From Lachnospiraceae bacterium (lineage in GTDB: Bacteria > Bacillota > Clostridia > Lachnospirales > Lachnospiraceae): DNA of 64,000 bases. This document shows, in pieces, positions 1 to 64,000 of this stretch. The stretch is taken from positions 62,001 to 126,000 of the forward strand of contig JAGBEO010000033.1 of NCBI GenBank assembly GCA_017936885.1. The letters are read 5' to 3'. A program made the translations under genes and the position numbers. The notes beneath the pieces were generated by a model. The model was not told the origin of the DNA, did not search any database, and saw only the letters and a list, made by a program, of their open reading frames with translations. Numbering within the stretch: the first letter of the stretch is position 1; each line of letters begins with the position of its first letter.

Positions 1-1278
1 TATGAAAATATCAGACTTGCTTTATTTAGTTTAAAAGCCAATAAAATGCGTGCGCTTCTGACCATGCTTGGTATCATTATTGGAATTTCATCCGTCATTG
101 CGATCATGACGGTGGGCAATTCCATGACTGCCAGCGTATCTGATTCCATGGAATCTATGGGAGCCAATAACATTACAGTTGGGCTGCAGCAGAAAGCGGA
201 CGAGGAAGAGAGCACGGAAGAAGGATTGCAGTTTGGAGGTCCCGGCAGAATGAAAAGTGCGGAGGATGAAGATGGTTTTACCTATGAAATGCTGGAAAAT
301 TACTGTGAAACCTATGCTGATTCCATTCAGGCCATTTCCGCATCCGAGAATATGGGAAGCGGGCAGATTCTGGAGGGCAGTCTGTATGCCAATGTATCTG
401 CTACAGGCACCAGCCTGGGATATTTTCTTGCCAACAGTGTTGATATCCTTTCGGGAAGATTTTTTCAGGAGAGAGAGTTTGATGATGGGGCCATGGTTGC
501 GTTAATTTCTGACCTTGCAGTGGATAATATGTTTGAGGGAGATGACGAGGCAGCAGTAGGCAGTCAGATTCAGGTCAATATCGGGGATAAGTATTACAAT
601 TTCACAGTAGTGGGGGTCTATGAGTACGACCAGTCCTCTATGGGGTTTTCCTCTTCGTCCGCACAGGATACCACGACTGCCATGTACATTCCGTTAAAAA
701 CAGCCAAGGAGCTGAATCACACGGAGAATTATCTGCAGTTTACCGTGGTAACCGCGACCGGTGTAGATCCGGAGGAATTTACGGAAACGACGGAGAATTT
801 TTTTGCTGCGTACTATAGAAATAACCGTGATTTTGAACCTTCCGCGTTCAGTATGTCCTCTATGGTGGAGGAGATGACATCCATGCTGAGCACCATTACT
901 TTGGCAATTTCGGTGATCGCCGGTATTGCGCTGCTGGTAGGCGGTATCGGCGTGATGAATATTATGCTGGTATCCATCACGGAGCGTACAAGAGAGATCG
1001 GTACCCGCAAGGCATTGGGAGCGCCTAACAGTTCTATCAGACTGCAATTTATCGTGGAATCTATTGTGATCTGCCTGATCGGCGGTATCATTGGCATTAT
1101 CTTGGGCGTGGCGCTTGGTATCGGCTTTGCAGGCTTTTTAGGTACTTCGGCTAAACCTTCCATCGACAGTATCATCTTATCGCTCACGTTTTCTATGGCA
1201 ATCGGCGTGTTTTTCGGGTATTATCCGGCGAACAAGGCGGCTAAGATGGACCCGATAGAGGCACTGCGGTACGAATAA
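1..1278 (+). CDS. MacB/FtsX-type ABC transporter permease (5' end outside window)
   Basis: The reading frame is open from base 1, so the start lies upstream; an internal ATG at 46 falls inside conserved sequence and is not the likely start. About 425 residues are visible. The first visible residues are a short cytoplasmic piece followed by a membrane segment (LGIIIGISSVIAIMTVG), then a large extracytoplasmic MacB_PCD-like domain, then an FtsX domain with three membrane segments. The segment ERTREIGTRKALGA and the ending DPIEALRYE are typical of MacB/YknZ-like permeases. In the family, such permeases work with a separate ATPase and often a membrane-fusion protein to export peptides or antimicrobials; those genes would be upstream and are not visible. 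The substrate cannot be told from this sequence. Confidence 0.88.
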   Translation, partial: YENIRLALFSLKANKMRALLTMLGIIIGISSVIAIMTVGNSMTASVSDSMESMGANNITVGLQQKADEEESTEEGLQFGGPGRMKSAEDEDGFTYEMLENYCETYADSIQAISASENMGSGQILEGSLYANVSATGTSLGYFLANSVDILSGRFFQEREFDDGAMVALISDLAVDNMFEGDDEAAVGSQIQVNIGDKYYNFTVVGVYEYDQSSMGFSSSSAQDTTTAMYIPLKTAKELNHTENYLQFTVVTATGVDPEEFTETTENFFAAYYRNNRDFEPSAFSMSSMVEEMTSMLSTITLAISVIAGIALLVGGIGVMNIMLVSITERTREIGTRKALGAPNSSIRLQFIVESIVICLIGGIIGIILGVALGIGFAGFLGTSAKPSIDSIILSLTFSMAIGVFFGYYPANKAAKMDPIEALRYE

Positions 1279-1293
1279 CGGTGCCGGAGGCTA

Positions 1294-1322
1294 TTGACAG
1301 ATTTCCGAAAATGGAAGAAAAT
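1294..1322 (+). promoter_or_regulatory. possible promoter for the CobW GTPase pair
   Basis: A perfect -35 TTGACA (1294-1299) is followed after 17 bases by GAAAAT (1317-1322), a poor -10. It lies between the permease stop and the first GTPase gene. No clear Zur-type operator was recognised nearby. Weak assignment. Confidence 0.3.
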
Positions 1323-1411
1323 AATAAGGTATGCATCATAAGAGTATGTAACAGAAGAGCCAAGGCTGGATTGCAGTGGTGCAACAGCATGTTCTTCCAA
1401 GGAGGAATACA

Positions 1412-2572
1412 ATGACGAAGATTGACATCGTTTCCGGATTCTTAGGAGCCGGAAAAACAACATTAATCAAGAAGCTTCTGAAAGAGGCTTTGGCAGACAC
1501 GAAAGTTGTGTTAATAGAGAACGAATTCGGCGAGATCGGCATTGACGGCGGTTTTTTGAAAGAGGCAGGTATCGAGATTAAGGAGATGAATTCCGGCTGT
1601 ATCTGCTGTTCGTTAGTAGGTGACTTCGGAACTTCCTTAAAAGAGGTGCTGGATACTTACACACCGGAGAGAATTCTGATTGAGCCGTCAGGTGTAGGTA
1701 AGTTGTCCGATGTTATGAAAGCGGTGCAGGATGCCATGACAGACCGGGAAGTGGAGCTTAACAGTGCGGTGGCTGTGGTAGATGCCTGCAAGTGCAAGAT
1801 GTACATTAAGAATTTCGGGGAGTTCTTTATCAATCAGATAGAACATGCCGGAACGATTATCTTAAGCAGAACAGATAAGCTTAGCGAAGAGAAATTGGCT
1901 GCCTGTGTTGCCATGATCCGTGAACATAATGAAAAAGCTACGATTATCACAACACCCTGGGATGCATTGGAAGGACAAGATATCTTGGAGACCATTGAGG
2001 GTGCCAAGGATCTGGAGGCAGAACTGATGAAAGAAGTGCTGGCGCATCATGAGGAGCATCATCACGATCACGGCCCTGACTGCACCTGCGGCTGCCATGA
2101 CCACGACCGCGATCATGAGCATCACGACCACGATCACAATGATCACGAGCACGACCACGATCATCACGATCACGATCATGAGCATCACGACCACGATCAC
2201 AATGCTCACGAGCATCACCATCACCATGATCATGGCCCTGACTGCACCTGCGGCTGCCACGACCATGACCAAGAGGGACATCATCACCACCATGCAGACG
2301 AGATATTTACAAGCTGGGGCTTAGAGACACCGTCTGTTTACAGTAAAGAAGATATCGAGCATATTCTGACTGAGTTGGATAAGGATGAGGTGTACGGTCT
2401 GGTACTTCGTGCGAAAGGCATGGTTCCTTCCACGGACGGCGGATGGATTTATTTCGACTATGTGCCGGAAGAGAGTAATGTGAGAAGCGGAAAACCTGAT
2501 GTGACAGGTAAATTCTGTGTGATCGGCTCCAAGCTTCATGAAGATAAGCTGGCTGAACTGTTCAGAAAATAG
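1412..2572 (+). CDS. CobW/ZNG-family GTPase with long His/Cys-rich metal-binding arm
   Basis: COG0523 P-loop GTPase, a family of zinc, cobalt or nickel chaperones that insert metal into client enzymes using GTP. Start ATG 1412 follows a good site (AAGGAGGAA); the frame runs further upstream from a GTG without a ribosome site. Walker A GFLGAGKTT is at residues 9-17, the family CxCC metal motif CICC at 63-66, and the guanine-specificity motif SRTD at 152-155. Residues 212-295 are an extreme His/Asp arm that contains the block HHDHGPDCTCGCHDHD twice (about 217-232 and 271-286), giving two CTCGC clusters. A CobW_C domain closes the protein (about 296-386). It is followed 20 bases later by a second CobW-like GTPase, so the two probably act together in metal handling. 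Which metal is not shown by the sequence; zinc is the usual guess. Confidence 0.9.
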   Translation: MTKIDIVSGFLGAGKTTLIKKLLKEALADTKVVLIENEFGEIGIDGGFLKEAGIEIKEMNSGCICCSLVGDFGTSLKEVLDTYTPERILIEPSGVGKLSDVMKAVQDAMTDREVELNSAVAVVDACKCKMYIKNFGEFFINQIEHAGTIILSRTDKLSEEKLAACVAMIREHNEKATIITTPWDALEGQDILETIEGAKDLEAELMKEVLAHHEEHHHDHGPDCTCGCHDHDRDHEHHDHDHNDHEHDHDHHDHDHEHHDHDHNAHEHHHHHDHGPDCTCGCHDHDQEGHHHHHADEIFTSWGLETPSVYSKEDIEHILTELDKDEVYGLVLRAKGMVPSTDGGWIYFDYVPEESNVRSGKPDVTGKFCVIGSKLHEDKLAELFRK

Positions 2573-2592
2573 CAGATAGGAAGGATGTGGAC

Positions 2593-3528
2593 ATGCTGAT
2601 GAAACCAGTCTACATGATTAACGGTTTTTTAGAAAGCGGCAAGACGGAATTTATTACGTATACACTGGCACAGCCTTATTTTCAGGTAAGAGGTAAGACT
2701 CTTTTGATTCTTTGCGAAGAAGGGGAGAATGAGTATGACCCGGAACTGCTTAAGGCAAGCCGGACAGAGCTGGAACTGATCGAGGATGAAGAAGCATTTA
2801 CAGCGAATAAACTGATTGAATTGGAGAAAAAATATAAGCCGGAGCGGATTATCATTGAATACAACGGTATGTGGAATTATAAAGAGATGAAGCTGCCGTG
2901 GCATTGGAAGATTGAGCAGCAGATTACGACGATAGATGCCTCCACCTTCCCTATGTATTTTACCAATATGAAATCCTTGCTGGCAGAGCAGATCCGCAAG
3001 TCAGAGCTTATTATCTTTAACCGCTGTGACGGTGTGGAGGATCTTAGTAGCTATAAGCGAAACATCAAGGCGATCAACCCGAAGGCGGAGATTGTATTTG
3101 AGGACTCCAACGGAGAAATCAATGAGATTATGGAAGATGATCTGCCTTATGATTTAAAAGCGCCGATTATAGAATTGAATAACGAAGGTTATGGAATTTG
3201 GTATCTGGATTCTCTCGACCATTTAGAGCGTTACGAAGGGAAAACGATTCAGTTTACCGCTATGGTTTTAAAACCAAAGCAGTTCCCGAAAGGATATTTC
3301 GTGCCGGGTCGTATGGCAATGACCTGCTGCGCTGAAGATATGGCATTTCTGGGCTTTGCCTGTGAATATGACAAGGCAGATACCCTGACGGACAAACAGT
3401 GGGTTAAGGTAACCGCCAAGGTGGCTAAGGAATACTTCGCAGACTATGACGGTGAAGGCCCGGTACTGCATGCAGTCAGTGTAGAACAGACGAAAGCGCC
3501 GAAAGAGGAAGTTATCAGTTTTACGTAA
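2593..3528 (+). CDS. CobW-like GTPase fused to a DUF1980/TIGR03943-like C-terminal domain
   Basis: N-terminal CobW_N-like GTPase with Walker A GFLESGKT (residues 11-18); the CxCC motif of the preceding GTPase is absent. The C-terminal ~100 residues (about 205-305) have the pattern of the DUF1980/TIGR03943 soluble domain: a GKTIQFTAMV strand, a VPGRMAMTCCAED motif, and a WVKVTAKV strand. In the family, TIGR03943 proteins normally pair with a DUF318-type permease and are linked to zinc homeostasis. ATG 2593 is chosen because AGGAAGG sits 8 bases upstream; a GTG at 2587 is also possible. It is co-directional with, and 20 bases from, the His-rich GTPase, and ends at a strong terminator. The domain assignment is by eye and is inference. 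Confidence 0.8.
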   Translation: MLMKPVYMINGFLESGKTEFITYTLAQPYFQVRGKTLLILCEEGENEYDPELLKASRTELELIEDEEAFTANKLIELEKKYKPERIIIEYNGMWNYKEMKLPWHWKIEQQITTIDASTFPMYFTNMKSLLAEQIRKSELIIFNRCDGVEDLSSYKRNIKAINPKAEIVFEDSNGEINEIMEDDLPYDLKAPIIELNNEGYGIWYLDSLDHLERYEGKTIQFTAMVLKPKQFPKGYFVPGRMAMTCCAEDMAFLGFACEYDKADTLTDKQWVKVTAKVAKEYFADYDGEGPVLHAVSVEQTKAPKEEVISFT

Positions 3529-3554
3529 GAAATTTCAGTGTAATTATATTTTGG

Positions 3555-3588
3555 AAAAGACACATAAACCCAATTTATGTGTCTTTTT
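3555..3588 (+). terminator. intrinsic terminator of the GTPase pair
   Basis: AAAAGACACATAAA pairs with TTTATGTGTCTTTT around a five-base loop and runs into a T tract. It lies 26 bases after the second GTPase stop. Confidence 0.9.
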
Positions 3589-3657
3589 GTACAATTAAAA
3601 TTATGCTGTGACAAGTTTCACAAATGCCTGAATATCAGGAAGACAGTAAGGAGAACT

Positions 3658-4422
3658 ATGGCAGACGATAAAGAGCTACAACAATGGAAGAAACGTCTTA
3701 CAGAACTGGCAGAGCGTTCCTACAGCCATGGAGTATATACATTCACGCCCTTTTTAGGCTTGTCTGAGCAGCAGGCTTTCTATGCAATCCGGCAAGAGAT
3801 TTCTTATGCAGGGTGCAGTATGGAAGGTGGAAGCCCATTATGTGAGCGGAAGATGATTCGGTTTGGTTTAGAGGAGAATCTGGGATATGTAGAAGAGTAT
3901 CCGATTGCCTGTCTTAAAGTGGAACCGCTTACGCCGAAGTTTGCGGAGCAATTGACTCACCGGGATTTCTTAGGTGCCATCATGAATCTTGGCATTGAGC
4001 GCGATACGGTGGGAGATATTTTTGTGCAGGAGAAATCGGCGTATGTTTTTTGTCAGGAATCCATCGCCTCCTATCTGATGGAGAATCTTAATCAGGTGAA
4101 ACATACCCGTGTAAAATGCACGATTACGGAAGTGACGGAAGAACTGAGGTCTCCGACGCTTGAGAGCGTTTCTCTGTCTGTGGCATCACCCAGAATTGAC
4201 GGAGTAGTATCGAAACTGTATAATATTGCTCGTAGCCAGAGTATTGAGTTGTTTCGTTTGGGCAGAGTCTTCGTCAATGGAAAACTGATGGAAAATAACA
4301 GCTATGCGTTGAAAGAGGGAAATGCGGTGACTGTGAGAGGGTTTGGTAAGTTTATCTACAGCGGAGAGCAGGGAGAGACACGCAAAGGGAAAATCCGCAT
4401 TTGTGTTGAGGTGTATAAGTAG
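3658..4422 (+). CDS. ylmH: YlmH-type S4-domain RNA-binding protein
   Basis: 254-residue homologue of B. subtilis YlmH, an S4-domain protein that associates with the 50S ribosome and has been linked to ribosome quality control and to cell division clusters. The N-terminal part matches the YlmH family (segment YTFTPFLGLSEQQAF). The S4 domain covers roughly residues 190-240 and includes ELFRLGRVFVNGK. Start ATG 3658 follows AAGGAGAACT; the frame continues upstream without a ribosome site. In bacilli ylmH sits in the sepF-ylmG-divIVA cluster, but here it stands alone after a terminator. Another gene of the same ribosome-quality pathway, rqcH, lies at 38.2-40.1 kb. Confidence 0.88.
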   Translation: MADDKELQQWKKRLTELAERSYSHGVYTFTPFLGLSEQQAFYAIRQEISYAGCSMEGGSPLCERKMIRFGLEENLGYVEEYPIACLKVEPLTPKFAEQLTHRDFLGAIMNLGIERDTVGDIFVQEKSAYVFCQESIASYLMENLNQVKHTRVKCTITEVTEELRSPTLESVSLSVASPRIDGVVSKLYNIARSQSIELFRLGRVFVNGKLMENNSYALKEGNAVTVRGFGKFIYSGEQGETRKGKIRICVEVYK

Positions 4423-4524
4423 TTTTCCTTCTTATTGCTTTGGAAAGACAATATGTCCATGCTCTTGTAGTGATATTTGGATGTTAGTTTACATAATTCA
4501 TACTTAAAGAGGAGATAAAGTTAT

Positions 4525-5445
4525 ATGGTTCGTTATACGATAGTTCACTGGTTGTTTTTCTTTTATATTTACTGTTTCTTTGGCTGGTGCTTTGAATCGA
4601 CTTATGTATCGATCAAATCTAAGAAACTGGTAAACCGCGGGTTTATGCGGGGGCCGTTTTTGCCGTTGTATGGCAGTGGTGCTATGATGATGTATGTAGT
4701 TTCCCTGCCTTTTCAAAGCAACATAGTACTTACTTACATAGCAGGTGTTATTGGCGCTACAGCATTGGAATATGTGACCGGTGTGACGATGGAAACCCTG
4801 TTTAAAGTCAGATATTGGGATTATTCCTCAAAACCATTCAATTTTCAGGGGCATATTTGCTTAAGCTCTTCCATTGCATGGGGATTTCTGACCATATTGA
4901 TGACCAGGGTGATCCATAAGCCGATTGAGAGAGTGGTCATGGCGATTCCGCCAAACTATTTGTTGTGTATGACGATTGTGATTACGGTTTATATGGTGGC
5001 AGACTTTACGCTGTCCTTTAAGGCGGCTATGGATCTGCGCGATATTCTGGTAAAAATGGAGAAAGCCAGGGAAGAGATGGTCCGCATGCAGCGCAGGCTG
5101 GATGTAATCATTGCTTTTAATAACGAAGAGAAGGAACTAAAGAGACAGGAGAGAGAAGAACGCATCAGCGAGTTGACAGCAGGCTTAGAACAGCGCTTTG
5201 CCAGCTTGAAAGAGATTGCCCAGAACAAGCCATCCGCATATGGTGAGAGTGTCAGAGAAGAGATTGCGGAGCTACGTGCCAAATATAATATCTATATAGA
5301 GAAAAGAAGCCATTACAGAGATATGCTTGACTTCTATAAACGTGATATGATCCGCAACAATCCTATGATGGCATCTCATAAGTTTAAAGACGCATTTGAG
5401 GAACTGAAAAACGCGGTAAGCAATAGAAAAGATTCCCAATCATAA
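4525..5445 (+). CDS. CmpB-like (PF06541) integral membrane protein with C-terminal coiled coil
   Basis: 306 residues. The first ~165 form about five hydrophobic segments with the hallmark FFGWCFESTYVSIKSKK and NRGFMRGPFLPLYGSG of the putative ABC-transporter type IV/CmpB family. From about residue 170 the protein becomes a charged helical coiled coil (KAREEMVRMQRRLD, ERISELTAGLEQRF) that is probably cytoplasmic. No ATPase partner is adjacent, so an ABC role is unsupported. Start ATG 4525 follows AGAGGAGATAAAG. The stop overlaps a bidirectional terminator shared with the convergent PHP gene. Function unknown. Confidence 0.75.
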   Translation: MVRYTIVHWLFFFYIYCFFGWCFESTYVSIKSKKLVNRGFMRGPFLPLYGSGAMMMYVVSLPFQSNIVLTYIAGVIGATALEYVTGVTMETLFKVRYWDYSSKPFNFQGHICLSSSIAWGFLTILMTRVIHKPIERVVMAIPPNYLLCMTIVITVYMVADFTLSFKAAMDLRDILVKMEKAREEMVRMQRRLDVIIAFNNEEKELKRQEREERISELTAGLEQRFASLKEIAQNKPSAYGESVREEIAELRAKYNIYIEKRSHYRDMLDFYKRDMIRNNPMMASHKFKDAFEELKNAVSNRKDSQS

Positions 5446-5462
5446 GTTATTGGGAATCTTTT
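5428..5462. terminator. bidirectional terminator between convergent genes
   Basis: AAAGATTCCCAAT and ATTGGGAATCTTTT form a 13-base stem with T runs on both strands. It overlaps the last codons of both the CmpB-like gene (+) and the PHP gene (-). Confidence 0.88.
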
Positions 5463-6280
5463 AACGTAGTGTAACGGGATTTGACACGTTGGTTGGCGCG
5501 TATGGAATCAACGATATGGTTTTCCACCAATTCCAGGTTTCTTGCTTTGCGGCGCAAGAGTGCCAGCGTTTTATTATACACCCAGAAAGAGTATACCAGA
5601 ACATTGTTGATTTTTCCGAGTTTGGCTTTGGTGGTATGAGTGTAATGTCTGCCGCCTACCATGGTTGTTTTACCGGACAGTATATAATTAATCAAATCTG
5701 TCTCTGATAAGATATCCTCCTGCAAGATTGTATAGCCCAGTCCTGCGCAGTCTGCTTTATGGGAATCGCTGCCGCCGAAGCAGGGAAGCCCGAACTTTTC
5801 GGCGATTGTCATGGCACGCATATTGGAATCAGCATCTTCACAGGCATTATATCCTTCGATAAAGTCAAATTTTTTATAGATCTTTTCGGATATTTTCCCG
5901 CGAAGCGTATTGCCGATGCTTAAGAATTTCTCACCGCAAGGATGTGCGGGACCTAAGATACCGCCATAATGATGTACAATTTCAATCAACAGTGCTACGG
6001 GAAGTCCACGGAGCTCCAAGATAGGCAGTTTGACACCGGTAGGCATGATAATCAGCATATGTCCGGCATCTATGGTATCATATTCAATGCCCTTGAGAAC
6101 CAAGAAGTCTTCCGGTTTATGAGAGAGCTTCTGATAGTAACGGTACGCTTTATAAGAGTCGTGATCTGTAATCAGCATACCGTGATAACCCTTTTCCTTT
6201 AATATTTCAATATTTTCCAACAGTTCCAGTTTGCCATCCGGTGAGCCTTCCCTGGTATGGCAGTGCATGTCCAGTTTCAT
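5447..6280 (-). CDS. PHP-domain metal-dependent phosphoesterase
   Basis: 277-residue PHP-domain protein. Metal-ligand motifs are visible: HCHTREGSPDG at the N-terminus (His6, His8), ITDHDSY near residue 40, the HPCGEK motif in the middle, and GGSDSH toward the end. In the family these bind two or three divalent metals and hydrolyse phosphoesters (histidinol phosphate, nucleotides or 3',5'-bisphosphates); the substrate here cannot be assigned. Start ATG (complement of 6278-6280) follows GAAAGGG. It is transcribed toward the CmpB-like gene and shares its terminator. Confidence 0.85.
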   Translation of the reverse strand: MKLDMHCHTREGSPDGKLELLENIEILKEKGYHGMLITDHDSYKAYRYYQKLSHKPEDFLVLKGIEYDTIDAGHMLIIMPTGVKLPILELRGLPVALLIEIVHHYGGILGPAHPCGEKFLSIGNTLRGKISEKIYKKFDFIEGYNACEDADSNMRAMTIAEKFGLPCFGGSDSHKADCAGLGYTILQEDILSETDLINYILSGKTTMVGGRHYTHTTKAKLGKINNVLVYSFWVYNKTLALLRRKARNLELVENHIVDSIRANQRVKSRYTTLKDSQ

Positions 6281-6418
6281 TCAAAACCCTTTCTATCCTT
6301 ATATTTCATATTTATTCTAGATTTATTCTAACCTTTTTTGCCGGAAAAAGCTATAGATTTAACGGAACTTTACAGGAAGTTCTTAGCAACTTTACATTTT
6401 TTTTGCATAACTTATCTA

Positions 6419-6447
6419 TTGACAATTCCTTTTAGATGGATTAAAGT
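6419..6447 (+). promoter_or_regulatory. promoter of the trp T-box transcript
   Basis: TTGACA (6419-6424), 17-base spacer, TAAAGT (6442-6447). Transcription would begin around 6454, just before the T-box Stem I. Confidence 0.7.
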
Positions 6448-6469
6448 ATAAGAAATTTAGTAAATCAGT

Positions 6470-6757
6470 TATATCAAAACCTGTGAGAAAGAGTAGTAGG
6501 AACAGGCAGACTGTCACAGAGAGCCGCAGATGGTGGGAAGCGGTACAGAGGCTGTTGTGAATGGACTTTCGAGGCTGACCTGAAATCATAATTGTATGAC
6601 AGTAGGAGTCGGCGGGAACCGCACCCGTTACCCAGGCGGCATATATGTTCTGTATATGTAATGAGGTGGACGTGATCATAGATCCGTCAAGTTGAGTGGT
6701 ACCGCGATAATACATTAGTTTATTACCGTCTCAAGCATTGGCTTGGGGCGGTTTTTA
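6470..6757 (+). promoter_or_regulatory. T-box riboswitch, tryptophan-type (UGG specifier)
   Basis: Hallmarks in order: the Stem I element GAGTAGTAGG, the AGAGAG GA-motif, and a distal loop ending GGTGGGAAGCGG. The specifier loop reads GAATGGACTTTCGAG, which places UGG (6562-6564) as the specifier codon, meaning Trp. The conserved T-box TGAGTGGTACCGCG is at 6693-6706. The terminator hairpin ACCGTCTCAAGC/GCTTGGGGCGGT plus a T run is at 6725-6757. Uncharged tRNA-Trp should stabilise the antiterminator and switch on the transporter genes. The specifier reading agrees with the downstream TrpXYZ-type importer. The acceptor-binding UGGU (6697-6700) would pair with discriminator A, or by wobble with G. 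Confidence 0.93.
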
Positions 6758-6823
6758 TATTTTATTTTTATTATAAGAAAAGTGCGTAAAGCGTGCTTTT
6801 CGCCATTGATAAGGAGGATTATT

Positions 6824-7966
6824 ATGAAAAAGAAAACAGCAGCACTATTCATGACAATTGCAATGACAGCAGCCCTGGTAAGCGGCTGCGGCAGCAATGA
6901 GGCGGCAGACAACAGCGCTGCATCCACAGAGGAAGCTTCAGCGGAAACAGCAGAAGATGCATCTGCGGCAGAAACTTCCGAGACAGAAGAAACAGGGGAA
7001 GCAACAGAAGCAGAAAGCAGTGCCGAAGAAGGGGCTGCTTATAAGGTAGGCATTGTACAGTATGTGGATGATGCGTCCTTAAATCAGATTGAGACAGCGA
7101 TTGAGGCAGAATTAGATGCAAAAGCCGCAGAATTGGGCGTAACATTTGATTACAGCGATTATACCTACAACGGTCAGGCAGATTCTACAACCTTGAATCA
7201 GATTGCAACAGAATTGATCGCATCGGAAGTGGATGTGATCGTTCCGATCGCTACGCCCACAGCTATGATTATGCAGAATGCTACGGCAGATAATCAGATT
7301 CCTGTTGTGTTCTCTGCGGTATCCGATCCGGTGGGAGCCGGACTTGTGGCAAGTCTGGATGCGCCCGGTTCCAATATTACAGGAACTTCTGACGCTTTAA
7401 ATACCAAGGCGGTTATGGATTTAATGTTTGCAGCGAATCCGGACATCAAGAAGGTTGGTCTTTTATACAATAAGAGTGAGGATGCTTCCAAGACACCTAT
7501 TGAAGAAGCAAAAGCATATTGCGAAGAAAAAGGTGTGGAAGTGATCGAGAAGACAGGTACTACCAATGATGAGATTTCCCTTGCGGCAGATGCATTGGTT
7601 GCAGGCGGCGCAGAGGCAGTCTTTACACCTACTGATAATACGGTTATGACAGCAGAACTTGCTATTTATGAGAAATTTATTGACGCCGGTATCCCTCATT
7701 ATACAGGGGCAGATTCCTTCGCATTAAACGGTGCTTTCTTAGGATTCGGTGTAAACTATGTTGATCTTGGTACGGCTACGGCTGATATGGTAGTTGATAT
7801 TTTAGTGAATGGTGCAGATCCTGCAAGTACGGCTGTCGTTATGCTGGATAACGGTATTGCAACTGTCAATACAGAGACAGCAGAAGCAATCGGTTTAGAT
7901 TACAGCATGTTTGAAAGTATGTGTGCAGAAGTAAAGGAAACAGTAACTGCGGAAGAATTTGAATAA
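6824..7966 (+). CDS. trpX: tryptophan ABC transporter substrate-binding lipoprotein (TrpX-like)
   Basis: 380-residue ABC_sub_bind (PF04392) protein. The signal peptide MKKKTAALFMTIAMTAAL ends in a lipobox VSGC with Cys22, so it is a membrane-anchored lipoprotein. A 45-residue Ala/Glu/Ser linker follows, then the type I binding fold beginning YKVGIVQYVDD. Start ATG 6824 follows AAGGAGGATT, and the T-box terminator lies between promoter and gene. TrpX proteins bind aromatic amino acids, chiefly tryptophan; the Trp-type T-box supports that substrate. It is the first gene of a three-gene importer. Confidence 0.88.
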   Translation: MKKKTAALFMTIAMTAALVSGCGSNEAADNSAASTEEASAETAEDASAAETSETEETGEATEAESSAEEGAAYKVGIVQYVDDASLNQIETAIEAELDAKAAELGVTFDYSDYTYNGQADSTTLNQIATELIASEVDVIVPIATPTAMIMQNATADNQIPVVFSAVSDPVGAGLVASLDAPGSNITGTSDALNTKAVMDLMFAANPDIKKVGLLYNKSEDASKTPIEEAKAYCEEKGVEVIEKTGTTNDEISLAADALVAGGAEAVFTPTDNTVMTAELAIYEKFIDAGIPHYTGADSFALNGAFLGFGVNYVDLGTATADMVVDILVNGADPASTAVVMLDNGIATVNTETAEAIGLDYSMFESMCAEVKETVTAEEFE

Positions 7967-8043
7967 ATTGACGGACAGATGATTGCAGGACGTATTCATA
8001 TCGGTTGTAATTGTTTGAGTTTAACAGATAAAGCGAGGGTCTC

Positions 8044-8991
8044 ATGAGTTCCATATTTACATTATCCATTGTACAGAGTGCCTTGGAATTGGGGTGTATT
8101 TACTCTCTGGTGGCATTGGCATTGTTTATCTCTTTCAGTATTTTAAATATTGCGGATCTGTCTACTGACGGCTGCTTTACTTTGGGTTGTGCGGTAGGCG
8201 CTGTGGTTACCATAGCAGGACATCCGTTTCTTGCCTTTCCGGCTGCTATGGCAGCCGGTGTGGCTTCCGGATTTATTACAGCCTTTTTGCAGACGAGGAT
8301 GGGAGTGCCGTCTATACTTGCCGGCATTATTGTTAATACCGGACTGTATACGGTGAATATTGCGGTTATGGGATTTTCTTCCAATGTAAATCTCTTTGCC
8401 TGTGATACGATTTTTAGTCTGGCGAAGGATAAGGTTGCGGCAGACTGGTATAACAGTTGGTATAAGATCATTCTTGTGGTGGCGATTGTGCTGTTGGTCA
8501 GCGTGATTCTTGCATGGTTTTTGAATACGAGGCTGGGATTATCAATCCGTGCAACAGGTGATAATGAACATATGGTACGGGCTTCGAGCATTAATCCGGT
8601 GTTTACGATTACGGTAGGATTGTGTTTGTCTAATTCACTGACTGCTTTATCCGGTGCAATTCTGGCACAGTACCAGAAATCCTGTGACATCAACCTGGGT
8701 ACCGGTATGGTGACGATTGCACTGGCAAGTCTCATTATCGGTGAGACGATTATCGGTAAGGGTGGCATGTTTAAAAAAGTAATAGGTGTTATTTTAGGCA
8801 GTTGTCTCTATCGTTTTATCGTGGCAGTCGCTCTTCGTATGAGTGTTCCGGCAGAATGCCTGAAGCTGGTGTCTGCATTGATTGTTGCAATTGCCATTGC
8901 ATTTCCGTATCTGAAAGGTCAGGCATCTTTTCTTAAGACAAGAAAAACACTTGAACGGGCAGGCAGAAAGGACGGTGGAAGTGTATGTTAA
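8044..8991 (+). CDS. trpY: tryptophan ABC transporter permease (TrpY-like)
   Basis: 315-residue membrane protein with about eight hydrophobic segments, of the BPD_transp_2 (branched-chain amino acid permease-like) family. Conserved features include LYSLVALALFISFSILN-like N-terminal helices (here IYSLVALALFISF), NIADLSTDG, and the cytoplasmic loop LGLSIRATGDNEHMVRASSI, which should contact the ATPase. The stop overlaps the start of the ATPase gene by seven bases, typical of translational coupling. The substrate is taken from the T-box and the TrpX-like partner. Confidence 0.88.
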   Translation: MSSIFTLSIVQSALELGCIYSLVALALFISFSILNIADLSTDGCFTLGCAVGAVVTIAGHPFLAFPAAMAAGVASGFITAFLQTRMGVPSILAGIIVNTGLYTVNIAVMGFSSNVNLFACDTIFSLAKDKVAADWYNSWYKIILVVAIVLLVSVILAWFLNTRLGLSIRATGDNEHMVRASSINPVFTITVGLCLSNSLTALSGAILAQYQKSCDINLGTGMVTIALASLIIGETIIGKGGMFKKVIGVILGSCLYRFIVAVALRMSVPAECLKLVSALIVAIAIAFPYLKGQASFLKTRKTLERAGRKDGGSVC

Positions 8992-9788
8992 GTTTAAAAC
9001 AAATTTCCAAGACCTTTAATCCTGGCACAGTCAACGAGAAAAAGGCGCTGGATCAGGTGAATTTAGAGCTGGCAGACGGCGATTTTGCAACGATTGTGGG
9101 AAGTAACGGGGCGGGTAAGTCCACCTTGTTTAATGCAATAACAGGTGCTTTTTATGTAGATGAAGGACAGATTATTCTGGCAGGAGAGAACATTACTTAT
9201 CGTAAGGAGCATATAAGAAGCAAAGAGATAGGACATTTATTTCAGGACCCCTTAAAAGGAACGGCACCCCATATGACCATTGAGGAAAATATGGCGCTGG
9301 CATATCTGAGAGCTTCCACATCATCCCATGCTTTTTTCAGTCGTATCAGCAGTAAGGAAAAGCAGATGTTTAAGGAACAGCTTGCCCTTCTTAATATGGG
9401 GCTGGAAGACCGGATGAAGCAGCCCGTGGGACTGCTTTCCGGCGGACAGCGTCAGGCATTGACGCTTCTGATGGCAACGATGGTAACGCCGAAGATTCTT
9501 TTGCTGGATGAGCATACGGCGGCGCTTGATCCGGCTACGGCACAGAAAGTACTGGATCTTACTAAGAGAATTGTGGCAGAGCGTCGGATTACCTGTCTGA
9601 TGGTAACCCATAACATGCATCAGGCATTAGAGTTGGGCAATCGTACCTTGATGATGGATTCGGGACGTATCGTCCTTGATATCAGCGGTGAAGAACGGTC
9701 TGCCCTTACGGTGGAGGATCTGTTGCAGCAGTTTAGTCTGCAGGCAGGCAAGCAACTGGATAATGATAGGATTCTGCTGTCCAAGTAG
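8985..9788 (+). CDS. trpZ: tryptophan ABC transporter ATP-binding protein (TrpZ-like)
   Basis: 267-residue ABC ATPase. Walker A GSNGAGKST is at residues 39-47, the signature LSGGQRQ at 151-157, Walker B ILLLDEH at 171-177, and the H-loop region is VTHNMHQA. The Walker B aspartate-glutamate pair is intact, so the protein should be active. The start overlaps the permease by seven bases. It completes the TrpXYZ importer and is followed by a terminator. Confidence 0.9.
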   Translation: MLSLKQISKTFNPGTVNEKKALDQVNLELADGDFATIVGSNGAGKSTLFNAITGAFYVDEGQIILAGENITYRKEHIRSKEIGHLFQDPLKGTAPHMTIEENMALAYLRASTSSHAFFSRISSKEKQMFKEQLALLNMGLEDRMKQPVGLLSGGQRQALTLLMATMVTPKILLLDEHTAALDPATAQKVLDLTKRIVAERRITCLMVTHNMHQALELGNRTLMMDSGRIVLDISGEERSALTVEDLLQQFSLQAGKQLDNDRILLSK

Positions 9789-9802
9789 AATCCTGCTTAG
9801 TA

Positions 9803-9830
9803 AAAGTCAGTCGTAAGACTGGCTTTTTTT
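9803..9830 (+). terminator. terminator of the trpXYZ operon
   Basis: AAAGTCAGTC and GACTGGCTTT (one G-T pair) form a stem followed by seven T residues, just after the ATPase stop. Confidence 0.85.
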
Positions 9831-9910
9831 GCGTGTATTAAATTTGCAGGATGAAAGCGGACATTTTGAATCGGTTTATGCAGAATGAGATTTAAGAGGT
9901 GAAATTAAAG

Positions 9911-9939
9911 GTCATAACTTGGACAACGGTTCATATATT
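9911..9939 (+). promoter_or_regulatory. possible sigma-E promoter of the spoIIIA operon
   Basis: GTCATAA (9911-9917) and CATATATT (9932-9939) resemble the sigma-E -35 and -10 elements at roughly the right spacing. The spoIIIA operon is mother-cell, sigma-E controlled in B. subtilis. The start point would fall very close to the ribosome site, which lowers confidence. Confidence 0.4.
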
Positions 9940-9958
9940 GAGATAAGGGGGATTGCAT

Positions 9959-10906
9959 ATGCTGCAAGAAGAAGTGTTACATATGTTCCCGGAGTCTATG
10001 CGCGACCGTTGGCGGAAAGTAGCCGGACAGGCAGACAAATTGCAGGAGATTAGACTGCGTGCCAAGGCCCCGGTAACCGTTCTGATTCATAACAGGGAAT
10101 GGTTTGTCAATGAAAAAGGGGAACTGACGGACAAACAGCCGGCAGAGGCGGGAATCAGCCCGGAGGAATTGGAGGCTGTGTTAAAGCACCTGTGTCAGTA
10201 TTCCATTTATGCCTTTGCGGATGAAATCAGGCAGGGGTTTTTGACCATACAGGGAGGACACCGCGTCGGGCTGTCTGGACAGGTTATTTTAGGGGAAGAA
10301 AACAGGATAAGAAATATGAAATACATCCGTTATTTAAACATCCGTATTGCCCATGAGCTGAAAGGAGTCGCTGATCCGGTTATGTTCCATCTGTATGAAA
10401 ACGGACAGGTACTCAACACTTTGCTGATTTCTCCGCCGGGATGCGGCAAGACCACCATGCTGCGGGATATTATCAGGCAGATATCGGATGGTACTGCGTA
10501 CGGCAGAGGCGTCAATGTGAGTGTGGTAGACGAACGTTCGGAAATCGCAGGCAGCTATCTGGGCGTGGCACAGAATGATGTGGGAATCCGTACGGATGTA
10601 TTGGACGGCTGTCCGAAAGTGGAGGGTATGATGCTTTTGATCCGTTCTATGGCTCCTCAGGTACTGGCAGTAGATGAATTAGGCAGTGACGGTGATATTC
10701 AGGCATTATTTATGGCAAGCGGATGCGGCTGTAAACTGATTGCAACGATTCACGGTAATTCTCTGGAAGAAGTAAAGGGTAAAAAATACATGCGTTATGT
10801 GATGGAAAACAGACTCTTTGACAGATATGTAGTGTTGGGAAAATATCAGGGGCGTTGTGAAGTGGAAGGAATCTATGACAGAGAAGGCAGACGATGTTTA
10901 AATTAG
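9959..10906 (+). CDS. spoIIIAA: stage III sporulation protein AA (ATPase)
   Basis: 315-residue secretion-type ATPase of the SpoIIIA channel that links mother cell and forespore. Walker A PPGCGKTT is at residues 159-166, and the Walker B region reads VLAVDELG. Start ATG 9959 has AAGGGGG seven bases upstream; an in-frame TTG lies at 9953. It is the first gene of a complete spoIIIAA-AH set and overlaps spoIIIAB by 13 bases. The family resembles type II/IV secretion ATPases and is thought to energise assembly of the channel. Confidence 0.95.
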   Translation: MLQEEVLHMFPESMRDRWRKVAGQADKLQEIRLRAKAPVTVLIHNREWFVNEKGELTDKQPAEAGISPEELEAVLKHLCQYSIYAFADEIRQGFLTIQGGHRVGLSGQVILGEENRIRNMKYIRYLNIRIAHELKGVADPVMFHLYENGQVLNTLLISPPGCGKTTMLRDIIRQISDGTAYGRGVNVSVVDERSEIAGSYLGVAQNDVGIRTDVLDGCPKVEGMMLLIRSMAPQVLAVDELGSDGDIQALFMASGCGCKLIATIHGNSLEEVKGKKYMRYVMENRLFDRYVVLGKYQGRCEVEGIYDREGRRCLN

Positions 10907-11412
10907 CAGGATTCATATGTATTATGATCGGATGTATGGGATGGGGAGAAGGCAGGATCAGGGAAGAGAAGAACAGAGTGCGGCATCTGAGGGAACTGAT
11001 CCGTATTATCAGAAGAATACAGGATGAGATCAGATATGCGAAACACACGCTGCCGGAGATATGCCTGATCCTTTCAGAATATAGTGATTCGTGGTATAGT
11101 CCTTATTTTGGGCAGATTTATGATCAGCTCCGGGAGAGAAATGGTACAGGCTTAGAAGCAGTATGGACAAAGCAGATGGAATTGTGTTTTCAGGGAGTAC
11201 CGCTGCAGGAGGACGAGAAGGATGTGCTCAGACGGCTGCCGGAAAATCTCGGATTACAGGAGGAGACGATGCAGGCGGTGAATATCGGACAGTCTACGGA
11301 TATGCTTGTCAGGAAATGCAGGCAGGCGGAAGAAACCTATGAGGGGAAGTCTAAAGTAATACGCAGTGTAAGTATTCTGGTTGGATTGTTTCTGACAATT
11401 ATCCTGATATGA
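10894..11412 (+). CDS. spoIIIAB: stage III sporulation protein AB
   Basis: 172 residues with an N-terminal membrane segment, a helical charged body (RHLRELIRIIRRIQDEIRYA) and a C-terminal membrane helix (VSILVGLFLTIILI). This matches SpoIIIAB, which resembles type II secretion GspF-like membrane factors. It starts inside the 3' end of spoIIIAA, so translation is probably coupled. Length is usual for the family. Confidence 0.92.
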   Translation: MFKLAGFICIMIGCMGWGEGRIREEKNRVRHLRELIRIIRRIQDEIRYAKHTLPEICLILSEYSDSWYSPYFGQIYDQLRERNGTGLEAVWTKQMELCFQGVPLQEDEKDVLRRLPENLGLQEETMQAVNIGQSTDMLVRKCRQAEETYEGKSKVIRSVSILVGLFLTIILI

Positions 11413-11434
11413 CAGGCGTACAGAAGGAGGAGAA

Positions 11435-11629
11435 ATGAGCATAGGTCTTATTATCAAGATAGCAGCAGTAGGTGTCTTGGTCACAATATTAAATCAGGTT
11501 TTAAAACATAGTGGTCGGGATGAACACGCATTTTTAATCAGCCTGGCCGGATTAATTCTTGTTTTAACGTGGATTATTCCTTACATATATGATCTGTTTG
11601 TCATGGTACAGGAGTTATTTACTATGTAG
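11435..11629 (+). CDS. spoIIIAC: stage III sporulation protein AC
   Basis: 64-residue, two-helix membrane protein: first helix IIKIAAVGVLVTILNQVL, then the short polar loop HSGRDEHA, then a second helix ending near IIPYIYDLF. This is the normal size and layout of SpoIIIAC. A clear ribosome site (AGAAGGAGGAGAA) precedes ATG 11435. It is a small component of the SpoIIIA-SpoIIQ channel. Confidence 0.92.
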   Translation: MSIGLIIKIAAVGVLVTILNQVLKHSGRDEHAFLISLAGLILVLTWIIPYIYDLFVMVQELFTM

Positions 11630-11661
11630 CGTCAACAGACGGAATAAAGGAGGGATGATTC

Positions 11662-12048
11662 ATGGAAATGGTCAAAATAGGACTGATCGGAATTGTGGGA
11701 GTACTGCTTGCGGTGGGACTCAAGAATTATAAAGCTGAATATGGCGTTTATATCGGCATAGCGGTCTGCCTGATTATTCTTGGATATACCACCCGTTATT
11801 TTACTCTGATTCTTGAGAGAATGGAACAGCTTAGAGGATATCTGAATGAAAATTACAAATATCTGACAGTACTGCTGAAAGCGGTAGGAGCTACTTACGC
11901 CTGCGAATTTTGTGCAGGTATCTGCAAGGATGCAGGATACGGCGGAATTGCAGGTCAGGTTGAAATGCTGGGAAAACTCTATATTTTGTTGGTGGGAATG
12001 CCGGTGCTTCTGGCGTTAATGGAGAGCATACAGGCGATCGCCGGATAA
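11662..12048 (+). CDS. spoIIIAD: stage III sporulation protein AD
   Basis: 128-residue membrane protein with three to four helices. Conserved features seen include VLLAVGLKNYKAEYGVYIGIA-type N-terminal sequence and the CEFCAGICKDAGYGGIA segment, a family signature. Ribosome site AAAGGAGGGATG precedes ATG 11662. The stop is followed after only two bases by the structured element at 12051-12137, which separates this gene from spoIIIAE, an unusually wide gap for this operon. Confidence 0.92.
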   Translation: MEMVKIGLIGIVGVLLAVGLKNYKAEYGVYIGIAVCLIILGYTTRYFTLILERMEQLRGYLNENYKYLTVLLKAVGATYACEFCAGICKDAGYGGIAGQVEMLGKLYILLVGMPVLLALMESIQAIAG

Positions 12049-12050
12049 AA

Positions 12051-12137
12051 GTGCGAAGGAAATCACTAAACTCGTAAGAACCTCGCTAAGTGATTACAAG
12101 CTTCGCACGGAAGAATGGCTTCAAAGAGCCATTCTTC
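12051..12137 (+). repeat. structured intergenic element, copy A (nested stems plus hairpin)
   Basis: Outer stem GTGCGAAG (12051-12058) with CTTCGCAC (12101-12108). Inner stem AATCACT (12061-12067) with AGTGATT (12089-12095). These are followed directly by GG and an 11-base perfect hairpin GAAGAATGGCT/AGCCATTCTTC (12110-12137). Copy B at 35079-35167 has the same order of stems, the same GGAAGAA start of the last hairpin and an AAAG in its loop, but different stem sequences. It sits inside the spoIIIA operon between AD and AE. It could be a structured RNA, a processing or attenuation site, or a small mobile repeat. Confidence 0.75.
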
Positions 12138-12218
12138 TTAAGGGATTCGTGTCATTGAAACAGTATACTTCTTATGAAAATTTGCGTTGTAAAGGTGTGG
12201 CAGGAAGGAGAAGAGGGG

Positions 12219-13280
12219 ATGGTAGAGAGCGGCTTTGTGTGGGATGAGATGGATATGGATGCGGTTTCCATGGATTTTACCCGGCTGTTTCCGGAGTTTA
12301 CCTTTGACGGTAAAGTCGTTATGGGGCTTATTATGCAAGGGAAACTGTGGGAAGCGGTTAAAGAGCTGGGACATGGGATTGCAGGGATGCTCGGTGCACA
12401 GATGGGGGAGGTTAAAGCATTGTTCATTACCATTCTGATTCTGGGAATCGTAGCCGCACTGTTTACGAATTTTGCAGATCTGTTTAAAGACCATCAGGTA
12501 TCGGAGCTTGCATTCTATTTTGTCTATTTGCTTTTGATTGCGGTTCTGCTGAAATCCTTTGTCAATGCGGCTGATATTGTGAGGGAGATTCTTGGGACAG
12601 TCACTACTTTTATGAAGCTTTACATTCCGACCTATATGGTAGCGGTTGGAAGTGCATCGGGGATTGCTTCCGCATCGGTGTATTATCAGATTCTGTTACT
12701 GATAGTATATCTTGTGGAATGGGGGTATTTGTCTATTCTTCTGCCGGTGGTGTACTGTTATGTCCTGCTGACAGTGATCAATGGAGTCTGGATGGAAGAG
12801 AAGCTGACGATGCTGTTGGAATTGCTTGAAAAGGTAATCGGAATCAGTCTGAAGATAACCCTTGGTGTCATCACCGGATTCAGTCTTTTACAGTCAATGA
12901 TATCACCTGTTCTGGATTCCCTGCAGGCTACGGCATTGAAGAAAGCCGTGTCAGCGATACCGGGAATCGGCGGGCTGACGGAGGGGATGTTTGAGATGGT
13001 AGTCGGATCGGCAGTGCTGATCAAGAACAGCATCGGTATTTATATAACACTTGTTCTCATTATGCTTTGCAGCATACCTGTTTTAAAAATTCTGCTGTTA
13101 TCCTGCGTCACTAAGTTGAGTGCCGCTTTGATCGGGATTGTCAGCGATAAAAGAATGACAAACTGTGCTGACCGGGTAGGAGACGGTAATCTGATGCTTC
13201 TTAAAATGGCATTATCTTCGGTAGGAATGTTTGTGATACAGATTGCAGTCATTACCTATACCACAAGCAGGGGGATGTAA
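12219..13280 (+). CDS. spoIIIAE: stage III sporulation protein AE, apparently lacking its signal peptide
   Basis: Polytopic membrane protein of the SpoIIIA channel; the hydrophobic part begins ALFITILILGIVAALFTNF and continues through about seven segments, with the conserved SAIPGIGGLTEGMFE loop. ATG 12219 has AAGGAG eight bases upstream; the frame extends to an ATG at 12174 that has no ribosome site. From 12219 the protein has 353 residues against about 400 in B. subtilis, where the protein begins with a signal peptide. Neither start gives a hydrophobic N-terminus: the region reads as acidic, soluble sequence (VWDEMDMDAVSMDFTRLFP). A structured repeat lies immediately upstream. The protein may still insert through its internal helices, or this may be a damaged allele. 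Confidence 0.88.
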   Translation: MVESGFVWDEMDMDAVSMDFTRLFPEFTFDGKVVMGLIMQGKLWEAVKELGHGIAGMLGAQMGEVKALFITILILGIVAALFTNFADLFKDHQVSELAFYFVYLLLIAVLLKSFVNAADIVREILGTVTTFMKLYIPTYMVAVGSASGIASASVYYQILLLIVYLVEWGYLSILLPVVYCYVLLTVINGVWMEEKLTMLLELLEKVIGISLKITLGVITGFSLLQSMISPVLDSLQATALKKAVSAIPGIGGLTEGMFEMVVGSAVLIKNSIGIYITLVLIMLCSIPVLKILLLSCVTKLSAALIGIVSDKRMTNCADRVGDGNLMLLKMALSSVGMFVIQIAVITYTTSRGM

Positions 13281-13921
13281 TGGGGACAATTGTTGCAAAT
13301 ATCAGGGAAATCGGTATTTTCATGATAGCGGCACAGGCAGTGATGCATTTTGCTCCTGGGAAGCAGTATGAAAAGTATATCAAATTAATAGCAAGTGTTA
13401 TGGTCCTGCTGCTGTTTATGAATCCTTTTGTTTCAGGGGCAGAAACTATTGAAGCAGAGTGGGAATACGGGACGGAGCAGATGATGCAGCAGCTTGAAGA
13501 ACAGGAAGCAGGGCAGAACAGTCAGAATTTGTGGGGTAACACAATAATAGAGGATGCAGCCATGCAGCAGATAGAGGAGGAGGTACGGTCCCGGTTGAAT
13601 CTGGTACTGGGGGAAGATGCATATCAGGTTGCGGAAGTGGAAATTCAATTAGAAGAGGCTGTGAAAGCAGACGTGGGCGAGACAGATACAGAATGGTCTG
13701 TGGGATGTATCCGGATTACGATGGAGCAAGAAAGGATGCGGTATGAGGAAGAAAACAGTGGGAAAACAAATACACCTATCAAGATAGATGAGATTGTCAT
13801 CACGGCGGATGGAGAGATGCAGGAAGAGACGGATGAAGATGACTTATATAGACGCTTGTTTGCAGACACCCTGGGAGTCGGGGAGGACAGAGTGGAGGTG
13901 ATTTGTCGTGGAGGATGGTAA
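13280..13921 (+). CDS. spoIIIAF: stage III sporulation protein AF
   Basis: 213 residues with two N-terminal membrane helices (IGIFMIAAQAVMHFAP and IASVMVLLLFMNPFVSG), then a Gln/Glu-rich stretch and an alpha/beta domain outside the membrane, as in SpoIIIAF, whose soluble domain forms a ring-building fold. Its ATG overlaps the spoIIIAE stop by one base (TAATG), indicating coupling. The extracellular domain ends in EDRVEVICRG, usual for the family. Confidence 0.9.
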   Translation: MGTIVANIREIGIFMIAAQAVMHFAPGKQYEKYIKLIASVMVLLLFMNPFVSGAETIEAEWEYGTEQMMQQLEEQEAGQNSQNLWGNTIIEDAAMQQIEEEVRSRLNLVLGEDAYQVAEVEIQLEEAVKADVGETDTEWSVGCIRITMEQERMRYEEENSGKTNTPIKIDEIVITADGEMQEETDEDDLYRRLFADTLGVGEDRVEVICRGGW

Positions 13922-14549
13922 GAAGCTGTTCGAAAAACTGACCAAAGGCAGAAAACTGCAAAAAGACCAATGCCTGATTATAATTTTAACGGGAATACTT
14001 CTGTGTGTGATTGTATGGCCTGTCAAACAGACAGGGTCAAAGTCCAATATATCGAACATCATAAATGATACTATGGAGATCCAGAAAAATGATTCGCAGG
14101 GGAAAGATACAGAAGTGATGACAGAGAATGAGATAGAGTCGGCTTATGTCAGTTATTGGGAAGACAAACTGGAGAACGCATTAAGTTATGTGGAAGGCGC
14201 GGGAGAGGTTAAGGTTTTGATTACTCTGAAAGAGTCGGAAGAGAAGATTGTGGAGAAAGACGGCCCGGAGGAATTGTCTGATACGGCAGAGAGTGATGCA
14301 GCCGGAGGAAACCGTACAGTGGGAGAGAGCCGGATCGAGAGAACGACGATTTATACAATAGATGAGAGAGGCAACAGTGTCCCTTATGTTATCAAGACGA
14401 TACCGCCTATGGTAGAGGGCGTTGTGGTGATTGCGCAGGGGGCTGATCAAATCATGGTACGTCAGAATATAATCGAAGCAATTCAGGTATTATTTGATAT
14501 AGACATGAATAAAATAACAGTAGTTAAGATGAAAAATAATAATCAGTGA
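13908..14549 (+). CDS. spoIIIAG: stage III sporulation protein AG
   Basis: 213 residues: a short cytoplasmic N-terminus, a single membrane helix (CLIIILTGILLCVIVWPV) and a soluble ring-forming domain with the segment YVEGAGEVKVLITLKESEE. SpoIIIAG in B. subtilis forms a large ring in the intermembrane space. The start is GTG 13908, with GGAGGTG seven bases before it, and overlaps spoIIIAF by 14 bases. The C-terminal IEAIQVLFDIDMNKITVVKM segment matches the family. Confidence 0.9.
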   Translation: MEDGKKLFEKLTKGRKLQKDQCLIIILTGILLCVIVWPVKQTGSKSNISNIINDTMEIQKNDSQGKDTEVMTENEIESAYVSYWEDKLENALSYVEGAGEVKVLITLKESEEKIVEKDGPEELSDTAESDAAGGNRTVGESRIERTTIYTIDERGNSVPYVIKTIPPMVEGVVVIAQGADQIMVRQNIIEAIQVLFDIDMNKITVVKMKNNNQ

Positions 14550-14562
14550 AGGGGAGAAGAAA

Positions 14563-15258
14563 TTGAAAAACATGATTAAAAAGAATCAGATGATGATTAC
14601 TGCGCTTGCGATTATGATTGCAGTGGCCGGTTATCTGAATTTCGCAGGCACAAAAGTAACGGATGAGGAGATCATGTCCGTGAACGGAGAGATTGCAACA
14701 GATGATATGGGTAATTTGGATTATGCGGCACTGGCGGATTTGTCTGAGGAAGATTTGGAACAGGCATCAGGAGATATTGAGAGCCTGGACAGTGATGTGA
14801 CGATGGTAGAAAGCGGCAGTGTGGACGAAGAACTGGAAGAGGCACTGGCAGAAGAACAGATGGATGAGGTGCCCGGAGAGGCGGTATTTACTTCCGCAGG
14901 TACGGCATCTGAATTATCCGGCGCTAAATTGGAGAAAGAACAGACAAGAGCACAGAATAAAGAGACATTGTTAGAGATCATCAACAATGCCAATATCAGC
15001 GAGACACAGAAGCAGGAGGCTGTCAACAGCATGATCTCCATGACGGATATTGCAGAGAAAGAAACTGCGGCTGAAATCCTGTTGGAGGCAAAAGGATTTG
15101 ATGATGCTATCGTCAGCATTGACGGAGACAGTGTTGATGTGGTAGTTAATACGGCGGAACTGACGGAAGCCCAGCGCGCCCAGATTGAAGATATTGTAAT
15201 ACGTAAGACGGGAGTCAGTGCCGATGCTATTATTATCAGTACAGTCAATGCAAATTAG
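14563..15258 (+). CDS. spoIIIAH: stage III sporulation protein AH
   Basis: 231 residues with one N-terminal membrane helix (MMITALAIMIAVAGYLNFAG), a long acidic linker, and a C-terminal YscJ/FliF-like domain (ETAAEILLEAKGFDDAIVSI). In the family this domain binds SpoIIQ across the intermembrane space. The start is TTG 14563, preceded by GGGGAGAAGAAA; an ATG at 14572 is possible. It is the last gene of the operon; no strong terminator was seen before deoB. Confidence 0.9.
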   Translation: MKNMIKKNQMMITALAIMIAVAGYLNFAGTKVTDEEIMSVNGEIATDDMGNLDYAALADLSEEDLEQASGDIESLDSDVTMVESGSVDEELEEALAEEQMDEVPGEAVFTSAGTASELSGAKLEKEQTRAQNKETLLEIINNANISETQKQEAVNSMISMTDIAEKETAAEILLEAKGFDDAIVSIDGDSVDVVVNTAELTEAQRAQIEDIVIRKTGVSADAIIISTVNAN

Positions 15259-15351
15259 ATGCACTATCGAGAATTTTATGATAAGATATATTCGCGCGGC
15301 ATTTTGAGACAATGTCATAGTACAGTAAGAGTATCATAACGGAGGCAAAGG

Positions 15352-16503
15352 ATGAAAAGAGTTTTTTTGATTGTATTAGACAGTTTTGGAATCGGAGAGA
15401 TGGAGGACGCGGCAGTGTACGGGGATAAGGGCACGAATACGTTAAGGTCTGTGTCCTCAAGTTCCGAATTTGATATGCCTCATATGAAGAATCTTGGTCT
15501 TTTTAATATTGACGGGGTGACCTGCAGGGAAGGCGTGGAAGCACCGGCGGCGAGAATAGCCCGTATGAAGGAGGCATCCAAAGGGAAAGATACGACAATC
15601 GGACACTGGGAGATTGCGGGGATATGGTCGAAACAGCCTTTGCCTACTTATCCTAACGGATTTCCGCAGGAGATACTGGATGCGTTTTGCAAAGCGACCG
15701 GCAGAGGTGTGTTGTGCAATATGCCCTATTCCGGTACGGAAGTCATTCAGAAGTATGGGGATGAGCATGTTAAGACAGGTGATTTGATCGTCTATACATC
15801 AGCGGACAGTGTGTTCCAGATTGCAGCCCATGAAGAGATTGTGCCGGTAGAGACGCTGTATGAATATTGCAGGATGGCAAGAGACATTCTGCAGGGTGAG
15901 CATGGTGTGGGCAGAGTGATAGCCAGACCTTTTATCGGAACAAGCGGTCATTACATGAGGACGCCGAAGCGCCATGATTTCTCCTTGGAGCCGCCGGCAG
16001 TGACCATGCTGGATCAGTTGAAAGCGGCAGGCAGGGATGTGATTTCCGTAGGTAAGATCAAAGATATCTTTGCAGGAAGAGGAATCACGGATTTTGTATA
16101 TACGAAGGGAAATGAAGAGGGGATTGAGAGAACCCTGGAATATCTGGATCAGGATTTTGAGGGACTTTGCTTTATTAATCTGGTGGATTATGATATGCTC
16201 TACGGACATCGGAATGATATTGACGGCTATGCAAGGGCACTTACTTACTTTGACCGTAAGCTGCCGGAACTGACAGAGAAACTTAAGGAAGAGGATATTC
16301 TTATGATTACGGCAGACCATGGCTGTGATCCGGGCTATACAGTATCGACGGATCATTCCAGAGAGCATACGCCGTTTCTGATGTACGGCAGGAAGGTGGC
16401 CCCTGCCAATCTGGGTACCAGAGAGACCTTTGCGGATATCGGTGCGACAGTGCTTGATTATTTCGGGATCACACCGGAGTTTGCAGGTACATCCATGCTG
16501 TAA
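15352..16503 (+). CDS. deoB: phosphopentomutase
   Basis: 383-residue DeoB of the alkaline phosphatase superfamily, interconverting ribose/deoxyribose 1- and 5-phosphates in nucleoside salvage. Metal-site motifs visible: IVLDSFGIGEMEDA at the N-terminus, the TTIGHWEIAG segment, and MITADHGCDPGY with DHSREHTPFL near the C-terminus. Start ATG 15352 follows ACGGAGGCAAAGG. Length is usual. No other nucleoside salvage gene adjoins it; it lies between spoIIIAH and prfC, all co-directional. Confidence 0.96.
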   Translation: MKRVFLIVLDSFGIGEMEDAAVYGDKGTNTLRSVSSSSEFDMPHMKNLGLFNIDGVTCREGVEAPAARIARMKEASKGKDTTIGHWEIAGIWSKQPLPTYPNGFPQEILDAFCKATGRGVLCNMPYSGTEVIQKYGDEHVKTGDLIVYTSADSVFQIAAHEEIVPVETLYEYCRMARDILQGEHGVGRVIARPFIGTSGHYMRTPKRHDFSLEPPAVTMLDQLKAAGRDVISVGKIKDIFAGRGITDFVYTKGNEEGIERTLEYLDQDFEGLCFINLVDYDMLYGHRNDIDGYARALTYFDRKLPELTEKLKEEDILMITADHGCDPGYTVSTDHSREHTPFLMYGRKVAPANLGTRETFADIGATVLDYFGITPEFAGTSML

Positions 16504-16550
16504 CAGGCGGATATAAGAACAGGATATATTTTAATTTGGAGGATAAAAAC

Positions 16551-18143
16551 GTGAGTAATTATGCGGATGAAATTAACAAAAGAAGAACCTTTGCGATCAT
16601 TTCGCATCCGGATGCAGGTAAGACGACCTTAACCGAGAAATTCTTATTATACGGCGGTGCCATTAATCTGGCAGGCAGCGTAAAAGGTAAGGCCACAGCC
16701 AGACATGCGGTTTCTGACTGGATGGAGATCGAGAAGGAGAGAGGTATTTCAGTCACCTCTTCCGTGCTGCAGTTTGAGTATGACGGTTTTTGTATCAATA
16801 TTCTGGATACGCCGGGACATCAGGACTTCTCTGAGGATACTTACAGAACGTTGATGGCAGCCGATTCTGCGGTGATGGTTATTGATGCATCCAAGGGTGT
16901 GGAGGCGCAGACACGTAAGCTGTTTAAGGTGTGTGTGATGCGTCACATTCCGATCTTTACCTTTATCAATAAGATGGACAGGGATGCCAACGATACTTTT
17001 GAACTGCTGGATGAGATTGAGAAAGAGCTTGGGATTGCTACTTGTCCTATCAACTGGCCCATCGGTTCCGGTAAGAACTTTAAGGGAGTGTATGAGCGTG
17101 CCAGTGAGTGTGTGATTACCTATTCAGATACGGAGAAGGGTACAAAAGAGGGACATGCTACCCGGATTCCGATTGCGGACGAGAGTACGCTGACGGAGTA
17201 TATCGGGGAAGAAAATAAAGCACAGCTTATGGATGAGATAGAGCTGTTAGACGGTGCCAGTGCGGAATATGATTTGGAACTGATTCAGGCGGGAGAATTG
17301 ACTCCTGTATTTTTCGGTTCGGCACTTACAAATTTCGGCGTGGAGATATTCTTGCAGCACTTTTTGAAAATGACGACAACACCGCTTCCGCGTAAGGCGG
17401 ATATCGGCTTGATCGATCCGGTGGAGCATGATTTCTCAGCCTTTGTCTTTAAGATTCAGGCGAATATGAACAAAGCCCATCGTGACAGAGTGGCGTTTAT
17501 GCGTATCTGCTCCGGAAGATTTGATGCCGGAGCCGAGGTGAAGCATGTGCAGGGCGGTAAAGTCATGCGACTGTCCCAGCCGCAGCAGATTATGGCTGAT
17601 GAACGTAAGATATTAAGTGAAGCCTATGCGGGAGATATCATCGGTGTATTTGATCCGGGGATCTTCTCCATCGGAGATACGATCTGTATGCCCAAGGAGC
17701 AGTTTGAATATGAAGGGATTCCGACTTTCGCACCGGAGCATTTTGCGAGAGTAAGGCAGATCGATACCATGAAACGAAAACAATTTGTGAAAGGAATCAC
17801 GCAGATCGCACAGGAGGGTGCCATCCAGATATTCCAGGAATTCAATACCGGTATGGAAGAGATTATCGTGGGGGTAGTCGGTGTGCTGCAGTTCGATGTG
17901 CTCAAGTACCGTTTGGAGAATGAGTATAATGTAGAAATCAGGTTGGAGAATCTTCCTTATGAACATATCCGCTGGATTGAGAATAAGGACATTGATTTGG
18001 ATAAGCTGACAGGTACTTCAGATATGAAGAAGATTAAGGATTTAAAGGACAACCCTTTGCTGTTGTTTGTGAATCAATGGAGTATCGGTATGACGATTGA
18101 GAGAAACGAAGGCTTGATTTTATCGGAGTTTGGCAGAAATTAG
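16551..18143 (+). CDS. prfC: peptide chain release factor 3
   Basis: 530-residue translational GTPase that recycles RF1/RF2 from the ribosome after peptide release. G1 HPDAGKTT is at residues 19-26, G3 is DTPGHQDF and G4 is FINKMDRD. The C-terminal RF3 domain carries the NPLLLFVNQWS ending. The start is taken as GTG 16551 because TTGGAGG lies nine bases upstream; an earlier in-frame TTG at 16536 overlaps that ribosome site and so is rejected. Release-factor assignment over EF-G rests on length and the RF3-type EYNVEIRLENLPYE segment. Confidence 0.95.
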   Translation: MSNYADEINKRRTFAIISHPDAGKTTLTEKFLLYGGAINLAGSVKGKATARHAVSDWMEIEKERGISVTSSVLQFEYDGFCINILDTPGHQDFSEDTYRTLMAADSAVMVIDASKGVEAQTRKLFKVCVMRHIPIFTFINKMDRDANDTFELLDEIEKELGIATCPINWPIGSGKNFKGVYERASECVITYSDTEKGTKEGHATRIPIADESTLTEYIGEENKAQLMDEIELLDGASAEYDLELIQAGELTPVFFGSALTNFGVEIFLQHFLKMTTTPLPRKADIGLIDPVEHDFSAFVFKIQANMNKAHRDRVAFMRICSGRFDAGAEVKHVQGGKVMRLSQPQQIMADERKILSEAYAGDIIGVFDPGIFSIGDTICMPKEQFEYEGIPTFAPEHFARVRQIDTMKRKQFVKGITQIAQEGAIQIFQEFNTGMEEIIVGVVGVLQFDVLKYRLENEYNVEIRLENLPYEHIRWIENKDIDLDKLTGTSDMKKIKDLKDNPLLLFVNQWSIGMTIERNEGLILSEFGRN

Positions 18144-18185
18144 AGGATGTCGGTGCAGTATCTGTGGTGATGAAGGTGTTTGCAT

Positions 18186-19382
18186 ATGAAAAGAACAGGC
18201 TTGTTATTGATCGGTATGCTGATTTTGACCGGATGTCTGGCTTATGCCTGGCATGAGTTGCCGCATGAAGAAAGCGATCTGTATCTACAGGCTGATCTGG
18301 GGGCGGCACAGGCAGAATATGAGGTCTCAGAACAGGTAGTTAAGCAGGAAGAGGTCATTTCAGAGCTGGATTTGGAGAATTGCTATGCTTACCGGATGCT
18401 GTCAGAGGATGAGAAGACGCTGTACAGAGAGATTACAGATGCGCTTCTTACTTTTGGAGAGGATGTGAAACTGTCAAGCTGTGACAAGGAAGAAATATCG
18501 CATGTGTTCCAGTGCGTACTCAATGACCATCCTGAAATTTTCTATGTGGACGGATATACGTATACGGAATATACGTTGGGTGACATTCTCAGAAAGATAA
18601 CGTTTACAGGTACTTATCGTTTCAGTCAGGAAGAAGTAAAAGAAAAGCAAAAACTGATAGATGATTATGTAAACCAGTGCCTGGCAGGGATACCGGAGAA
18701 TGCGGACGAATATACGAAAGTAAAGTATATTTATGAATATTTGATCCATCACACGGAATATGATGCTACGGCGCAGAATAATCAGAATATCTGCTCTGTC
18801 TTTATAGAAGGCAGATCCGTCTGTCAGGGATATGCTAAAGCGACCCAGTATTTATTGAATCAGGCGGGTATTTTTGCCACGCTGGTGCTGGGGCGTGTGG
18901 TAGGTGGCGAAGGACATGCATGGAATCTTGTCAGGATTGACGGTCAGTATTATTATGTGGACACTACATGGGGAGACGCTTCCTATCAGGCGGTGGAGGG
19001 TTCCGTCGAGTATCCGGATGAGAAAATACCTACCATCAACTATGATTATTTGTGTGTAACAACGAAGCAATTGGAGATTACGCATACCATTGACAATGTA
19101 GTGGAGCTGCCGGAATGTACATCGATGGATAATAATTATTATGTGCGTGAGGGCGTATATTTTACCCAGTGGGATGAAGCGCGGCTGGAGAGGATTTTTA
19201 AAGAAGGATATGAGAAAGGCAGCACCTATGTAACATTAAAGTGTGCCGATTATGAGACCTACCGGCAGATGCAGGATGCACTTATTATGAATCAGGGGAT
19301 TTTCCGGTATTTGAATTGTCCCGACGGAGTGGTATCTTATACGGACAATGAGAAACAGTACAGTATGAGCTTCTGGCTTTAA
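18186..19382 (+). CDS. transglutaminase-like lipoprotein
   Basis: 398 residues. A lipoprotein signal with lipobox ILTGC places the lipid-bearing Cys at residue 17. A transglutaminase-core (cysteine protease-like) domain follows: the catalytic triad would be Cys213 in GRSVCQGYAKA, His244 in GEGHAWN and Asp259 in YVDTTWGD. The domain is extracytoplasmic. In the family, such proteins act as proteases, peptidoglycan-modifying enzymes or cross-linkers; the role here is unknown. ATG 18186 is chosen over TTG 18180. No obvious partner is adjacent. Confidence 0.85.
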   Translation: MKRTGLLLIGMLILTGCLAYAWHELPHEESDLYLQADLGAAQAEYEVSEQVVKQEEVISELDLENCYAYRMLSEDEKTLYREITDALLTFGEDVKLSSCDKEEISHVFQCVLNDHPEIFYVDGYTYTEYTLGDILRKITFTGTYRFSQEEVKEKQKLIDDYVNQCLAGIPENADEYTKVKYIYEYLIHHTEYDATAQNNQNICSVFIEGRSVCQGYAKATQYLLNQAGIFATLVLGRVVGGEGHAWNLVRIDGQYYYVDTTWGDASYQAVEGSVEYPDEKIPTINYDYLCVTTKQLEITHTIDNVVELPECTSMDNNYYVREGVYFTQWDEARLERIFKEGYEKGSTYVTLKCADYETYRQMQDALIMNQGIFRYLNCPDGVVSYTDNEKQYSMSFWL

Positions 19383-19477
19383 TGGGAATGGGGCTAGGCA
19401 AAAATAAGAAATTTTGATATACTTAACCCAAATGAGAAAAGGCGTGGTATTGTTACGCAGCAACTTGAGCCATGCGC

Positions 19478-19498
19478 CATGTATGCAGAGCATACATG
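19478..19498 (+). other. perfect hairpin upstream of asp23
   Basis: CATGTATGC and GCATACATG form a nine-base perfect stem with an AGA loop, 38 bases before the asp23 start. There is no T run, so it is not a typical terminator. Role unknown. Confidence 0.5.
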
Positions 19499-19535
19499 TA
19501 AATTCGCAGATTGAGAGAAAGGTATGGTTATTGAT

Positions 19536-19922
19536 ATGGAACAGGAATTAGCTCGCAATACGTATGTATTACAGGAAGATGAGAAGATCGGAACAGTAAA
19601 GATAGCGGATGATGTAGTAGCGATGATCGCAGCTCTCGCTGCCACAGAAGTAGACGGTGTGGCCGCAATGGGAGGCAATATGTCCAATGAGATTTTAAAG
19701 AGAGTGGGGATGAAATCTCTTGCCAAAGGTGCCAAGGTAGACGTATTGAATCAGAAAGTGAAAGTAGAGCTTGCCATTACGATGGAGTATGGTTTTAATA
19801 TTCCGGCCACCTGCCAGCAGGTGCAGAATAAAGTCAAAAGCGCGATAGAGAACATGACAGGCTTGGAAGTAACAGATGTCAATATCCGTATTGCGGGTAT
19901 CAATGTAACGAAAGACAAATAA
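19536..19922 (+). CDS. Asp23/Gls24 family protein (YqhY-like)
   Basis: 128-residue DUF322/Asp23 protein. The hallmark segment IAALAATEVDGVAAMGG appears near the N-terminus and the C-terminal NVRIAGI-like motif is present as DVNIRIAGINV. In bacilli the homologue YqhY lies beside accBC and nusB and affects malonyl-CoA regulation. ATG 19536 is chosen by comparison with nusB, whose leader shares 20 of 22 bases with this one; ATG 19524 is an alternative but nearly touches AAAGG. It heads the asp23-nusB-xseA-xseB-ispA-dxs run. Confidence 0.88.
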   Translation: MEQELARNTYVLQEDEKIGTVKIADDVVAMIAALAATEVDGVAAMGGNMSNEILKRVGMKSLAKGAKVDVLNQKVKVELAITMEYGFNIPATCQQVQNKVKSAIENMTGLEVTDVNIRIAGINVTKDK

Positions 19923-19963
19923 GCCATTGATTTGCAGGCGGAAGGAAAGGCATAGTTATTGAT

Positions 19964-20359
19964 ATGAGCAGAAGAGAGTTACGGGAACAGATATTTAAGT
20001 TGTTGTTTCGCGTGGAATTTAACAGTATGGAAGATATGGCGGAGCAGGAGCAGTTGTTTTTTGAGGAAGAAGATGCTGCAAAAGAGAAGGATGCCGTATA
20101 TGTTTCGGACAAATACCATAAGATCAGGGAGAAGCTTACAGAGATTGATGCTCTCTTAAATGAAAGGGCGGAAGGCTGGAATACCGGCAGAATGAGCAAG
20201 GTTGATCTGACGATCTTAAGGCTGGCTGTCTATGAGATTACGTATGACGAGTCTGTCCCCACGGGAGTGGCGATTAATGAGGCAGTGGAGCTTGCCAAGA
20301 AATTCGGGCAAGATGCTTCTTCGGGATTTGTGAATGGCGTCTTAGCGAAGTTTGCATAA
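19964..20359 (+). CDS. nusB: transcription antitermination factor NusB
   Basis: 131-residue all-helical NusB, which with NusE binds boxA in rRNA leaders. It begins MSRRELREQIFKLLFRVEF and ends with the conserved VAINEAVELAKKFGQDASSGF and FVNGVLAKF. Length is usual. The leader GAAAGGCATAGTTATTGAT precedes ATG 19964 with an unusually long 13-base gap from AAAGG, the same arrangement as in asp23. Followed 15 bases later by xseA. Confidence 0.95.
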   Translation: MSRRELREQIFKLLFRVEFNSMEDMAEQEQLFFEEEDAAKEKDAVYVSDKYHKIREKLTEIDALLNERAEGWNTGRMSKVDLTILRLAVYEITYDESVPTGVAINEAVELAKKFGQDASSGFVNGVLAKFA

Positions 20360-20374
20360 AAGACAGGTGTTGCG

Positions 20375-21586
20375 ATGCAGAATGTATATACAGTTGCACA
20401 GGTCAATTCTTATATTAAAAATATGTTCACGCAGGATTTTATGCTGCAGTCCATCCAGGTGAAAGGCGAGGTGAGTAACTGTAAGTATCATTCCTCTGGA
20501 CATATTTATTTTACATTAAAGGATGCAAAAGGAACAATTGCATGTGTTATGTTTGCTTCAAACCGCAGCGGATTATCTTTTCGCATGACGGAAGGGCAGC
20601 AGGTTGTGGTAAGCGGCAGTGTGGATGTCTATGAGCGGGACGGTAAATACCAGTTATATGCTAAGCAGATACAGCTTAACGGTGCCGGAGCACTTTATGA
20701 GCGGTACGAGCAGCTTAAGCGGGAGCTGGAAGAGAGAGGAATGTTTGCCCCGGAATATAAACAGCCTATTCCGAAATACATTAAAACCCTGGGGGTTGTG
20801 ACAGCGGCTACAGGTGCGGCGGTCAGGGATATTATCAATATCACTACCAGAAGGAATCCTTATGTGCAGATTATTCTTTATCCTGCCATTGTGCAGGGAG
20901 AAGCGGCCGTGCCAAGCATCATCAACGGTATTCATGCCATGGAGCATTTCGGTGTGGACACCATCATCGTAGGCAGAGGCGGCGGTTCCATAGAGGATTT
21001 GTGGGCATTTAATGAAGAAGCGGTGGCACAGGCGATTTTTGACTGCCCGATACCGATTATATCGGCGGTGGGACATGAGACGGATACAACGATTGCAGAT
21101 TATGTGGCGGATTTGAGGGCACCGACTCCGTCAGCAGCCGCAGAACTTGCAGTTTATGATATAGAACAATTACAGGATAAGATATCCGAATACACTTACA
21201 CGCTTAAGCATATGTGCAAGCGTGTCATAGAGCGTTATCGCAAAGAGACAGAGCAGTACGGTGTGAGGATGCGCTATCTAAGTCCCCTTAACATGCTCCG
21301 TATGAAAAGAACACAGGCGTTATCTTTAGAGGAACACTTGCAGAATGCGATGGAGAAACAGTTGCGCTCTAAGAAGCATCAACTGGCGCTTTATGTGGAG
21401 CAGATGAAAGGCTTATCACCTCTTGATAAGCTGAATCAGGGATATTCCTATGCAGCGGATGCATCCGGCAGGACGCTCTCTTCTGTGGAGCAGGTATCTT
21501 CCGGGGATATGGTAACGGTCTACTTAAAAGACGGACGGCTTAAGACGCAGATTATGGAGAAACAGAGAGAAGCATGGGAGAGTTAG
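20375..21586 (+). CDS. xseA: exodeoxyribonuclease VII large subunit
   Basis: 403-residue XseA: an N-terminal OB-fold (VYTVAQVNSYIKNMF, VKGEVSNCKYHSSGH), the catalytic central domain with GVVTAATGAAVRDI and VDTIIVGRGGGS followed by SAVGHETDTTIADYVAD, and a C-terminal coiled coil. The enzyme degrades single-stranded DNA to oligonucleotides with XseB. The 3' end overlaps xseB by 13 bases, so the subunits are probably coupled in translation. Confidence 0.95.
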   Translation: MQNVYTVAQVNSYIKNMFTQDFMLQSIQVKGEVSNCKYHSSGHIYFTLKDAKGTIACVMFASNRSGLSFRMTEGQQVVVSGSVDVYERDGKYQLYAKQIQLNGAGALYERYEQLKRELEERGMFAPEYKQPIPKYIKTLGVVTAATGAAVRDIINITTRRNPYVQIILYPAIVQGEAAVPSIINGIHAMEHFGVDTIIVGRGGGSIEDLWAFNEEAVAQAIFDCPIPIISAVGHETDTTIADYVADLRAPTPSAAAELAVYDIEQLQDKISEYTYTLKHMCKRVIERYRKETEQYGVRMRYLSPLNMLRMKRTQALSLEEHLQNAMEKQLRSKKHQLALYVEQMKGLSPLDKLNQGYSYAADASGRTLSSVEQVSSGDMVTVYLKDGRLKTQIMEKQREAWES

Positions 21587-21891
21587 AAGTGGAAAACAGG
21601 AAACCGGAGCAGCGGAAGAAGGAACAGGATAAGGTGCAGGAGCAGAATAAGGCGCAGGAACAAGATCAGGTACAAGGACAGAATACAGAGCAGGGGATTT
21701 CTCTGGAGGAAGCCTTTGCGCAACTGGAAGAAGTGATTGCTCATTTAGAGACAGAAGAGATTACTTTAGAGCAGTCTTTTCAGGAATATAACAGAGGAAT
21801 GCAGTTGTTGCAGTACTGTAATGCAACGATAGATCAGGTGGAGAAAAGGGTACTTCAAATCAATGAAGATGGTGGCTTAGATGAATTTTAA
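21574..21891 (+). CDS. xseB: exodeoxyribonuclease VII small subunit with Gln/Glu-rich extension
   Basis: The family domain starts at about residue 42 (SLEEAFAQLEEVIAHLE) and continues through LEQSFQEYNRGMQLLQYC. It is preceded by about 35 low-complexity Gln/Glu/Lys residues, making 105 residues instead of the usual 70-80. An internal start closer to the domain is not obvious: no ATG or good ribosome site was found there, so the extension is probably real. Overlaps xseA by 13 bases and ispA by 11 bases. Confidence 0.9.
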   Translation: MGELEVENRKPEQRKKEQDKVQEQNKAQEQDQVQGQNTEQGISLEEAFAQLEEVIAHLETEEITLEQSFQEYNRGMQLLQYCNATIDQVEKRVLQINEDGGLDEF

Positions 21892-22783
21892 AGAAGAACT
21901 GACACAGAAAACAGAGCAGATGGAAGAGGTGTTAAAGCAGTATCTTCCGAAAGAAGAGGGGTATGCTGGGACGGTAATCGAGGCGATGAACTACTCCGTG
22001 TTGGCAGGCGGTAAACGTCTGCGTCCCATGCTGATGTGGGAGACGACCGTTTTGTTCGGCAGTGCGGGAGAAAGTATCAAGCCTTTCATGGCAGCGCTGG
22101 AGATGATTCATAACTATTCTCTCGTGCATGATGATCTGCCCGCCATGGACAATGATGAGTGCCGGAGAGGACGCAAGACTACCCATGTGGTTTACGGAGA
22201 AGGCATGGCAGTGTTAGCAGGAGACGGGCTGCTCAATTATGCTTTCGAGACAGCAGCAACAGCTTTCGATCTGGCAGAAAACATGGAAGATTACCGGAAG
22301 ATAGGAAAGGCGATGCAGATACTTGCCGGAAAAGCCGGTATCTATGGAATGATCGGCGGACAGTGTGCGGATCTGAATGCAGAAGAACCGGAAACACAGG
22401 TATCCGAAGAAATGCTGCTGTATATTCATGAGCATAAGACTGCTGCGCTGATTCAGTCTGCTATGATGATCGGTGCCGTTTTGGCGGGGGCTTCCGGGGA
22501 AGAGATTGCTGCCATAGAGAAATGTGCTTACAACATCGGTATTGCGTTTCAGATACAGGATGATATTCTGGATGTGACCGGCAGTCAGGAAGTGCTGGGT
22601 AAGCCTATCGGAAGTGATGAGAAGAATCACAAGCTTACCTATGTTTCTATGCACGGACTTAAGGAGTCAAAGGAACAGGTGGAAGAATTGTCTAAAGAAG
22701 CCATTAGTATTCTGACTTCCTTTGCACAGCGTAATTTGTTCCTGGAACAATTGGTAGAGCAGTTAATCTACAGAGAAAAATAG
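21881..22783 (+). CDS. ispA: polyprenyl synthetase (farnesyl/geranylgeranyl diphosphate synthase)
   Basis: 300-residue trans-isoprenyl diphosphate synthase. The first aspartate-rich motif DDLPAMDND is at residues 84-92, and the second is in QIQDDILDVTG. GGKRLRPML marks the substrate-binding start of the family. It condenses isopentenyl diphosphate with allylic diphosphates, supplying C15/C20 precursors for undecaprenyl phosphate and quinones. Overlaps xseB by 11 bases and precedes dxs, so the first and later steps of isoprenoid synthesis are linked here. Confidence 0.94.
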   Translation: MNFKEELTQKTEQMEEVLKQYLPKEEGYAGTVIEAMNYSVLAGGKRLRPMLMWETTVLFGSAGESIKPFMAALEMIHNYSLVHDDLPAMDNDECRRGRKTTHVVYGEGMAVLAGDGLLNYAFETAATAFDLAENMEDYRKIGKAMQILAGKAGIYGMIGGQCADLNAEEPETQVSEEMLLYIHEHKTAALIQSAMMIGAVLAGASGEEIAAIEKCAYNIGIAFQIQDDILDVTGSQEVLGKPIGSDEKNHKLTYVSMHGLKESKEQVEELSKEAISILTSFAQRNLFLEQLVEQLIYREK

Positions 22784-22860
22784 AGAGTTAAAACCTGTTC
22801 GGTTTTGACACATTCAGATCAGAGCCTTTATGCTTTGACATTGAGGATTAGGTGAATACG

Positions 22861-24750
22861 ATGTATTTAGAGAAAATTGAGAAAGCGAATGATATCAAGC
22901 AGATTGCAGAAGAAAACTACGGGGCACTGGCAGAGGAAATCAGGGAATTCCTGATTCAGACGATCAGTGTGACCGGAGGACATCTGGGGTCCAATCTGGG
23001 AGCCGTGGAGTTGACGATGGCCCTTCATCTGTTTTTGGATTTGCCGGAAGATAAAGTGATATGGGATGTGGGACATCAGTCTTATACCCATAAATTACTG
23101 ACGGGCAGAAGAGACGGGTTCGTTAATCTGCGTAAATTCGGGGGGATGAGCGGATTCCCGAAGCGCAAAGAGAGTGATTGTGACTGCTTTGACACGGGAC
23201 ACAGTTCTACTTCTATCTCGGCGGGCCTTGGTATGGTGAAGGCGAGAGATATTCAGGGCGGTAAGAATACGATTGTATCTGTCATCGGCGACGGTTCTTT
23301 AACAGGCGGCATGGCATATGAAGCGCTGAATAACGCTTCGCGGCTTGAGACGAATTACATCATTATTCTCAATGACAATAACATGTCCATATCAGAGAAC
23401 GTGGGCGGTGTTTCTAAATATTTGAATAATATCAGAACAGCGGACATGTATCTGGATTTAAAAGAAGGCGTTTACAATTCCCTGCACGGTAAGTCTAAGT
23501 ACGGTGATAAAGTGGTATCCCAGATCAGGCGTGCCAAGAGCAGCTTCAAACAGCTTGTAGTGCCGGGCATGTTCTTTGAAGATATGGGAATTACCTATTT
23601 GGGGCCGGTAGACGGTCATAATATTCAGGCGATGGTGCATATGCTGAAAGAAGCCAGAAAGATCAAAGGCGCGGTGCTTCTGCATGTGATTACCCAGAAA
23701 GGACGGGGGTATGCACCGGCTGAGCGTCATCCGGCCAGATTTCACGGAGCGGAACCTTTCGATATCGAGACAGGTATTCCGAGCAAACCGAGGAATAAGG
23801 CGAATTATACGGACATTTTTTCAACGGTTATGTGCAAGTTAGGGCAGCGGGACGAGCAGGTGGTTGCAATAACAGCCGCTATGCCTGACGGTACCGGATT
23901 AAAACGGTTCCGTAATATGTACCCTGATCGGTTTTTTGATGTGGGAATTGCGGAAGAACATGCTGTAACCTTTGCGGCAGGGCTTGCGGCAGGCGGGTTG
24001 AAGCCTATTGTGGCAATTTATTCTTCTTTTTTACAAAGAGCCTATGACCAGATTCTGCATGACGTGTGTATTCAGAATCTTCCGGTAGTCTTTGCCATAG
24101 ACAGGGCCGGATTGGTGGGCAGTGACGGAGAGACTCATCAGGGAATTTTTGATTTATCCTATCTGTCCTCTATACCGAATATGCATATTATGGCGCCCAA
24201 GAATAAATGGGAGCTTTCCGATATGATTAAGTTTGCGGTTGCCTTCGAGGCGCCGATTGCCATCCGCTATCCGAGAGGAGAGGCGTTCGACGGACTGAAA
24301 GATAACCGGGAGCCTATTGTATATGGCAAGAGCGAGCCGATTTATGAAGAAGAGGATATTATGCTCATGGCTGTGGGCAGCATGGTAAAGGTTGCCCTGG
24401 AGGTACGTGATCAACTGAAAGAACGCGGCTATTCCTGTTCTTTGGTGAATGCCAGATTCGTGAAGCCTATCGATGAAGAAGCTGTCAAAGAAGCCTGTCA
24501 GGAGCACAAACTGATTGTGACCATGGAGGAAAATGTGTTAAGCGGCGGCTATGGCGAGAAGGTCAGGGATTACGTTGATGCAATCGGGGCATCGACCCAG
24601 GTGCTTAACATAGCGATTCCGGATGAGTATGTGGAGCATGGCAATGTGGAACTGCTAAAGCAGGAAATCGGCATCGATGCGGATTCTATCGTAAAGAAAG
24701 TGATTACGCGGTACGTTTCTATGGCAGGTATGAATGATAAGAAGCTTTGA
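22861..24750 (+). CDS. dxs: 1-deoxy-D-xylulose-5-phosphate synthase
   Basis: 629-residue thiamine-diphosphate enzyme that starts the non-mevalonate isoprenoid pathway from pyruvate and glyceraldehyde 3-phosphate. Motifs: GGHLGSNLGAVELTMALH at the N-terminus, the TPP-binding GDGSLTGGMAYEALN with downstream LNDNNMSI, and the C-terminal transketolase half with DVGIAEEHAVTFAAG. ATG 22861 is chosen (AGGTG seven bases before); a GTG at 22852 is possible. The frame is complete. Confidence 0.96.
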   Translation: MYLEKIEKANDIKQIAEENYGALAEEIREFLIQTISVTGGHLGSNLGAVELTMALHLFLDLPEDKVIWDVGHQSYTHKLLTGRRDGFVNLRKFGGMSGFPKRKESDCDCFDTGHSSTSISAGLGMVKARDIQGGKNTIVSVIGDGSLTGGMAYEALNNASRLETNYIIILNDNNMSISENVGGVSKYLNNIRTADMYLDLKEGVYNSLHGKSKYGDKVVSQIRRAKSSFKQLVVPGMFFEDMGITYLGPVDGHNIQAMVHMLKEARKIKGAVLLHVITQKGRGYAPAERHPARFHGAEPFDIETGIPSKPRNKANYTDIFSTVMCKLGQRDEQVVAITAAMPDGTGLKRFRNMYPDRFFDVGIAEEHAVTFAAGLAAGGLKPIVAIYSSFLQRAYDQILHDVCIQNLPVVFAIDRAGLVGSDGETHQGIFDLSYLSSIPNMHIMAPKNKWELSDMIKFAVAFEAPIAIRYPRGEAFDGLKDNREPIVYGKSEPIYEEEDIMLMAVGSMVKVALEVRDQLKERGYSCSLVNARFVKPIDEEAVKEACQEHKLIVTMEENVLSGGYGEKVRDYVDAIGASTQVLNIAIPDEYVEHGNVELLKQEIGIDADSIVKKVITRYVSMAGMNDKKL

Positions 24751-24860
24751 AGATATTATGTACAGACCCGGTGGGACGGATAGGTATGGATAAATATAGA
24801 AAGACAAGCATATGAGAATAGAGATATAAGAATAGATGCATAAAGGCAGAAACAGAGCGT

Positions 24861-25757
24861 ATGAAAGAAAGATTAGACGTGATTCTGGTCAAACAGGGAT
24901 TTGCTCAGTCCAGAGAGAAAGCGAAGGCAATCCTCATGGCAGGCAATGTCTTTGTGGACGGACAGCGGGAAGATAAGGCAGGAACCACTTTTGACGAGAG
25001 TAAAATTCATATAGAAGTGAAAGGCAGTACCTTGAAGTATGTGAGCCGCGGCGGTTTGAAGCTGGAAAAGGCGATGGCACAGTTTCCGATTGTGCTTGCG
25101 GATACCGTGTGTATGGATATCGGAGCATCCACAGGCGGTTTTACGGACTGTATGCTGCAAAATGGCGCCAGACAGGTGTTTTCCATTGATGTGGGGCATG
25201 GGCAGCTTGCCTGGAAACTTAGAAATGATGAGCGGGTTGTCTGCATGGAGAAAACCAATTTCCGTTATGTGACACCGGACGATATCGGGGTGCAGGTGGA
25301 TTTTGCATCGGTAGATGTCTCCTTTATTTCTTTGACCAAGATTTTGATTCCGGCGAGGAATCTGCTTCGGGAGCAGGGACGCATGGTGTGCCTGATCAAG
25401 CCTCAGTTTGAAGCTGGCAAAGAGAAAGTCGGCAAGAAGGGCGTGGTGAGAGATCCTGATGTGCATAAGGAAGTGATACATAAGGTGATTGATTATGCTG
25501 ATTTTATCGGGTTTGCAGTGAAGGGACTGACCTATTCGCCCATCAAAGGCCCAGAAGGAAATATAGAATATTTGGTATTTATAGAGAAAAAGAGTGAACT
25601 GTCGGAAGAAATTTCGGAACTGACGGAAGCTGAGGCAGAGGGTGCTTTGCGGGAACTGACAGCCGCTAAGAGCGGAAAGTCCTGGGAGCAGGAACAGATG
25701 AAGATGATCTCACAGACGGTAGCTGAAGCACATGGCGCATTAGACGAGGCGAAATAA
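24861..25757 (+). CDS. tlyA: TlyA-type rRNA 2'-O-methyltransferase
   Basis: 298 residues: an N-terminal S4 RNA-binding domain (ERLDVILVKQGFAQSREKAK) and a FtsJ-type methyltransferase fold with the SAM site CMDIGASTGGFTDCMLQ and the GRMVCLIKPQFEAGKE segment. In actinobacteria TlyA methylates 16S/23S rRNA and affects capreomycin sensitivity; clostridial members (YqxC) are less studied. The C-terminal ~50 residues are a charged extension. It is followed by nadK four bases later, the standard order in Clostridia. Confidence 0.92.
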   Translation: MKERLDVILVKQGFAQSREKAKAILMAGNVFVDGQREDKAGTTFDESKIHIEVKGSTLKYVSRGGLKLEKAMAQFPIVLADTVCMDIGASTGGFTDCMLQNGARQVFSIDVGHGQLAWKLRNDERVVCMEKTNFRYVTPDDIGVQVDFASVDVSFISLTKILIPARNLLREQGRMVCLIKPQFEAGKEKVGKKGVVRDPDVHKEVIHKVIDYADFIGFAVKGLTYSPIKGPEGNIEYLVFIEKKSELSEEISELTEAEAEGALRELTAAKSGKSWEQEQMKMISQTVAEAHGALDEAK

Positions 25758-25761
25758 GCAG

Positions 25762-26595
25762 ATGAAACGATTCTATCTGATTACCAACGAGGGGAAAGAC
25801 CCGGAAGGAATTTACACCAAAAGAATAGCGGAATATATCAGGAAGCATGGTGGTGATGCGGTCTGTGTGGATGGCGAGAGGTTTTCGGACGAACAGCTTC
25901 CGGGCGAAAGCGTTGATTGTATTCTGGTGCTGGGCGGAGACGGTACTTTGCTTCGCGCGGCGAGAAATATGATGGATAATGATATACCGCTTCTGGGGAT
26001 TAACCTCGGAACACTGGGATATCTGGCGGAAGTGGAGAGCGCAAATCTTGAGGCGGCACTGGATCAGCTTTTACGGGATGACTTTACCAGAGAAGAAAGA
26101 ATGATGTTAGTGGGTCAAGTGGATAAGCAGGGGACAGGTGAAGAGAATTTCGCCCTGAATGATATTGTAATTTCCCGATGTGGTTCTTTGCAGATTTTGA
26201 CATTTCATATCTATGTCAACGGACAGTTCTTAAACAGCTATAGTGCAGACGGCATTATTGTGGCAACCCCGACCGGGTCCACCGGTTATAATATGTCGGC
26301 GGGAGGCCCCATTGTGGAGCCTTGTGCCAGATTATTATTGCTGACACCGATTTGCCCGCATACGCTGAATACAAGAAGTATTATTCTCGCGCCGGAAGAT
26401 GAGATCAGAATAGAGATTCCGCAGGGGAGAGACGGACATTTGCAGACGGTGGAAGCTAATTTTGACGGCAGTCATAAGATTATTCTGCAGACCGGAGATC
26501 ACATAGTAATAAGTAAAGCTGCTAAGACTACGGGAATCTTAAAGCTGAATACGGAAAGCTTTTTGTCTGTATTACATAAAAAGATGAGCGAGTAG
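25762..26595 (+). CDS. nadK: NAD kinase
   Basis: 277-residue ATP-NAD kinase. The family GGDGT motif appears as VLGGDGTLLRAAR, followed by GINLGTLGYLAEVE; the NE/D-type segment ALNDIVISR and the TPTGSTGYNMSAGG motif are present. It makes NADP(H) from NAD(H) and ATP. Begins four bases after tlyA and is followed by argR. Confidence 0.95.
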   Translation: MKRFYLITNEGKDPEGIYTKRIAEYIRKHGGDAVCVDGERFSDEQLPGESVDCILVLGGDGTLLRAARNMMDNDIPLLGINLGTLGYLAEVESANLEAALDQLLRDDFTREERMMLVGQVDKQGTGEENFALNDIVISRCGSLQILTFHIYVNGQFLNSYSADGIIVATPTGSTGYNMSAGGPIVEPCARLLLLTPICPHTLNTRSIILAPEDEIRIEIPQGRDGHLQTVEANFDGSHKIILQTGDHIVISKAAKTTGILKLNTESFLSVLHKKMSE

Positions 26596-26659
26596 GTTGA
26601 AAAACCATATTTGGAAGTTTTTAAGGACAGTAAGGGCGCTCTGATACGGAGGTTTTTGA

Positions 26660-27112
26660 ATGAAAAAAGCCAGACATGACAAAATAATAGAATTGATAGG
26701 CAAGTACGAGATAGAGACACAGGAAGAACTGGCAGATCGTCTGCGGCATGCCGGATATCAGGTCACACAGGCCACTGTTTCCAGAGATATCCGGGAGTTA
26801 AAATTATCCAAGATTCCGGGTGGAAGAGGCAAACAGAAATATGTTGCATTCACGCAGGAAGAACCGCATCTGGGGGATAAGTATATCAGAGTGCTGAAAG
26901 AAGGCTATGTCTCCATGGCACTGGCACAGAATCTGTTAGTCATGAAGACGGTATCCGGTATGGCGATGGCGGTAGCCGCTGCCGTGGATGCGTTGAAGCT
27001 TGATGAAATAGTGGGCTGTATTGCAGGAGATAATACCTTAATGATAGCCATGCGCAGCGTGGAAGATGCCGAGAATGTGATGGAGCAGATTGGGAGAATG
27101 ATATCAGGATAA
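26660..27112 (+). CDS. argR: arginine repressor ArgR/AhrC
   Basis: 150 residues: N-terminal winged helix-turn-helix (QEELADRLRHAGYQVTQATV then SRDIRELKL) and a C-terminal arginine-binding hexamerisation domain with GCIAGDNTLMIAM. It regulates arginine biosynthesis and catabolism with L-arginine as corepressor. Good ribosome site ACGGAGGTTTTTGA before ATG 26660. The argR-recN linkage is conserved across Firmicutes. Confidence 0.95.
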   Translation: MKKARHDKIIELIGKYEIETQEELADRLRHAGYQVTQATVSRDIRELKLSKIPGGRGKQKYVAFTQEEPHLGDKYIRVLKEGYVSMALAQNLLVMKTVSGMAMAVAAAVDALKLDEIVGCIAGDNTLMIAMRSVEDAENVMEQIGRMISG

Positions 27113-27253
27113 AAGAGCTTAACGGTATGGTGTTAGGGGATTGGTTTGACTGAAATAACATTATGTATTTGCATGGATCTTAACAGAGAAGAGTCCTATA
27201 AAAGGCGGTGAATGAAGAGACATGCCCGGAGAGAATACATAAGAGGTGATAAC

Positions 27254-28936
27254 ATGTTACAAAGTTTACACGTGAAAAATCTGGCGTTGATTGATGAGAC
27301 GGAAGTCTTTTTCGGGGAGGGACTCAACATTCTGACCGGAGAGACCGGAGCCGGTAAATCCATCATTATCGGATCGATCAATTTAGCGCTTGGAGGAAAA
27401 GCGGATAAGGATATGATCCGCAGCGGTGCGGAGTATGCTCTGGTAGAGTTGATTTTTGGCATCAATCAGCCGGAACAGTTGCAAGCCATACAGGCATTGG
27501 ATCTTCCGGTAGAAGAGGGGCAGATTATCCTGCAGCGTAAGATCATGCCGAACCGCAATGTGTGCAAGGTATGCGGAGAAACCGTCACGGCAAGACAGTT
27601 GAAGCAGCTTGCGGAAGTCCTGATTGATATTCACGGTCAGCATGAGCACCAGTCTCTTTTGCAGGCAGCGAAACAATTGGAAATACTGGATGCATATGCG
27701 GGTGAAGAGCTGGTATCCTGTAAAGAACAGTTGCAGGGAATCTACCGGCAGTACAGGCAGGCTGTGGAAGAATTGTCTCACAATGAAGTGGATGAAGAAA
27801 CACGCAGACGGGAAAGTGCGCTGGCCGAGTTTGAATGTCAGGAAATTGAGGAAGCACAACTGCTGCCCGGAGAAGATGAGGAAGTCGAGAAAACCTATCA
27901 GAAACTGGTCAACAGCCAGAAGATTAAAGAGGCAGCAAGTGCGGCATATTCCTTATGCGGTTATGAGGAAGGCGGTGTAGGCGGCAATATCGGACGGGCA
28001 CTGCGGGAGATCAGAAATGTATCCGCTTATGATGAAATGCTCCAGGAGTTTGAGAAACAATTGTTAGACATAGATAGTCTTTTAAATGACTGCAACAGAG
28101 GCATCGCCGAGTATTTGTCGGGGCTTGAGTTTGATGCGGAGCTTTTTGACCAGACGGAGAGACGTCTGAATCTTATCAATCATTTGAAGTCAAAATATGG
28201 AAATTCCATAGAAGATATCCTGGATTATCAAAAGCGGACACAGGAGAAGCTTGCAAAGTATCAGGATTATGATGCGTATCGTATGGAATTGACGCAGAAA
28301 GCAAATACTTTAAAAGAAGAAGCACTTAAAATCTGTGCACAGCTCTCAGATATCCGCAGTAAGAATGCACTGTGGTTGGCGGATGAAATGAAGAAAGCCC
28401 TTGTGGATCTTAATTTTGAAACGGTTGCGTTTGAAATACGTGTCATAAAGGCAGAGGATCAAATGACTGCCAACGGATATGATAAAGCAGTTTTTCTGAT
28501 CTCTACCAATCCGGGAGAGGCACTCAAAGAACTGGCACAGGTGGCCAGCGGCGGTGAATTATCCCGTATTATGCTGGCGCTCAAGACAGTGCTCGCAGAC
28601 AAGGATGAAATCGAGACCTTGATCTTCGATGAGATTGATACCGGAATCAGCGGCAAGACAGCATGGAAGGTATCTGAAAAAATGGGAATTCTTGGCAGGG
28701 AACATCAATTGATCTGTATTACCCATCTTCCGCAGATTGCGGCTATGGCAGATTCTCATTTCTGTATTGAGAAACAAGTGGTGGATCAGCGGTCTGTCAC
28801 GGATATCCGACAGCTTAAGGAAGACGAGAGCATCGAAGAACTTGCCAGAATGCTCGGCGGAGCAAGCATTACGGAGAATGTTCGCAATAATGCAAGAGAA
28901 ATGAAAGATTTGGCAAGAAAAACAAAACAATATTAA
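27254..28936 (+). CDS. recN: DNA repair protein RecN
   Basis: 560-residue SMC-like ATPase in double-strand break repair. Head motifs: Walker A GETGAGKSI near residue 30, signature QVASGGELSRIMLALK and Walker B LIFDEIDTGISGK near the C-terminus, separated by a coiled coil. ATG 27254 follows AAGAGGTGATAAC; the frame extends upstream without a ribosome site. Ends at a terminator before spoIVB. Confidence 0.95.
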   Translation: MLQSLHVKNLALIDETEVFFGEGLNILTGETGAGKSIIIGSINLALGGKADKDMIRSGAEYALVELIFGINQPEQLQAIQALDLPVEEGQIILQRKIMPNRNVCKVCGETVTARQLKQLAEVLIDIHGQHEHQSLLQAAKQLEILDAYAGEELVSCKEQLQGIYRQYRQAVEELSHNEVDEETRRRESALAEFECQEIEEAQLLPGEDEEVEKTYQKLVNSQKIKEAASAAYSLCGYEEGGVGGNIGRALREIRNVSAYDEMLQEFEKQLLDIDSLLNDCNRGIAEYLSGLEFDAELFDQTERRLNLINHLKSKYGNSIEDILDYQKRTQEKLAKYQDYDAYRMELTQKANTLKEEALKICAQLSDIRSKNALWLADEMKKALVDLNFETVAFEIRVIKAEDQMTANGYDKAVFLISTNPGEALKELAQVASGGELSRIMLALKTVLADKDEIETLIFDEIDTGISGKTAWKVSEKMGILGREHQLICITHLPQIAAMADSHFCIEKQVVDQRSVTDIRQLKEDESIEELARMLGGASITENVRNNAREMKDLARKTKQY

Positions 28937-28965
28937 ATTAAAATGTGAGATTTTTCACATACTAG

Positions 28966-28994
28966 AAAGGACATGCTTTATGCGTGTCCTTTTT
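28966..28994 (+). terminator. recN terminator
   Basis: AAAGGACATGC and GCGTGTCCTTT pair (one G-T pair) around a short loop and run into a T tract. It lies between recN and spoIVB, so the upstream ATG at 28980 inside this hairpin is an unlikely start for spoIVB. Confidence 0.88.
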
Positions 28995-29069
28995 TGGAAC
29001 ATAAGGATGACTCGCATGGCGTGTCCTGAGTTGTTCTATATTCTGCGGAAAGATGAGGGATGTGATAAA

Positions 29070-30422
29070 TTGAACAGATTAGTTTATATGACAAAACAAC
29101 AAGAGAGAAGATATCGCAGTTTTCTCTATATTATATTAGCGGCAGCAGTCATTGCGCTTACCTTTACAGTTTACTATATTTATTGGGATAAAATTCCTTC
29201 TACTATTAAAATACGTGCAGGCGTGGAGCAGGAGCTTGATTTCAAAGTGCCGGTGTCAGGGGAAATCTACCGGGTGAAGGAGGATGCGGCGGCACAGGTA
29301 TCCTCAGTCACGGAGACTGTCAGGGCACCGGAAGCAGAGCAGGTGGCGGAAAGCATTTCTGATTCCGTGGAAAGCATCCATGTAGATTTTGCACATACGG
29401 TGAAGGTGAAAGCCAATGAGATTGATACTTATCAGATGGATTTGAAACTGTTTGGTATTCTTCCTTATAAAAATGTAGATATTCAGGTTATTCAGGATAA
29501 AATGCTGATACCTTCGGGAATTCCGATCGGTATTTACGTGAAGACCAGCGGGGTGTTGGTGGTAGGAATCGGAGAGTTTGAAAACAGAGAGGGGGATCAG
29601 GTATCACCGGCAAAATATGTTTTGCAGAAAGGCGACTATATTTTGCAGGTAGATGGAGAGGAGATCGAGAATAAAAAGCATTTTATTCAGTTGGTGGAAG
29701 AATCTGATGGGAATGATATGGTGCTGACCATTAAAAGGAACAATGAAATTACAGAGGTAATGATAGAAGCGGATCAAAACCAGAATGAGGAGTGGAAACT
29801 GGGAATCTGGATACGTGATAATGCGCAGGGAATCGGTACCATGACGTATGAAGATACGGATCATACTTTCGGAGCTTTAGGGCACGGCATCAATGACGTG
29901 GATACTTCCCTGCTGATGAATCTGGAGGAAGGGACGCTTTACAAGACGGAAATCGTAGGTATTACCAGAGGTGCCAATGGCTCTCCGGGAGAATTGACGG
30001 GTTATATTGAGTATGACAGTGATAATATCATCGGAGAGATTACAGAGAATACCACGGAGGGAATTTTCGGTATATGCGATGAAGAACTTGTTAAGGCAGC
30101 CTGTTATGAACCGATTCCTATCGCATTGAAGCAGGAGATTGAACTGGGGCCGGCACAGATTATCTGTTCCGTAACCGGAGAACCGGAATTCTATGATGTG
30201 GAGATCGTGGAGGTCAATCTGGAGCAGGAGAATATTAACCGCGGGATCGTCATACAGGTGGTGGATGAGAAACTTTTAACGCTGACAGGAGGTATTATTC
30301 AGGGGATGAGCGGCAGTCCGATTATTCAGAATGGAAAAATGGTAGGTGCGGTCACCCATGTACTGGTACAGGATTCTACCAGAGGATACGGTATTTTTAT
30401 TGAGGAGATGCTGACCCATTAG
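29070..30422 (+). CDS. spoIVB: SpoIVB signalling serine peptidase
   Basis: 450-residue S55 peptidase. One N-terminal membrane segment (FLYIILAAAVIALTFTVYYI), then a PDZ domain around residues 150-235 (GIYVKTSGVLVVGIGEFE, KGDYILQVDGEEI), then the protease domain with His272 in GHGINDVDTS and Ser in GMSGSPI at 412-418. In B. subtilis it is made in the forespore and triggers pro-sigma-K processing across the intermembrane space. TTG 29070 follows GAGGGA at good distance; ATG 29088 is an alternative; the ATG at 28980 lies in the recN terminator. Catalytic residues look intact. spo0A follows, as in other Clostridia. Confidence 0.93.
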   Translation: MNRLVYMTKQQERRYRSFLYIILAAAVIALTFTVYYIYWDKIPSTIKIRAGVEQELDFKVPVSGEIYRVKEDAAAQVSSVTETVRAPEAEQVAESISDSVESIHVDFAHTVKVKANEIDTYQMDLKLFGILPYKNVDIQVIQDKMLIPSGIPIGIYVKTSGVLVVGIGEFENREGDQVSPAKYVLQKGDYILQVDGEEIENKKHFIQLVEESDGNDMVLTIKRNNEITEVMIEADQNQNEEWKLGIWIRDNAQGIGTMTYEDTDHTFGALGHGINDVDTSLLMNLEEGTLYKTEIVGITRGANGSPGELTGYIEYDSDNIIGEITENTTEGIFGICDEELVKAACYEPIPIALKQEIELGPAQIICSVTGEPEFYDVEIVEVNLEQENINRGIVIQVVDEKLLTLTGGIIQGMSGSPIIQNGKMVGAVTHVLVQDSTRGYGIFIEEMLTH

Positions 30423-30501
30423 TATGAAAACCACAGAGAACTTAAGGTAAAGCAGATCGATGTTTTGGGCGATGCTTAAAAGTTCCACGGGTTGTTTTCT
30501 T

Positions 30502-30510
30502 TGTTATAAT
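30502..30510 (+). promoter_or_regulatory. extended -10 promoter before the spo0A remnant
   Basis: TGTTATAAT is a perfect extended -10 (TGnTATAAT), 63 bases before the spo0A start; the -35 region (GTTCCA at 17 bases) is poor, as tolerated by extended -10 promoters. So the locus may still be transcribed. No clear 0A box was identified. Confidence 0.55.
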
Positions 30511-30573
30511 AGGAAAAGATAAACCCAGAGTTTAGAATAAATTGTAAGGGGAATTTTATAACGGAGGAAGACT

Positions 30574-30831
30574 ATGGAAACATTAAATGTGACAGCATCA
30601 AGAGATCAAGAACAGTTTTACCGGATTTTGGATAATCTGATCAGTACCAATAAGGAATTTCAGATTATGATTACTGTTCCGTCCGGCAACAAAGAGGGAG
30701 ATATGCAGGAAATGGAAGTGATACAAGTACCCGTAGCACATGATCTGGAGAAAGATGTGACAGATATGATTCATGAAATTGGTGTTCCGGCACATATTAA
30801 AGGGTATCAATATTTAGAGAGGCTATTATGA
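30574..30831 (+). pseudogene. spo0A: spo0A 5' remnant: receiver core deleted and frame broken
   Basis: 85 codons behind a strong ribosome site (ACGGAGGAAGACT). The first ~30 residues resemble the start of a Spo0A receiver, but the acidic pair expected near residues 9-11 now reads SRD, and the phospho-acceptor Asp and conserved Lys region are missing: only about 30 residues separate the receiver start from the linker. From residue ~65 the Spo0A hallmark [18 protein letters not shown] appears. It then reads ERLL and stops at TGA 30829-30831. Inserting one A (TTTAAGAGAG for TTTAGAGAG at about 30815) restores [16 protein letters not shown], the normal Spo0A sequence. So two lesions are present: an in-frame loss of about 80 receiver residues and a one-base deletion. 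A sequencing error could explain only the second. Confidence 0.87.
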
Positions 30832-31088
30832 TGTCGGTAGAGGATGTAGAGATGCTTGGTTCTATTACGAAAGTGTTGTATCCGACCATAGCCAAGAAAT
30901 ATCAGACCACACCAAGCCGGGTAGAACGTGCTATCCGTCATGCCATTGAGGTGGCATGGTCCAGAGGCAGAATGGAAACTTTGGATGCACTTTTCGGTTA
31001 CACAATCAATACCGGAAAAGGAAAACCAACCAATTCCGAGTTTATTGCGCTGATCGCAGATAAAATACGTTTGCAATATCGTCGTTAA
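30828..31088 (+). CDS. spo0A: free Spo0A DNA-binding domain ORF
   Basis: 86 residues that match the Spo0A C-terminal effector domain without a break: [17 protein letters not shown], the recognition-helix region [25 protein letters not shown] and [17 protein letters not shown]. It overlaps the upstream remnant by ATGA (30828-30831), and GAGAGG (30817-30822) lies five bases before ATG 30828 and eight before ATG 30831, so independent or coupled translation is possible. In B. subtilis, removing the receiver makes Spo0A constitutively active, so a free domain could bind 0A boxes without phosphorylation. Alternatively it is simply the 3' part of a pseudogene; its strong conservation argues that any decay is recent. 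Confidence 0.85.
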
Positions 31089-31135
31089 TTTTCAAAATAA
31101 TCCTTTTATTGCCAGCTAAAATATTGTATACTATT

Positions 31136-31185
31136 ACTTAAGAATATTTTATTCTTAAGTGGGAATATGTGTTCATCATATTCCC
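31136..31185 (+). promoter_or_regulatory. tandem perfect hairpins in the glgA leader
   Basis: Hairpin 1: ACTTAAGAATA/TATTCTTAAGT with a TTT loop (31136-31160). Hairpin 2: GGGAATATG/CATATTCCC with a seven-base loop (31161-31185), directly adjacent. A TATACT -10-like site at 31127-31132 lies just upstream. Neither hairpin has a T run, so attenuation is not proven; an operator or RNA stability element is possible. Confidence 0.5.
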
Positions 31186-31225
31186 GGTATGACTTTATAT
31201 AGGTAATAAATCTTGGAGGGTTAGC

Positions 31226-32671
31226 ATGAAGAATATTTTGTTTGTTGCATCGGAAGGTGTGCCGTTTATTAAGACGGGTGGTTTGGCGGATGTAGTCGGT
31301 TCCTTACCCAAATGTATCGATCGGGAATACTTTGATGTCAGAGTGATTCTTCCCAAATATACTTGTATGAAACAGGAGATGAAGGATAAACTGACCTATA
31401 AGACTCATTTCTATATGGATTTCCATTGGAAAGAGGAGTATGTAGGTATTATGGAATCGGAAGTGGATGGAGTAAAATATTACTTCATTGACAATGAGTC
31501 TTATTTCGGCGGATTTAAACCTTATGGCGACAATGCGCTGTTTGAGATTGAAAAATATGCATTTTTCTGTAAGGCTGCCTTATCGATCCTTCCGGTGATT
31601 GATTTCAGACCGGATCTGATCCATTGCCATGACTGGCAGACTGGTCTGATTCCTGTTTATCTGAAAGAGAGATTCCAGGGCGGAGATTTTTACAGAGGCA
31701 TTAAGACCGTTATGACAATCCATAATCTGAAATTCCAGGGTAAGTGGAGTGTGAAAGAAGTCAAGGAGATCACGGGACTTCCGGATTATTTCTTCACATC
31801 TGATAAGCTGGAGGCTTATAAAGATGCAAACCTCTTAAAAGGTGGTCTGGTATATGCAGATGCGATTACAACTGTGAGTGACACCTATGCCGAGGAGATT
31901 AAGACAGCATTTTACGGTGAGGGCTTAAATGGACTGTTATGTGCCAGAGCCGGAGACTTAAGAGGTATTGTCAACGGTATTGATTATGAAGATTTCAATC
32001 CGGAGACAGATAAGAACATAGAGTTTAATTATAATGCAGTGAATTTCCGCAAGGAGAAGATTAAGAATAAACGTGCTTTGCAGGCGGAATTAGGGCTGAA
32101 TCAGGATGACAAGGCAATGATGATCGGTATCGTGTCCAGATTAACGGGACAGAAAGGATTTGATCTGATTGCTTATGTTATGGATGAACTGTGTCAGGAC
32201 AATGTACAGATTGTGGTATTGGGTACAGGCGAAGAGCAGTATGAGAATATGTTCCGTCATTTCGATTGGAAATATCACGGCAAGGTATCGGCTAATATTT
32301 ATTATTCTGATGCGTTATCCCATAAGATTTATGCGGCAAGTGATGCGTTCCTGATGCCATCCCTGTTTGAGCCTTGCGGTTTAAGCCAGCTTATGTCTCT
32401 TCGGTACGGTACGGTGCCGATCGTTCGTGAGACAGGCGGACTGAAGGATACGGTGCAGCCATATAATGAATATGAAGGTGTAGGTACCGGATTCAGCTTT
32501 ACCAATTACAATGCGCATGAGATGCTCGGAACGATCCGCTACGCAGAGCATATCTATTATGATAAGAAACGTGAGTGGAACAAGATTATCGACAGAGCTA
32601 TGGCAGCAGATTTCTCCTGGCATGTGTCTGCTAAGAAATATCAGGAAATGTATGACTGGCTGATTGGTTAA
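31226..32671 (+). CDS. glgA: glycogen synthase (ADP-glucose type)
   Basis: 481-residue GT5 enzyme that elongates alpha-1,4-glucan from ADP-glucose. The N-terminal ADP-glucose motif is KTGGLADVVGSLP; the first domain has HDWQTGLIPVYL and the C-terminal domain ends the active site with PSLFEPCGLSQLMSLRYGT. Start ATG 31226 follows TTGGAGGGTTAGC. It stands alone: no glgB, glgC or glgD gene adjoins it. Two perfect hairpins lie in its leader and a terminator follows. Confidence 0.95.
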   Translation: MKNILFVASEGVPFIKTGGLADVVGSLPKCIDREYFDVRVILPKYTCMKQEMKDKLTYKTHFYMDFHWKEEYVGIMESEVDGVKYYFIDNESYFGGFKPYGDNALFEIEKYAFFCKAALSILPVIDFRPDLIHCHDWQTGLIPVYLKERFQGGDFYRGIKTVMTIHNLKFQGKWSVKEVKEITGLPDYFFTSDKLEAYKDANLLKGGLVYADAITTVSDTYAEEIKTAFYGEGLNGLLCARAGDLRGIVNGIDYEDFNPETDKNIEFNYNAVNFRKEKIKNKRALQAELGLNQDDKAMMIGIVSRLTGQKGFDLIAYVMDELCQDNVQIVVLGTGEEQYENMFRHFDWKYHGKVSANIYYSDALSHKIYAASDAFLMPSLFEPCGLSQLMSLRYGTVPIVRETGGLKDTVQPYNEYEGVGTGFSFTNYNAHEMLGTIRYAEHIYYDKKREWNKIIDRAMAADFSWHVSAKKYQEMYDWLIG

Positions 32672-32695
32672 AGAGTAGTAAACAGATAATTAAGA

Positions 32696-32732
32696 GACGG
32701 AAATAATCCGGGACAGGGTTATTTCCGTTTTG
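32696..32732 (+). terminator. glgA terminator
   Basis: ACGGAAATAA and TTATTTCCGT form a ten-base stem, with further GC pairs above it, followed by a short T run (TTTTG). Confidence 0.8.
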
Positions 32733-32802
32733 TCGGTGTATCTGTATCCGATGAAGAGAAGCGCGCAGACATTATAATGGAAATACAAAGGAAAGGAGGA
32801 CA

Positions 32803-34464
32803 ATGGGAAAAGGCATGGGAAGCAGTTCGAAAGAGAGTAAGAAAACCAATAGCTTTGTGATGCAGGCGGGCATTCTGGCGGCAGCGGGAATGATCGTCAA
32901 AGTCATTAGTCTGATCTACCGAAGTCCTCTTTTAAGTATCATTGGATTAGAAGGGAATAATTACTACAGTGCGGCTATTAATATCTATACGATTATTCTT
33001 CTAATTTCGTCCTATAGCATACCCTCGGCAATTTCCAAGGTCATTGCTCAAAGACTGGCATTTAAGGAATATAAGAATGCCCAGAAAGTATTTCACTGTG
33101 CCCTGCTTTATGTGCTCATTGTAGGTGGTATCGCAGCCATCATCACATTTGTGGCGGCACCGGTTTTAGTCAGTAAGAATCCGAATGCAACGGCAGCGCT
33201 CAGGGTGCTGGCACCAACGATTTTCTTTTCGGGCTTTCTGGGTGTCTTACGCGGATATTTTCAGGCGCACAGCTCCATGGTGCATACTTCAATTTCACAG
33301 ATTTTAGAACAGATTATGAACGCGGTAGTCAGTATTCTGGCAGCATATCTGCTGATTCATTTTGCGGCGGGAGAGGATGCCACCACACAGGCAATCTATG
33401 GTTCTGCCGGAAGTGCGATCGGTACCGGTGCGGGTGTTTTAACCGGACTTTTGTTTATGTTTGGGATGTATATGCTGAACCGTAAATATCTTCATAGGAG
33501 AATGGGGCGGGATCGTTCGAAACATGAAGAGAGCTATGGAGAAATCCTGAAGGTTATTTTTACTATTGTTACGCCTTTTATTTTGAGTACTTTTATTTAT
33601 AACTGTTCTACCGTAGTCAATATGTACATTTATTACTATGTGATGGATTATAAGCAGGTAGATACTGTGTTGTATGGTAACCATTACGGTATTTTTTCCA
33701 CCCAGGCGGTTGCCGTGGTGAATATTCCGATTGCGATTGCATCGGCCATGTCATCTGCAACGATCCCCAGTGTTTCGACCACCTTTGTGCGGAAAGAATA
33801 CGGGCGGACGAGGACACAGGTTACGAAGGCGATTCAGATGACGATGTTAGTATCCATACCGGCGATGGTGGGCATGGCTGCGCTGGCAAAGCCGATTATG
33901 CAGTTTATCTTTCCGCAGAAGGATTCGCTTGATATGGCATCCGGGCTGTTGGCGGCACTGTCGATTACGGTGGTTCTGTATGGTTTATCTACGCTGACGA
34001 ATGCCGTATTGCAGGGAATCGGCAGAGTCAATACACCGGTTATTCATGCCGTGATTGCACTGGTGGTACAGGTGGCAGGACTTATGGCGCTGCTTCTTTA
34101 TACGAATCTGGATACCTATGCATTGGCTTGCGCCAACATCATATACTCACTGGTTATGTGTCTGCTGAATCAATGGTCAGTGCGTAAACATTTAAAGTAT
34201 AAGCTTGATTTTGTTAAAATCTTTTTAAAGCCCGGATTTGCGGCGCTTGTCATGGGTGCCGTAGCATACGGTGTATACCATGGGCTGTACATTCTTATTC
34301 CCGTCAGCAGACTGGTGTTGTTGATTGCCATAGGTATAGCGGCTTGTGTGTACTTTGTGGTGCTTCTGCTGATAGGCGGTGTGAGCGAAGCGGAACTGAA
34401 AGCCTTTCCGAAGGGAGCCATGCTGGTTCATTATGCCAAGAAATTTCATTTGTTACATGCATAA
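32803..34464 (+). CDS. MATE/MOP-type lipid flippase (YtgP/MurJ-like)
   Basis: 553-residue polytopic membrane protein of the MOP exporter superfamily with about 14 helices; the start of the fold reads FVMQAGILAAAGMIVKVISL and the FLGVLRGYFQAHSSM segment is typical. Its length is close to B. subtilis YtgP (MurJ), which flips lipid II for peptidoglycan synthesis; SpoVB and polysaccharide flippases are related alternatives, and a shorter SpoVB-like paralogue lies at 61.7-63.1 kb. Start ATG 32803 follows AAAGGAGGACA. Ends at a strong terminator. Confidence 0.82.
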   Translation: MGKGMGSSSKESKKTNSFVMQAGILAAAGMIVKVISLIYRSPLLSIIGLEGNNYYSAAINIYTIILLISSYSIPSAISKVIAQRLAFKEYKNAQKVFHCALLYVLIVGGIAAIITFVAAPVLVSKNPNATAALRVLAPTIFFSGFLGVLRGYFQAHSSMVHTSISQILEQIMNAVVSILAAYLLIHFAAGEDATTQAIYGSAGSAIGTGAGVLTGLLFMFGMYMLNRKYLHRRMGRDRSKHEESYGEILKVIFTIVTPFILSTFIYNCSTVVNMYIYYYVMDYKQVDTVLYGNHYGIFSTQAVAVVNIPIAIASAMSSATIPSVSTTFVRKEYGRTRTQVTKAIQMTMLVSIPAMVGMAALAKPIMQFIFPQKDSLDMASGLLAALSITVVLYGLSTLTNAVLQGIGRVNTPVIHAVIALVVQVAGLMALLLYTNLDTYALACANIIYSLVMCLLNQWSVRKHLKYKLDFVKIFLKPGFAALVMGAVAYGVYHGLYILIPVSRLVLLIAIGIAACVYFVVLLLIGGVSEAELKAFPKGAMLVHYAKKFHLLHA

Positions 34465-34508
34465 ATGATTGTCCAAAAACCAATACTGTTTAGGACAATC
34501 ATTTTTTG
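34464..34508 (+). terminator. flippase terminator
   Basis: AATGATTGTCC and GGACAATCATT form an 11-base perfect stem followed by TTTTT. Confidence 0.9.
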
Positions 34509-34537
34509 TTTGTATTAAAAAATCAGGAGGTAATACT

Positions 34538-34723
34538 ATGGCAAACTTATCAGAATTGGACTTACAGAATCTGCGTCACCTTATGGGCGGGTATGACGTG
34601 TCACACTGCAAGATGAAGGAATACGCACAGTGCGCATCCGATACGAAGGTAAAGCAGTTTTTCGAGAAAGGGGCACAGACCGCAATGCAGAATAAGCAGC
34701 AGCTTATGGAGTTTCTGCAGTAA
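34538..34723 (+). CDS. small helical protein, coat-protein-like
   Basis: 61 residues after a strong ribosome site (TCAGGAGGTAATACT). The sequence is helical: LSELDLQNLRHLMGGYDVSH, then KMKEYAQCASDTKVKQFF, then a Gln-rich helix ending QLMEFLQ. It resembles small CotF/ferritin-like coat proteins found in pairs in Clostridia, and the next gene is a CotF family member, which supports this. Family assignment is tentative. Confidence 0.65.
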   Translation: MANLSELDLQNLRHLMGGYDVSHCKMKEYAQCASDTKVKQFFEKGAQTAMQNKQQLMEFLQ

Positions 34724-34815
34724 CGGCAGGCTGGTTATGGAATGCAATACGTGGACTGTATGAAAATGTGCAGATTACACGGAATAACAAGTGAAATCGG
34801 AAGGAGCAGAAAACA

Positions 34816-35076
34816 ATGCAGATGGAAGAAAAGACAATGGTAGCAGATACCCTGACAGGTATTAACGGCGAGTTGGTGCGTTTCGGAGAGATGATCGCAC
34901 AGACTGAAAATAAAGAATTAAAGCAGACTTTAAAGCAGTTCAGAAATGCCTGCGAGCAGTCACAGGAGGAGTTGTATCAGATCGCACGTGAGAAATCCTA
35001 CTATGTGCCGGCGGCAAAAGCGACACAGGCTGAGATCGATCATGTGAAATCTTTGTTCTCATCTAATACTTTATAA
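34816..35076 (+). CDS. CotF family spore coat-like protein
   Basis: 86 residues with the Coat_F pattern: KTMVADTLTGINGELVRFGE, then LKQTLKQFRNACEQSQEELY, then the C-terminal YYVPAAKATQAEIDHVKSL, which matches the usual ending of clostridial CotF-type proteins. An ATG at 34822 is also possible. It pairs with the small helical protein 92 bases upstream. In the family, members are components of the spore coat, but non-sporulating species keep homologues too. The structured element copy B begins two bases after its stop. Confidence 0.75.
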   Translation: MQMEEKTMVADTLTGINGELVRFGEMIAQTENKELKQTLKQFRNACEQSQEELYQIAREKSYYVPAAKATQAEIDHVKSLFSSNTL

Positions 35077-35078
35077 CA

Positions 35079-35167
35079 GGGAATGAAGTTCCTCTAAGAC
35101 AGCAAAGTACGCAGTCTAAGAGGAACTATGGCATTCCCGGAAGAACGCCCAAAGCGGGCGTTCTTCC
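35079..35167 (+). repeat. structured intergenic element, copy B
   Basis: Outer stem GGGAATG (35079-35085) with CATTCCC (35132-35138). Inner stem AGTTCCTCTAAGAC (35087-35100) with GTCTAAGAGGAACT (35114-35127), one mismatch. Directly after comes the 12-base perfect hairpin GGAAGAACGCCC/GGGCGTTCTTCC (35139-35167). Order, spacing and the GGAAGAA start match copy A at 12051-12137, while most stem bases differ but still pair. Both copies begin two bases after a stop codon. Confidence 0.75.
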
Positions 35168-35414
35168 AAATGGGTGTGATGAAGGAGACGGGTGGAAATG
35201 TTGGGTTTCTGCCCGTATTTTAATGCCATTTTCAGATCACTTTTCAAGCATAAATATCTTGACAGAATTGCAAACTCGCAATAACATAATAATTAAGAAA
35301 GAAATATAAGTTCTTTTTTTTAGAGAAATGGTTAGTTAAAACTAACTAAAAAACCAATCGTGAATGAAGCAGTGTGTCTGACAGGCTTCGCTTGTAGGTA
35401 TGGAGGTAAATATT
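35168..35414 (+). other. non-coding stretch upstream of the methyltransferase
   Basis: No convincing gene. It holds TTGACA at 35259-35264 with a weak TAACAT 17 bases later, an inverted repeat TTGC-N6-GCAA at 35268-35281, an eight-T run, and the palindrome listed next. It is AT-rich in its second half. Confidence 0.5.
35331..35346. promoter_or_regulatory. palindromic operator-like site
   Basis: GTTAGTT-AA-AACTAAC is a perfect 7-2-7 palindrome 69 bases before the methyltransferase start. Such dyads suit a TetR- or MarR-type dimer. No regulator of those families is adjacent; the XRE regulator downstream is the nearest candidate. Confidence 0.5.
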
Positions 35415-36206
35415 ATGAAACCGGATTATAAAAACTGGGTGCCTAAGAGTATGGTGATCGGTGTGGCTGCCGGTGCCGCCCTGGCAGGAATTTTATTTGT
35501 ATTGTTCGGAGTAATCGGGATAGGAGTTAGCGGTACGCTGCGTTTGGTGCTTGCCATTTTGTTTGGTATAGCTTTTCTTGCGCTATGTGCATTTTCGACA
35601 CTTTGTATCCTGTGGTATCGTGCTTTTTCCTACAACGGAACGCGACAGCTTTCCCGCCAGATCATCGAGGGCATCGCTGCTTATGTCACGTTGCCGGAAG
35701 GCGGCAGGGGACTGGATGTGGGATGCGGGAGCGGTGCACTGACCATTGCCAGCGCAAAACGCAATCCCAAGGCTGTCATGACGGGACTGGACCGTTGGGG
35801 TAAAGAGTACGCATGCTTCAATAAACCGCTTTGCGAGCACAATGCCGCGGCAGAGGGCGTAACCAATATCAATTTTGTACAGGGAGACGCTACGAAGCTG
35901 GATTTTGCGGACGAAAGTTTTGATGCGGTGACGAGTAATTATGTATATCATAATATCACGGGCGCGGATAAGCAGGCGCTTCTGCGGGAGACGCTCCGGG
36001 TGTTGAAAAAAGGCGGTGTTTTTGCCATTCATGATATTATGTCGCCGGTCCGCTACGGAGATATGAAGAATTTTGTGAAGGAACTGAAAAGTCAGGGCTA
36101 TGCGGAAGTGCGCCTGATTGATACCACAAACGGATTGTTCATGAGTTCAAAAGAAGCAAAGCTGCTGGCGCTTCAGGGGTCTGCCCTGCTGGTGGGTAAA
36201 AAATAA
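35415..36206 (+). CDS. membrane-anchored class I SAM-dependent methyltransferase
   Basis: 263 residues. Two N-terminal hydrophobic segments (MVIGVAAGAALAGILFVLFG and LVLAILFGIAFLALCAF) anchor a Rossmann methyltransferase domain with motif I GLDVGCGSGALTIA, motif II-like MTGLDRWG and motif IV VTSNYVYHNI. The substrate is unknown. ATG 35415 follows GGAGGTAAATATT. Transcribed alone, followed by a terminator; a palindrome upstream suggests regulation. Confidence 0.85.
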   Translation: MKPDYKNWVPKSMVIGVAAGAALAGILFVLFGVIGIGVSGTLRLVLAILFGIAFLALCAFSTLCILWYRAFSYNGTRQLSRQIIEGIAAYVTLPEGGRGLDVGCGSGALTIASAKRNPKAVMTGLDRWGKEYACFNKPLCEHNAAAEGVTNINFVQGDATKLDFADESFDAVTSNYVYHNITGADKQALLRETLRVLKKGGVFAIHDIMSPVRYGDMKNFVKELKSQGYAEVRLIDTTNGLFMSSKEAKLLALQGSALLVGKK

Positions 36207-36234
36207 AGTAAGCGCAAGCTGATCAGTTTTTGGG

Positions 36235-36263
36235 AACCGCAAGCTTTGGGTTTGCGGTTTTTG
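36235..36263 (+). terminator. methyltransferase terminator
   Basis: AACCGCAA and TTTGCGGTT pair around an eight-base loop and end in TTTTTG. Confidence 0.82.
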
Positions 36264-36386
36264 TCTTGCTGGCATGACAATTTTGTAATGTTGAAGTGGT
36301 AGTCTTGGGAGAAAGAGGCTGATAAAATATGTTTACAAACTGTACGAGTGCAGTTGGCAAAAATGGATTAGGAAGGGAGACGTATA

Positions 36387-37064
36387 ATGAAATTAGAGGA
36401 AAAATTGCAGCTTTTAAGAAAACAGAACGGTTACTCACAGGAACAGCTCGCGGATAAAATAGGAATTGCCCGCCAAACCATCAGCAAATGGGAAAACGGA
36501 CAAGCTGTGCCGGAGTTAAACGGACTGATTTTATTAAGCGAGCTATATGGCGTGACCATTGACAGGATTGTGAAGGAAAATGATGAATGCAAGATCGCTT
36601 TATCTCCGAAAGCAGATATCGATATCAAGGAGATCACGGCTTTTCTGATCAAGGCAAAACGCAATACCTATGCGGCAAAAGGCAAGGAAGCAAAGCCCTC
36701 CAGAACCAATTCACATGATTTTGGTTATGAGGATAACAGCGGGTATACGTATTATGACACATATCTTGGCGGAGAGCGGTTTGCTGGGGAAGAAGCGGTA
36801 TGGCTTCATCAGAATCCAGTGTGGAGCATGAACTATGCCGGGCGTGTGACAGGCGATTCGTTTGACGGAGATTTTTTGAAAGAGGTACTTATGGCAGTAC
36901 CGGAGGAATTACCCTACAGAGGTCCCGAAATCTATACCAAAGGGGATTACCGATATCACAGCAAGGTGGACGGGGAATTCGTCTGGTTTCAGGGGTATGA
37001 AGAAATATTTTATCTGGATACGAAAATTTATGAATGTTATTTTCACGGAGGTATCCTGAAATAA
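36387..37064 (+). CDS. XRE-family regulator with DUF5680 domain
   Basis: 225 residues. The N-terminal helix-turn-helix reads LRKQNGYSQEQLADKIGIAR then QTISKWENGQAVPEL, a standard XRE/Cro domain. From about residue 85 the C-terminal part matches the DUF5680 pattern (FLIKAKRNTYAAKG, then SHDFGYEDNSGYTYYDTYLG, ending YECYFHGGILK). Such proteins are common in Firmicutes and their ligand is unknown. ATG 36387 follows AAGGGAGACGTATA. It may regulate the upstream methyltransferase, but nothing shows this. Confidence 0.85.
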   Translation: MKLEEKLQLLRKQNGYSQEQLADKIGIARQTISKWENGQAVPELNGLILLSELYGVTIDRIVKENDECKIALSPKADIDIKEITAFLIKAKRNTYAAKGKEAKPSRTNSHDFGYEDNSGYTYYDTYLGGERFAGEEAVWLHQNPVWSMNYAGRVTGDSFDGDFLKEVLMAVPEELPYRGPEIYTKGDYRYHSKVDGEFVWFQGYEEIFYLDTKIYECYFHGGILK

Positions 37065-37186
37065 TGAAGATGAAAGAGAAATGATTCAGTTTACATATTT
37101 TTTCTGCGTCATAATCAAAAGAAATGCATTACGAAGTTAACCGATAAGATGAATGACAGATAGGCGTAAGTATATTTTCTTTCATA

Positions 37187-37215
37187 TTGACTGGGATAAT
37201 TGGACATGTTATATA
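37187..37215 (+). promoter_or_regulatory. promoter of the MBL-fold lipoprotein gene
   Basis: TTGACT (37187-37192), 17-base spacer, TATATA (37210-37215) overlapping TATAAT (37212-37217). Confidence 0.6.
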
Positions 37216-37255
37216 ATAGATTCAATTAAAATATGTGAAAGGTAATGATCCTAAT

Positions 37256-38173
37256 ATGCCCGGAAGATACACAAGGAATAGAAAGCCCTCTATTGATATC
37301 TATATAATAGCAATAATCAGCATACTGCTCACAGTGACAGGTTGTGCCTCTCATACAGGTACGTCGGAAGAATCTGCCGTCTCTTCGGAAGCGCAGGGGC
37401 AGCAGGATGGGAGCGGACGTTTACAGATGACTTTTCTGGATACCGGTAAGTCGGATTGCATTATCATGGATTTTGGGGATGGTGTAATTATCAATGATAC
37501 TGCGGATGCAGATGATTATGAGGATATCTGCGTATTTTTGGATGAAAACGGGATCACAACCATTGATTATATGATCCTCAGCCATTTTGACAAAGATCAT
37601 ATCGGCAGCGCAGCAGATTTGATTGGGACTTATGAAGTGGGCTGTGTGCTGATGCCGGATTATGAGGAAGATTCTGAGCCCTATGAGGAGCTTATGGATG
37701 CACTTGAGGATTCCGGGACAGAAAGCGTGAAGTTACAGGAGGATTATAGCTTTGCGATAGCGGGCGCAGAAGTTTATGTCAGTGTACCGGAACAAGAGGA
37801 ATATGAGGATGACAATAATTATTCCCTGATCACGGCAGTGACTTACGGAGAGAACCGCTTCCTGCTGATGGGTGATGCCATGAAGAAACGTACCGGAGAA
37901 TTCCTTCAGACCGCGCTGGGAGAAGAACATTATGATCTGATCAAGATGCCTCATCACGGCGATTACCATAAGAAGTTGGACAATTTAGTGGAGTGTGCCA
38001 GACCCGCGTGGGCGGTTCTTACGGCAGGGCAGGAGCGCAAGAAGCTGGAAGAGGAGACACTGGAGCTTTTGGACAAATATGGATGTCAAGTATACGATAC
38101 CACCGACGGGAATGTTACCGTGGAATCTGACGGTGAAAATATTACGGTGTCGCAAACTGTATATAATAAGTGA
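37256..38173 (+). CDS. MBL-fold hydrolase lipoprotein (ComEC C-terminal-like)
   Basis: 305 residues. Membrane segment IYIIAIISILLTV ends in lipobox TVTGC (Cys30), so the enzyme is probably on the outside of the membrane. The metallo-beta-lactamase domain has the HxxxDH-type motif SHFDKDHIGSA (residues 109-119) and a later PHHGDYHK. The layout resembles the ComEC/Rec2 competence-related hydrolase domain, which may degrade DNA; the substrate here is unknown. ATG 37256 is preferred over GTG 37235, although spacing from AAAGG is long. Confidence 0.82.
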   Translation: MPGRYTRNRKPSIDIYIIAIISILLTVTGCASHTGTSEESAVSSEAQGQQDGSGRLQMTFLDTGKSDCIIMDFGDGVIINDTADADDYEDICVFLDENGITTIDYMILSHFDKDHIGSAADLIGTYEVGCVLMPDYEEDSEPYEELMDALEDSGTESVKLQEDYSFAIAGAEVYVSVPEQEEYEDDNNYSLITAVTYGENRFLLMGDAMKKRTGEFLQTALGEEHYDLIKMPHHGDYHKKLDNLVECARPAWAVLTAGQERKKLEEETLELLDKYGCQVYDTTDGNVTVESDGENITVSQTVYNK

Positions 38174-38226
38174 TTCACGCGAAAAAGTGTAAAATAACCG
38201 TTAATATCAAATATATCCGATACAGA

Positions 38227-38257
38227 GGTCTTAAGCGGTTTATACCTGCTTAAGACC
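38227..38257. other. strong hairpin at the rqcH 3' end
   Basis: GGTCTTAAGC and GCTTAAGACC form a ten-base perfect stem overlapping the rqcH stop. There is no T run on either side; it may stabilise the 3' end or act as a weak terminator between convergent genes. Confidence 0.5.
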
Positions 38258-40066
38258 GGAAATATCGGAATCAATAGCCATAGAATAGTTGGTATAATAG
38301 ACCACAAATCCGGGTTTGGCTCCGGCGGGCTTCTTGACATGTTTTTTCTGGATATAATCGATCTCAACCTTGTCCTGTTCCCGCCCCTTGGAATAGTAGG
38401 CGGCAAGCCGTGCGGCTTCCTCGAAGGTACGGTCGGGCAGTTCCTGTCCCTCGGTTTTTACGATCACATGGGAACCGGCGATCTTCTTGGCATGGAACCA
38501 CCAGTCACTTCCGTTGGCAAATTTAAAAGTAAGTTCATCGTTCTGGTAGTTATTTTTCCCTACGTACATATGAAATCCGTCACTGCTGATATAGTGGAAC
38601 GGTTTGCTTGTGATCTTGGCTTTTTTCGTGCCGCCTTTCCTGCGGATATAGCCGCTTTCGATCAATTCTTCTTTGATCTGTACCAGATCTTCCTCCTGCA
38701 TGGCGATATCTAACGCAGCGGAGATAGATTCCAAGTGATCGATCTCTCCTTTGACCTGTACGGTCAATTCAGACAGTGCTTCGTAAGTTCGCTTTAACTT
38801 TCCATATTTATCAAAATATTTCTTGGCATTTTCCTGTGGTGTAACGGTGTCATCCAGCGGAATGGTAATCATCTCATTGGTGTAGTAATTGAGCGCTTCC
38901 ATGGATTTTGCGCCCGGTTCCACGTTGTAGCCATAGGTGTTCAGCAGTTCTCCGTATACTTTGTATTTATCCCGTTTCTCCGTATCCTGCATCTGCTTCA
39001 TCTGCAAGTCATATTTTTTTACATTGCGCTCTAAGGCAGTCTGTACGATCTTACGCAGATCCACGGATTTCTGGCGGATACGGGTTATGGTGTTGCGTTC
39101 CGCATAGTAGTGTTCCAGAACCGTGCTGACAGAGTCAAAGACCTGCGTCTCCATATCATCATAGAGCGTCAGCGGCAACGATGCAAATTCTATCGGTTCT
39201 TTGTCTTTGTAAATGATGGAAGGCGTGAAGTTACCGCTCAGAACATCGTTTATCATGGATAGGATCGTGTTATATACAGTTTGAAGTGGTTCTACAACTG
39301 ATTTGGTTGACATAACATTAAGCACATTGGCAGGTACGTCCGCGTCTATTCCGGCACGATAACAGATTTCCTGCGCAATGATAGGGGAAAGCCCGGTGTA
39401 GGAGCTATAGATTGCTTTATAAAGCGGCATAGGCTTTGCCTGCATCTGCTGTTTGAAATCCTCATAAGAGATCGGAACATTATCACAATCTGTTTTCTGA
39501 AAGCAAGACAGTTCGGCGTCTGGATCCGTGTAGCCTGCACTAAAACGTAGCGGATTTATCTTATCCTGCGTCTGTGGGATAAAATAGTCTCTGCCCGGCA
39601 AGACTTCGCGGACAGAACTGACCATACCGGAAATATGCTTGATACTGTCGATGATCTTATCATTATCATCACAGAAGATGATGTTACTGTGTTTTCCCAT
39701 GATCTCAATGATCAGCTTCTTGCGGCACACGTCGCCCAGCTCGTTTAAGTGCTCCAGCTCCAGATGAATGATCCGTTCTAAGCCCGGTTGTGAAATGCGC
39801 ATGATTTTGGCATTCTGCAGATGCTTACGAAGTAGCATACAGAAACCGGGGGCTGTCATGGGGCTTGGTTTATTGCTCTCCGTCAGGTAAACTAAGGGCA
39901 GGGATGCATCCGCAGACATAAGAAGCCTGTATTGGGTGCTGTTATTCTTTATGGTAAGCAGCAGTTCGTCGCTTTCCGGCTGGGCAATCTTATAGATACG
40001 TCCACCGACCAGTTCTTTATTCAGTTCGTTTACGATATTTGCAATGGTGATACCGTCAAATGCCAT
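38240..40066 (-). CDS. rqcH: RqcH/NEMF-type ribosome quality control factor (fibronectin-binding protein family)
   Basis: 608-residue NFACT protein. It begins with the NFACT-N signature DGITIANIVNELNKELVGGR, has a long coiled middle, and ends with an NFACT-R domain (GFHMYVGKNNYQNDELTFKF, WWFHAKKIAGSHVIVKT). In B. subtilis RqcH binds stalled 50S subunits with tRNA-Ala and adds C-terminal alanine tails that mark nascent chains for degradation. The frame is complete and length is usual. It is convergent with the MBL lipoprotein gene and divergent from the accessory stretch beginning at 40.1 kb. Confidence 0.94.
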   Translation of the reverse strand: MAFDGITIANIVNELNKELVGGRIYKIAQPESDELLLTIKNNSTQYRLLMSADASLPLVYLTESNKPSPMTAPGFCMLLRKHLQNAKIMRISQPGLERIIHLELEHLNELGDVCRKKLIIEIMGKHSNIIFCDDNDKIIDSIKHISGMVSSVREVLPGRDYFIPQTQDKINPLRFSAGYTDPDAELSCFQKTDCDNVPISYEDFKQQMQAKPMPLYKAIYSSYTGLSPIIAQEICYRAGIDADVPANVLNVMSTKSVVEPLQTVYNTILSMINDVLSGNFTPSIIYKDKEPIEFASLPLTLYDDMETQVFDSVSTVLEHYYAERNTITRIRQKSVDLRKIVQTALERNVKKYDLQMKQMQDTEKRDKYKVYGELLNTYGYNVEPGAKSMEALNYYTNEMITIPLDDTVTPQENAKKYFDKYGKLKRTYEALSELTVQVKGEIDHLESISAALDIAMQEEDLVQIKEELIESGYIRRKGGTKKAKITSKPFHYISSDGFHMYVGKNNYQNDELTFKFANGSDWWFHAKKIAGSHVIVKTEGQELPDRTFEEAARLAAYYSKGREQDKVEIDYIQKKHVKKPAGAKPGFVVYYTNYSMAIDSDISGLKQV

Positions 40067-40378
40067 AATGGGTTCCTGCCTTTCTATAATATTATATCAA
40101 TGAGATCGGGCGTGCGTCATGCACGGTCTTGTCAGGGCTTATTTTACAATAGAAGAAAGTAGTTATCAATGGAAAATAGAAGATATATAGAATATTATTC
40201 TGGACATTGTTATAACTATATACTATAATTATAATCAGATTGTGCTTTGATTTTATAAATCGTTATATGAACATGATTGGAGTTTTATTCAGTATCAGAG
40301 TATGATTTTTTAGCAATCAGATTGTATTAAAACAAAGCTGAAAACAATTTGTGTAAGACAGGAAAAGATGGGATTAGG
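40067..40378. other. AT-rich divergent intergenic region
   Basis: 312 bases with no gene. It contains the start regions of rqcH (-) and of the secreted protein (+). Base composition shifts to high AT here, marking the beginning of the accessory stretch that runs to the insertion sequence. Confidence 0.6.
40201..40229 (+). promoter_or_regulatory. promoter of the secreted PPC-domain protein
   Basis: TGGACA (40201-40206), 17-base spacer, TATAAT (40224-40229). The leader to the start codon would be about 140 bases. Confidence 0.6.
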
Positions 40379-41764
40379 ATGAAAAAGAGAGTATTTATAG
40401 CTTTTACGGCGATTATGGGCTTATTTTTGACAATGCCGTTTGGAAGTACGAGCATTGTGCATGCAGAAGAAGTCACAAGGACAGGATTAGAGGTAGAATT
40501 TGTTGACTCATTAGATGAAATTATGCAAGATTCCTCGGAAGTATCTGTAGAAGAGTTATCCCATACTGGCGGAATGGAACAAGAGGATTTTTTGAAAATT
40601 GATATTTTGGAGGGAAATTCGCTTGGGGAGTTCCGGACAAACGGAATTAGTGCTTATTCTTCCAATGCTAATAGTGTTACTCAAGAATTTACTGGGGTTA
40701 TCGAACAGGAAGGTGGAATGAGTTATCTGCTTATTACGCTTGCACCGGGAGAAATATTGCAAGCTACCCTTGCGGGACCAAATTCAGCAAATATCAATTA
40801 TGATCTGGTACTATATACATATGCTGATGGTAATCTTCAGACTTATGTGACAGAATCATCGTTAACAACATATATAAACAGTGCAACTAATAAATCTGTT
40901 GAAGATGCCATATCATATATAAATACCGGAAGTGCTAGTCAGGATTATGTTCTGATAGTATATGCTACGCAAGGTTGCAGTTCGACGAATGTGTTTAATC
41001 TGACGGTAAGTCTTGACTCTTATGAGAATTTTGATGCAGGAGAACCTAATGACAATCCTTTCACTGCTGTTGAAGTTTCTGCTGGAGTTACAATATCCAA
41101 TTGCAACTTAAATGTATCAAATGATCAAGATTGGTATGTATGTCAGATACCTTCTTCGGTATCTAAAGTTGGATTGACTTTGAGTAATAGTAATTATACC
41201 GCAGAAGTGTATCATGCTTCTGGGAAGTCTATGATTTATGATGCGGCAGATTCAAATGGAATTTATAATTTGAATCCAGGTTATTACTATTTTAGAGTTT
41301 ATAGTAAAAATGAAAATTTTGTAAGTTCTGCATATTCGTTGGAAATAAAAATATACGGAACTACTCCAGCGAAAATGACAGTCGTTTTTGATGGGGATAT
41401 GGGAACAACGATAGCAAATTATCCGGAAGGTGCATATCATAGATTCCAATCAGAAATGAAGCCTACTGTCTTGGTAACAGATGCAGCTGGTTATCCTGTT
41501 GCTTATGAAGATGTTAAACTGACATGGTATAGCGAAGCTTGGAAAGATACTCCAGAGTTTGCAGAGATGTCTGTTACTGAAAGTACAGATGCTGATGGCA
41601 TTGCAAGTTTTTATATGCTTCCACCTCAGGCAAAGGGATTTAATTCATGTGTTGTAGCAGGTACTGTTAGACATTATTATGATATAGATGGAATTTCATT
41701 TCTTTGCGGAAGTGTTTATATGAAACAAATAATTTATCATTTTTCACATTCGATATTATTGTAA
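40379..41764 (+). CDS. secreted protein with PPC-like domains, C-terminus possibly truncated
   Basis: 461 residues. Signal peptide MKKRVFIAFTAIMGLFLTMP with probable cleavage near residue 29 (VHA). Residues about 100-210 and 217-327 each resemble bacterial pre-peptidase C-terminal (PPC) beta domains; the second has GEPNDNP (221-227) and NDQDWYVC (248-255). Residues 330-440 look like an Ig-like (Big1) domain with DAAGYPVAYEDVKLTWYS. The last ~20 residues (VYMKQIIYHFSHSILL) look unlike an Ig strand, so the gene may be truncated or frameshifted. No peptidase domain is present. ATG 40379 is preferred over GTG 40349. Low-GC and without housekeeping neighbours: likely accessory. Confidence 0.75.
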   Translation: MKKRVFIAFTAIMGLFLTMPFGSTSIVHAEEVTRTGLEVEFVDSLDEIMQDSSEVSVEELSHTGGMEQEDFLKIDILEGNSLGEFRTNGISAYSSNANSVTQEFTGVIEQEGGMSYLLITLAPGEILQATLAGPNSANINYDLVLYTYADGNLQTYVTESSLTTYINSATNKSVEDAISYINTGSASQDYVLIVYATQGCSSTNVFNLTVSLDSYENFDAGEPNDNPFTAVEVSAGVTISNCNLNVSNDQDWYVCQIPSSVSKVGLTLSNSNYTAEVYHASGKSMIYDAADSNGIYNLNPGYYYFRVYSKNENFVSSAYSLEIKIYGTTPAKMTVVFDGDMGTTIANYPEGAYHRFQSEMKPTVLVTDAAGYPVAYEDVKLTWYSEAWKDTPEFAEMSVTESTDADGIASFYMLPPQAKGFNSCVVAGTVRHYYDIDGISFLCGSVYMKQIIYHFSHSILL

Positions 41765-41780
41765 GGAAGGAAATCATGCT

Positions 41781-42698
41781 ATGTCATTGACAATCAATAG
41801 CAACACATACCGCGCACCGATTTCACAAGACAAGATTCATGAGCATACTTTAGACAAATATCTAGGCTATACCGAAGAACAATTAGAAGCTGTCGGATGC
41901 AAATTCCTGACACCGCTGAGTGAAGAAGAAGCGAAGAAATTGAGCAGTAAGCCTGTCTTTCTGAACTGGGATTTGGATGTTTTTGAAAGAAAAGATACAT
42001 CCGGATTTATATCCGGATTAAGCAGTAATACCTATGTGTTTGTGGATAGCATAATGTTCTCGGCAGAAGAATTAAAGTCATGTAATGAAATTGTCAATAA
42101 AGCTTTGGATATGCTTCCGGTTAAAGGAGGAAATCTGGATTATCACAATTATGCAGCGATGGGAATAGCTGTCAATGTCGTGAATACTTATGCAGATGAG
42201 AATTTGTCCAAATTGCAGGCAAATGTGCTCAAGAAAGCTATGGATACATATCTGAATGATTATATTCAAGCGGAACAGGAACATTATCAAGGGGATAATG
42301 TTTTCAGAAGCAATGATATGTATTATAATCTCAGAGTGATTCCGAATGAGACAGAAAAAAAAGCGGTTGAAGAATTGATGGGATTAACATCGAAACTGCC
42401 CAACGGTGGAGGAGCCAGATTGACTCAGCATTTAAACGATTATCTACATGGAGGCTCCGCAAGTGTAATGTCAGCAACGAATCAGGATTTAATCAGTGTT
42501 GTGGTGTCGTTGTTTAAAGAGATGGATTTAAGAGATGACAGTGCTGTTAAACAGGCGTTTAAGACATATCAGCAACTTGTTGCGCCCGCATATTCGTTAC
42601 GCAATACTAAAGGGATAGATAATGACTTAAAGGTGCAGCTATCCAATGCAAAAGCGATGATTAATAATGCCGGTAATAGAGTGGACTGTAGTGTCTGA
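41781..42698 (+). CDS. unknown 305-residue protein, operon partner of the secreted protein
   Basis: Not recognised. No signal peptide or membrane helix; mixed alpha-rich sequence with Asn and Tyr throughout. It starts MSLTINSNTYRAPISQDKI and has a central helical part (KLQANVLKKAMDTYLNDYI) and a Gly-rich patch (LPNGGGARLTQHLNDYLHGG). A ribosome site AAGGAAGGAAATC precedes ATG 41781, 16 bases after the secreted protein, so the two are probably co-transcribed. It is followed by a strong hairpin and an insertion sequence. No function is proposed. Confidence 0.7.
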   Translation: MSLTINSNTYRAPISQDKIHEHTLDKYLGYTEEQLEAVGCKFLTPLSEEEAKKLSSKPVFLNWDLDVFERKDTSGFISGLSSNTYVFVDSIMFSAEELKSCNEIVNKALDMLPVKGGNLDYHNYAAMGIAVNVVNTYADENLSKLQANVLKKAMDTYLNDYIQAEQEHYQGDNVFRSNDMYYNLRVIPNETEKKAVEELMGLTSKLPNGGGARLTQHLNDYLHGGSASVMSATNQDLISVVVSLFKEMDLRDDSAVKQAFKTYQQLVAPAYSLRNTKGIDNDLKVQLSNAKAMINNAGNRVDCSV

Positions 42699-42784
42699 GC
42701 GTATTGCCTAAAGGTGTTTTGGGGCATTTCAATTTATATTTGCGTCCACGGAGCAGAGTTAGCTTACCTTAATGCGAACTTATC

Positions 42785-42836
42785 ATAAATGTGGCTATTC
42801 AACTATTAGAAATAATGGGCGAATAGCCACATTTAT
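42785..42836 (+). terminator. large hairpin, probable transcript end
   Basis: ATAAATGTGGCTATTC pairs perfectly with GAATAGCCACATTTAT around a 20-base loop. T-richness after it is modest (TATG), so it may be a terminator or only a stable 3' end for the accessory gene pair. Confidence 0.5.
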
Positions 42837-42884
42837 TATGTCAGAATATATTTCAAAACAATACCAAGTCAGGGGCATACCAAG

Positions 42885-42898
42885 TCAGGGAAATACAT
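42885..42898. repeat. left target-site duplication of the insertion sequence
   Basis: TCAGGGAAATACAT, repeated in the same orientation at 44513-44526 on the other side of the element. A preceding G is shared too, so 14 or 15 bases. Confidence 0.75.
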
Positions 42899-44512
42899 CA
42901 GCTCTGAAAGGTAAAAATAATTCGCACAAAATTTATTGATTTACTGCGTACTCTAGGCGGATAGAGTAAAATAAAAGAAAAACTTTATCGCAAAGGAGTC
43001 CTAATGAGCAGAGAACGTGATCGAATTATTAAGAAGCTGGAAAAGAATCCTTCCCAGGAGTGTAATAAGATTCAGCAGAAATTTTACCCGGAGCTGTTTT
43101 CAAAGTTTGGTCAGGTTACAGATCCCAGGCACAGCAGTTACACCGAATACAGCAGCAGGGAAATGCTTGGAACGGTATATTACAAAGGTATTGCAGGGAT
43201 TTCCAGCATGCAGGGAATGATCAGAGAATTTAATGATGAAACGGTAGCCGGAAATCTTTATGGTTTTATGGGGAGCATAGCAAAGGAATATCTGCCGCAC
43301 GCAGTTACGGTGAATGAATTTCTAGAAAGATTAGACCCGGCAGACCTGGAAGAAATACAGTCAGACATCGTACACCGGATGATACGCAGAAAAACTTTTG
43401 ATGATGCGAAAATACTTGGGAAGTGGCTTGTCCTTGTAGATGGTACAGAACTGGACGAAGGGAAAACAAAAAAGAACGATAACTACCTGAGCCGCTGCTA
43501 TAACAAGGGAGAAAAAAACGAATTTACCAGATATCACCGAAGTGTCCTTGAAGCAAAGCTTTATCTGGGAAATGATCTTGTATGCAGCATGGCAACAGAA
43601 ACCATCGAAAATTCAGAGGAATACAATGAGAAAAAGCTGTGTGAAGAAGAAATCAAACAGGACTGCGAAAGGAAAGCGTTTGTAAGGATAGCATCAAAGA
43701 TAAAGGAGCGTTTTCCCAGACTGCCGGTCTGTATTGTTGCCGACAGCCTTTATGTCAGTGAAAGGGTATTGAAAATCTGCAGGGCTAACGGGTGGGATTA
43801 TATCATCCGGTATAAGGAAGGCTGTGCACCTTCCATCGAAAAGGAATATCAGGCAATCCCGGAAAAGCATAAGACCGGAAAAGCTGAGTATGTGAACGGA
43901 GTCATCTTCAAAGATCTTGATGTAAATGTTCTGAAATATAGGGAGACCAAGGTAAAAAAAGGTGAACCGGTTACAACAGAGTTTGTGTGGATCACAAATA
44001 TTGAAATCACGGATAAAAATGCCGGGAAACTGTCGGGGGCAGGACGAAGCAGATGGAAAATAGAAAACCAGGGCTTCAACCGGCAGAAAAGATGGCAGGG
44101 AGACATCTGCCATGCATGCAGTTTTAATGAAAGGGCGCAAAAAAATCATTACCTGCTAGAGCAGATATCAGATTTCATAAAACAGCTTTATGAGCATTAC
44201 TATCTCAAGAAAAATGGGATAAAGAAGACACAAAAAAATATATCTTCTGAACTGTTAGCAAGCTTTGGACGGCAACTAACGGAAACAGAAGATATACCAG
44301 CACAACTGAATGATTCAGTTTTAAACTGAGTTAATTGTAGCAAAGAAGGTGATGCCTGCCAAGAGGAAATGTAAAAAACATATAGAAAAATTGATTTGAG
44401 GGAATTTTCAGGCAGGCATTGTGGATAACTTCCTGAAAATTCAGGAGAAACCTTGAAAAATAACATTTCATGATTTTGGCAGGCTATAAGTTAAATTTAC
44501 CTTGTGGAACTG
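42899..44512 (+). mobile_element. insertion sequence, IS4-like, about 1.6 kb
   Basis: The element is bounded by imperfect inverted ends: left CAGCTCTGAAAGGTAAAAAT, right (reverse complement) CAGTTCCACAAGGTAAATTT, 17 of the first 24 positions equal. It carries one intact DDE transposase and is flanked by a 14-base direct repeat. It sits four bases upstream of the -35 of the yicC operon promoter. Family by transposase only; the long duplication is at or above the usual range for IS4. Confidence 0.8.
43004..44329 (+). CDS. IS4-like DDE transposase
   Basis: 441 residues, apparently complete. Candidate catalytic residues: Asp146 in LVLVDGTELD, Asp247 in IVADSLYVS and Glu354 in SRWKIENQGFNRQK, the last resembling the Y-(2)-R-(3)-E-(6)-K signature of IS4-type enzymes. 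The N-terminus includes FGQVTDPRHSSYTEYS, a pattern common in H-repeat and IS4-like proteins. Start ATG 43004 follows AAAGGAGTCCTA. The single intact frame inside paired ends suggests an element that is or recently was mobile. Confidence 0.88.
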   Translation: MSRERDRIIKKLEKNPSQECNKIQQKFYPELFSKFGQVTDPRHSSYTEYSSREMLGTVYYKGIAGISSMQGMIREFNDETVAGNLYGFMGSIAKEYLPHAVTVNEFLERLDPADLEEIQSDIVHRMIRRKTFDDAKILGKWLVLVDGTELDEGKTKKNDNYLSRCYNKGEKNEFTRYHRSVLEAKLYLGNDLVCSMATETIENSEEYNEKKLCEEEIKQDCERKAFVRIASKIKERFPRLPVCIVADSLYVSERVLKICRANGWDYIIRYKEGCAPSIEKEYQAIPEKHKTGKAEYVNGVIFKDLDVNVLKYRETKVKKGEPVTTEFVWITNIEITDKNAGKLSGAGRSRWKIENQGFNRQKRWQGDICHACSFNERAQKNHYLLEQISDFIKQLYEHYYLKKNGIKKTQKNISSELLASFGRQLTETEDIPAQLNDSVLN

Positions 44513-44526
44513 TCAGGGAAATACAT
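44513..44526. repeat. right target-site duplication of the insertion sequence
   Basis: TCAGGGAAATACAT, matching 42885-42898. Joining the two flanks reconstructs a continuous sequence leading into the yicC promoter. Confidence 0.75.
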
Positions 44527-44529
44527 TTC

Positions 44530-44558
44530 TTGACTACTCCCCATGATTATTTTATAAT
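44530..44558 (+). promoter_or_regulatory. strong sigma-A promoter of the yicC operon
   Basis: TTGACT (44530-44535), exactly 17 bases, perfect TATAAT (44553-44558), 62 bases before the yicC start. Confidence 0.85.
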
Positions 44559-44619
44559 ATATTTTGTATGCGTGGGTCTATCCGTGTACACCTACAATAG
44601 AGGAAAGAAGAATACAACT

Positions 44620-45498
44620 ATGATAAAAAGCATGACCGGTTTCGGCAGATGTGAAGTGACGGAAGGAGAACGGAAGATCACCGTTGAAATGAAATCTGTC
44701 AATCACAGATATTTAGATGTGAACATCAAGATGCCGAAGAAACTGAACTTTTTTGAAGCAGCGATTCGAAATGAACTGAAAAATTATATTCAGCGCGGTA
44801 AAGTGGATCTTTTCATCACGTATGAAGACCTTACGGAATCCAATGTTTGCGTAAAGTATAACAAGGAGCTGGCAGCAGAATACATGAAATATCTGACGCA
44901 GATGGCGGAGGATTTTTCATTGGATAATGATATCCGCATATCGACTCTTTCCAGATATCCGGAAGTGCTTTCCATGGAAGAACAGACTATTGATGAGGAA
45001 GAATTGTGGCAGCTTTTGGATAAGGCGATCAAAGGTGCGGCAGAGGGCTTTGTAGAGACCAGGATCAAAGAAGGCGAGAATCTGAAAAATGATCTGGTTG
45101 CGAAGCTGGACGGTATGCTTACTCATGTGGATTATATTACAGAACGTTCTCCGCAGATCATAGCCGAGTACAAGCAGAAGTTGGAAGATAAGGTCAAAGA
45201 ATTGATCGAGGATACCAAGGTAGACGAGAACAGACTCCTGATGGAAGTTACGATCTTTGCAGACAAGGTATGTGTGGACGAGGAACTGGTTCGCTTAAGG
45301 AGCCACATTGAGACGACCAGGGAGAATCTCATACAGGGCGGCAGTATCGGTCGTAAGCTTGATTTTATCGCTCAGGAGATGAATCGGGAAGCGAATACGA
45401 TCCTGTCGAAAGCGAATGATCTGGAGATTTCCAACCGTGCCATTGAGCTCAAGACGGAAATCGAGAAGGTTCGTGAGCAGATTCAGAACATCGAGTAG
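44620..45498 (+). CDS. yicC: YicC/YloC family endoribonuclease
   Basis: 292 residues. The family start IKSMTGFGRCEVTEGERKIT and the C-terminal IGRKLDFIAQEMNREANTIL followed by SKANDLEISNRAIELK are present; the latter region carries the conserved acidic residues. In the family YicC acts as an endoribonuclease and in bacilli YloC precedes remA and gmk, as here. ATG 44620 follows AGAGGAAAGAAG; longer frames upstream run through the promoter and are rejected. First gene of the operon. Confidence 0.93.
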   Translation: MIKSMTGFGRCEVTEGERKITVEMKSVNHRYLDVNIKMPKKLNFFEAAIRNELKNYIQRGKVDLFITYEDLTESNVCVKYNKELAAEYMKYLTQMAEDFSLDNDIRISTLSRYPEVLSMEEQTIDEEELWQLLDKAIKGAAEGFVETRIKEGENLKNDLVAKLDGMLTHVDYITERSPQIIAEYKQKLEDKVKELIEDTKVDENRLLMEVTIFADKVCVDEELVRLRSHIETTRENLIQGGSIGRKLDFIAQEMNREANTILSKANDLEISNRAIELKTEIEKVREQIQNIE

Positions 45499-45507
45499 GG
45501 AATGAAT

Positions 45508-45768
45508 ATGGGCAAACTGATTCATATAGGATTTGGTAATGTAGTAAATACGGGGAAGATCATTGCAATCGTCAGTCCGGATTCCGCACCCATTAAGCGC
45601 ATGGTGCAGAAAGCGAAGGAGACGGGGATGGCGATTGATGCCACGCAGGGGCGTAAGACGAAGGCGGTCCTGGTAATGGAGAACAGCCAGATCGTGTTGT
45701 CGGCACTTCTTCCGGAAACCATAGCAGGCAGAGCACAGACAGAAGGCGGGGAGACAGAAGATGCGTAA
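45508..45768 (+). CDS. remA: RemA-like DNA-binding regulator (DUF370)
   Basis: 86 residues with the DUF370 pattern LIHIGFGNVVNTGKIIAIVS then PDSAPIKRMVQKAKE and IDATQGRKTKAVLV. In B. subtilis RemA activates matrix and osmoprotection genes and forms DNA-wrapping rings. ATG 45508 is preferred to ATG 45502 because of spacing from the TAGGGA site. Located between yicC and gmk, as in bacilli, and overlaps gmk by eight bases. Confidence 0.92.
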   Translation: MGKLIHIGFGNVVNTGKIIAIVSPDSAPIKRMVQKAKETGMAIDATQGRKTKAVLVMENSQIVLSALLPETIAGRAQTEGGETEDA

Positions 45769-46381
45769 AGGTATTTTGATCGTTGTTTCCGGATTCTCGG
45801 GAGCAGGCAAAGGTACTTTGATGAAGAAACTGGTGCAGGAGTATGACAATTATGCATTGTCCATATCGGCAACCACCAGAAATCCCAGACCAGGTGAGGA
45901 AAACGGCAGGGAATACTTTTTTCTGAAAAAGGAAGAATTTAAACAAAAGATTGCGGAAAACGGGCTGATTGAATATGCACGTTACTGTGATAACTATTAC
46001 GGGACACCGAGAGCGTATGTGGAGAAGCAGCTTGCCGACGGCAAGGATGTGATTTTAGAGATTGAGATTCAGGGGGCGCTCAAGGTCAAGAAACAGTATC
46101 CGGATGCGCTTTTGCTGTTCGTCATGCCGCCCAGCGCGGAAGAACTCAGGCGCAGACTGGAAGGCAGAGGAACCGAGACACAGGATGTAATCGATAAGCG
46201 GATGCATCGTGCAAGGGAAGAAGCGGAAGGCATAGAAGAGTATGAGTATATCGTAGTCAATGACGATTTGGACGTCTGTGTCAGAGAGCTTCATGAAATT
46301 ATTACAGCAGCTCATAATACTCCGTTAAGGAATAAGGATTTTATAGAGAAAATGAGAAAAGAATTGGAAGGAGAAAAATAA
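45761..46381 (+). CDS. gmk: guanylate kinase
   Basis: 206 residues. P-loop SGFSGAGKGTLM, GMP-binding SISATTRNPRPGEENGREYFF-type region (seen as SATTRNPRPGEENGREYF), and the lid region after EIEIQGALKVKK. Converts GMP to GDP with ATP. Overlaps remA by eight bases and shares its last base with the rpoZ start. Confidence 0.95.
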   Translation: MRKGILIVVSGFSGAGKGTLMKKLVQEYDNYALSISATTRNPRPGEENGREYFFLKKEEFKQKIAENGLIEYARYCDNYYGTPRAYVEKQLADGKDVILEIEIQGALKVKKQYPDALLLFVMPPSAEELRRRLEGRGTETQDVIDKRMHRAREEAEGIEEYEYIVVNDDLDVCVRELHEIITAAHNTPLRNKDFIEKMRKELEGEK

Positions 46382-46647
46382 TGTTACATCCATCTTATGC
46401 AGAATTAATTAATGTAGTAAACAGCGAGGTTGAAGAGGGAGAAGATCCGGTAGTAAACAGCAGATATTCTATCGTGATGGCTACCGCTAAAAGAGCAAGA
46501 CAGATTATTGCCGGTGATGAAGAGTTAGTGGACGGCAAGGGTAAGAAGGCTTTGTCTGTAGCTGTAGAAGAATTAAACCAGGGTAAAATCAAAATCTTAT
46601 GTGATGATGCGGCAGAAGAGGAGTCTTCTGAGGCAGATGCTGAATAG
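46381..46647 (+). CDS. rpoZ: RNA polymerase omega subunit
   Basis: 88 residues. The omega signature NSRYSIVMATAKRARQIIAG is present, followed by an acidic tail (DDAAEEESSEADAE). Starts at the last base of gmk (TAATG). The gmk-rpoZ pair is a widely conserved arrangement. Confidence 0.94.
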   Translation: MLHPSYAELINVVNSEVEEGEDPVVNSRYSIVMATAKRARQIIAGDEELVDGKGKKALSVAVEELNQGKIKILCDDAAEEESSEADAE

Positions 46648-46690
46648 TCAGTAATTCTGCGTGTTTGAAAGGGAAAGGTGTGGTATAAAA

Positions 46691-47701
46691 ATGAAGAGTG
46701 CAATTAAAGCAGTAAGCGAAGGTAAAAATTTGTCTGTAGAAGAAGCCGCAAGAGTGATGAATATTATGTTGAGCGGTGAGGCAACGCAGGCGCAGATTGC
46801 GGCGTATTTGACAGCGCTTCGCATGAAGGGTGAGACGATTGACGAGATTATCGGAAGTGCCAGTGTGATAAAAGAAAAGGCTGCGCATATCCATCCCAAT
46901 TTGCCGATGTATGCCGATTTCGTGGGTACCGGAGGCGACTGCACTTATACCTTTAATATTTCCACTACGGCTGCTTTTGTGGCAGCGGCAGCAGGGCTTC
47001 CCATCGCAAAGCATGGCAATCGTGCGATTTCTTCCAAATCCGGAGCCGGTGATGTGTTGGAAGCGTTGGGGGTTAATATTACACCGGATCTTGTTGTGGT
47101 TAAAAAATGTGTAGAAGAAGTAGGGATTGGTTTTATGTTTGCACCTGCTTTTAACCAGTCTTTGCGATTCGTAGGTCAGGTGAGAAATGAGATCGGTATC
47201 CGTTCTATTTTTAATATTATGGGACCGATGGCAAATCCTTCCGGTGCCAAATGTATGGTAATCGGTGTCTACGATCGGAAACTCTGCGAGCCGATTGCCA
47301 ATGCCCTGATGCATCTTGGAGTGGAAACCGGAATGGTAGTGTCCGGAGCGAATGGTATGGATGAGATTTCTACCACATGTGAGACTACGATTGCGGAAAT
47401 CAAAGATAATGTGGTAACTGTCTATACGGTTACGCCGGAGCAGTTTGGATTTAAGCGTGCTGCGGAAGAAGATATTATGGGCGGCGACGGAGAAACCAAT
47501 GCCAAGATTACGAAGGATATTTTAAGCGGTGCCGACAAGGGACCGAAGCGGGATATTGTATTATTAAATGCCGGCATGGCACTCTATGTGGGCAAGGTAT
47601 CAGCAACTGTTGAGGACGGTATTAAGTTAGCTGCCGAGACGATCGACTCCGGCAAGGCAATGGAGACACTCAATAAGTTAGTGGAGTATTCCAAACAGTA
47701 A
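46691..47701 (+). CDS. trpD: anthranilate phosphoribosyltransferase (stand-alone TrpD)
   Basis: 336 residues. Glycos_trans_3N helices, then the PRPP motif GTGGD at residues 79-83 followed by CTYTFNIST, then AKHGNRAISSKSGAGDVLEALG and NIMGPMANPSGAKCMVIGVY. The enzyme joins PRPP to anthranilate in tryptophan synthesis. ATG 46691 follows GGAAAGGTGTGG. It sits in a housekeeping operon with no other trp gene; the CTY residues after GTGGD are less common than GSN/GSH, so a related phosphoribosyltransferase role cannot be excluded. Confidence 0.87.
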   Translation: MKSAIKAVSEGKNLSVEEAARVMNIMLSGEATQAQIAAYLTALRMKGETIDEIIGSASVIKEKAAHIHPNLPMYADFVGTGGDCTYTFNISTTAAFVAAAAGLPIAKHGNRAISSKSGAGDVLEALGVNITPDLVVVKKCVEEVGIGFMFAPAFNQSLRFVGQVRNEIGIRSIFNIMGPMANPSGAKCMVIGVYDRKLCEPIANALMHLGVETGMVVSGANGMDEISTTCETTIAEIKDNVVTVYTVTPEQFGFKRAAEEDIMGGDGETNAKITKDILSGADKGPKRDIVLLNAGMALYVGKVSATVEDGIKLAAETIDSGKAMETLNKLVEYSKQ

Positions 47702-47738
47702 GCTGCTATAGAAAGATGAAGAAAGAACAGTAATATAT

Positions 47739-49079
47739 ATGGAAAAAAAAGTATTGTTTGTATCCTTGGGATGCGACAAGAATCTGGTGGATTCCGAGAT
47801 GATGCTCGGACTTCTTGCCCAAAGCGGTTATATGTTTACCGATGATGAAAAAGAAGCGGATGTGGTAGTGGTCAATACCTGCTGTTTTATTAATGATGCC
47901 AAGGAAGAAAGCATCAACACCATTCTGGGGATGGCGGAACTGAAGAAAAGCGGCCGGATCGAGGCTCTGATTGTGGCAGGCTGTCTGGCACAGCGTTATA
48001 AAGAGGAAATTCAGGCAGAGATTGAAGAAGTGGATGCCATTCTGGGTACTATGGCGATTGATGAAGTGGTTAAAACCATTGATGAGGTATTGCAGGGAAA
48101 CAAGGAAAATCACTACAAAAATCTGGATGCAAAGCCGCTAACCGGCGTGGAACGCGTGGTAACCACCGGAGGGCATTATGCCTATTTAAAGATTGCAGAA
48201 GGGTGCAATAAGCATTGCACCTATTGTATTATTCCCAAAGTGCGCGGTAACTATCGAAGTGTGCCTATGGAGAGTTTACTAGAAGAGGCAGAGAGGCTGG
48301 CAGAGCAGGGAGTCAGGGAGTTGATCCTTGTGGCACAGGAGACCACGCTTTACGGTACGGATCTTTATGGGCGTAAGATGCTGCCCGAGTTGCTTCATAA
48401 GCTTTGCAGGATCAGCGGTATCTATTGGATTCGCATTTTATATTGTTATCCGGAAGAGATTGATGATGCATTGATCCAAACAATAAAAGAAGAGAAGAAA
48501 ATATGCCATTATTTGGATCTGCCGATACAGCATGCTTCGGATAACATTTTAAAAAGAATGGGACGAAGAACGGATCAAGAAGAGTTGACTAATATAGTTA
48601 AGAAACTTCGGGCAGAAATTCCGGATATTTGTCTCAGAACTACGTTGATTACCGGTTTCCCGGGGGAAACGGAAGCAGACCACGAAGAACTGATGGAATT
48701 TATAGACGAAATGGAGTTTGACAGACTGGGCGTTTTTACCTACTCACAGGAAGAAGATACACCGGCGGCGGATATGCCGGATCAGATACCGGAAGAGACG
48801 AAGGAAGAAAGACAGGCTGAGCTGATGGAACTGCAGCAGGAGATTGCTTTTGAAGCGGCGGAGCGCATGAAGGACAGGGTCGTGACTGCCATGATCGAAG
48901 GCAAGGTTGCCGATGAGAATGCGTATGTTGCAAGAACCTATAAAGATGCGCCTAATGTGGATGGTTTCCTGTTTATTAATACAGGCAGAGAACTGATGAC
49001 CGGTGATTTCGTGAAAGTTAAAATAACCGGCTCTTATGAATATGATCTGATTGGAGAATTAGAAGATGAATCTACCTAA
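47739..49079 (+). CDS. rimO: ribosomal protein S12 methylthiotransferase
   Basis: 446 residues. The N-terminal UPF0004 domain with SLGCDKNLVDSEMMLG and a later VVVNTCCFINDAKEES binds one iron-sulfur cluster; the radical SAM core has the CxxxCxxC motif in EGCNKHCTYCIIPKVRG; a TRAM domain closes the protein. It methylthiolates an aspartate of S12. The RimO-type SLGCDKNLVDSE favours RimO over MiaB. The ribosome site is weak (GAAGAAAG). Overlaps pgsA by 14 bases. Confidence 0.94.
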   Translation: MEKKVLFVSLGCDKNLVDSEMMLGLLAQSGYMFTDDEKEADVVVVNTCCFINDAKEESINTILGMAELKKSGRIEALIVAGCLAQRYKEEIQAEIEEVDAILGTMAIDEVVKTIDEVLQGNKENHYKNLDAKPLTGVERVVTTGGHYAYLKIAEGCNKHCTYCIIPKVRGNYRSVPMESLLEEAERLAEQGVRELILVAQETTLYGTDLYGRKMLPELLHKLCRISGIYWIRILYCYPEEIDDALIQTIKEEKKICHYLDLPIQHASDNILKRMGRRTDQEELTNIVKKLRAEIPDICLRTTLITGFPGETEADHEELMEFIDEMEFDRLGVFTYSQEEDTPAADMPDQIPEETKEERQAELMELQQEIAFEAAERMKDRVVTAMIEGKVADENAYVARTYKDAPNVDGFLFINTGRELMTGDFVKVKITGSYEYDLIGELEDEST

Positions 49080-49599
49080 TAAATTGACAATGTTTCGTGT
49101 GATATTGATTCCTTTCTTTGTAGTGTTTATGCTTGCGGATATCACTGCATATGATAAGTGGATCGCACTGGCGATCTTCATCATTGCCAGTCTGACAGAC
49201 TTGTTGGATGGCAAGATCGCCAGAAAATATAATCTGGTAACGAATTTCGGAAAGTTTATGGACCCTTTGGCTGACAAACTTTTGGTTTGTTCCGCACTTA
49301 TTTGTCTGGTGGCGCTTTGTAAGATTCCGGCATGGATTGTGATTGTTATTATTGCCAGAGAATTTATTATCAGCGGATTTAGACTGATTGCATCGGATAA
49401 CGGTGTGGTGATTGCTGCAAGCTACTGGGGTAAATTTAAAACGACTTTTCAGATGGTTATGATTTGTCTCATGATTGCAGATATTGAGGCCATCAGTCTC
49501 CTTACGGCGATTGTGATGTGGGTGGCACTGGTGCTTACGGTAGTATCTTTAGTAGATTATCTGGTTAAAAATAAGGATGTTATGAAGGACACGAAATAG
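49066..49599 (+). CDS. pgsA: CDP-diacylglycerol-glycerol-3-phosphate phosphatidyltransferase
   Basis: 177-residue membrane enzyme making phosphatidylglycerophosphate. The CDP-alcohol phosphotransferase motif DG-x2-AR-x8-G-x3-D-x3-D is seen as LLDGKIARKYN then GKFMDPLADK. Four to six membrane helices. It starts inside the end of rimO; rimO-pgsA-cinA-recA is a common order in Firmicutes, with one extra gene here before recA. Confidence 0.94.
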   Translation: MNLPNKLTMFRVILIPFFVVFMLADITAYDKWIALAIFIIASLTDLLDGKIARKYNLVTNFGKFMDPLADKLLVCSALICLVALCKIPAWIVIVIIAREFIISGFRLIASDNGVVIAASYWGKFKTTFQMVMICLMIADIEAISLLTAIVMWVALVLTVVSLVDYLVKNKDVMKDTK

Positions 49600-49631
49600 A
49601 TCGAAAGATTGATTGGGAATGGATGGTTGAT

Positions 49632-50903
49632 ATGGTTGTAGAGTTGATTTCAGTTGGAACAGAAATATTGTTGGGTAACATTGTGAATACCAATGCAGCC
49701 TATTTATCCGAACAATGTGCCGGACTGGGACTGTCCTGCTACTATCAGGATGTGGTAGGTGACAATGAAGAAAGGCTTTCAGAGACGATTCGGCTGGCTT
49801 TATCCAGAGCGGATATTCTTTTGATATCAGGAGGACTGGGGCCCACACAGGATGATCTGACGAAAGAAGCAGCAGCTAAAGTGTTCGGCAAGAACTTATA
49901 TCTTCATGAGGACAGTAAGGCGGCTATCCAGAGTTATTTTGAAAAAAGAGGTCTGGAAATTACGGATAATAACTGGAAGCAGGCAATGGTACCGGAAGGC
50001 TGCATCGTTCTGGACAATCCCAACGGCACAGCTCCCGGCATTATTATGGCAGAGAACGGCAAGCATGTGGTGCTGATGCCGGGACCGCCGGGTGAAATGA
50101 TCCCGATGTTTGAAACATCGGTTATGCCGTATTTAAGCGCACTGCAGTCTTGTGTGATTTATTCCAAAACCGTGAAAATGTGCGGTGTGGGTGAGAGTAA
50201 GGTTGAGACTATGGTGACGGATCTGATTGAAAAGCAGACGAATCCGACGATTGCGACCTACGCTAAGACTGGAGAAGTGCACTTGCGTGTAACAGCCAGA
50301 GCAGAAGATGAGAAAGCAGCTAAGAAATTAGTAAAGCCTGTGGTTCAGGAGTTAAAGAGCAGATTTGGTGATTATATTTACACCACAGAGGAAGGGGTAA
50401 CTTTAGAGAAGGCGGTAGTAGACTTACTGACAGCATATGGCATGACAGCAAGTACGGTGGAATCCTGTACAGGAGGGATGCTGGCGGCAAGATTGATCAA
50501 TGTGCCGGGAGTATCTGATGTATTTAAATCAGGATATGTTACCTATTCGAATAAATCGAAACGCAAACTGTTAGGAATCAGAAAGAATACGCTGTTAAAG
50601 CATGGTGCAGTCAGTGAAGAAATTGCAAGGGAAATGGCAAAATCAGCCGCATTCCTGGCAAAGACTGATGTGTGTGTCTCCACAACCGGCATCGCAGGAC
50701 CGGATGGCGGAACCGATAAGAAACCGGTCGGGCTTGTATATATCGCTTGCAACGTGCGAGGGCATATTACCGTGAAGGAATACCGTTTTAGCGGTAATCG
50801 TGCAAAAATCAGGGATAATACGGTTTCCGCGGCGTTGGCGCTGACGAGAAAATGTATTTTACAGTATGATAGTGATGTGGCTTTGGACAGAAAAGAGAAG
50901 TAG
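49632..50903 (+). CDS. cinA: CinA competence/damage-inducible protein
   Basis: 423 residues: an N-terminal MoCF-type domain (VELISVGTEILLGNIVNTNA, SGGLGPTQDDLTKEA, LMPGPPGEM) and a C-terminal CinA_C nicotinamide-nucleotide amidase domain (STVESCTGGMLAARLI, VSTTGIAGPDGGTDKKPVGL). In the family it deamidates NMN and hydrolyses ADP-ribose, in NAD recycling. ATG 49632 is chosen to match the usual family start; ATG 49623 is possible. In many Firmicutes recA follows directly; here the repeat protein gene intervenes. Confidence 0.93.
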   Translation: MVVELISVGTEILLGNIVNTNAAYLSEQCAGLGLSCYYQDVVGDNEERLSETIRLALSRADILLISGGLGPTQDDLTKEAAAKVFGKNLYLHEDSKAAIQSYFEKRGLEITDNNWKQAMVPEGCIVLDNPNGTAPGIIMAENGKHVVLMPGPPGEMIPMFETSVMPYLSALQSCVIYSKTVKMCGVGESKVETMVTDLIEKQTNPTIATYAKTGEVHLRVTARAEDEKAAKKLVKPVVQELKSRFGDYIYTTEEGVTLEKAVVDLLTAYGMTASTVESCTGGMLAARLINVPGVSDVFKSGYVTYSNKSKRKLLGIRKNTLLKHGAVSEEIAREMAKSAAFLAKTDVCVSTTGIAGPDGGTDKKPVGLVYIACNVRGHITVKEYRFSGNRAKIRDNTVSAALALTRKCILQYDSDVALDRKEK

Positions 50904-50959
50904 CATACTGCCGGGGATTGCATAGAGATAAATAGAAGCGGGTAAAAGGAGAGGAACGA

Positions 50960-52576
50960 ATGAATAATTGGGACAATGTAAATAATGAGAATGGTGAAGT
51001 TAATACGACTACAGATCCTTATACATCCGAAAGCAGTGAAGCTATCTATCAGACACCGGATATATCCGGTGGGTTAACGGAAGAGAATATGGTAGTTGAT
51101 GGGTCCGCGGAAGAAATTACAGACGGTTCCGCGGCTGCAGCAGATACAAAGGGGTTGTTCTCGGGTAACCAGCAGAATAATAATTCATATGGCAACAATC
51201 CCTACGGAAACCAGCAGAACAATAATCCGTATGACAGCAATCCCTACGGAAACCAGCAGAATAATAATGCGTATGGCAGCAATCCTTACGGAAGCCAGCA
51301 GAACAACAATCCGTATGGCAGCAATCCCTACGGAAACCAGCAGAATAATAATGCGTATGGCAGCAATCCTTACGGAAGCCAGCAGAACAACAATCCGTAT
51401 GGTAATAATCCTTACGGAAGCCAGCAGAATAATAATGCGTATGACAGCAATCCGTATGGAAGTCAGCAGAATAATAATGCGTATGGCAGCAATCCTTACG
51501 GAAACCAGCAGAATAACAATCCGTATGATAGTAATGCCTGCGGTGGACAGCAGAATAGTAATCCGTATGGCGGCACCCCGTATGGTGGTCAGCAGAACAG
51601 TAATTCGTACGGCGGCAATACCTATGCATATAATCAGGGACAAAATGACGGAGGGAATTATAATAACCAGTACAGTCCTTATGCTGTTCCTCAGAAAAAA
51701 TCCAATACCGGTCTGATTATTGCAGTTATTGTGGTTATCATTATACTCTTTTTGGTGGCGGTTTTTGCGTTGGCTTACAAGGCGGTGGACCTGATGTCTG
51801 ACCAGAATCACAAAACTGGTTATAATCAGGATGATTATAATTTTGATGACGATTATGATTATAACTATGATGATGATTACGATTATGATTATGACGATGA
51901 TTACGACTATGACTACGATGATGATTATGATTACGACAATGACAAGTATTACGCTTTGCATGACGATATTAAAGATAACTTGTCGTATTCCATAGACTTT
52001 GACTATTATGAGTATGATACGGATTACGATAATGTCTCTATCTTAGTTTCCTATCCCGTCATCAAAGGTAAGAATGTGCCGAATCTGGATAAGCTGAATG
52101 AGGCGATTCAGGATGAGACTTCTTTCTTTACAGAATACTTTGAAGAAGAATATAAGGAATACATAGAAAAAAATGAAGACAGTTACTTTGATGCATTTTC
52201 ATCCGGCTATGTTACATATATGGATGAAGATAAGATCAGCATAGTATTTTCTGAGAGTTTATATTCTGATTATTATGACCTGGCATATTTATACTGCATC
52301 AATATTGATATGGAGAATGGTGTAGTGCTTGACAATGAAGATATGTTATCTATTGATGATGATTTTTCTGTAGATTTCAGGAACAGAAGTGATGAGCAGA
52401 ATGGAGAAATTTCTTATCTGACAACGATGACAGACCAACAGATTACCGATTATTTCAATTCTCCGGATGTGATTGTATTCTATACTCCGCAGGGTATGGA
52501 AATCGGCTTTAACTACGAACAGGGCTGGGTAACAGTTACGTATGATGAATACGAGGAGTATCTGAAAGTGTTTTAA
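50960..52576 (+). CDS. membrane protein with prion-like 14-residue repeats and DUF3298-like domain
   Basis: 538 residues. Residues 69-222 are 11 tandem copies of a 14-residue Gln/Asn/Tyr/Gly unit (consensus GNQQNNNPYGSNPY). A Tyr/Asn/Gln stretch follows, then one membrane helix at about 251-273 (TGLIIAVIVVIIILFLVAVF), then an extreme Asp/Tyr tract at 290-331, and a C-terminal domain (about 345-538) resembling DUF3298/RsiV-like extracellular domains. With the repeat half cytoplasmic and the C-terminal half outside, it could sense or bind something at the surface. Ribosome site AAAGGAGAGGAACGA precedes ATG 50960. The Asp/Tyr tract might bind calcium; this is speculation. It interrupts the usual cinA-recA adjacency. 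Confidence 0.82.
   Translation: MNNWDNVNNENGEVNTTTDPYTSESSEAIYQTPDISGGLTEENMVVDGSAEEITDGSAAAADTKGLFSGNQQNNNSYGNNPYGNQQNNNPYDSNPYGNQQNNNAYGSNPYGSQQNNNPYGSNPYGNQQNNNAYGSNPYGSQQNNNPYGNNPYGSQQNNNAYDSNPYGSQQNNNAYGSNPYGNQQNNNPYDSNACGGQQNSNPYGGTPYGGQQNSNSYGGNTYAYNQGQNDGGNYNNQYSPYAVPQKKSNTGLIIAVIVVIIILFLVAVFALAYKAVDLMSDQNHKTGYNQDDYNFDDDYDYNYDDDYDYDYDDDYDYDYDDDYDYDNDKYYALHDDIKDNLSYSIDFDYYEYDTDYDNVSILVSYPVIKGKNVPNLDKLNEAIQDETSFFTEYFEEEYKEYIEKNEDSYFDAFSSGYVTYMDEDKISIVFSESLYSDYYDLAYLYCINIDMENGVVLDNEDMLSIDDDFSVDFRNRSDEQNGEISYLTTMTDQQITDYFNSPDVIVFYTPQGMEIGFNYEQGWVTVTYDEYEEYLKVF
51164..51625 (+). repeat. 42-base coding tandem repeat, 11 copies
   Basis: Each unit encodes Gln-Gln-Asn-Asn-Asn followed by xTyr-x-x-Asn-Pro-Tyr-Gly. 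Copies 2-8 are nearly identical at the DNA level and alternate between AAYCCGTAT and AATGCGTAT variants, while copies 9-11 are more diverged. The near-identity suggests recent expansion by slippage or recombination, so copy number is likely variable between strains. Confidence 0.9.
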
Positions 52577-52857
52577 CCGTTATGATTCAACTGTATAACC
52601 TGTATCAAAGCATGAATGTACTGCAAAGGCATTCATGCTTTTTGCAGTCTGCCCAACAGTCTGCCCATCAGGAAAGATTAGTATTGCATAGACAGACATT
52701 CTCTGATAAACTTGTTTTATCTGAAGGAATGGAGTCTGTTATACATATCCGGCATTTCGCCACGATTTCCATTATTTCATAATTTTAATCTGGAAGGGAG
52801 GGCAGAGTGTCATTTATTGGACATATAAAATGATAGGATAAAGCTAACAAAAGGATG
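52577..52857 (+). other. non-coding stretch between the repeat protein and recA promoter
   Basis: No credible gene; a 66-codon frame from 52582 lacks a ribosome site and family features. It holds the terminator at 52608-52643, the direct repeat CAGTCTGCCCA/ACAGTCTGCCCAT around 52645-52670, and an AT-rich approach to the recA promoter. Confidence 0.55.
52608..52643 (+). terminator. terminator of the repeat protein gene
   Basis: AAGCATGAATG and CATTCATGCTT form an 11-base perfect stem followed by TTTTG. Confidence 0.88.
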
Positions 52858-52886
52858 TTGACAAAATCGAACATTTGTTTTAATCT
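52858..52886 (+). promoter_or_regulatory. recA promoter
   Basis: Perfect TTGACA (52858-52863), 17-base spacer, TAATCT (52881-52886). The first SOS box lies inside the spacer, so LexA binding would block RNA polymerase. Confidence 0.82.
52868..52881. promoter_or_regulatory. SOS box 1 (LexA site) in the recA promoter
   Basis: CGAACATTTGTTTT matches the Gram-positive SOS consensus CGAACRNRYGTTYC at most positions, with GAAC-N4-GTTT half-sites. It falls between the -35 and -10. Confidence 0.78.
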
Positions 52887-52892
52887 ATTTAC

Positions 52893-52906
52893 AGAACGAA
52901 TGTTCT
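52893..52906. promoter_or_regulatory. SOS box 2 (LexA site) upstream of recA
   Basis: AGAACGAATGTTCT is a perfect dyad with GAAC-N4-GTTC, just after the promoter and 22 bases before the recA start. Two sites 25 bases apart suggest cooperative LexA repression. Confidence 0.85.
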
Positions 52907-52927
52907 ATAAGAAAAGGAGAACAGAAC

Positions 52928-53986
52928 ATGGAAAAAGATGAAAAATTAAAAGCATTGGATGCGGCTTTGGGACAGATAGAGAGACAGTTTGGTAAGGGAG
53001 CTGTGATGAAACTGGGTGACCCTTCCGTACAGATGAATGTAGAGACGATTCCGACAGGTTCCTTAAGCCTTGATATTGCATTAGGATTAGGCGGTATTCC
53101 GAAAGGAAGAATTGTAGAGATTTACGGACCGGAGTCCAGCGGTAAGACAACAGTTACACTGCATATGATTGCTGAGGTACAGAAGCGCGGCGGTATTGCG
53201 GGATTTATTGATGCGGAACATGCGCTTGATCCTGTTTATGCCAAGAATATCGGCGTAGATATTGATAATTTATATATTTCCCAGCCGGACTGCGGAGAAC
53301 AGGCACTTGAGATTACCGAGACTATGGTACGCTCCGGGGCGATTGATATTATCGTAGTAGACTCTGTTGCTGCCTTGGTGCCGAAAGCGGAAATAGACGG
53401 TGACATGGGTGATTCACATGTGGGCTTGCAGGCGAGACTGATGTCTCAGGCTCTTCGTAAGCTTACGGCAGTTATCAGTAAGTCGAATTGCACGGTTATT
53501 TTTATCAATCAGCTTCGTGAGAAAGTAGGTATTATGTTTGGTAATCCGGAGACCACAACAGGTGGCCGGGCACTGAAATTCTACTCATCCGTGCGTCTTG
53601 ATGTCAGAAGGATAGAATCTTTGAAACAGGGCGGTGAAGTGATCGGTAACAGAACCAGAGTAAAGGTAGTTAAGAATAAGATCGCGCCACCGTTTAAGGA
53701 AGCGGAGTTTGATATCATGTTCGGAGAAGGAATATCCAGTGTGGGTGACATCTTAGATCTTGCGGCAGAGAATAATATTATTAATAAGAGCGGTGCATGG
53801 TATGCTTATGAAGGAAATAAAATCGGTCAGGGCAGAGAGAATGCAAAGCAGTATCTGAGAGATAATCCGGCAGTGTGTGCGGAAGTGGAGAGAAAGGTCA
53901 GAGAATTGTTTAATCTGGAGGTAGATGTGGTAGAAACACCGGTACAGGATAAAGCACCGAAAGAAACTGCCAAGGAAGAGAAATAG
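52928..53986 (+). CDS. recA: recombinase RecA
   Basis: 352 residues. Walker [10 protein letters not shown] at residues 67-75, Walker B region [14 protein letters not shown], and loop L2 region [20 protein letters not shown] are all present. Promotes homologous recombination and LexA self-cleavage. Ribosome site AAAAGGAGAACAGAAC precedes ATG 52928. The C-terminal tail is short and charged. recX follows two bases later, forming the SOS-regulated pair. Confidence 0.97.
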
Positions 53987-53988
53987 TT

Positions 53989-54618
53989 ATGATTGTAACA
54001 CAAGTGACAGGAGTAACGAAAGCACGCTATCGAATTTATTTGGATGGTCAGTTCGCTTTTATTTTATATAAAGGCGAACTGCGCCAATTTCATATTAAGG
54101 AAGGACAAGAGCTTTCCTCAGAAACATATCATCATATCATGACGCAGATCCTGCCCAGGAGGGCGAAACTTCGCAGTATGAATCTGCTGCAATCTAAAGC
54201 TTACACGCGCAAACAATTGGAAGATAAATTAAAACAGGGGGAATACCCGCAGGAATGTATCGAGGAAGCATTAGCTTATGTGGAATCCTATGGATATATT
54301 GATGATGAGCGTTATGCCAGGGATTTTGTTGAGTACCAGATTCAGAATAAGAGCAGAAAATGCATTGAGATGGATCTTATGAAGAAGGGAATCAGTAAAG
54401 AGATTGTGCAGAAAGCGTTTGAATCGCTGCAGGAACTGGGTGTGGAACAGGATGAGATGGAGTTGATTGTAAAACTTTTAAAAAAGAAAAAATACAGCGC
54501 AAATACCGCAACAATGCAGGAACAGCAGAAAATGTACGGATTCCTTTACCGGAAAGGTTTTCATTCGGATGTAATCAGCAGAGCACTTTTACTTGACATA
54601 ACATCAATTTCAGTATAG
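53989..54618 (+). CDS. recX: RecA regulator RecX
   Basis: 209 residues, all-helical repeats. Family features: SKAYTRKQLEDKLKQGEYPQ, then AYVESYGYIDDERYARDFVE, then RKCIEMDLMKKGISKEIV. RecX inhibits or modulates RecA filaments. It starts two bases after recA and has no promoter of its own. The rny promoter overlaps its last codons. Confidence 0.92.
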   Translation: MIVTQVTGVTKARYRIYLDGQFAFILYKGELRQFHIKEGQELSSETYHHIMTQILPRRAKLRSMNLLQSKAYTRKQLEDKLKQGEYPQECIEEALAYVESYGYIDDERYARDFVEYQIQNKSRKCIEMDLMKKGISKEIVQKAFESLQELGVEQDEMELIVKLLKKKKYSANTATMQEQQKMYGFLYRKGFHSDVISRALLLDITSISV

Positions 54619-54621
54619 AAT
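54593..54621 (+). promoter_or_regulatory. rny promoter over the recX 3' end
   Basis: TTGACA (54593-54598), 17-base spacer, TAGAAT (54616-54621). It lies across the recX stop and gives rny a leader of about 100 bases. Confidence 0.68.
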
Positions 54622-54726
54622 TTAAGTGTTGTAATTTTGCTAGTTATAGAATGTGGGTATTTTCAGATAGCGGCATTCTACAATAGATTATGTACAATGA
54701 AAATTAAATAAGGAGGTGCTCCTGTA

Positions 54727-56274
54727 ATGTGGCAAGTTGTGGTAGCAGTAGTCATCACACTGGTGATTGCCATTCCGGTATCTGCATTAGTTGCGATCAA
54801 CTATCGCAAGAAAGTTGTGGAAGCTAAGCTTGGTAACGCGGATGAGAAAGCCAGAGAAATTATTGACGAAGCTCTGAAAACTGCTGAGGCGAAGAAGCGC
54901 GAATCGTTGCTCGAAGTCAAAGAAGAGTCCATTCGTACGAAGAATGAACTTGACAAGGAAATCAAGGAACGTCGTGCAGAGGCGCAGCGATATGAACGCC
55001 GTGTTCAGCAGAAGGAAGAGAACATCGATAAGAAAGCGGATGCTATTGAGAAGAAAGAAGCAGGTTTGGCACAGAGAGAAGAAGCTTTGGCTAAACAGCG
55101 TGAAGAAATCTCCAAACTGAACGAGCAAAGGTTACAGGAACTAGAACGAATCTCAGGTTTGACCTCCGAACAAGCAAAAGATTATTTGTTGAAAATTGTT
55201 GAAGATGAAGTAAAACATGAAACTGCTGTCATGATCAAAGAGATGGAGAGCAGGGCAAAGGAAGAAGCAGATAAGAAAGCTAAGGAATATGTTGTAACAG
55301 CAATTCAGAAATGTGCTGCAGATCACGTGTCCGAAACAACAATATCTGTTGTACAGCTTCCCAATGATGAGATGAAAGGCAGAATTATCGGTAGAGAGGG
55401 ACGTAATATCAGAACTCTTGAGACAATGACAGGTGTTGATCTGATTATTGATGATACACCGGAAGCAGTCATCTTATCCGGATTCGATCCGATCCGAAGG
55501 GAAGTCGCCAGAATTGCGCTTGAAAAACTGATTGTGGATGGACGAATTCATCCGGCCAGAATCGAGGAAATGGTTGAGAAGGCGCAGAAAGAAGTAGAAG
55601 TAATGATCAAAGAGGAAGGAGAAGCCGCTACACTGGAAGTAGGTGTACATGGTATTCATCCGGAACTCGTAAGATTACTCGGTAAGATGAAATTCAGAAC
55701 CAGTTATGGTCAGAATGCATTGAAACATTCGATTGAGGTGGCTCAGTTATCCGGTCTGCTCGCAGCAGAGATGGGCTTGGATGTTAGAATGGCGAAACGT
55801 GCAGGTCTGTTACATGATATTGGTAAGGCTGTTGATCATGAGATGGAAGGTTCTCATATACAGTTGGGTGTTGAACTTTGTAGAAAATACAAGGAAGGTC
55901 CGGTTGTTATCAATGCGGTTGAGTCTCATCATGGTGATGTTGAGCCTCAGAGCTTGATTGCATGCTTAGTACAGGCTGCTGATACGATTTCTGCAGCAAG
56001 ACCCGGTGCGAGAAGAGAGACATTAGAAACATATACAACAAGATTGAAACAATTAGAAGACATTACAAACAATTTCAAAGGTGTTGACAAATCTTTTGCT
56101 ATTCAGGCAGGTAGAGAGATTCGTGTTATGGTAGTTCCAGAACAGATTAACGATTCTGACATGGTATTACTTGCCAGAGATATTTCTAAGCAGATTGAAG
56201 CTGAATTGGAGTATCCTGGACAGATCAAGGTTAATGTGATCCGTGAAAGCCGTGTCATTGACTACGCTAAATAG
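54727..56274 (+). CDS. rny: ribonuclease Y
   Basis: 515 residues: an N-terminal membrane anchor ([20 protein letters not shown]), a long coiled coil (about 30-190), a KH domain ([20 protein letters not shown]) and an HD domain with [18 protein letters not shown] major endoribonuclease starting mRNA decay in Firmicutes. The ribosome site lies in a small dyad AGGAG-GTG-CTCCT (54711-54723), which could mask it in the RNA. Length is usual. Ends at a strong terminator. Confidence 0.96.
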
Positions 56275-56281
56275 TATTAAA

Positions 56282-56313
56282 AGCTCTGTAGAGAAATCTA
56301 CAGAGTTTTTTTT
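56282..56313 (+). terminator. rny terminator
   Basis: CTCTGTAGA and TCTACAGAG form a nine-base perfect stem with a GAAA loop, followed by nine T residues. Confidence 0.93.
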
Positions 56314-56483
56314 GCGATAGAAAAGTGCAGAGTTTGCGCTTTTTATACAGATTTACCATAAATAGGGAAGTTTTTATGTGAAAATTATCTTATCTTCATA
56401 CTTGTAGAATCATAAAATCTGTAGTAGAATAGTTAGCGGTGTATGATTGTATACAATTATTCAATGCGTGGAGGATGACGAAG

Positions 56484-57767
56484 ATGAAACCATACAAAGA
56501 GATGAGTAAGGAAGAACTTACATCACTGAAAGCAGAATTGGAGAAGCAGTTTGAGGATGCAAAGGGAAAAGGACTTACATTGGATATGTCCAGAGGAAAG
56601 CCTACACCGGCACAGCTTGATATGACTATGGGTATCATGGACGTTCTTAATTCAGAATCTGACATGAAGACAGAATCGGGAATGGATACCAGAAACTATG
56701 GTCTGATGGATGGTATTCCGGAAGCAAAGAAGCTGATGGGTGATATGATGGGCGTTCCGGCAGAGAATGTAATTGTATATGGCAACGCAAGTTTGACAAT
56801 TATGTATGATACGGTAGCACGTGCCATGCTTCATGGTGTGCTTGGCAGTACTCCGTGGTGCAAGTTGGATAAAGTTAAATTTTTATGTCCGGCGCCGGGA
56901 TATGACAGACATTTCAAGATCACGGAATCTTTCGGGATCGAGATGATTACAATTCCTATGACTCCTACGGGACCGGATATGGATCTGGTAGAGAAGTATG
57001 TGGCAGAAGATCCGGCTGTCAAAGGTATCTGGTGTGTACCGAAATATTCAAATCCGCAGGGTATTTCTTATTCTGATGAGACAGTAAGAAGATTTGCAGC
57101 ATTAAAACCGGCGGCAGAAGATTTCCGTATTTATTGGGATAATGCTTATGCGATTCATCATTTATATGATGATGAGCAGGATCAGATTCTGGAAATTTTA
57201 AGTGAGTGTGAGAAAGCCGGTAATCCTGACATGGTATATGAATTCTGTTCCACTTCCAAGGTTAGCTTTTCGGGCGCCGGTATTTCCGCGTTTGCTTCCT
57301 CCAAAGTCAATCTGGAAGAGGCAAAGAAAACTATGACTGTTCAGACGATTGGACACGATAAGGTGAATCAGCTTCGTCATGTAAAATATTTTAAGAATCT
57401 GGATGGTATGTTGGCGCATATGAAGAAACATGCTGATATTTTAAGACCTAAGTTCGAGGCAGTCTTAGATGTGCTGGATAAGGAATTGAGCGGGCTGGAA
57501 ATCGGATCATGGAGTAAACCGCGTGGCGGTTATTTCATCTCATTTGATGCGATGGAAGGCTGTGCCAAGGCTATCGTGGCCAAGTGTAAAGAAGCAGGAG
57601 TTGTTCTGACCGGTGCCGGTGCTACCTTCCCTTACGGCAAAGACCCGAAAGACAGTAATATCCGTATTGCACCTTCCTATCCAACACCGGAAGAGATGGC
57701 TGCAGCAACAGATTTGTTTGTATTATGTGTGAAATTAGTCAGTGTAGAGAAGTTATTAGCAGCGTAA
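56484..57767 (+). CDS. PLP-dependent aminotransferase (Aminotran_MocR/PF12897 type)
   Basis: 427-residue fold-type I aminotransferase. The N-terminus matches PF12897 (ELTSLKAELEKQFEDAKGKG, then LDMSRGKPTPAQLDM); the PLP lysine is expected in STSKVSFSGAG; conserved FLCPAPGYDRHF and VPKYSNPQGISYSDE are present. Members are annotated as aspartate- or alanine-type aminotransferases; the substrate is not clear. ATG 56484 has TGGAGG nine bases upstream. No neighbouring pathway gene. Confidence 0.88.
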   Translation: MKPYKEMSKEELTSLKAELEKQFEDAKGKGLTLDMSRGKPTPAQLDMTMGIMDVLNSESDMKTESGMDTRNYGLMDGIPEAKKLMGDMMGVPAENVIVYGNASLTIMYDTVARAMLHGVLGSTPWCKLDKVKFLCPAPGYDRHFKITESFGIEMITIPMTPTGPDMDLVEKYVAEDPAVKGIWCVPKYSNPQGISYSDETVRRFAALKPAAEDFRIYWDNAYAIHHLYDDEQDQILEILSECEKAGNPDMVYEFCSTSKVSFSGAGISAFASSKVNLEEAKKTMTVQTIGHDKVNQLRHVKYFKNLDGMLAHMKKHADILRPKFEAVLDVLDKELSGLEIGSWSKPRGGYFISFDAMEGCAKAIVAKCKEAGVVLTGAGATFPYGKDPKDSNIRIAPSYPTPEEMAAATDLFVLCVKLVSVEKLLAA

Positions 57768-57787
57768 ATAAAAAAATATTGTGACAG

Positions 57788-57829
57788 ATATGGTTTCCGT
57801 TATAGAATAGATGCGGAAGCCATATTTTA
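57788..57829 (+). terminator. aminotransferase terminator
   Basis: ATATGGTTTCCG and CGGAAGCCATAT pair (one G-T pair), followed by TTTTAT. Confidence 0.8.
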
Positions 57830-57990
57830 TATCATAATCAGGATGGCAGAAGACATTTCTGTATAACAGATTGCAGGGAGAAAGTTTCTTGTAATGTACT
57901 ATAGAGATATGAAAAGCGGTTAGATGAAAGGATAGAGACTAGGCGGATATTTACCCGGAAGAGGCAAACACTTTGGAATGGAGGAAAGAA

Positions 57991-58527
57991 ATGGAGAAAT
58001 ATGAACGCATAGGAAGAGAACTGGTACACAAAGGGGCTATTATAGACTATTATCAGGATACCATTAAGATTCCGAACGGCAACATTGCAAAATGGGATTT
58101 TATACAGCACAAGGGAGCGGCGGCGGTCGTGGCAGTCAAAGATGACGGTAAACTTTTAATGGTCAGACAATATCGCAATGCGCTGGATCGGGAGACATTG
58201 GAAATTCCGGCAGGCGGATTGGACGGTGCCGATGAGCCGACTGATATCGCAGCAGCAAGAGAACTGGAAGAGGAAACCGGTTATAAGGCAGGTAAACTGG
58301 AATTACTCCTTTCCCTCCGTACTACAGTGGCATTCTGCAATGAAAAGATTGATGTCTATGTGGCAACTGATTTAAAGCCTGCCAGACAGCATTTGGATGA
58401 AGACGAATTTCTGGATGTAGAAAGCTATGATGTGGATGAGTTGATTCAAATGATATATGACTGTAAAATTCAGGATGGCAAGACTGTGTCTTCGATTCTG
58501 GCATATAAAGATAAATACTGTAAATAA
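57991..58527 (+). CDS. nudix hydrolase, ADP-ribose pyrophosphatase-like
   Basis: 178 residues. The Nudix box Gx5Ex7REUxEExGU is seen as GLDGADEPTDIAAARELEEE then TGY; the N-terminal YERIGRELVHKGAIIDYYQD and the VRQYRNALDRETLEIPAGG segment match the ADP-ribose pyrophosphatase (NudF) subgroup. Hydrolyses ADP-ribose or similar. ATG 57991 follows TGGAGGAAAGAA. In Clostridia a nudix gene commonly precedes spoIIM and xerD, as here. Confidence 0.9.
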   Translation: MEKYERIGRELVHKGAIIDYYQDTIKIPNGNIAKWDFIQHKGAAAVVAVKDDGKLLMVRQYRNALDRETLEIPAGGLDGADEPTDIAAARELEEETGYKAGKLELLLSLRTTVAFCNEKIDVYVATDLKPARQHLDEDEFLDVESYDVDELIQMIYDCKIQDGKTVSSILAYKDKYCK

Positions 58528-58532
58528 ACGCT

Positions 58533-58567
58533 CTCCCAAACGTTTGATCAGGACGTTTGGGAGTTTT
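58533..58567 (+). terminator. nudix gene terminator
   Basis: CTCCCAAACGT and ACGTTTGGGAG form an 11-base perfect stem followed by TTTTC. Confidence 0.9.
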
Positions 58568-58731
58568 CATATATAAACAGGTCTGCTATATCCGGGCGCA
58601 GCATATATATAGTGCAGATAAGATTCGTCTGATAAATATTTTCTGTCGTGAGCCTATTCCTTATAAATTAAGATGAGAGATGACAGAGAATTTGATTAAG
58701 AAAGAATCGGATAAGGAGGGAAGAGAAAGCT

Positions 58732-59337
58732 GTGCGTAATCAGTCCTTTACGAAAAACTGCTATTATATGCTGTATTTGTTTATGCTCGGACTATTTATC
58801 GGAATTTTGATTGTTAATGTAGGACATGATACATGGATTAAGGACGGTGAACTGTTGGGAAATGATATGCTGGAGAAACTGGAAAGCAGTACTCTGGAAA
58901 GCGGGAAATTGTTTGGGTATATCCTTAAGCACAGATTGTTTACGCTGTGTATGCTGGGGTTGTTAGCTACCACTATGTTTGGGGCGGCAGTAATATGCGG
59001 CTATATATGCTATATGGGTTTTACGGCAGGGTGTCTTTTGTCAGTGGCAGTGATCCGTTATGGAATACGGGGGATGATTCTTATGATGGCAGGAATCTTT
59101 CCGCAGGGTATTTTGCTGATTCCTGCATATGTGGCATTATTTTTGTGGGCGGCAGGCATTAACAGAGTCCTATATTCCAAAGGAACCTATATGGATAGTT
59201 TTGAGAGATATAGCAAGCAGTTTTATCTGAAAAAGGGAATTCAGATTATGGGAATTATAGTAGTTGTCATAATGGGATGCTTGTTAGAAAGTTATGTAAA
59301 TCCTAAAATGTTACATTTGGTGCTGAATATTTTCTAA
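58732..59337 (+). CDS. spoIIM: stage II sporulation protein M
   Basis: 201-residue DUF95 membrane protein with about five helices. SpoIIM scaffolds SpoIID and SpoIIP for septal peptidoglycan removal during engulfment. Seen: YMLYLFMLGLFIGILIVNVG at the N-terminus and the AGIFPQGILLIPAYVALFLW segment. The start is GTG 58732 with AAGGAGGGAAGAGAAA upstream. Frame and length are normal, so this sporulation gene looks intact. Confidence 0.9.
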   Translation: MRNQSFTKNCYYMLYLFMLGLFIGILIVNVGHDTWIKDGELLGNDMLEKLESSTLESGKLFGYILKHRLFTLCMLGLLATTMFGAAVICGYICYMGFTAGCLLSVAVIRYGIRGMILMMAGIFPQGILLIPAYVALFLWAAGINRVLYSKGTYMDSFERYSKQFYLKKGIQIMGIIVVVIMGCLLESYVNPKMLHLVLNIF

Positions 59338-59454
59338 AAAAATTTTTTTCTTTATTTTACCAAGATATAGTAGACATAAATTACAGAGTCGGCGATATGT
59401 TGTGCTTTCTTAAAAAAACGGCTGAAATGCCCATAAAATCGGGGAAAATTCTAT

Positions 59455-59483
59455 TTGATTTTCTGCGAAATTCTGATTATAAT
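59455..59483 (+). promoter_or_regulatory. xerD promoter
   Basis: TTGATT (59455-59460), 17-base spacer, perfect TATAAT (59478-59483), 61 bases before xerD. Confidence 0.78.
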
Positions 59484-59543
59484 GAAATGCAGACGATCAT
59501 TTGATTTACATAAAGCAACTTGCAGGGAAGGATTTCCGGTTAG

Positions 59544-60428
59544 ATGGAAAAAGAAATTAGCGCGTTTATCACATATTTACATAATGTAAAAAAAACTTCG
59601 AATAACACAGAGCTGTCTTATAAGAGAGATTTGGAGAAAGTGGAGCATTTTATGGCATCCCGCGGTATCGCTGAGGCTGGAAATGTGTCTGCCCAGGACT
59701 TAAGTGACTATGTGAAATATTTGGAAGATAACCGGTTTGCAGCAGCGACTGTATCCAGAAATATCGCTTCCCTGAAGGCTTTTTATCATTTTATGGTGCA
59801 GGAAGGGCTTGTGGCAGAGGATATTTCTGAGAATCTTAAGGCACCGAAGATTGAGAAGAAAATTCCGGAGATCATGTCGCCTGATGAAGTGGTAAGACTT
59901 TTGGAGCAGCCTTCCGGGGACAGTCCGAAGGAGATTCGCGACAAGGCAATGCTGGAGCTTCTGTATGCTACGGGTATCAGAGTGACGGAGCTTATTACCC
60001 TGAAGGTTTCCGATGTGAATATGCAGATGAGTTTTATATTATGTAAAGACCGCAACAAAGAAAGAATCATCCCTTTTGGAGCGGCGGCAAAGAGTGCGCT
60101 GGCAAGATATTTGGATGGGACGAGAGAAGCAATGCTTGAGAATAAAGCATCGGATGTTCTTTTTGCCAATTGTTCCGGACAACCTATGAGTCGTCAGGGC
60201 TTCTGGAAGCTGATTAAATATTATGCCAAGAAAGCTGATATCAAAGCCGATATCACACCGCATACGTTAAGACATTCCTTTGCGGCTCACCTGGTAGAGA
60301 ATGGAGCGGATCTTAGAAGTGTACAGGAAATGTTAGGACATTCTGATATTTCTACAACACAGATTTATGCAAATCTGAACCACAATCATATCCGTGAAGT
60401 GTATGCCAAAGCGCATCCCAGAGGATAG
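59544..60428 (+). CDS. xerD: site-specific tyrosine recombinase XerD
   Basis: 294 residues: SAM-like N-terminal core-binding domain and a catalytic domain with Arg146 (ATGIRVTEL), His240 and Arg243 (HTLRHSFAAHL), His266 (MLGHSDISTTQ) and Tyr275 (IYANLN). Resolves chromosome dimers at dif. Length and the spoIIM neighbourhood point to XerD rather than a phage integrase. Own promoter; ends at the terminator shared with the convergent DAHP synthase gene. Confidence 0.93.
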   Translation: MEKEISAFITYLHNVKKTSNNTELSYKRDLEKVEHFMASRGIAEAGNVSAQDLSDYVKYLEDNRFAAATVSRNIASLKAFYHFMVQEGLVAEDISENLKAPKIEKKIPEIMSPDEVVRLLEQPSGDSPKEIRDKAMLELLYATGIRVTELITLKVSDVNMQMSFILCKDRNKERIIPFGAAAKSALARYLDGTREAMLENKASDVLFANCSGQPMSRQGFWKLIKYYAKKADIKADITPHTLRHSFAAHLVENGADLRSVQEMLGHSDISTTQIYANLNHNHIREVYAKAHPRG

Positions 60429-60439
60429 TGTGAAAAAGA

Positions 60440-60490
60440 TTATAAAATAAAGGAGCATAGCCTTGGCAGTAAGCTGTAGGTTATGCTCCT
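60440..60490. terminator. terminator between xerD and the DAHP synthase gene
   Basis: AGGAGCATAGCC and GGTTATGCTCCT (one G-T pair) form a stem. On the minus strand it is followed by TTTATTTTATA, so it mainly serves the minus-strand gene; on the plus strand the tail is GATTTTATG. Confidence 0.82.
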
Positions 60491-60535
60491 GATTTTATGT
60501 TCGTTTTTATGATGGATTTATTCGAGAACTTATGC

Positions 60536-61564
60536 TTATTCGTATTCTGCAATGTCATAAATCAACTGCTCGGATGCTTCCCAGCCAAGGCAGGGATCTG
60601 TAATGGATTTACCGTAGATACCTTCACCGATCTTCTGACAGCCCTCTTCGATATAACTTTCGATCATCACTCCCTTAACCATACTGTGAATATCTTTATT
60701 CAGCTTACGGCTGTGCATGACTTCTTTGACGATACGAATCTGCTGCTCAAACTGCTTGTTGGAGTTATTGTGGTTTGCATCAATGATACATGCCGGATTC
60801 TGTAAATCAAAGTCCTGATAGAGATCATATAAAGTAGAGAGATCTTCATAATGATAATTCGGCAGGCTTCTGCCGTGTTTATTGACGGAGCCGCGAAGTA
60901 CTGCGTGTGCCAGCAGGTTCCCGTTTGTTTCCACCTCGCATCCCCTGTAGATAAAAGAGTGCTTATGCTGTGCCGCATAGATGGAATTGAGCATAACAGA
61001 GAGCGTGCCGCTGGTGGGATTTTTCATACCGGCAGGTACATCGAAGCCGCTGACGGTCATGCGGTGCTGCTGATCCTCCACAGAACGTGCACCGATAGCC
61101 ACATAGGATAAGATATCTTCTACATAGCCCCAGTTATCCGGGTAGAGCATTTCATCGGCGGCGGTCAGTTCGGATTCTTCTATGGCATGGATATGCATTT
61201 TACGCATGGCAATCAGCCCGGCAGTGAAGTCCGGTTTTTTCTCGGGGTCAGGCTGGCTGACGATACCTTTGTATCCTTCGCCTGTGGTACGTGGCTTATT
61301 GGTATAGATTCTGGGAATCAGGATCAGTTTATCCTTTACCTTCTCATTGACTTTAGCAAGACGGCTCACATAGTCACATACGGCGTCTTCGTTATCGGCA
61401 GAGCAGGGGCCTATGATAACCAGAAATTTATTGCTGTTACCGGTAATGACCTCTTTGATTTCGGCATCACGCTGTTTCTTGATTTCGGCAAGGCGTGCCG
61501 GAACCGCAAATTGTTCCCGTATTTCTTCCGGTGTAGGAAGCTTTGTTACAAAGTGAAAAGACAT
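60536..61564 (-). CDS. aroF: 3-deoxy-7-phosphoheptulonate synthase, class I
   Basis: 342-residue DAHP synthase of the AroF/AroG/AroH type, first step of the shikimate pathway (phosphoenolpyruvate plus erythrose 4-phosphate). Motifs: KFLVIIGPCSADNEDAVCDY, IPRIYTNKPRTTGEGYKG, and the ACIIDANHNNSNK region, with metal-binding Cys in GPCSA. The start ATG is at 61562-61564 because AAGAGGAG lies upstream; the frame extends to 61609 without a site. The feedback type (Phe, Tyr or Trp) cannot be read from the sequence. No T-box was seen in the short leader. Confidence 0.93.
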   Translation of the reverse strand: MSFHFVTKLPTPEEIREQFAVPARLAEIKKQRDAEIKEVITGNSNKFLVIIGPCSADNEDAVCDYVSRLAKVNEKVKDKLILIPRIYTNKPRTTGEGYKGIVSQPDPEKKPDFTAGLIAMRKMHIHAIEESELTAADEMLYPDNWGYVEDILSYVAIGARSVEDQQHRMTVSGFDVPAGMKNPTSGTLSVMLNSIYAAQHKHSFIYRGCEVETNGNLLAHAVLRGSVNKHGRSLPNYHYEDLSTLYDLYQDFDLQNPACIIDANHNNSNKQFEQQIRIVKEVMHSRKLNKDIHSMVKGVMIESYIEEGCQKIGEGIYGKSITDPCLGWEASEQLIYDIAEYE

Positions 61565-61651
61565 TTTGATTACTCCTCTTAGTGTATATTTGATGTTTCG
61601 ACATGACAACCAATGCCTATAGATGCATTTGTTCTGGCAAAAACACCTATA

Positions 61652-63061
61652 TTATAGTATATTGGTTAAAGAATCGCAAGTCTTGCGGGAAATGTGAAGC
61701 GCTGATACGGTGCACAACAGTGTCTGTAATAACTGGCTGGCCAGCATCCCCCAAAGGTAGCCTTTGATTCCGTAAATGGGAATGGCGAAGAAGACAAACA
61801 ACAGGCGAAACAGCAGACTGACCACGCTGTAGCAGAAGGTCTGCGTGGTCTTGCCAAGTCCGTTTAATATACTGCCGAGGGTGCTTGCTATATACAGGAA
61901 CGGACAGATAAAACTGAGCGTCAGGATAAAGCTTCCTGCCAGTTCCGAATGGAATAGGAGGCGCCCGGCGGTTCGGCCTAAAAGTAAGAAAACAGCGGTA
62001 CATCCGAAACCGAGAAGAAGGCAGTAGCGTATGGAAGTCATGATGGCGTGTTTGACGGCACGGTGATTGCCGCTTGCATCGGCTTCCGACACGATCGGAA
62101 GCAATAGCACGGAGATAGAGTTGGTGAGGGCAGAGGGAAACAGAATGAGCGGAAGACTCATGCCGGTCAGCACACCATATACACCAAGTGCATCTGCATT
62201 ACTTAGTCCATAGGCCATTAAACGGTTGGGAATGTAGACTGCTTCGATGCTTTGCAGCATATTAATGATCAGGCGGTTTGCGGACAAAGGAACCGCTAAC
62301 TGCAGCAACTGCCCCATAATATGCCGGTACAGACTGACCAGATGTTTCCTGTGGATGGCCGGATTTGCAGTATCAGGACAGGAGAAATAATTCCGCTTCG
62401 GAAACAGCTTATGGGCGCGGGACAAGATGGCGAGGACGGAAACGATCATGGAAGCGCTTTCTCCGATGACCAGTCCCACTACGGCGAAGCTGATGGTAGG
62501 CTCCATTTGGTGTTTTTGACAGATATCATAGATCAGATACACGGAACCTACACGGCAGATTTGTTCTGCCAACTGGGAAATGGCAGGGAGAGCAGTCTTG
62601 CGGATTCCATAGAAATATCCGTTGATACAGGAATGTACGGTGGCCATGGGAATCGAGAGCGCGATGATACGCAGAAGCGGAGCGGTACGTGCTTCCATCA
62701 GAAAAGTAACTGCGATCTGATCCGCCCACAGGTAGACGGACAGTGCGCATAGGACAGAGAGTGTCATGGCAATAAGAAATCCTGCCCACAAGGTGCGGAA
62801 AGAACGCCTATAGTCCTGTGTGCTTGTTTCACTGGCAACATATTTAGAAATAGCAGTCTGAATGCCGGATACGGTCAAGGCGAAGGAAAGTGCAAGGACA
62901 GGGGAAATCAACTGGTAGATACCCATACCCTCTGCACCGAATACATTGGATAGGAAAATGCGATAGAAGAAGCCGATGAAGCGGCTTAACAGTCCGGTCA
63001 GTGTCAGAATTACGGTTCCGCTGATGAGTGGGTTTTTCCATTTCATTATGCTATGCACCAT
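61652..63061 (-). CDS. SpoVB-like MOP superfamily flippase
   Basis: 469-residue polytopic membrane protein: NPLISGTVILTLTGLLSRFI, then GFFYRIFLSNVFGAEGMGIY, then QLISPVLALSFALTVSGIQT, which match stage V sporulation protein B, needed for cortex synthesis and probably a lipid-linked precursor flippase. Shorter than B. subtilis SpoVB (518). ATG 63061 has no clear ribosome site; the ATG at 63046 (complement) with GGAATGG upstream is a good alternative. Paralogue of the 553-residue flippase at 32.8 kb. Diverges from mnmA. Confidence 0.82.
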   Translation of the reverse strand: MVHSIMKWKNPLISGTVILTLTGLLSRFIGFFYRIFLSNVFGAEGMGIYQLISPVLALSFALTVSGIQTAISKYVASETSTQDYRRSFRTLWAGFLIAMTLSVLCALSVYLWADQIAVTFLMEARTAPLLRIIALSIPMATVHSCINGYFYGIRKTALPAISQLAEQICRVGSVYLIYDICQKHQMEPTISFAVVGLVIGESASMIVSVLAILSRAHKLFPKRNYFSCPDTANPAIHRKHLVSLYRHIMGQLLQLAVPLSANRLIINMLQSIEAVYIPNRLMAYGLSNADALGVYGVLTGMSLPLILFPSALTNSISVLLLPIVSEADASGNHRAVKHAIMTSIRYCLLLGFGCTAVFLLLGRTAGRLLFHSELAGSFILTLSFICPFLYIASTLGSILNGLGKTTQTFCYSVVSLLFRLLFVFFAIPIYGIKGYLWGMLASQLLQTLLCTVSALHISRKTCDSLTNIL

Positions 63062-63257
63062 TCCATGATCAAATATGGTTACAGTGTATGCGGTATTTTA
63101 GGCGCAGAGAACCGCTTATGACAAATAAAGAAATGAAATTTCAAAGGAAGATCCGTGTCAGCATGCCGGACGATCTGTCGGATATGGGGCGGCAGCAGAG
63201 TCAGGACCGATGCTGAGAGTGGTTGTATGATAAATATAATATTGAGGAGTATAACAG

Positions 63258-64000
63258 ATGGCTAAGAAAGTAGTGGTAGGTATGTCAGGCGGCGTGGATT
63301 CCTCCGTGGCAGCCTATCTGTTAAAAGAACAGGGATATGATGTGATCGGTGTCACCATGCAGATCTGGCAGGATGAGGATAGAGTGAGCCAGGAAGAAAA
63401 CGGCGGCTGCTGCGGTTTAAGTGCGGTGGATGATGCAAGAAGGGTTGCGCAGCGGCTGGACATTCCCTATTATGTGATGAATTTTAAGCAGGAATTCAAA
63501 TGTCATGTCATGGACTATTTTGTGGAGGAATATCTGGCTGGAAGAACCCCCAACCCCTGTATTGCATGTAACCGCTATGTCAAATGGGAGTCCATGCTGA
63601 AGCGGAGTATGGAGATCGGGGCAGACTATATCGCTACCGGGCACTATGCCAGAATCGCCAGGCTGTCCAACGGCAGATACGCGATCCGCAATTCCGTGAC
63701 GGTTAAAAAAGATCAGACTTATGCACTCTATAACCTGACCCAGCATCAGCTTGCGCATACGCTGATGCCGGTAGGAGAGTATACTAAGGATGAAATCAGA
63801 AAGATTGCAGACGAGGCAGGACTCCCCGTAGCCCATAAGCCGGACAGTCAGGAAATCTGCTTTATTCCGGATCATGATTATGCGGCTTTTATAGACAGAG
63901 AGGCAGGGGAGGGAGTGCCGAAGCCCGGATATTTCGTGACGAAGGACGGTCAGGTGCTCGGACAGCATCTGGGAATTACCCATTATACCGTAGGACAGCG
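63258..64000 (+). CDS. mnmA: tRNA-specific 2-thiouridylase MnmA (3' end outside window)
   Basis: 247 codons visible; the frame is open at the window end. PP-loop GMSGGVDSS at residues 8-16, the first catalytic-Cys region [14 protein letters not shown] (seen as [15 protein letters not shown]), and the [12 protein letters not shown] segment. It thiolates U34 of Lys, Glu and Gln tRNAs using sulfur relayed from a cysteine desulfurase; no iscS or nifS gene is seen upstream. Start ATG 63258 follows GAGGAGTATAACAG. Confidence 0.95.

Follow-up and report, generated by a model that had tools for sequence, protein, structure and literature searches.

The window, i.e. the whole stretch of 64,000 nt that was analysed, originates from the Lachnospiraceae bacterium GCA_017936885.1 (contig JAGBEO010000033.1, 62,001-126,000, forward strand), whose genome of 3.57 Mb is assembled into 36 contigs and is 93.6% complete. 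Directly after spoIVB, in the canonical place of spo0A, it carries two open reading frames, which together represent a split spo0A gene without the receiver core (Table 1). The original prediction had placed spo0A here, had described ORF1 as devoid of the phospho-acceptor region, and had given the limits of both ORFs, their ATGA overlap (TGA of ORF1 at 30829-30831, ATG of ORF2 at 30828-30830) and the GAGAGG site in front of ORF2; inspection of the sequence confirmed all these details.

Table 1. Parts of the spo0A locus in the window
Feature	Position	Strand	Evidence or remark
spoIVB (SpoIVB peptidase S55)	28980..30422	+	upstream neighbour of the split spo0A
spo0A promoter region	30470..30573	+	sequence; comparison with genus relatives
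ORF1, 85 aa, 5' part of the split receiver-less spo0A	30574..30831	+	remnant aligned with 14 relatives
Codons of the conserved 38-residue N-terminal remnant (METLNV...EFQIMITVPSG)	30574..30687	+	dN/dS 0.035 among relatives
Frame break relative to intact relatives, and resulting stop	30814..30831	+	relatives' frame stays open there
GAGAGG, possible ribosome-binding site ahead of the ORF2 ATG	30817..30822	+	sequence
ORF2, 86 aa, 3' part of the split gene	30828..31088	+	Spo0A_C positions 25-104

ORF1 comprises a receiver remnant (residues 1-38), from which the phospho-acceptor and the later parts of the receiver are missing, a variable linker (39-56), the first 24 residues of the DNA-binding domain and an out-of-frame tail. 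The claim that the gene is broken by a single base is supported by the comparison with one continuous relative, to which the split gene is 86% and 98% identical in two frames, i.e. beyond chance. The Spo0A_C domain is present in the window in two pieces only: residues 62-82 of ORF1 correspond to its first 21 positions (Pfam: 21.9 bits, below the cut-off of 25) and ORF2 corresponds to positions 25-104 of 104 (117.6 bits), as compared with positions 1-104 matched by intact relatives. With the spore_0_A profile (TIGR02875, NCBIfam cut-off 200) the scores are 40.5 for ORF1 and 144.3 for ORF2. The latter had been regarded as an intact effector domain, retained in a free form, a view that the split gene does not bear out: ORF2 is devoid of Pfam positions 1-24, and its start corresponds to residue 86 in the intact relative L093, inside helix B (helix A and helix B span residues 58-69 and 76-90 in the AlphaFold model of L093). 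It therefore possesses an intact recognition helix, but neither helix A nor most of helix B. The GAGAGG site lies within codons of a stretch that is conserved in intact relatives (LREAIMM).

A search of the rest of this 93.6% complete genome revealed no full-length spo0A, and its sole other Spo0A_C gene is a separate one of 136 aa. The gene adjoins spoIVB in the window and lies apart from it in many other members of the clade (among the receiver-less loci L064-L165), yet spoIVB was found in 35/35 receiver-less genomes searched. The only Rfam match above the gathering score in the window is a T-box leader (RF00230) at 6474-6736.

Receiver-less Spo0A in other Lachnospiraceae

The loss of the receiver core, originally attributed to this strain, was found upon comparison with relatives in every intact member of the clade that was read. 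Within the same genus, the best Spo0A_C match falls into an open frame of 175-208 aa in 34/36 genomes, and the remaining two, with a completeness of 86 and 68, yielded the second, short paralog alone; none of the 23 genus copies read (of the 34) possesses a receiver. For comparison, a match was present in 20 of 24 genomes of other families, and in these 20 the canonical spo0A frame measures 262-310 aa. In the family sample, Spo0A_C was identified in 271 of 396 genomes; among the matches listed, all 27 genomes with frames shorter than 240 aa were taken, including two of the own genus, and none of these has a receiver (0/25, again among the matches listed, for the 25 genomes from 20 further genera). 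The N-terminal remnant was seen in 20 genera including the own one, and G290, from a 21st genus, has a remnant of another kind. When GTDB r220 contigs were scanned with the remnant alone, 324 of the 329 pattern matches proved to be confirmed loci. In each of the 80 loci that were kept and read, the remnant is followed by the DNA-binding domain (L142 reaching the end of its contig), and 0/80 show the receiver motif; the sets of species behind the genus, family-sample and 80-locus counts overlap. Judging from their titles, the 80 are mostly uncultured Lachnospiraceae, with some Acetatifactor and few isolates, and many are from rabbit or deer gut by name. Because the receiver motif misses two full-length copies (L031, 285 aa, and L062, 300 aa), the receiver-less assignments are based on short frames and on the sequences read, and not on the motif alone. 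The three intact receiver-less members tested, L093 (207.9), L141 (205.7) and G290 (224.6), score above the spore_0_A cut-off of 200 in spite of the missing receiver.

The observation that started this analysis is real, but it consists of two separate halves: a Spo0A whose lack of a receiver is ancient and shared, and a frame break that is private to this genome and may or may not be genuine. Both lesions had been ascribed to this strain; the loss of the receiver is old and shared by at least 20 genera, and only the frame break was seen in this genome alone. The accompanying argument was that a single sequencing error cannot explain both lesions; one such error could explain the break, which is the only local one.

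The remnant (for example MEQLN...KDNERV..IL.DL...DKEFQIMITVPSG) can be aligned by eye with the N-terminus of full-length relatives (MEHLNVAIADDNERILDLLEEIINMDKELNVVG...). Compared with these, it has lost the first of the two paired acidic residues, and the receiver is absent from the region of the second strand through to its end. These 38 residues would correspond to the start of the receiver, i.e. predicted helix 1 with its flanking residues. G290 reads ...NMELYFMVKPYDPEQMRNRLKNLK..., which looks like the start of a receiver fused to its last strand and helix (a KPYD-type end); this apparent seam suggests how the receiver was lost, and we infer that the remnant form and the G290 form both go back to one deletion. 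In the AlphaFold model of L093 most of the DNA-binding domain is confidently predicted, and the N-terminal helix (residues 9-24) has low confidence (pLDDT of the block 53-69). Over 34 close pairs among the 80 named genes, which are not independent of each other, the dN/dS ratio amounts to 0.383 for the linker, but only to 0.035 for the remnant and 0.003 for the DNA-binding domain, and 80/80 carry one of three near-identical recognition-helix strings. The first 38 codons exhibit a pS of 0.21, as against 0.33-0.36 in the rest of the gene, which hints at an additional constraint at the DNA or RNA level.

For phylogenetic and gene-content comparisons a panel of 75 genomes was used: 45 receiver-less (20 from the genus, 24 others and G290), 20 with full-length Spo0A and 10 without Spo0A (of 125 seen). 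SpoIVA, rather than SpoIVB, was chosen for the host tree because spoIVB adjoins spo0A in part of the clade only. In this tree of 52 rows, the 32 receiver-less genomes fall on one side of a single branch (support 99/97), which recurs in 98% of 200 bootstrap trees; outside the tree are G234 and G020, which have no SpoIVA match, and 12 of the panel's 20 genus genomes. G290 is located within the receiver-less side together with G215 and G432 (92/77) and may branch near the base of the clade, albeit with weak support (89/43 for the rest). In the tree of the DNA-binding domain, which comprises few columns (117), the receiver-less rows require two changes, not one, and the second paralogs form one group (SH-aLRT 80).

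The receiver-less form resembles canonical Spo0A (TIGR02875; Pfam Spo0A_C PF08769; structures 1FC3 and 1LQ1) in its DNA-binding domain, its recognition helix and the geometry of the spoIIG promoter, and differs from it by the absence of the receiver core with the phospho-acceptor and by its length (~170-200 aa instead of ~260-280 aa). Laboratory variants of Spo0A with an altered receiver or none, reportedly described by Ireton and co-workers in 1993, are active without phosphorylation; the same activity is putative here, and those variants were engineered, whereas the form found in the clade is natural and old. Truncated spo0A homologues, reduced to the effector domain as in our case, have also been noted in phages and were suggested to be free of host signals, according to the accessible part of the report (PMC10294663, mBio 2023). 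Unlike the phage-borne genes described there, the gene of the clade is chromosomal, occupies the place of canonical spo0A, fits one branch of the host-gene tree, and begins with a conserved remnant for which viral contigs contained no confirmed match. A phage origin was considered and rejected: 25 pattern matches in viral contigs contained 0 confirmed relatives of the remnant, the locus is the canonical chromosomal one, and two phage records (H1 and H2) carry a full-length spo0A with a receiver. The records labelled Bacteriophage with a full-length spo0A are MT835504.1 (L084) and MT836727.1 (L085); L084 is probably bacterial DNA, because it also carries spoIVB.

The one-base frame break

Among the 96 ORFs of the relative G029 that are well matched in the window (shadow frames included; the comparison does not extend to ~34.5-37.3 and 40.1-44.6 kb, where good matches were lacking), spo0A alone falls into two frames. 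The frame is open in the 34 other copies from the genus and in all 80 named loci, and the break was seen in the genome of the window only. Relative to L093, codons 1-38 show 2 nonsynonymous and 7 synonymous codon differences, the linker shows 9 and 3, respectively, codons 57-80 show 0 and 10, and ORF2 shows 0 and 36; relative to L099, ORF2 exhibits 2 nonsynonymous and 34 synonymous differences, and relative to L105 no amino-acid change. Because these differences reveal no period of relaxed change, the break should be either a recent null mutation or an error of base calling, which we regard as about equally likely. A search of viral contigs for a second strain in which the break could be checked gave no exact match, and the nearest named relative is not conspecific, since it is only ~81% identical.

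One-base errors are common in draft genomes. That the break is an error of sequencing or assembly, and that the strain has the intact receiver-less spo0A of its relatives, is a possibility to which we give slightly less than even odds: no other copy is broken among the 34 from the genus and the 80 named loci, the 3' part shows no relaxation against L093, all five sporulation genes searched are open in this genome, and the loss of one base anywhere shortly 5' of the conserved ATGATG would generate the same stop and the same overlap. Such an error would, however, have struck an assembly that is otherwise clean here, none of the other compared ORFs being split, and by eye there is no long homopolymer at the site. 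Just as plausible, and likewise a little short of an even bet, is a real and recent break, i.e. a spontaneous spo0A null, either in an isolate or in a gut population that gains by not sporulating. The clean surroundings in the comparison with G029, the absence of a complete domain from either ORF and sporulation genes that have not decayed so far would all agree with it, but no second genome of the species was found among the named loci of GTDB r220 and the viral contigs, and the frequency of one-base errors in drafts speaks against it. If the base call is right, the strain is probably a recent asporogenous mutant, neither piece encoding a complete DNA-binding domain. Or perhaps the two ORFs could be coupled cistrons, with re-initiation at the ATGA giving rise to a free 86-aa DNA-binding fragment that is active alone? 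The overlap and the spacing of GAGAGG would be suitable, the recognition helix is intact, and the 86 codons are unchanged in amino acid relative to L093 and L105 (two changes relative to L099). We consider this reading very improbable, as the fragment is devoid of helix A and most of helix B, both GAGAGG and ATGATG fall into conserved codons of the intact gene, and the arrangement is present in no relative seen (34 genus copies, 80 loci); an active free effector is unlikely because ORF2 starts inside helix B. Programmed frameshifting was also considered and rejected, as no classic slippery run was recognized at the site by eye. The phosphorylation-independent Spo0A envisaged in the original prediction fits the continuous protein of ~170-200 aa of the clade, but not the 86-aa fragment.

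Probable sporulation without a receiver

SpoIVA was detected in 43/45, the small acid-soluble spore protein family (SASP) in 45/45 and SpoIIGA in 44/45 receiver-less genomes of the panel, compared with 20/20 for each in the genomes with full-length Spo0A (SpoIIGA being partial in two) and with 1/10, 1/10 and 0/10, respectively, in the genomes without Spo0A. Among 50 panel genomes, a SpoIIE match was found in 34/35 receiver-less, 5/5 full-length and 1/10 Spo0A-less genomes, none of these matches reaching the curated cut-off, family controls included, which the B. subtilis protein does reach; the corresponding numbers for SpoIVB are 35/35, 5/5 and 1/10, the last one with an internal stop. The positive Spo0A-less genome is G093, whose SpoIIE match is strong; it has a partial SpoIVA, SASP, SpoIIE and a spoIVB with an internal stop, and its sporulation is apparently decaying. 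No match was found for SpoIVA in G234, for SpoIIE in G246, and for SpoIVA, SpoIIGA and the second paralog in G020, a genus member with a receiver-less spo0A.

Two of these families look different in the clade. SpoIIE is short, the match beginning at ~410-441 of 764 in frames of 388-495 aa (e.g. G000:C4:32366-33412), and in 4/5 controls with full-length Spo0A it begins at ~309-315. SASP is represented by exactly one match in 45/45 receiver-less genomes and by two or more in 19/20 full-length genomes. Because of the shortened SpoIIE and the single-copy SASP, the sporulation programme is altered and might serve another end.

In B. subtilis, the spoIIG promoter has a 0A box at the -35 position and an overlong spacer. 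The pattern NNGACA-N21-TATA[AC]T, picked after inspection of the sequences and followed by tests of all spacers of 14-26 with shuffles, occurs upstream of spoIIGA in 20/20 receiver-less genomes fetched, including that of the window (44 panel receiver-less genomes have spoIIGA). It is present in 15/18 full-length genomes fetched, with two more at N22, and in 0 of 30 shuffles at N21. The exact box TGTCRAA was found upstream of spoIIGA in 14/20 receiver-less and 18/18 full-length genomes (~2 expected); it is absent from that position in the genome of the window.

A Spo0A-type receiver was identified in 5/5 controls with full-length Spo0A, at E 5e-46 or stronger (identity of 57-69% in four; the fifth was the source of the query), and nowhere in the 25 receiver-less genomes searched, where the best match had E 1e-18 or weaker (9e-12 in G062). 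Relocation of the receiver to another gene was rejected: the best matches, for 24 genomes among the matches listed, are 32-39% identical and mostly CheY-sized, as in the controls. A Spo0E-like phosphatase, which would be expected to vanish together with the receiver, scored above the cut-off in 0/35 receiver-less, 3/20 full-length and 0/10 Spo0A-less genomes, which is compatible with that expectation but a weak test, because the protein is too rare in the full-length controls.

A second, short Spo0A_C gene (frames of 125-184 aa) is present in 25/25 receiver-less genomes outside the genus and in 34/36 within it; the copies in G225, G439 and G290 diverge more strongly. Among full-length genomes, 10/20 have a single Spo0A_C gene and the others have extra copies, mostly divergent. 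The second proteins (L002, L181-L212) resemble the receiver-less Spo0A in having Spo0A_C and no receiver, but they have no N-terminal remnant, their recognition helix is changed (e.g. TTDQKVERAIRNAIEVSW), and they are encoded in glycan clusters; that of the window's genome remains below the spore_0_A cut-off (140.9 of 200). In the 32 loci compared (L212 of 33 was skipped), a glycosyltransferase group is nearby in 26, an epimerase in 17 and a ManC-type gene in 13, the names being based on three loci that were run against Pfam (family-2 glycosyltransferase, GDP-fucose-synthase-like epimerase, ManC). GDP-mannose/GDP-fucose and glycosyltransferase genes are thus neighbours in most of the loci compared, which comprise that of the window's genome (G000:C23:10447-10752, L002:1420-1830) and L181-L212. 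Spores and matrix, as the classic outputs of Spo0A, may, as we infer, be divided between the two genes, the second paralog being that in the surface-glycan clusters.

We find it fairly likely that one ancient loss of the receiver has resulted in a phosphorylation-independent Spo0A that still drives sporulation in this Lachnospiraceae lineage. Spo0A would have lost most of its receiver once, long ago, leaving in the relatives a continuous protein of ~170-200 aa with a 38-residue N-terminus, a fast-changing linker and a complete, near-invariant DNA-binding domain. This protein would be the sporulation activator of these bacteria, would not need aspartate phosphorylation, would bind the 0A-type site at -35 of the spoIIG promoter like ordinary Spo0A, and may be controlled by its amount or by docking of a partner on the conserved N-terminus; in the window's genome the gene would be further split by the one-base break. 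The clade probably starts sporulation in some other way than by a phosphate signal. A bolder formulation, which we hold with only slightly better than even confidence, is that Lachnospiraceae species numbering some hundreds, from at least 20 genera, start sporulation with an unphosphorylatable Spo0A, one old in-frame loss of the receiver having cut the histidine kinases off, with control shifted to the expression level or to an N-terminus partner and outputs perhaps shared with the glycan-cluster paralog.

Could the receiver-less clade instead have ceased to sporulate, its DNA-binding domain being kept for another job (stationary phase, surface glycans or metabolism) and its sporulation genes fading? 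The shortened SpoIIE and the reduction of SASP to one copy would agree with this, and the second stand-alone Spo0A_C in glycan clusters implies that such domains may serve elsewhere. Moreover, in the accessible part of one study, 24 Lachnospirales MAGs of one host set, Acetatifactor among them, were all predicted to be non-sporulating, the same predictor calling some Herbinix MAGs spore-formers (PMC12536801). We nevertheless regard the reading as unlikely: the five sporulation genes are kept in nearly all members tested, from many genera, and are gone in 9/10 Spo0A-less relatives and partly degraded in the tenth (G093), the spacing of the spoIIG promoter is exact in 20/20, and the recognition helix is unchanged. 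Even less probable, in our opinion, is control of the receiver-less Spo0A by phosphorylation in trans, with either the second Spo0A_C protein or a distinct receiver protein pairing with it. The near-universal second gene would provide a candidate partner, but its product is receiver-less too, differs in its recognition helix and is encoded in glycan clusters, and a search of 25 genomes revealed no Spo0A-type receiver elsewhere.

According to the accessible part of PMC11210211, all endospore formers act via Spo0A, which is activated by phosphorylation of its receiver. If phosphorylation-independent sporulation is correct for the clade, bacteria with sporulation genes and a Spo0A-type spoIIG promoter, and without a receiver, would contradict the receiver-phosphorylation half of this rule, and would open to experiment the long-standing question of what phosphate input achieves beyond the reach of a bare DNA-binding domain that is controlled otherwise. 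The literature searched, with subscription papers and preprints lying outside its scope, yielded no description of a receiver-less Spo0A in a bacterial clade, and the accessible parts of PMC6136694 and PMC11536998 mention no such bacterial Spo0A. In the accessible text of PMC8340488, spo0A was scored by tblastn at 30% identity, its presence and the sporulation score agreed for 98.9% of genomes, and former spore-formers were said to make up 18% of Lachnospiraceae, the word 'receiver' being absent from that text; gene-presence scores of this kind (spo0A present = spore-former) would count the receiver-less genes as ordinary spo0A.

Upstream of the split gene, an element at ~30470-30486 precedes a TATAAT at 30505-30510 and is common to some genus relatives only. 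The shared element, GATG..T.A...TTCCA before a TATAAT-like -10, was recognized in L093, L099, L105, L102, L088 and L090, and is a candidate regulator site for the receiver-less spo0A.
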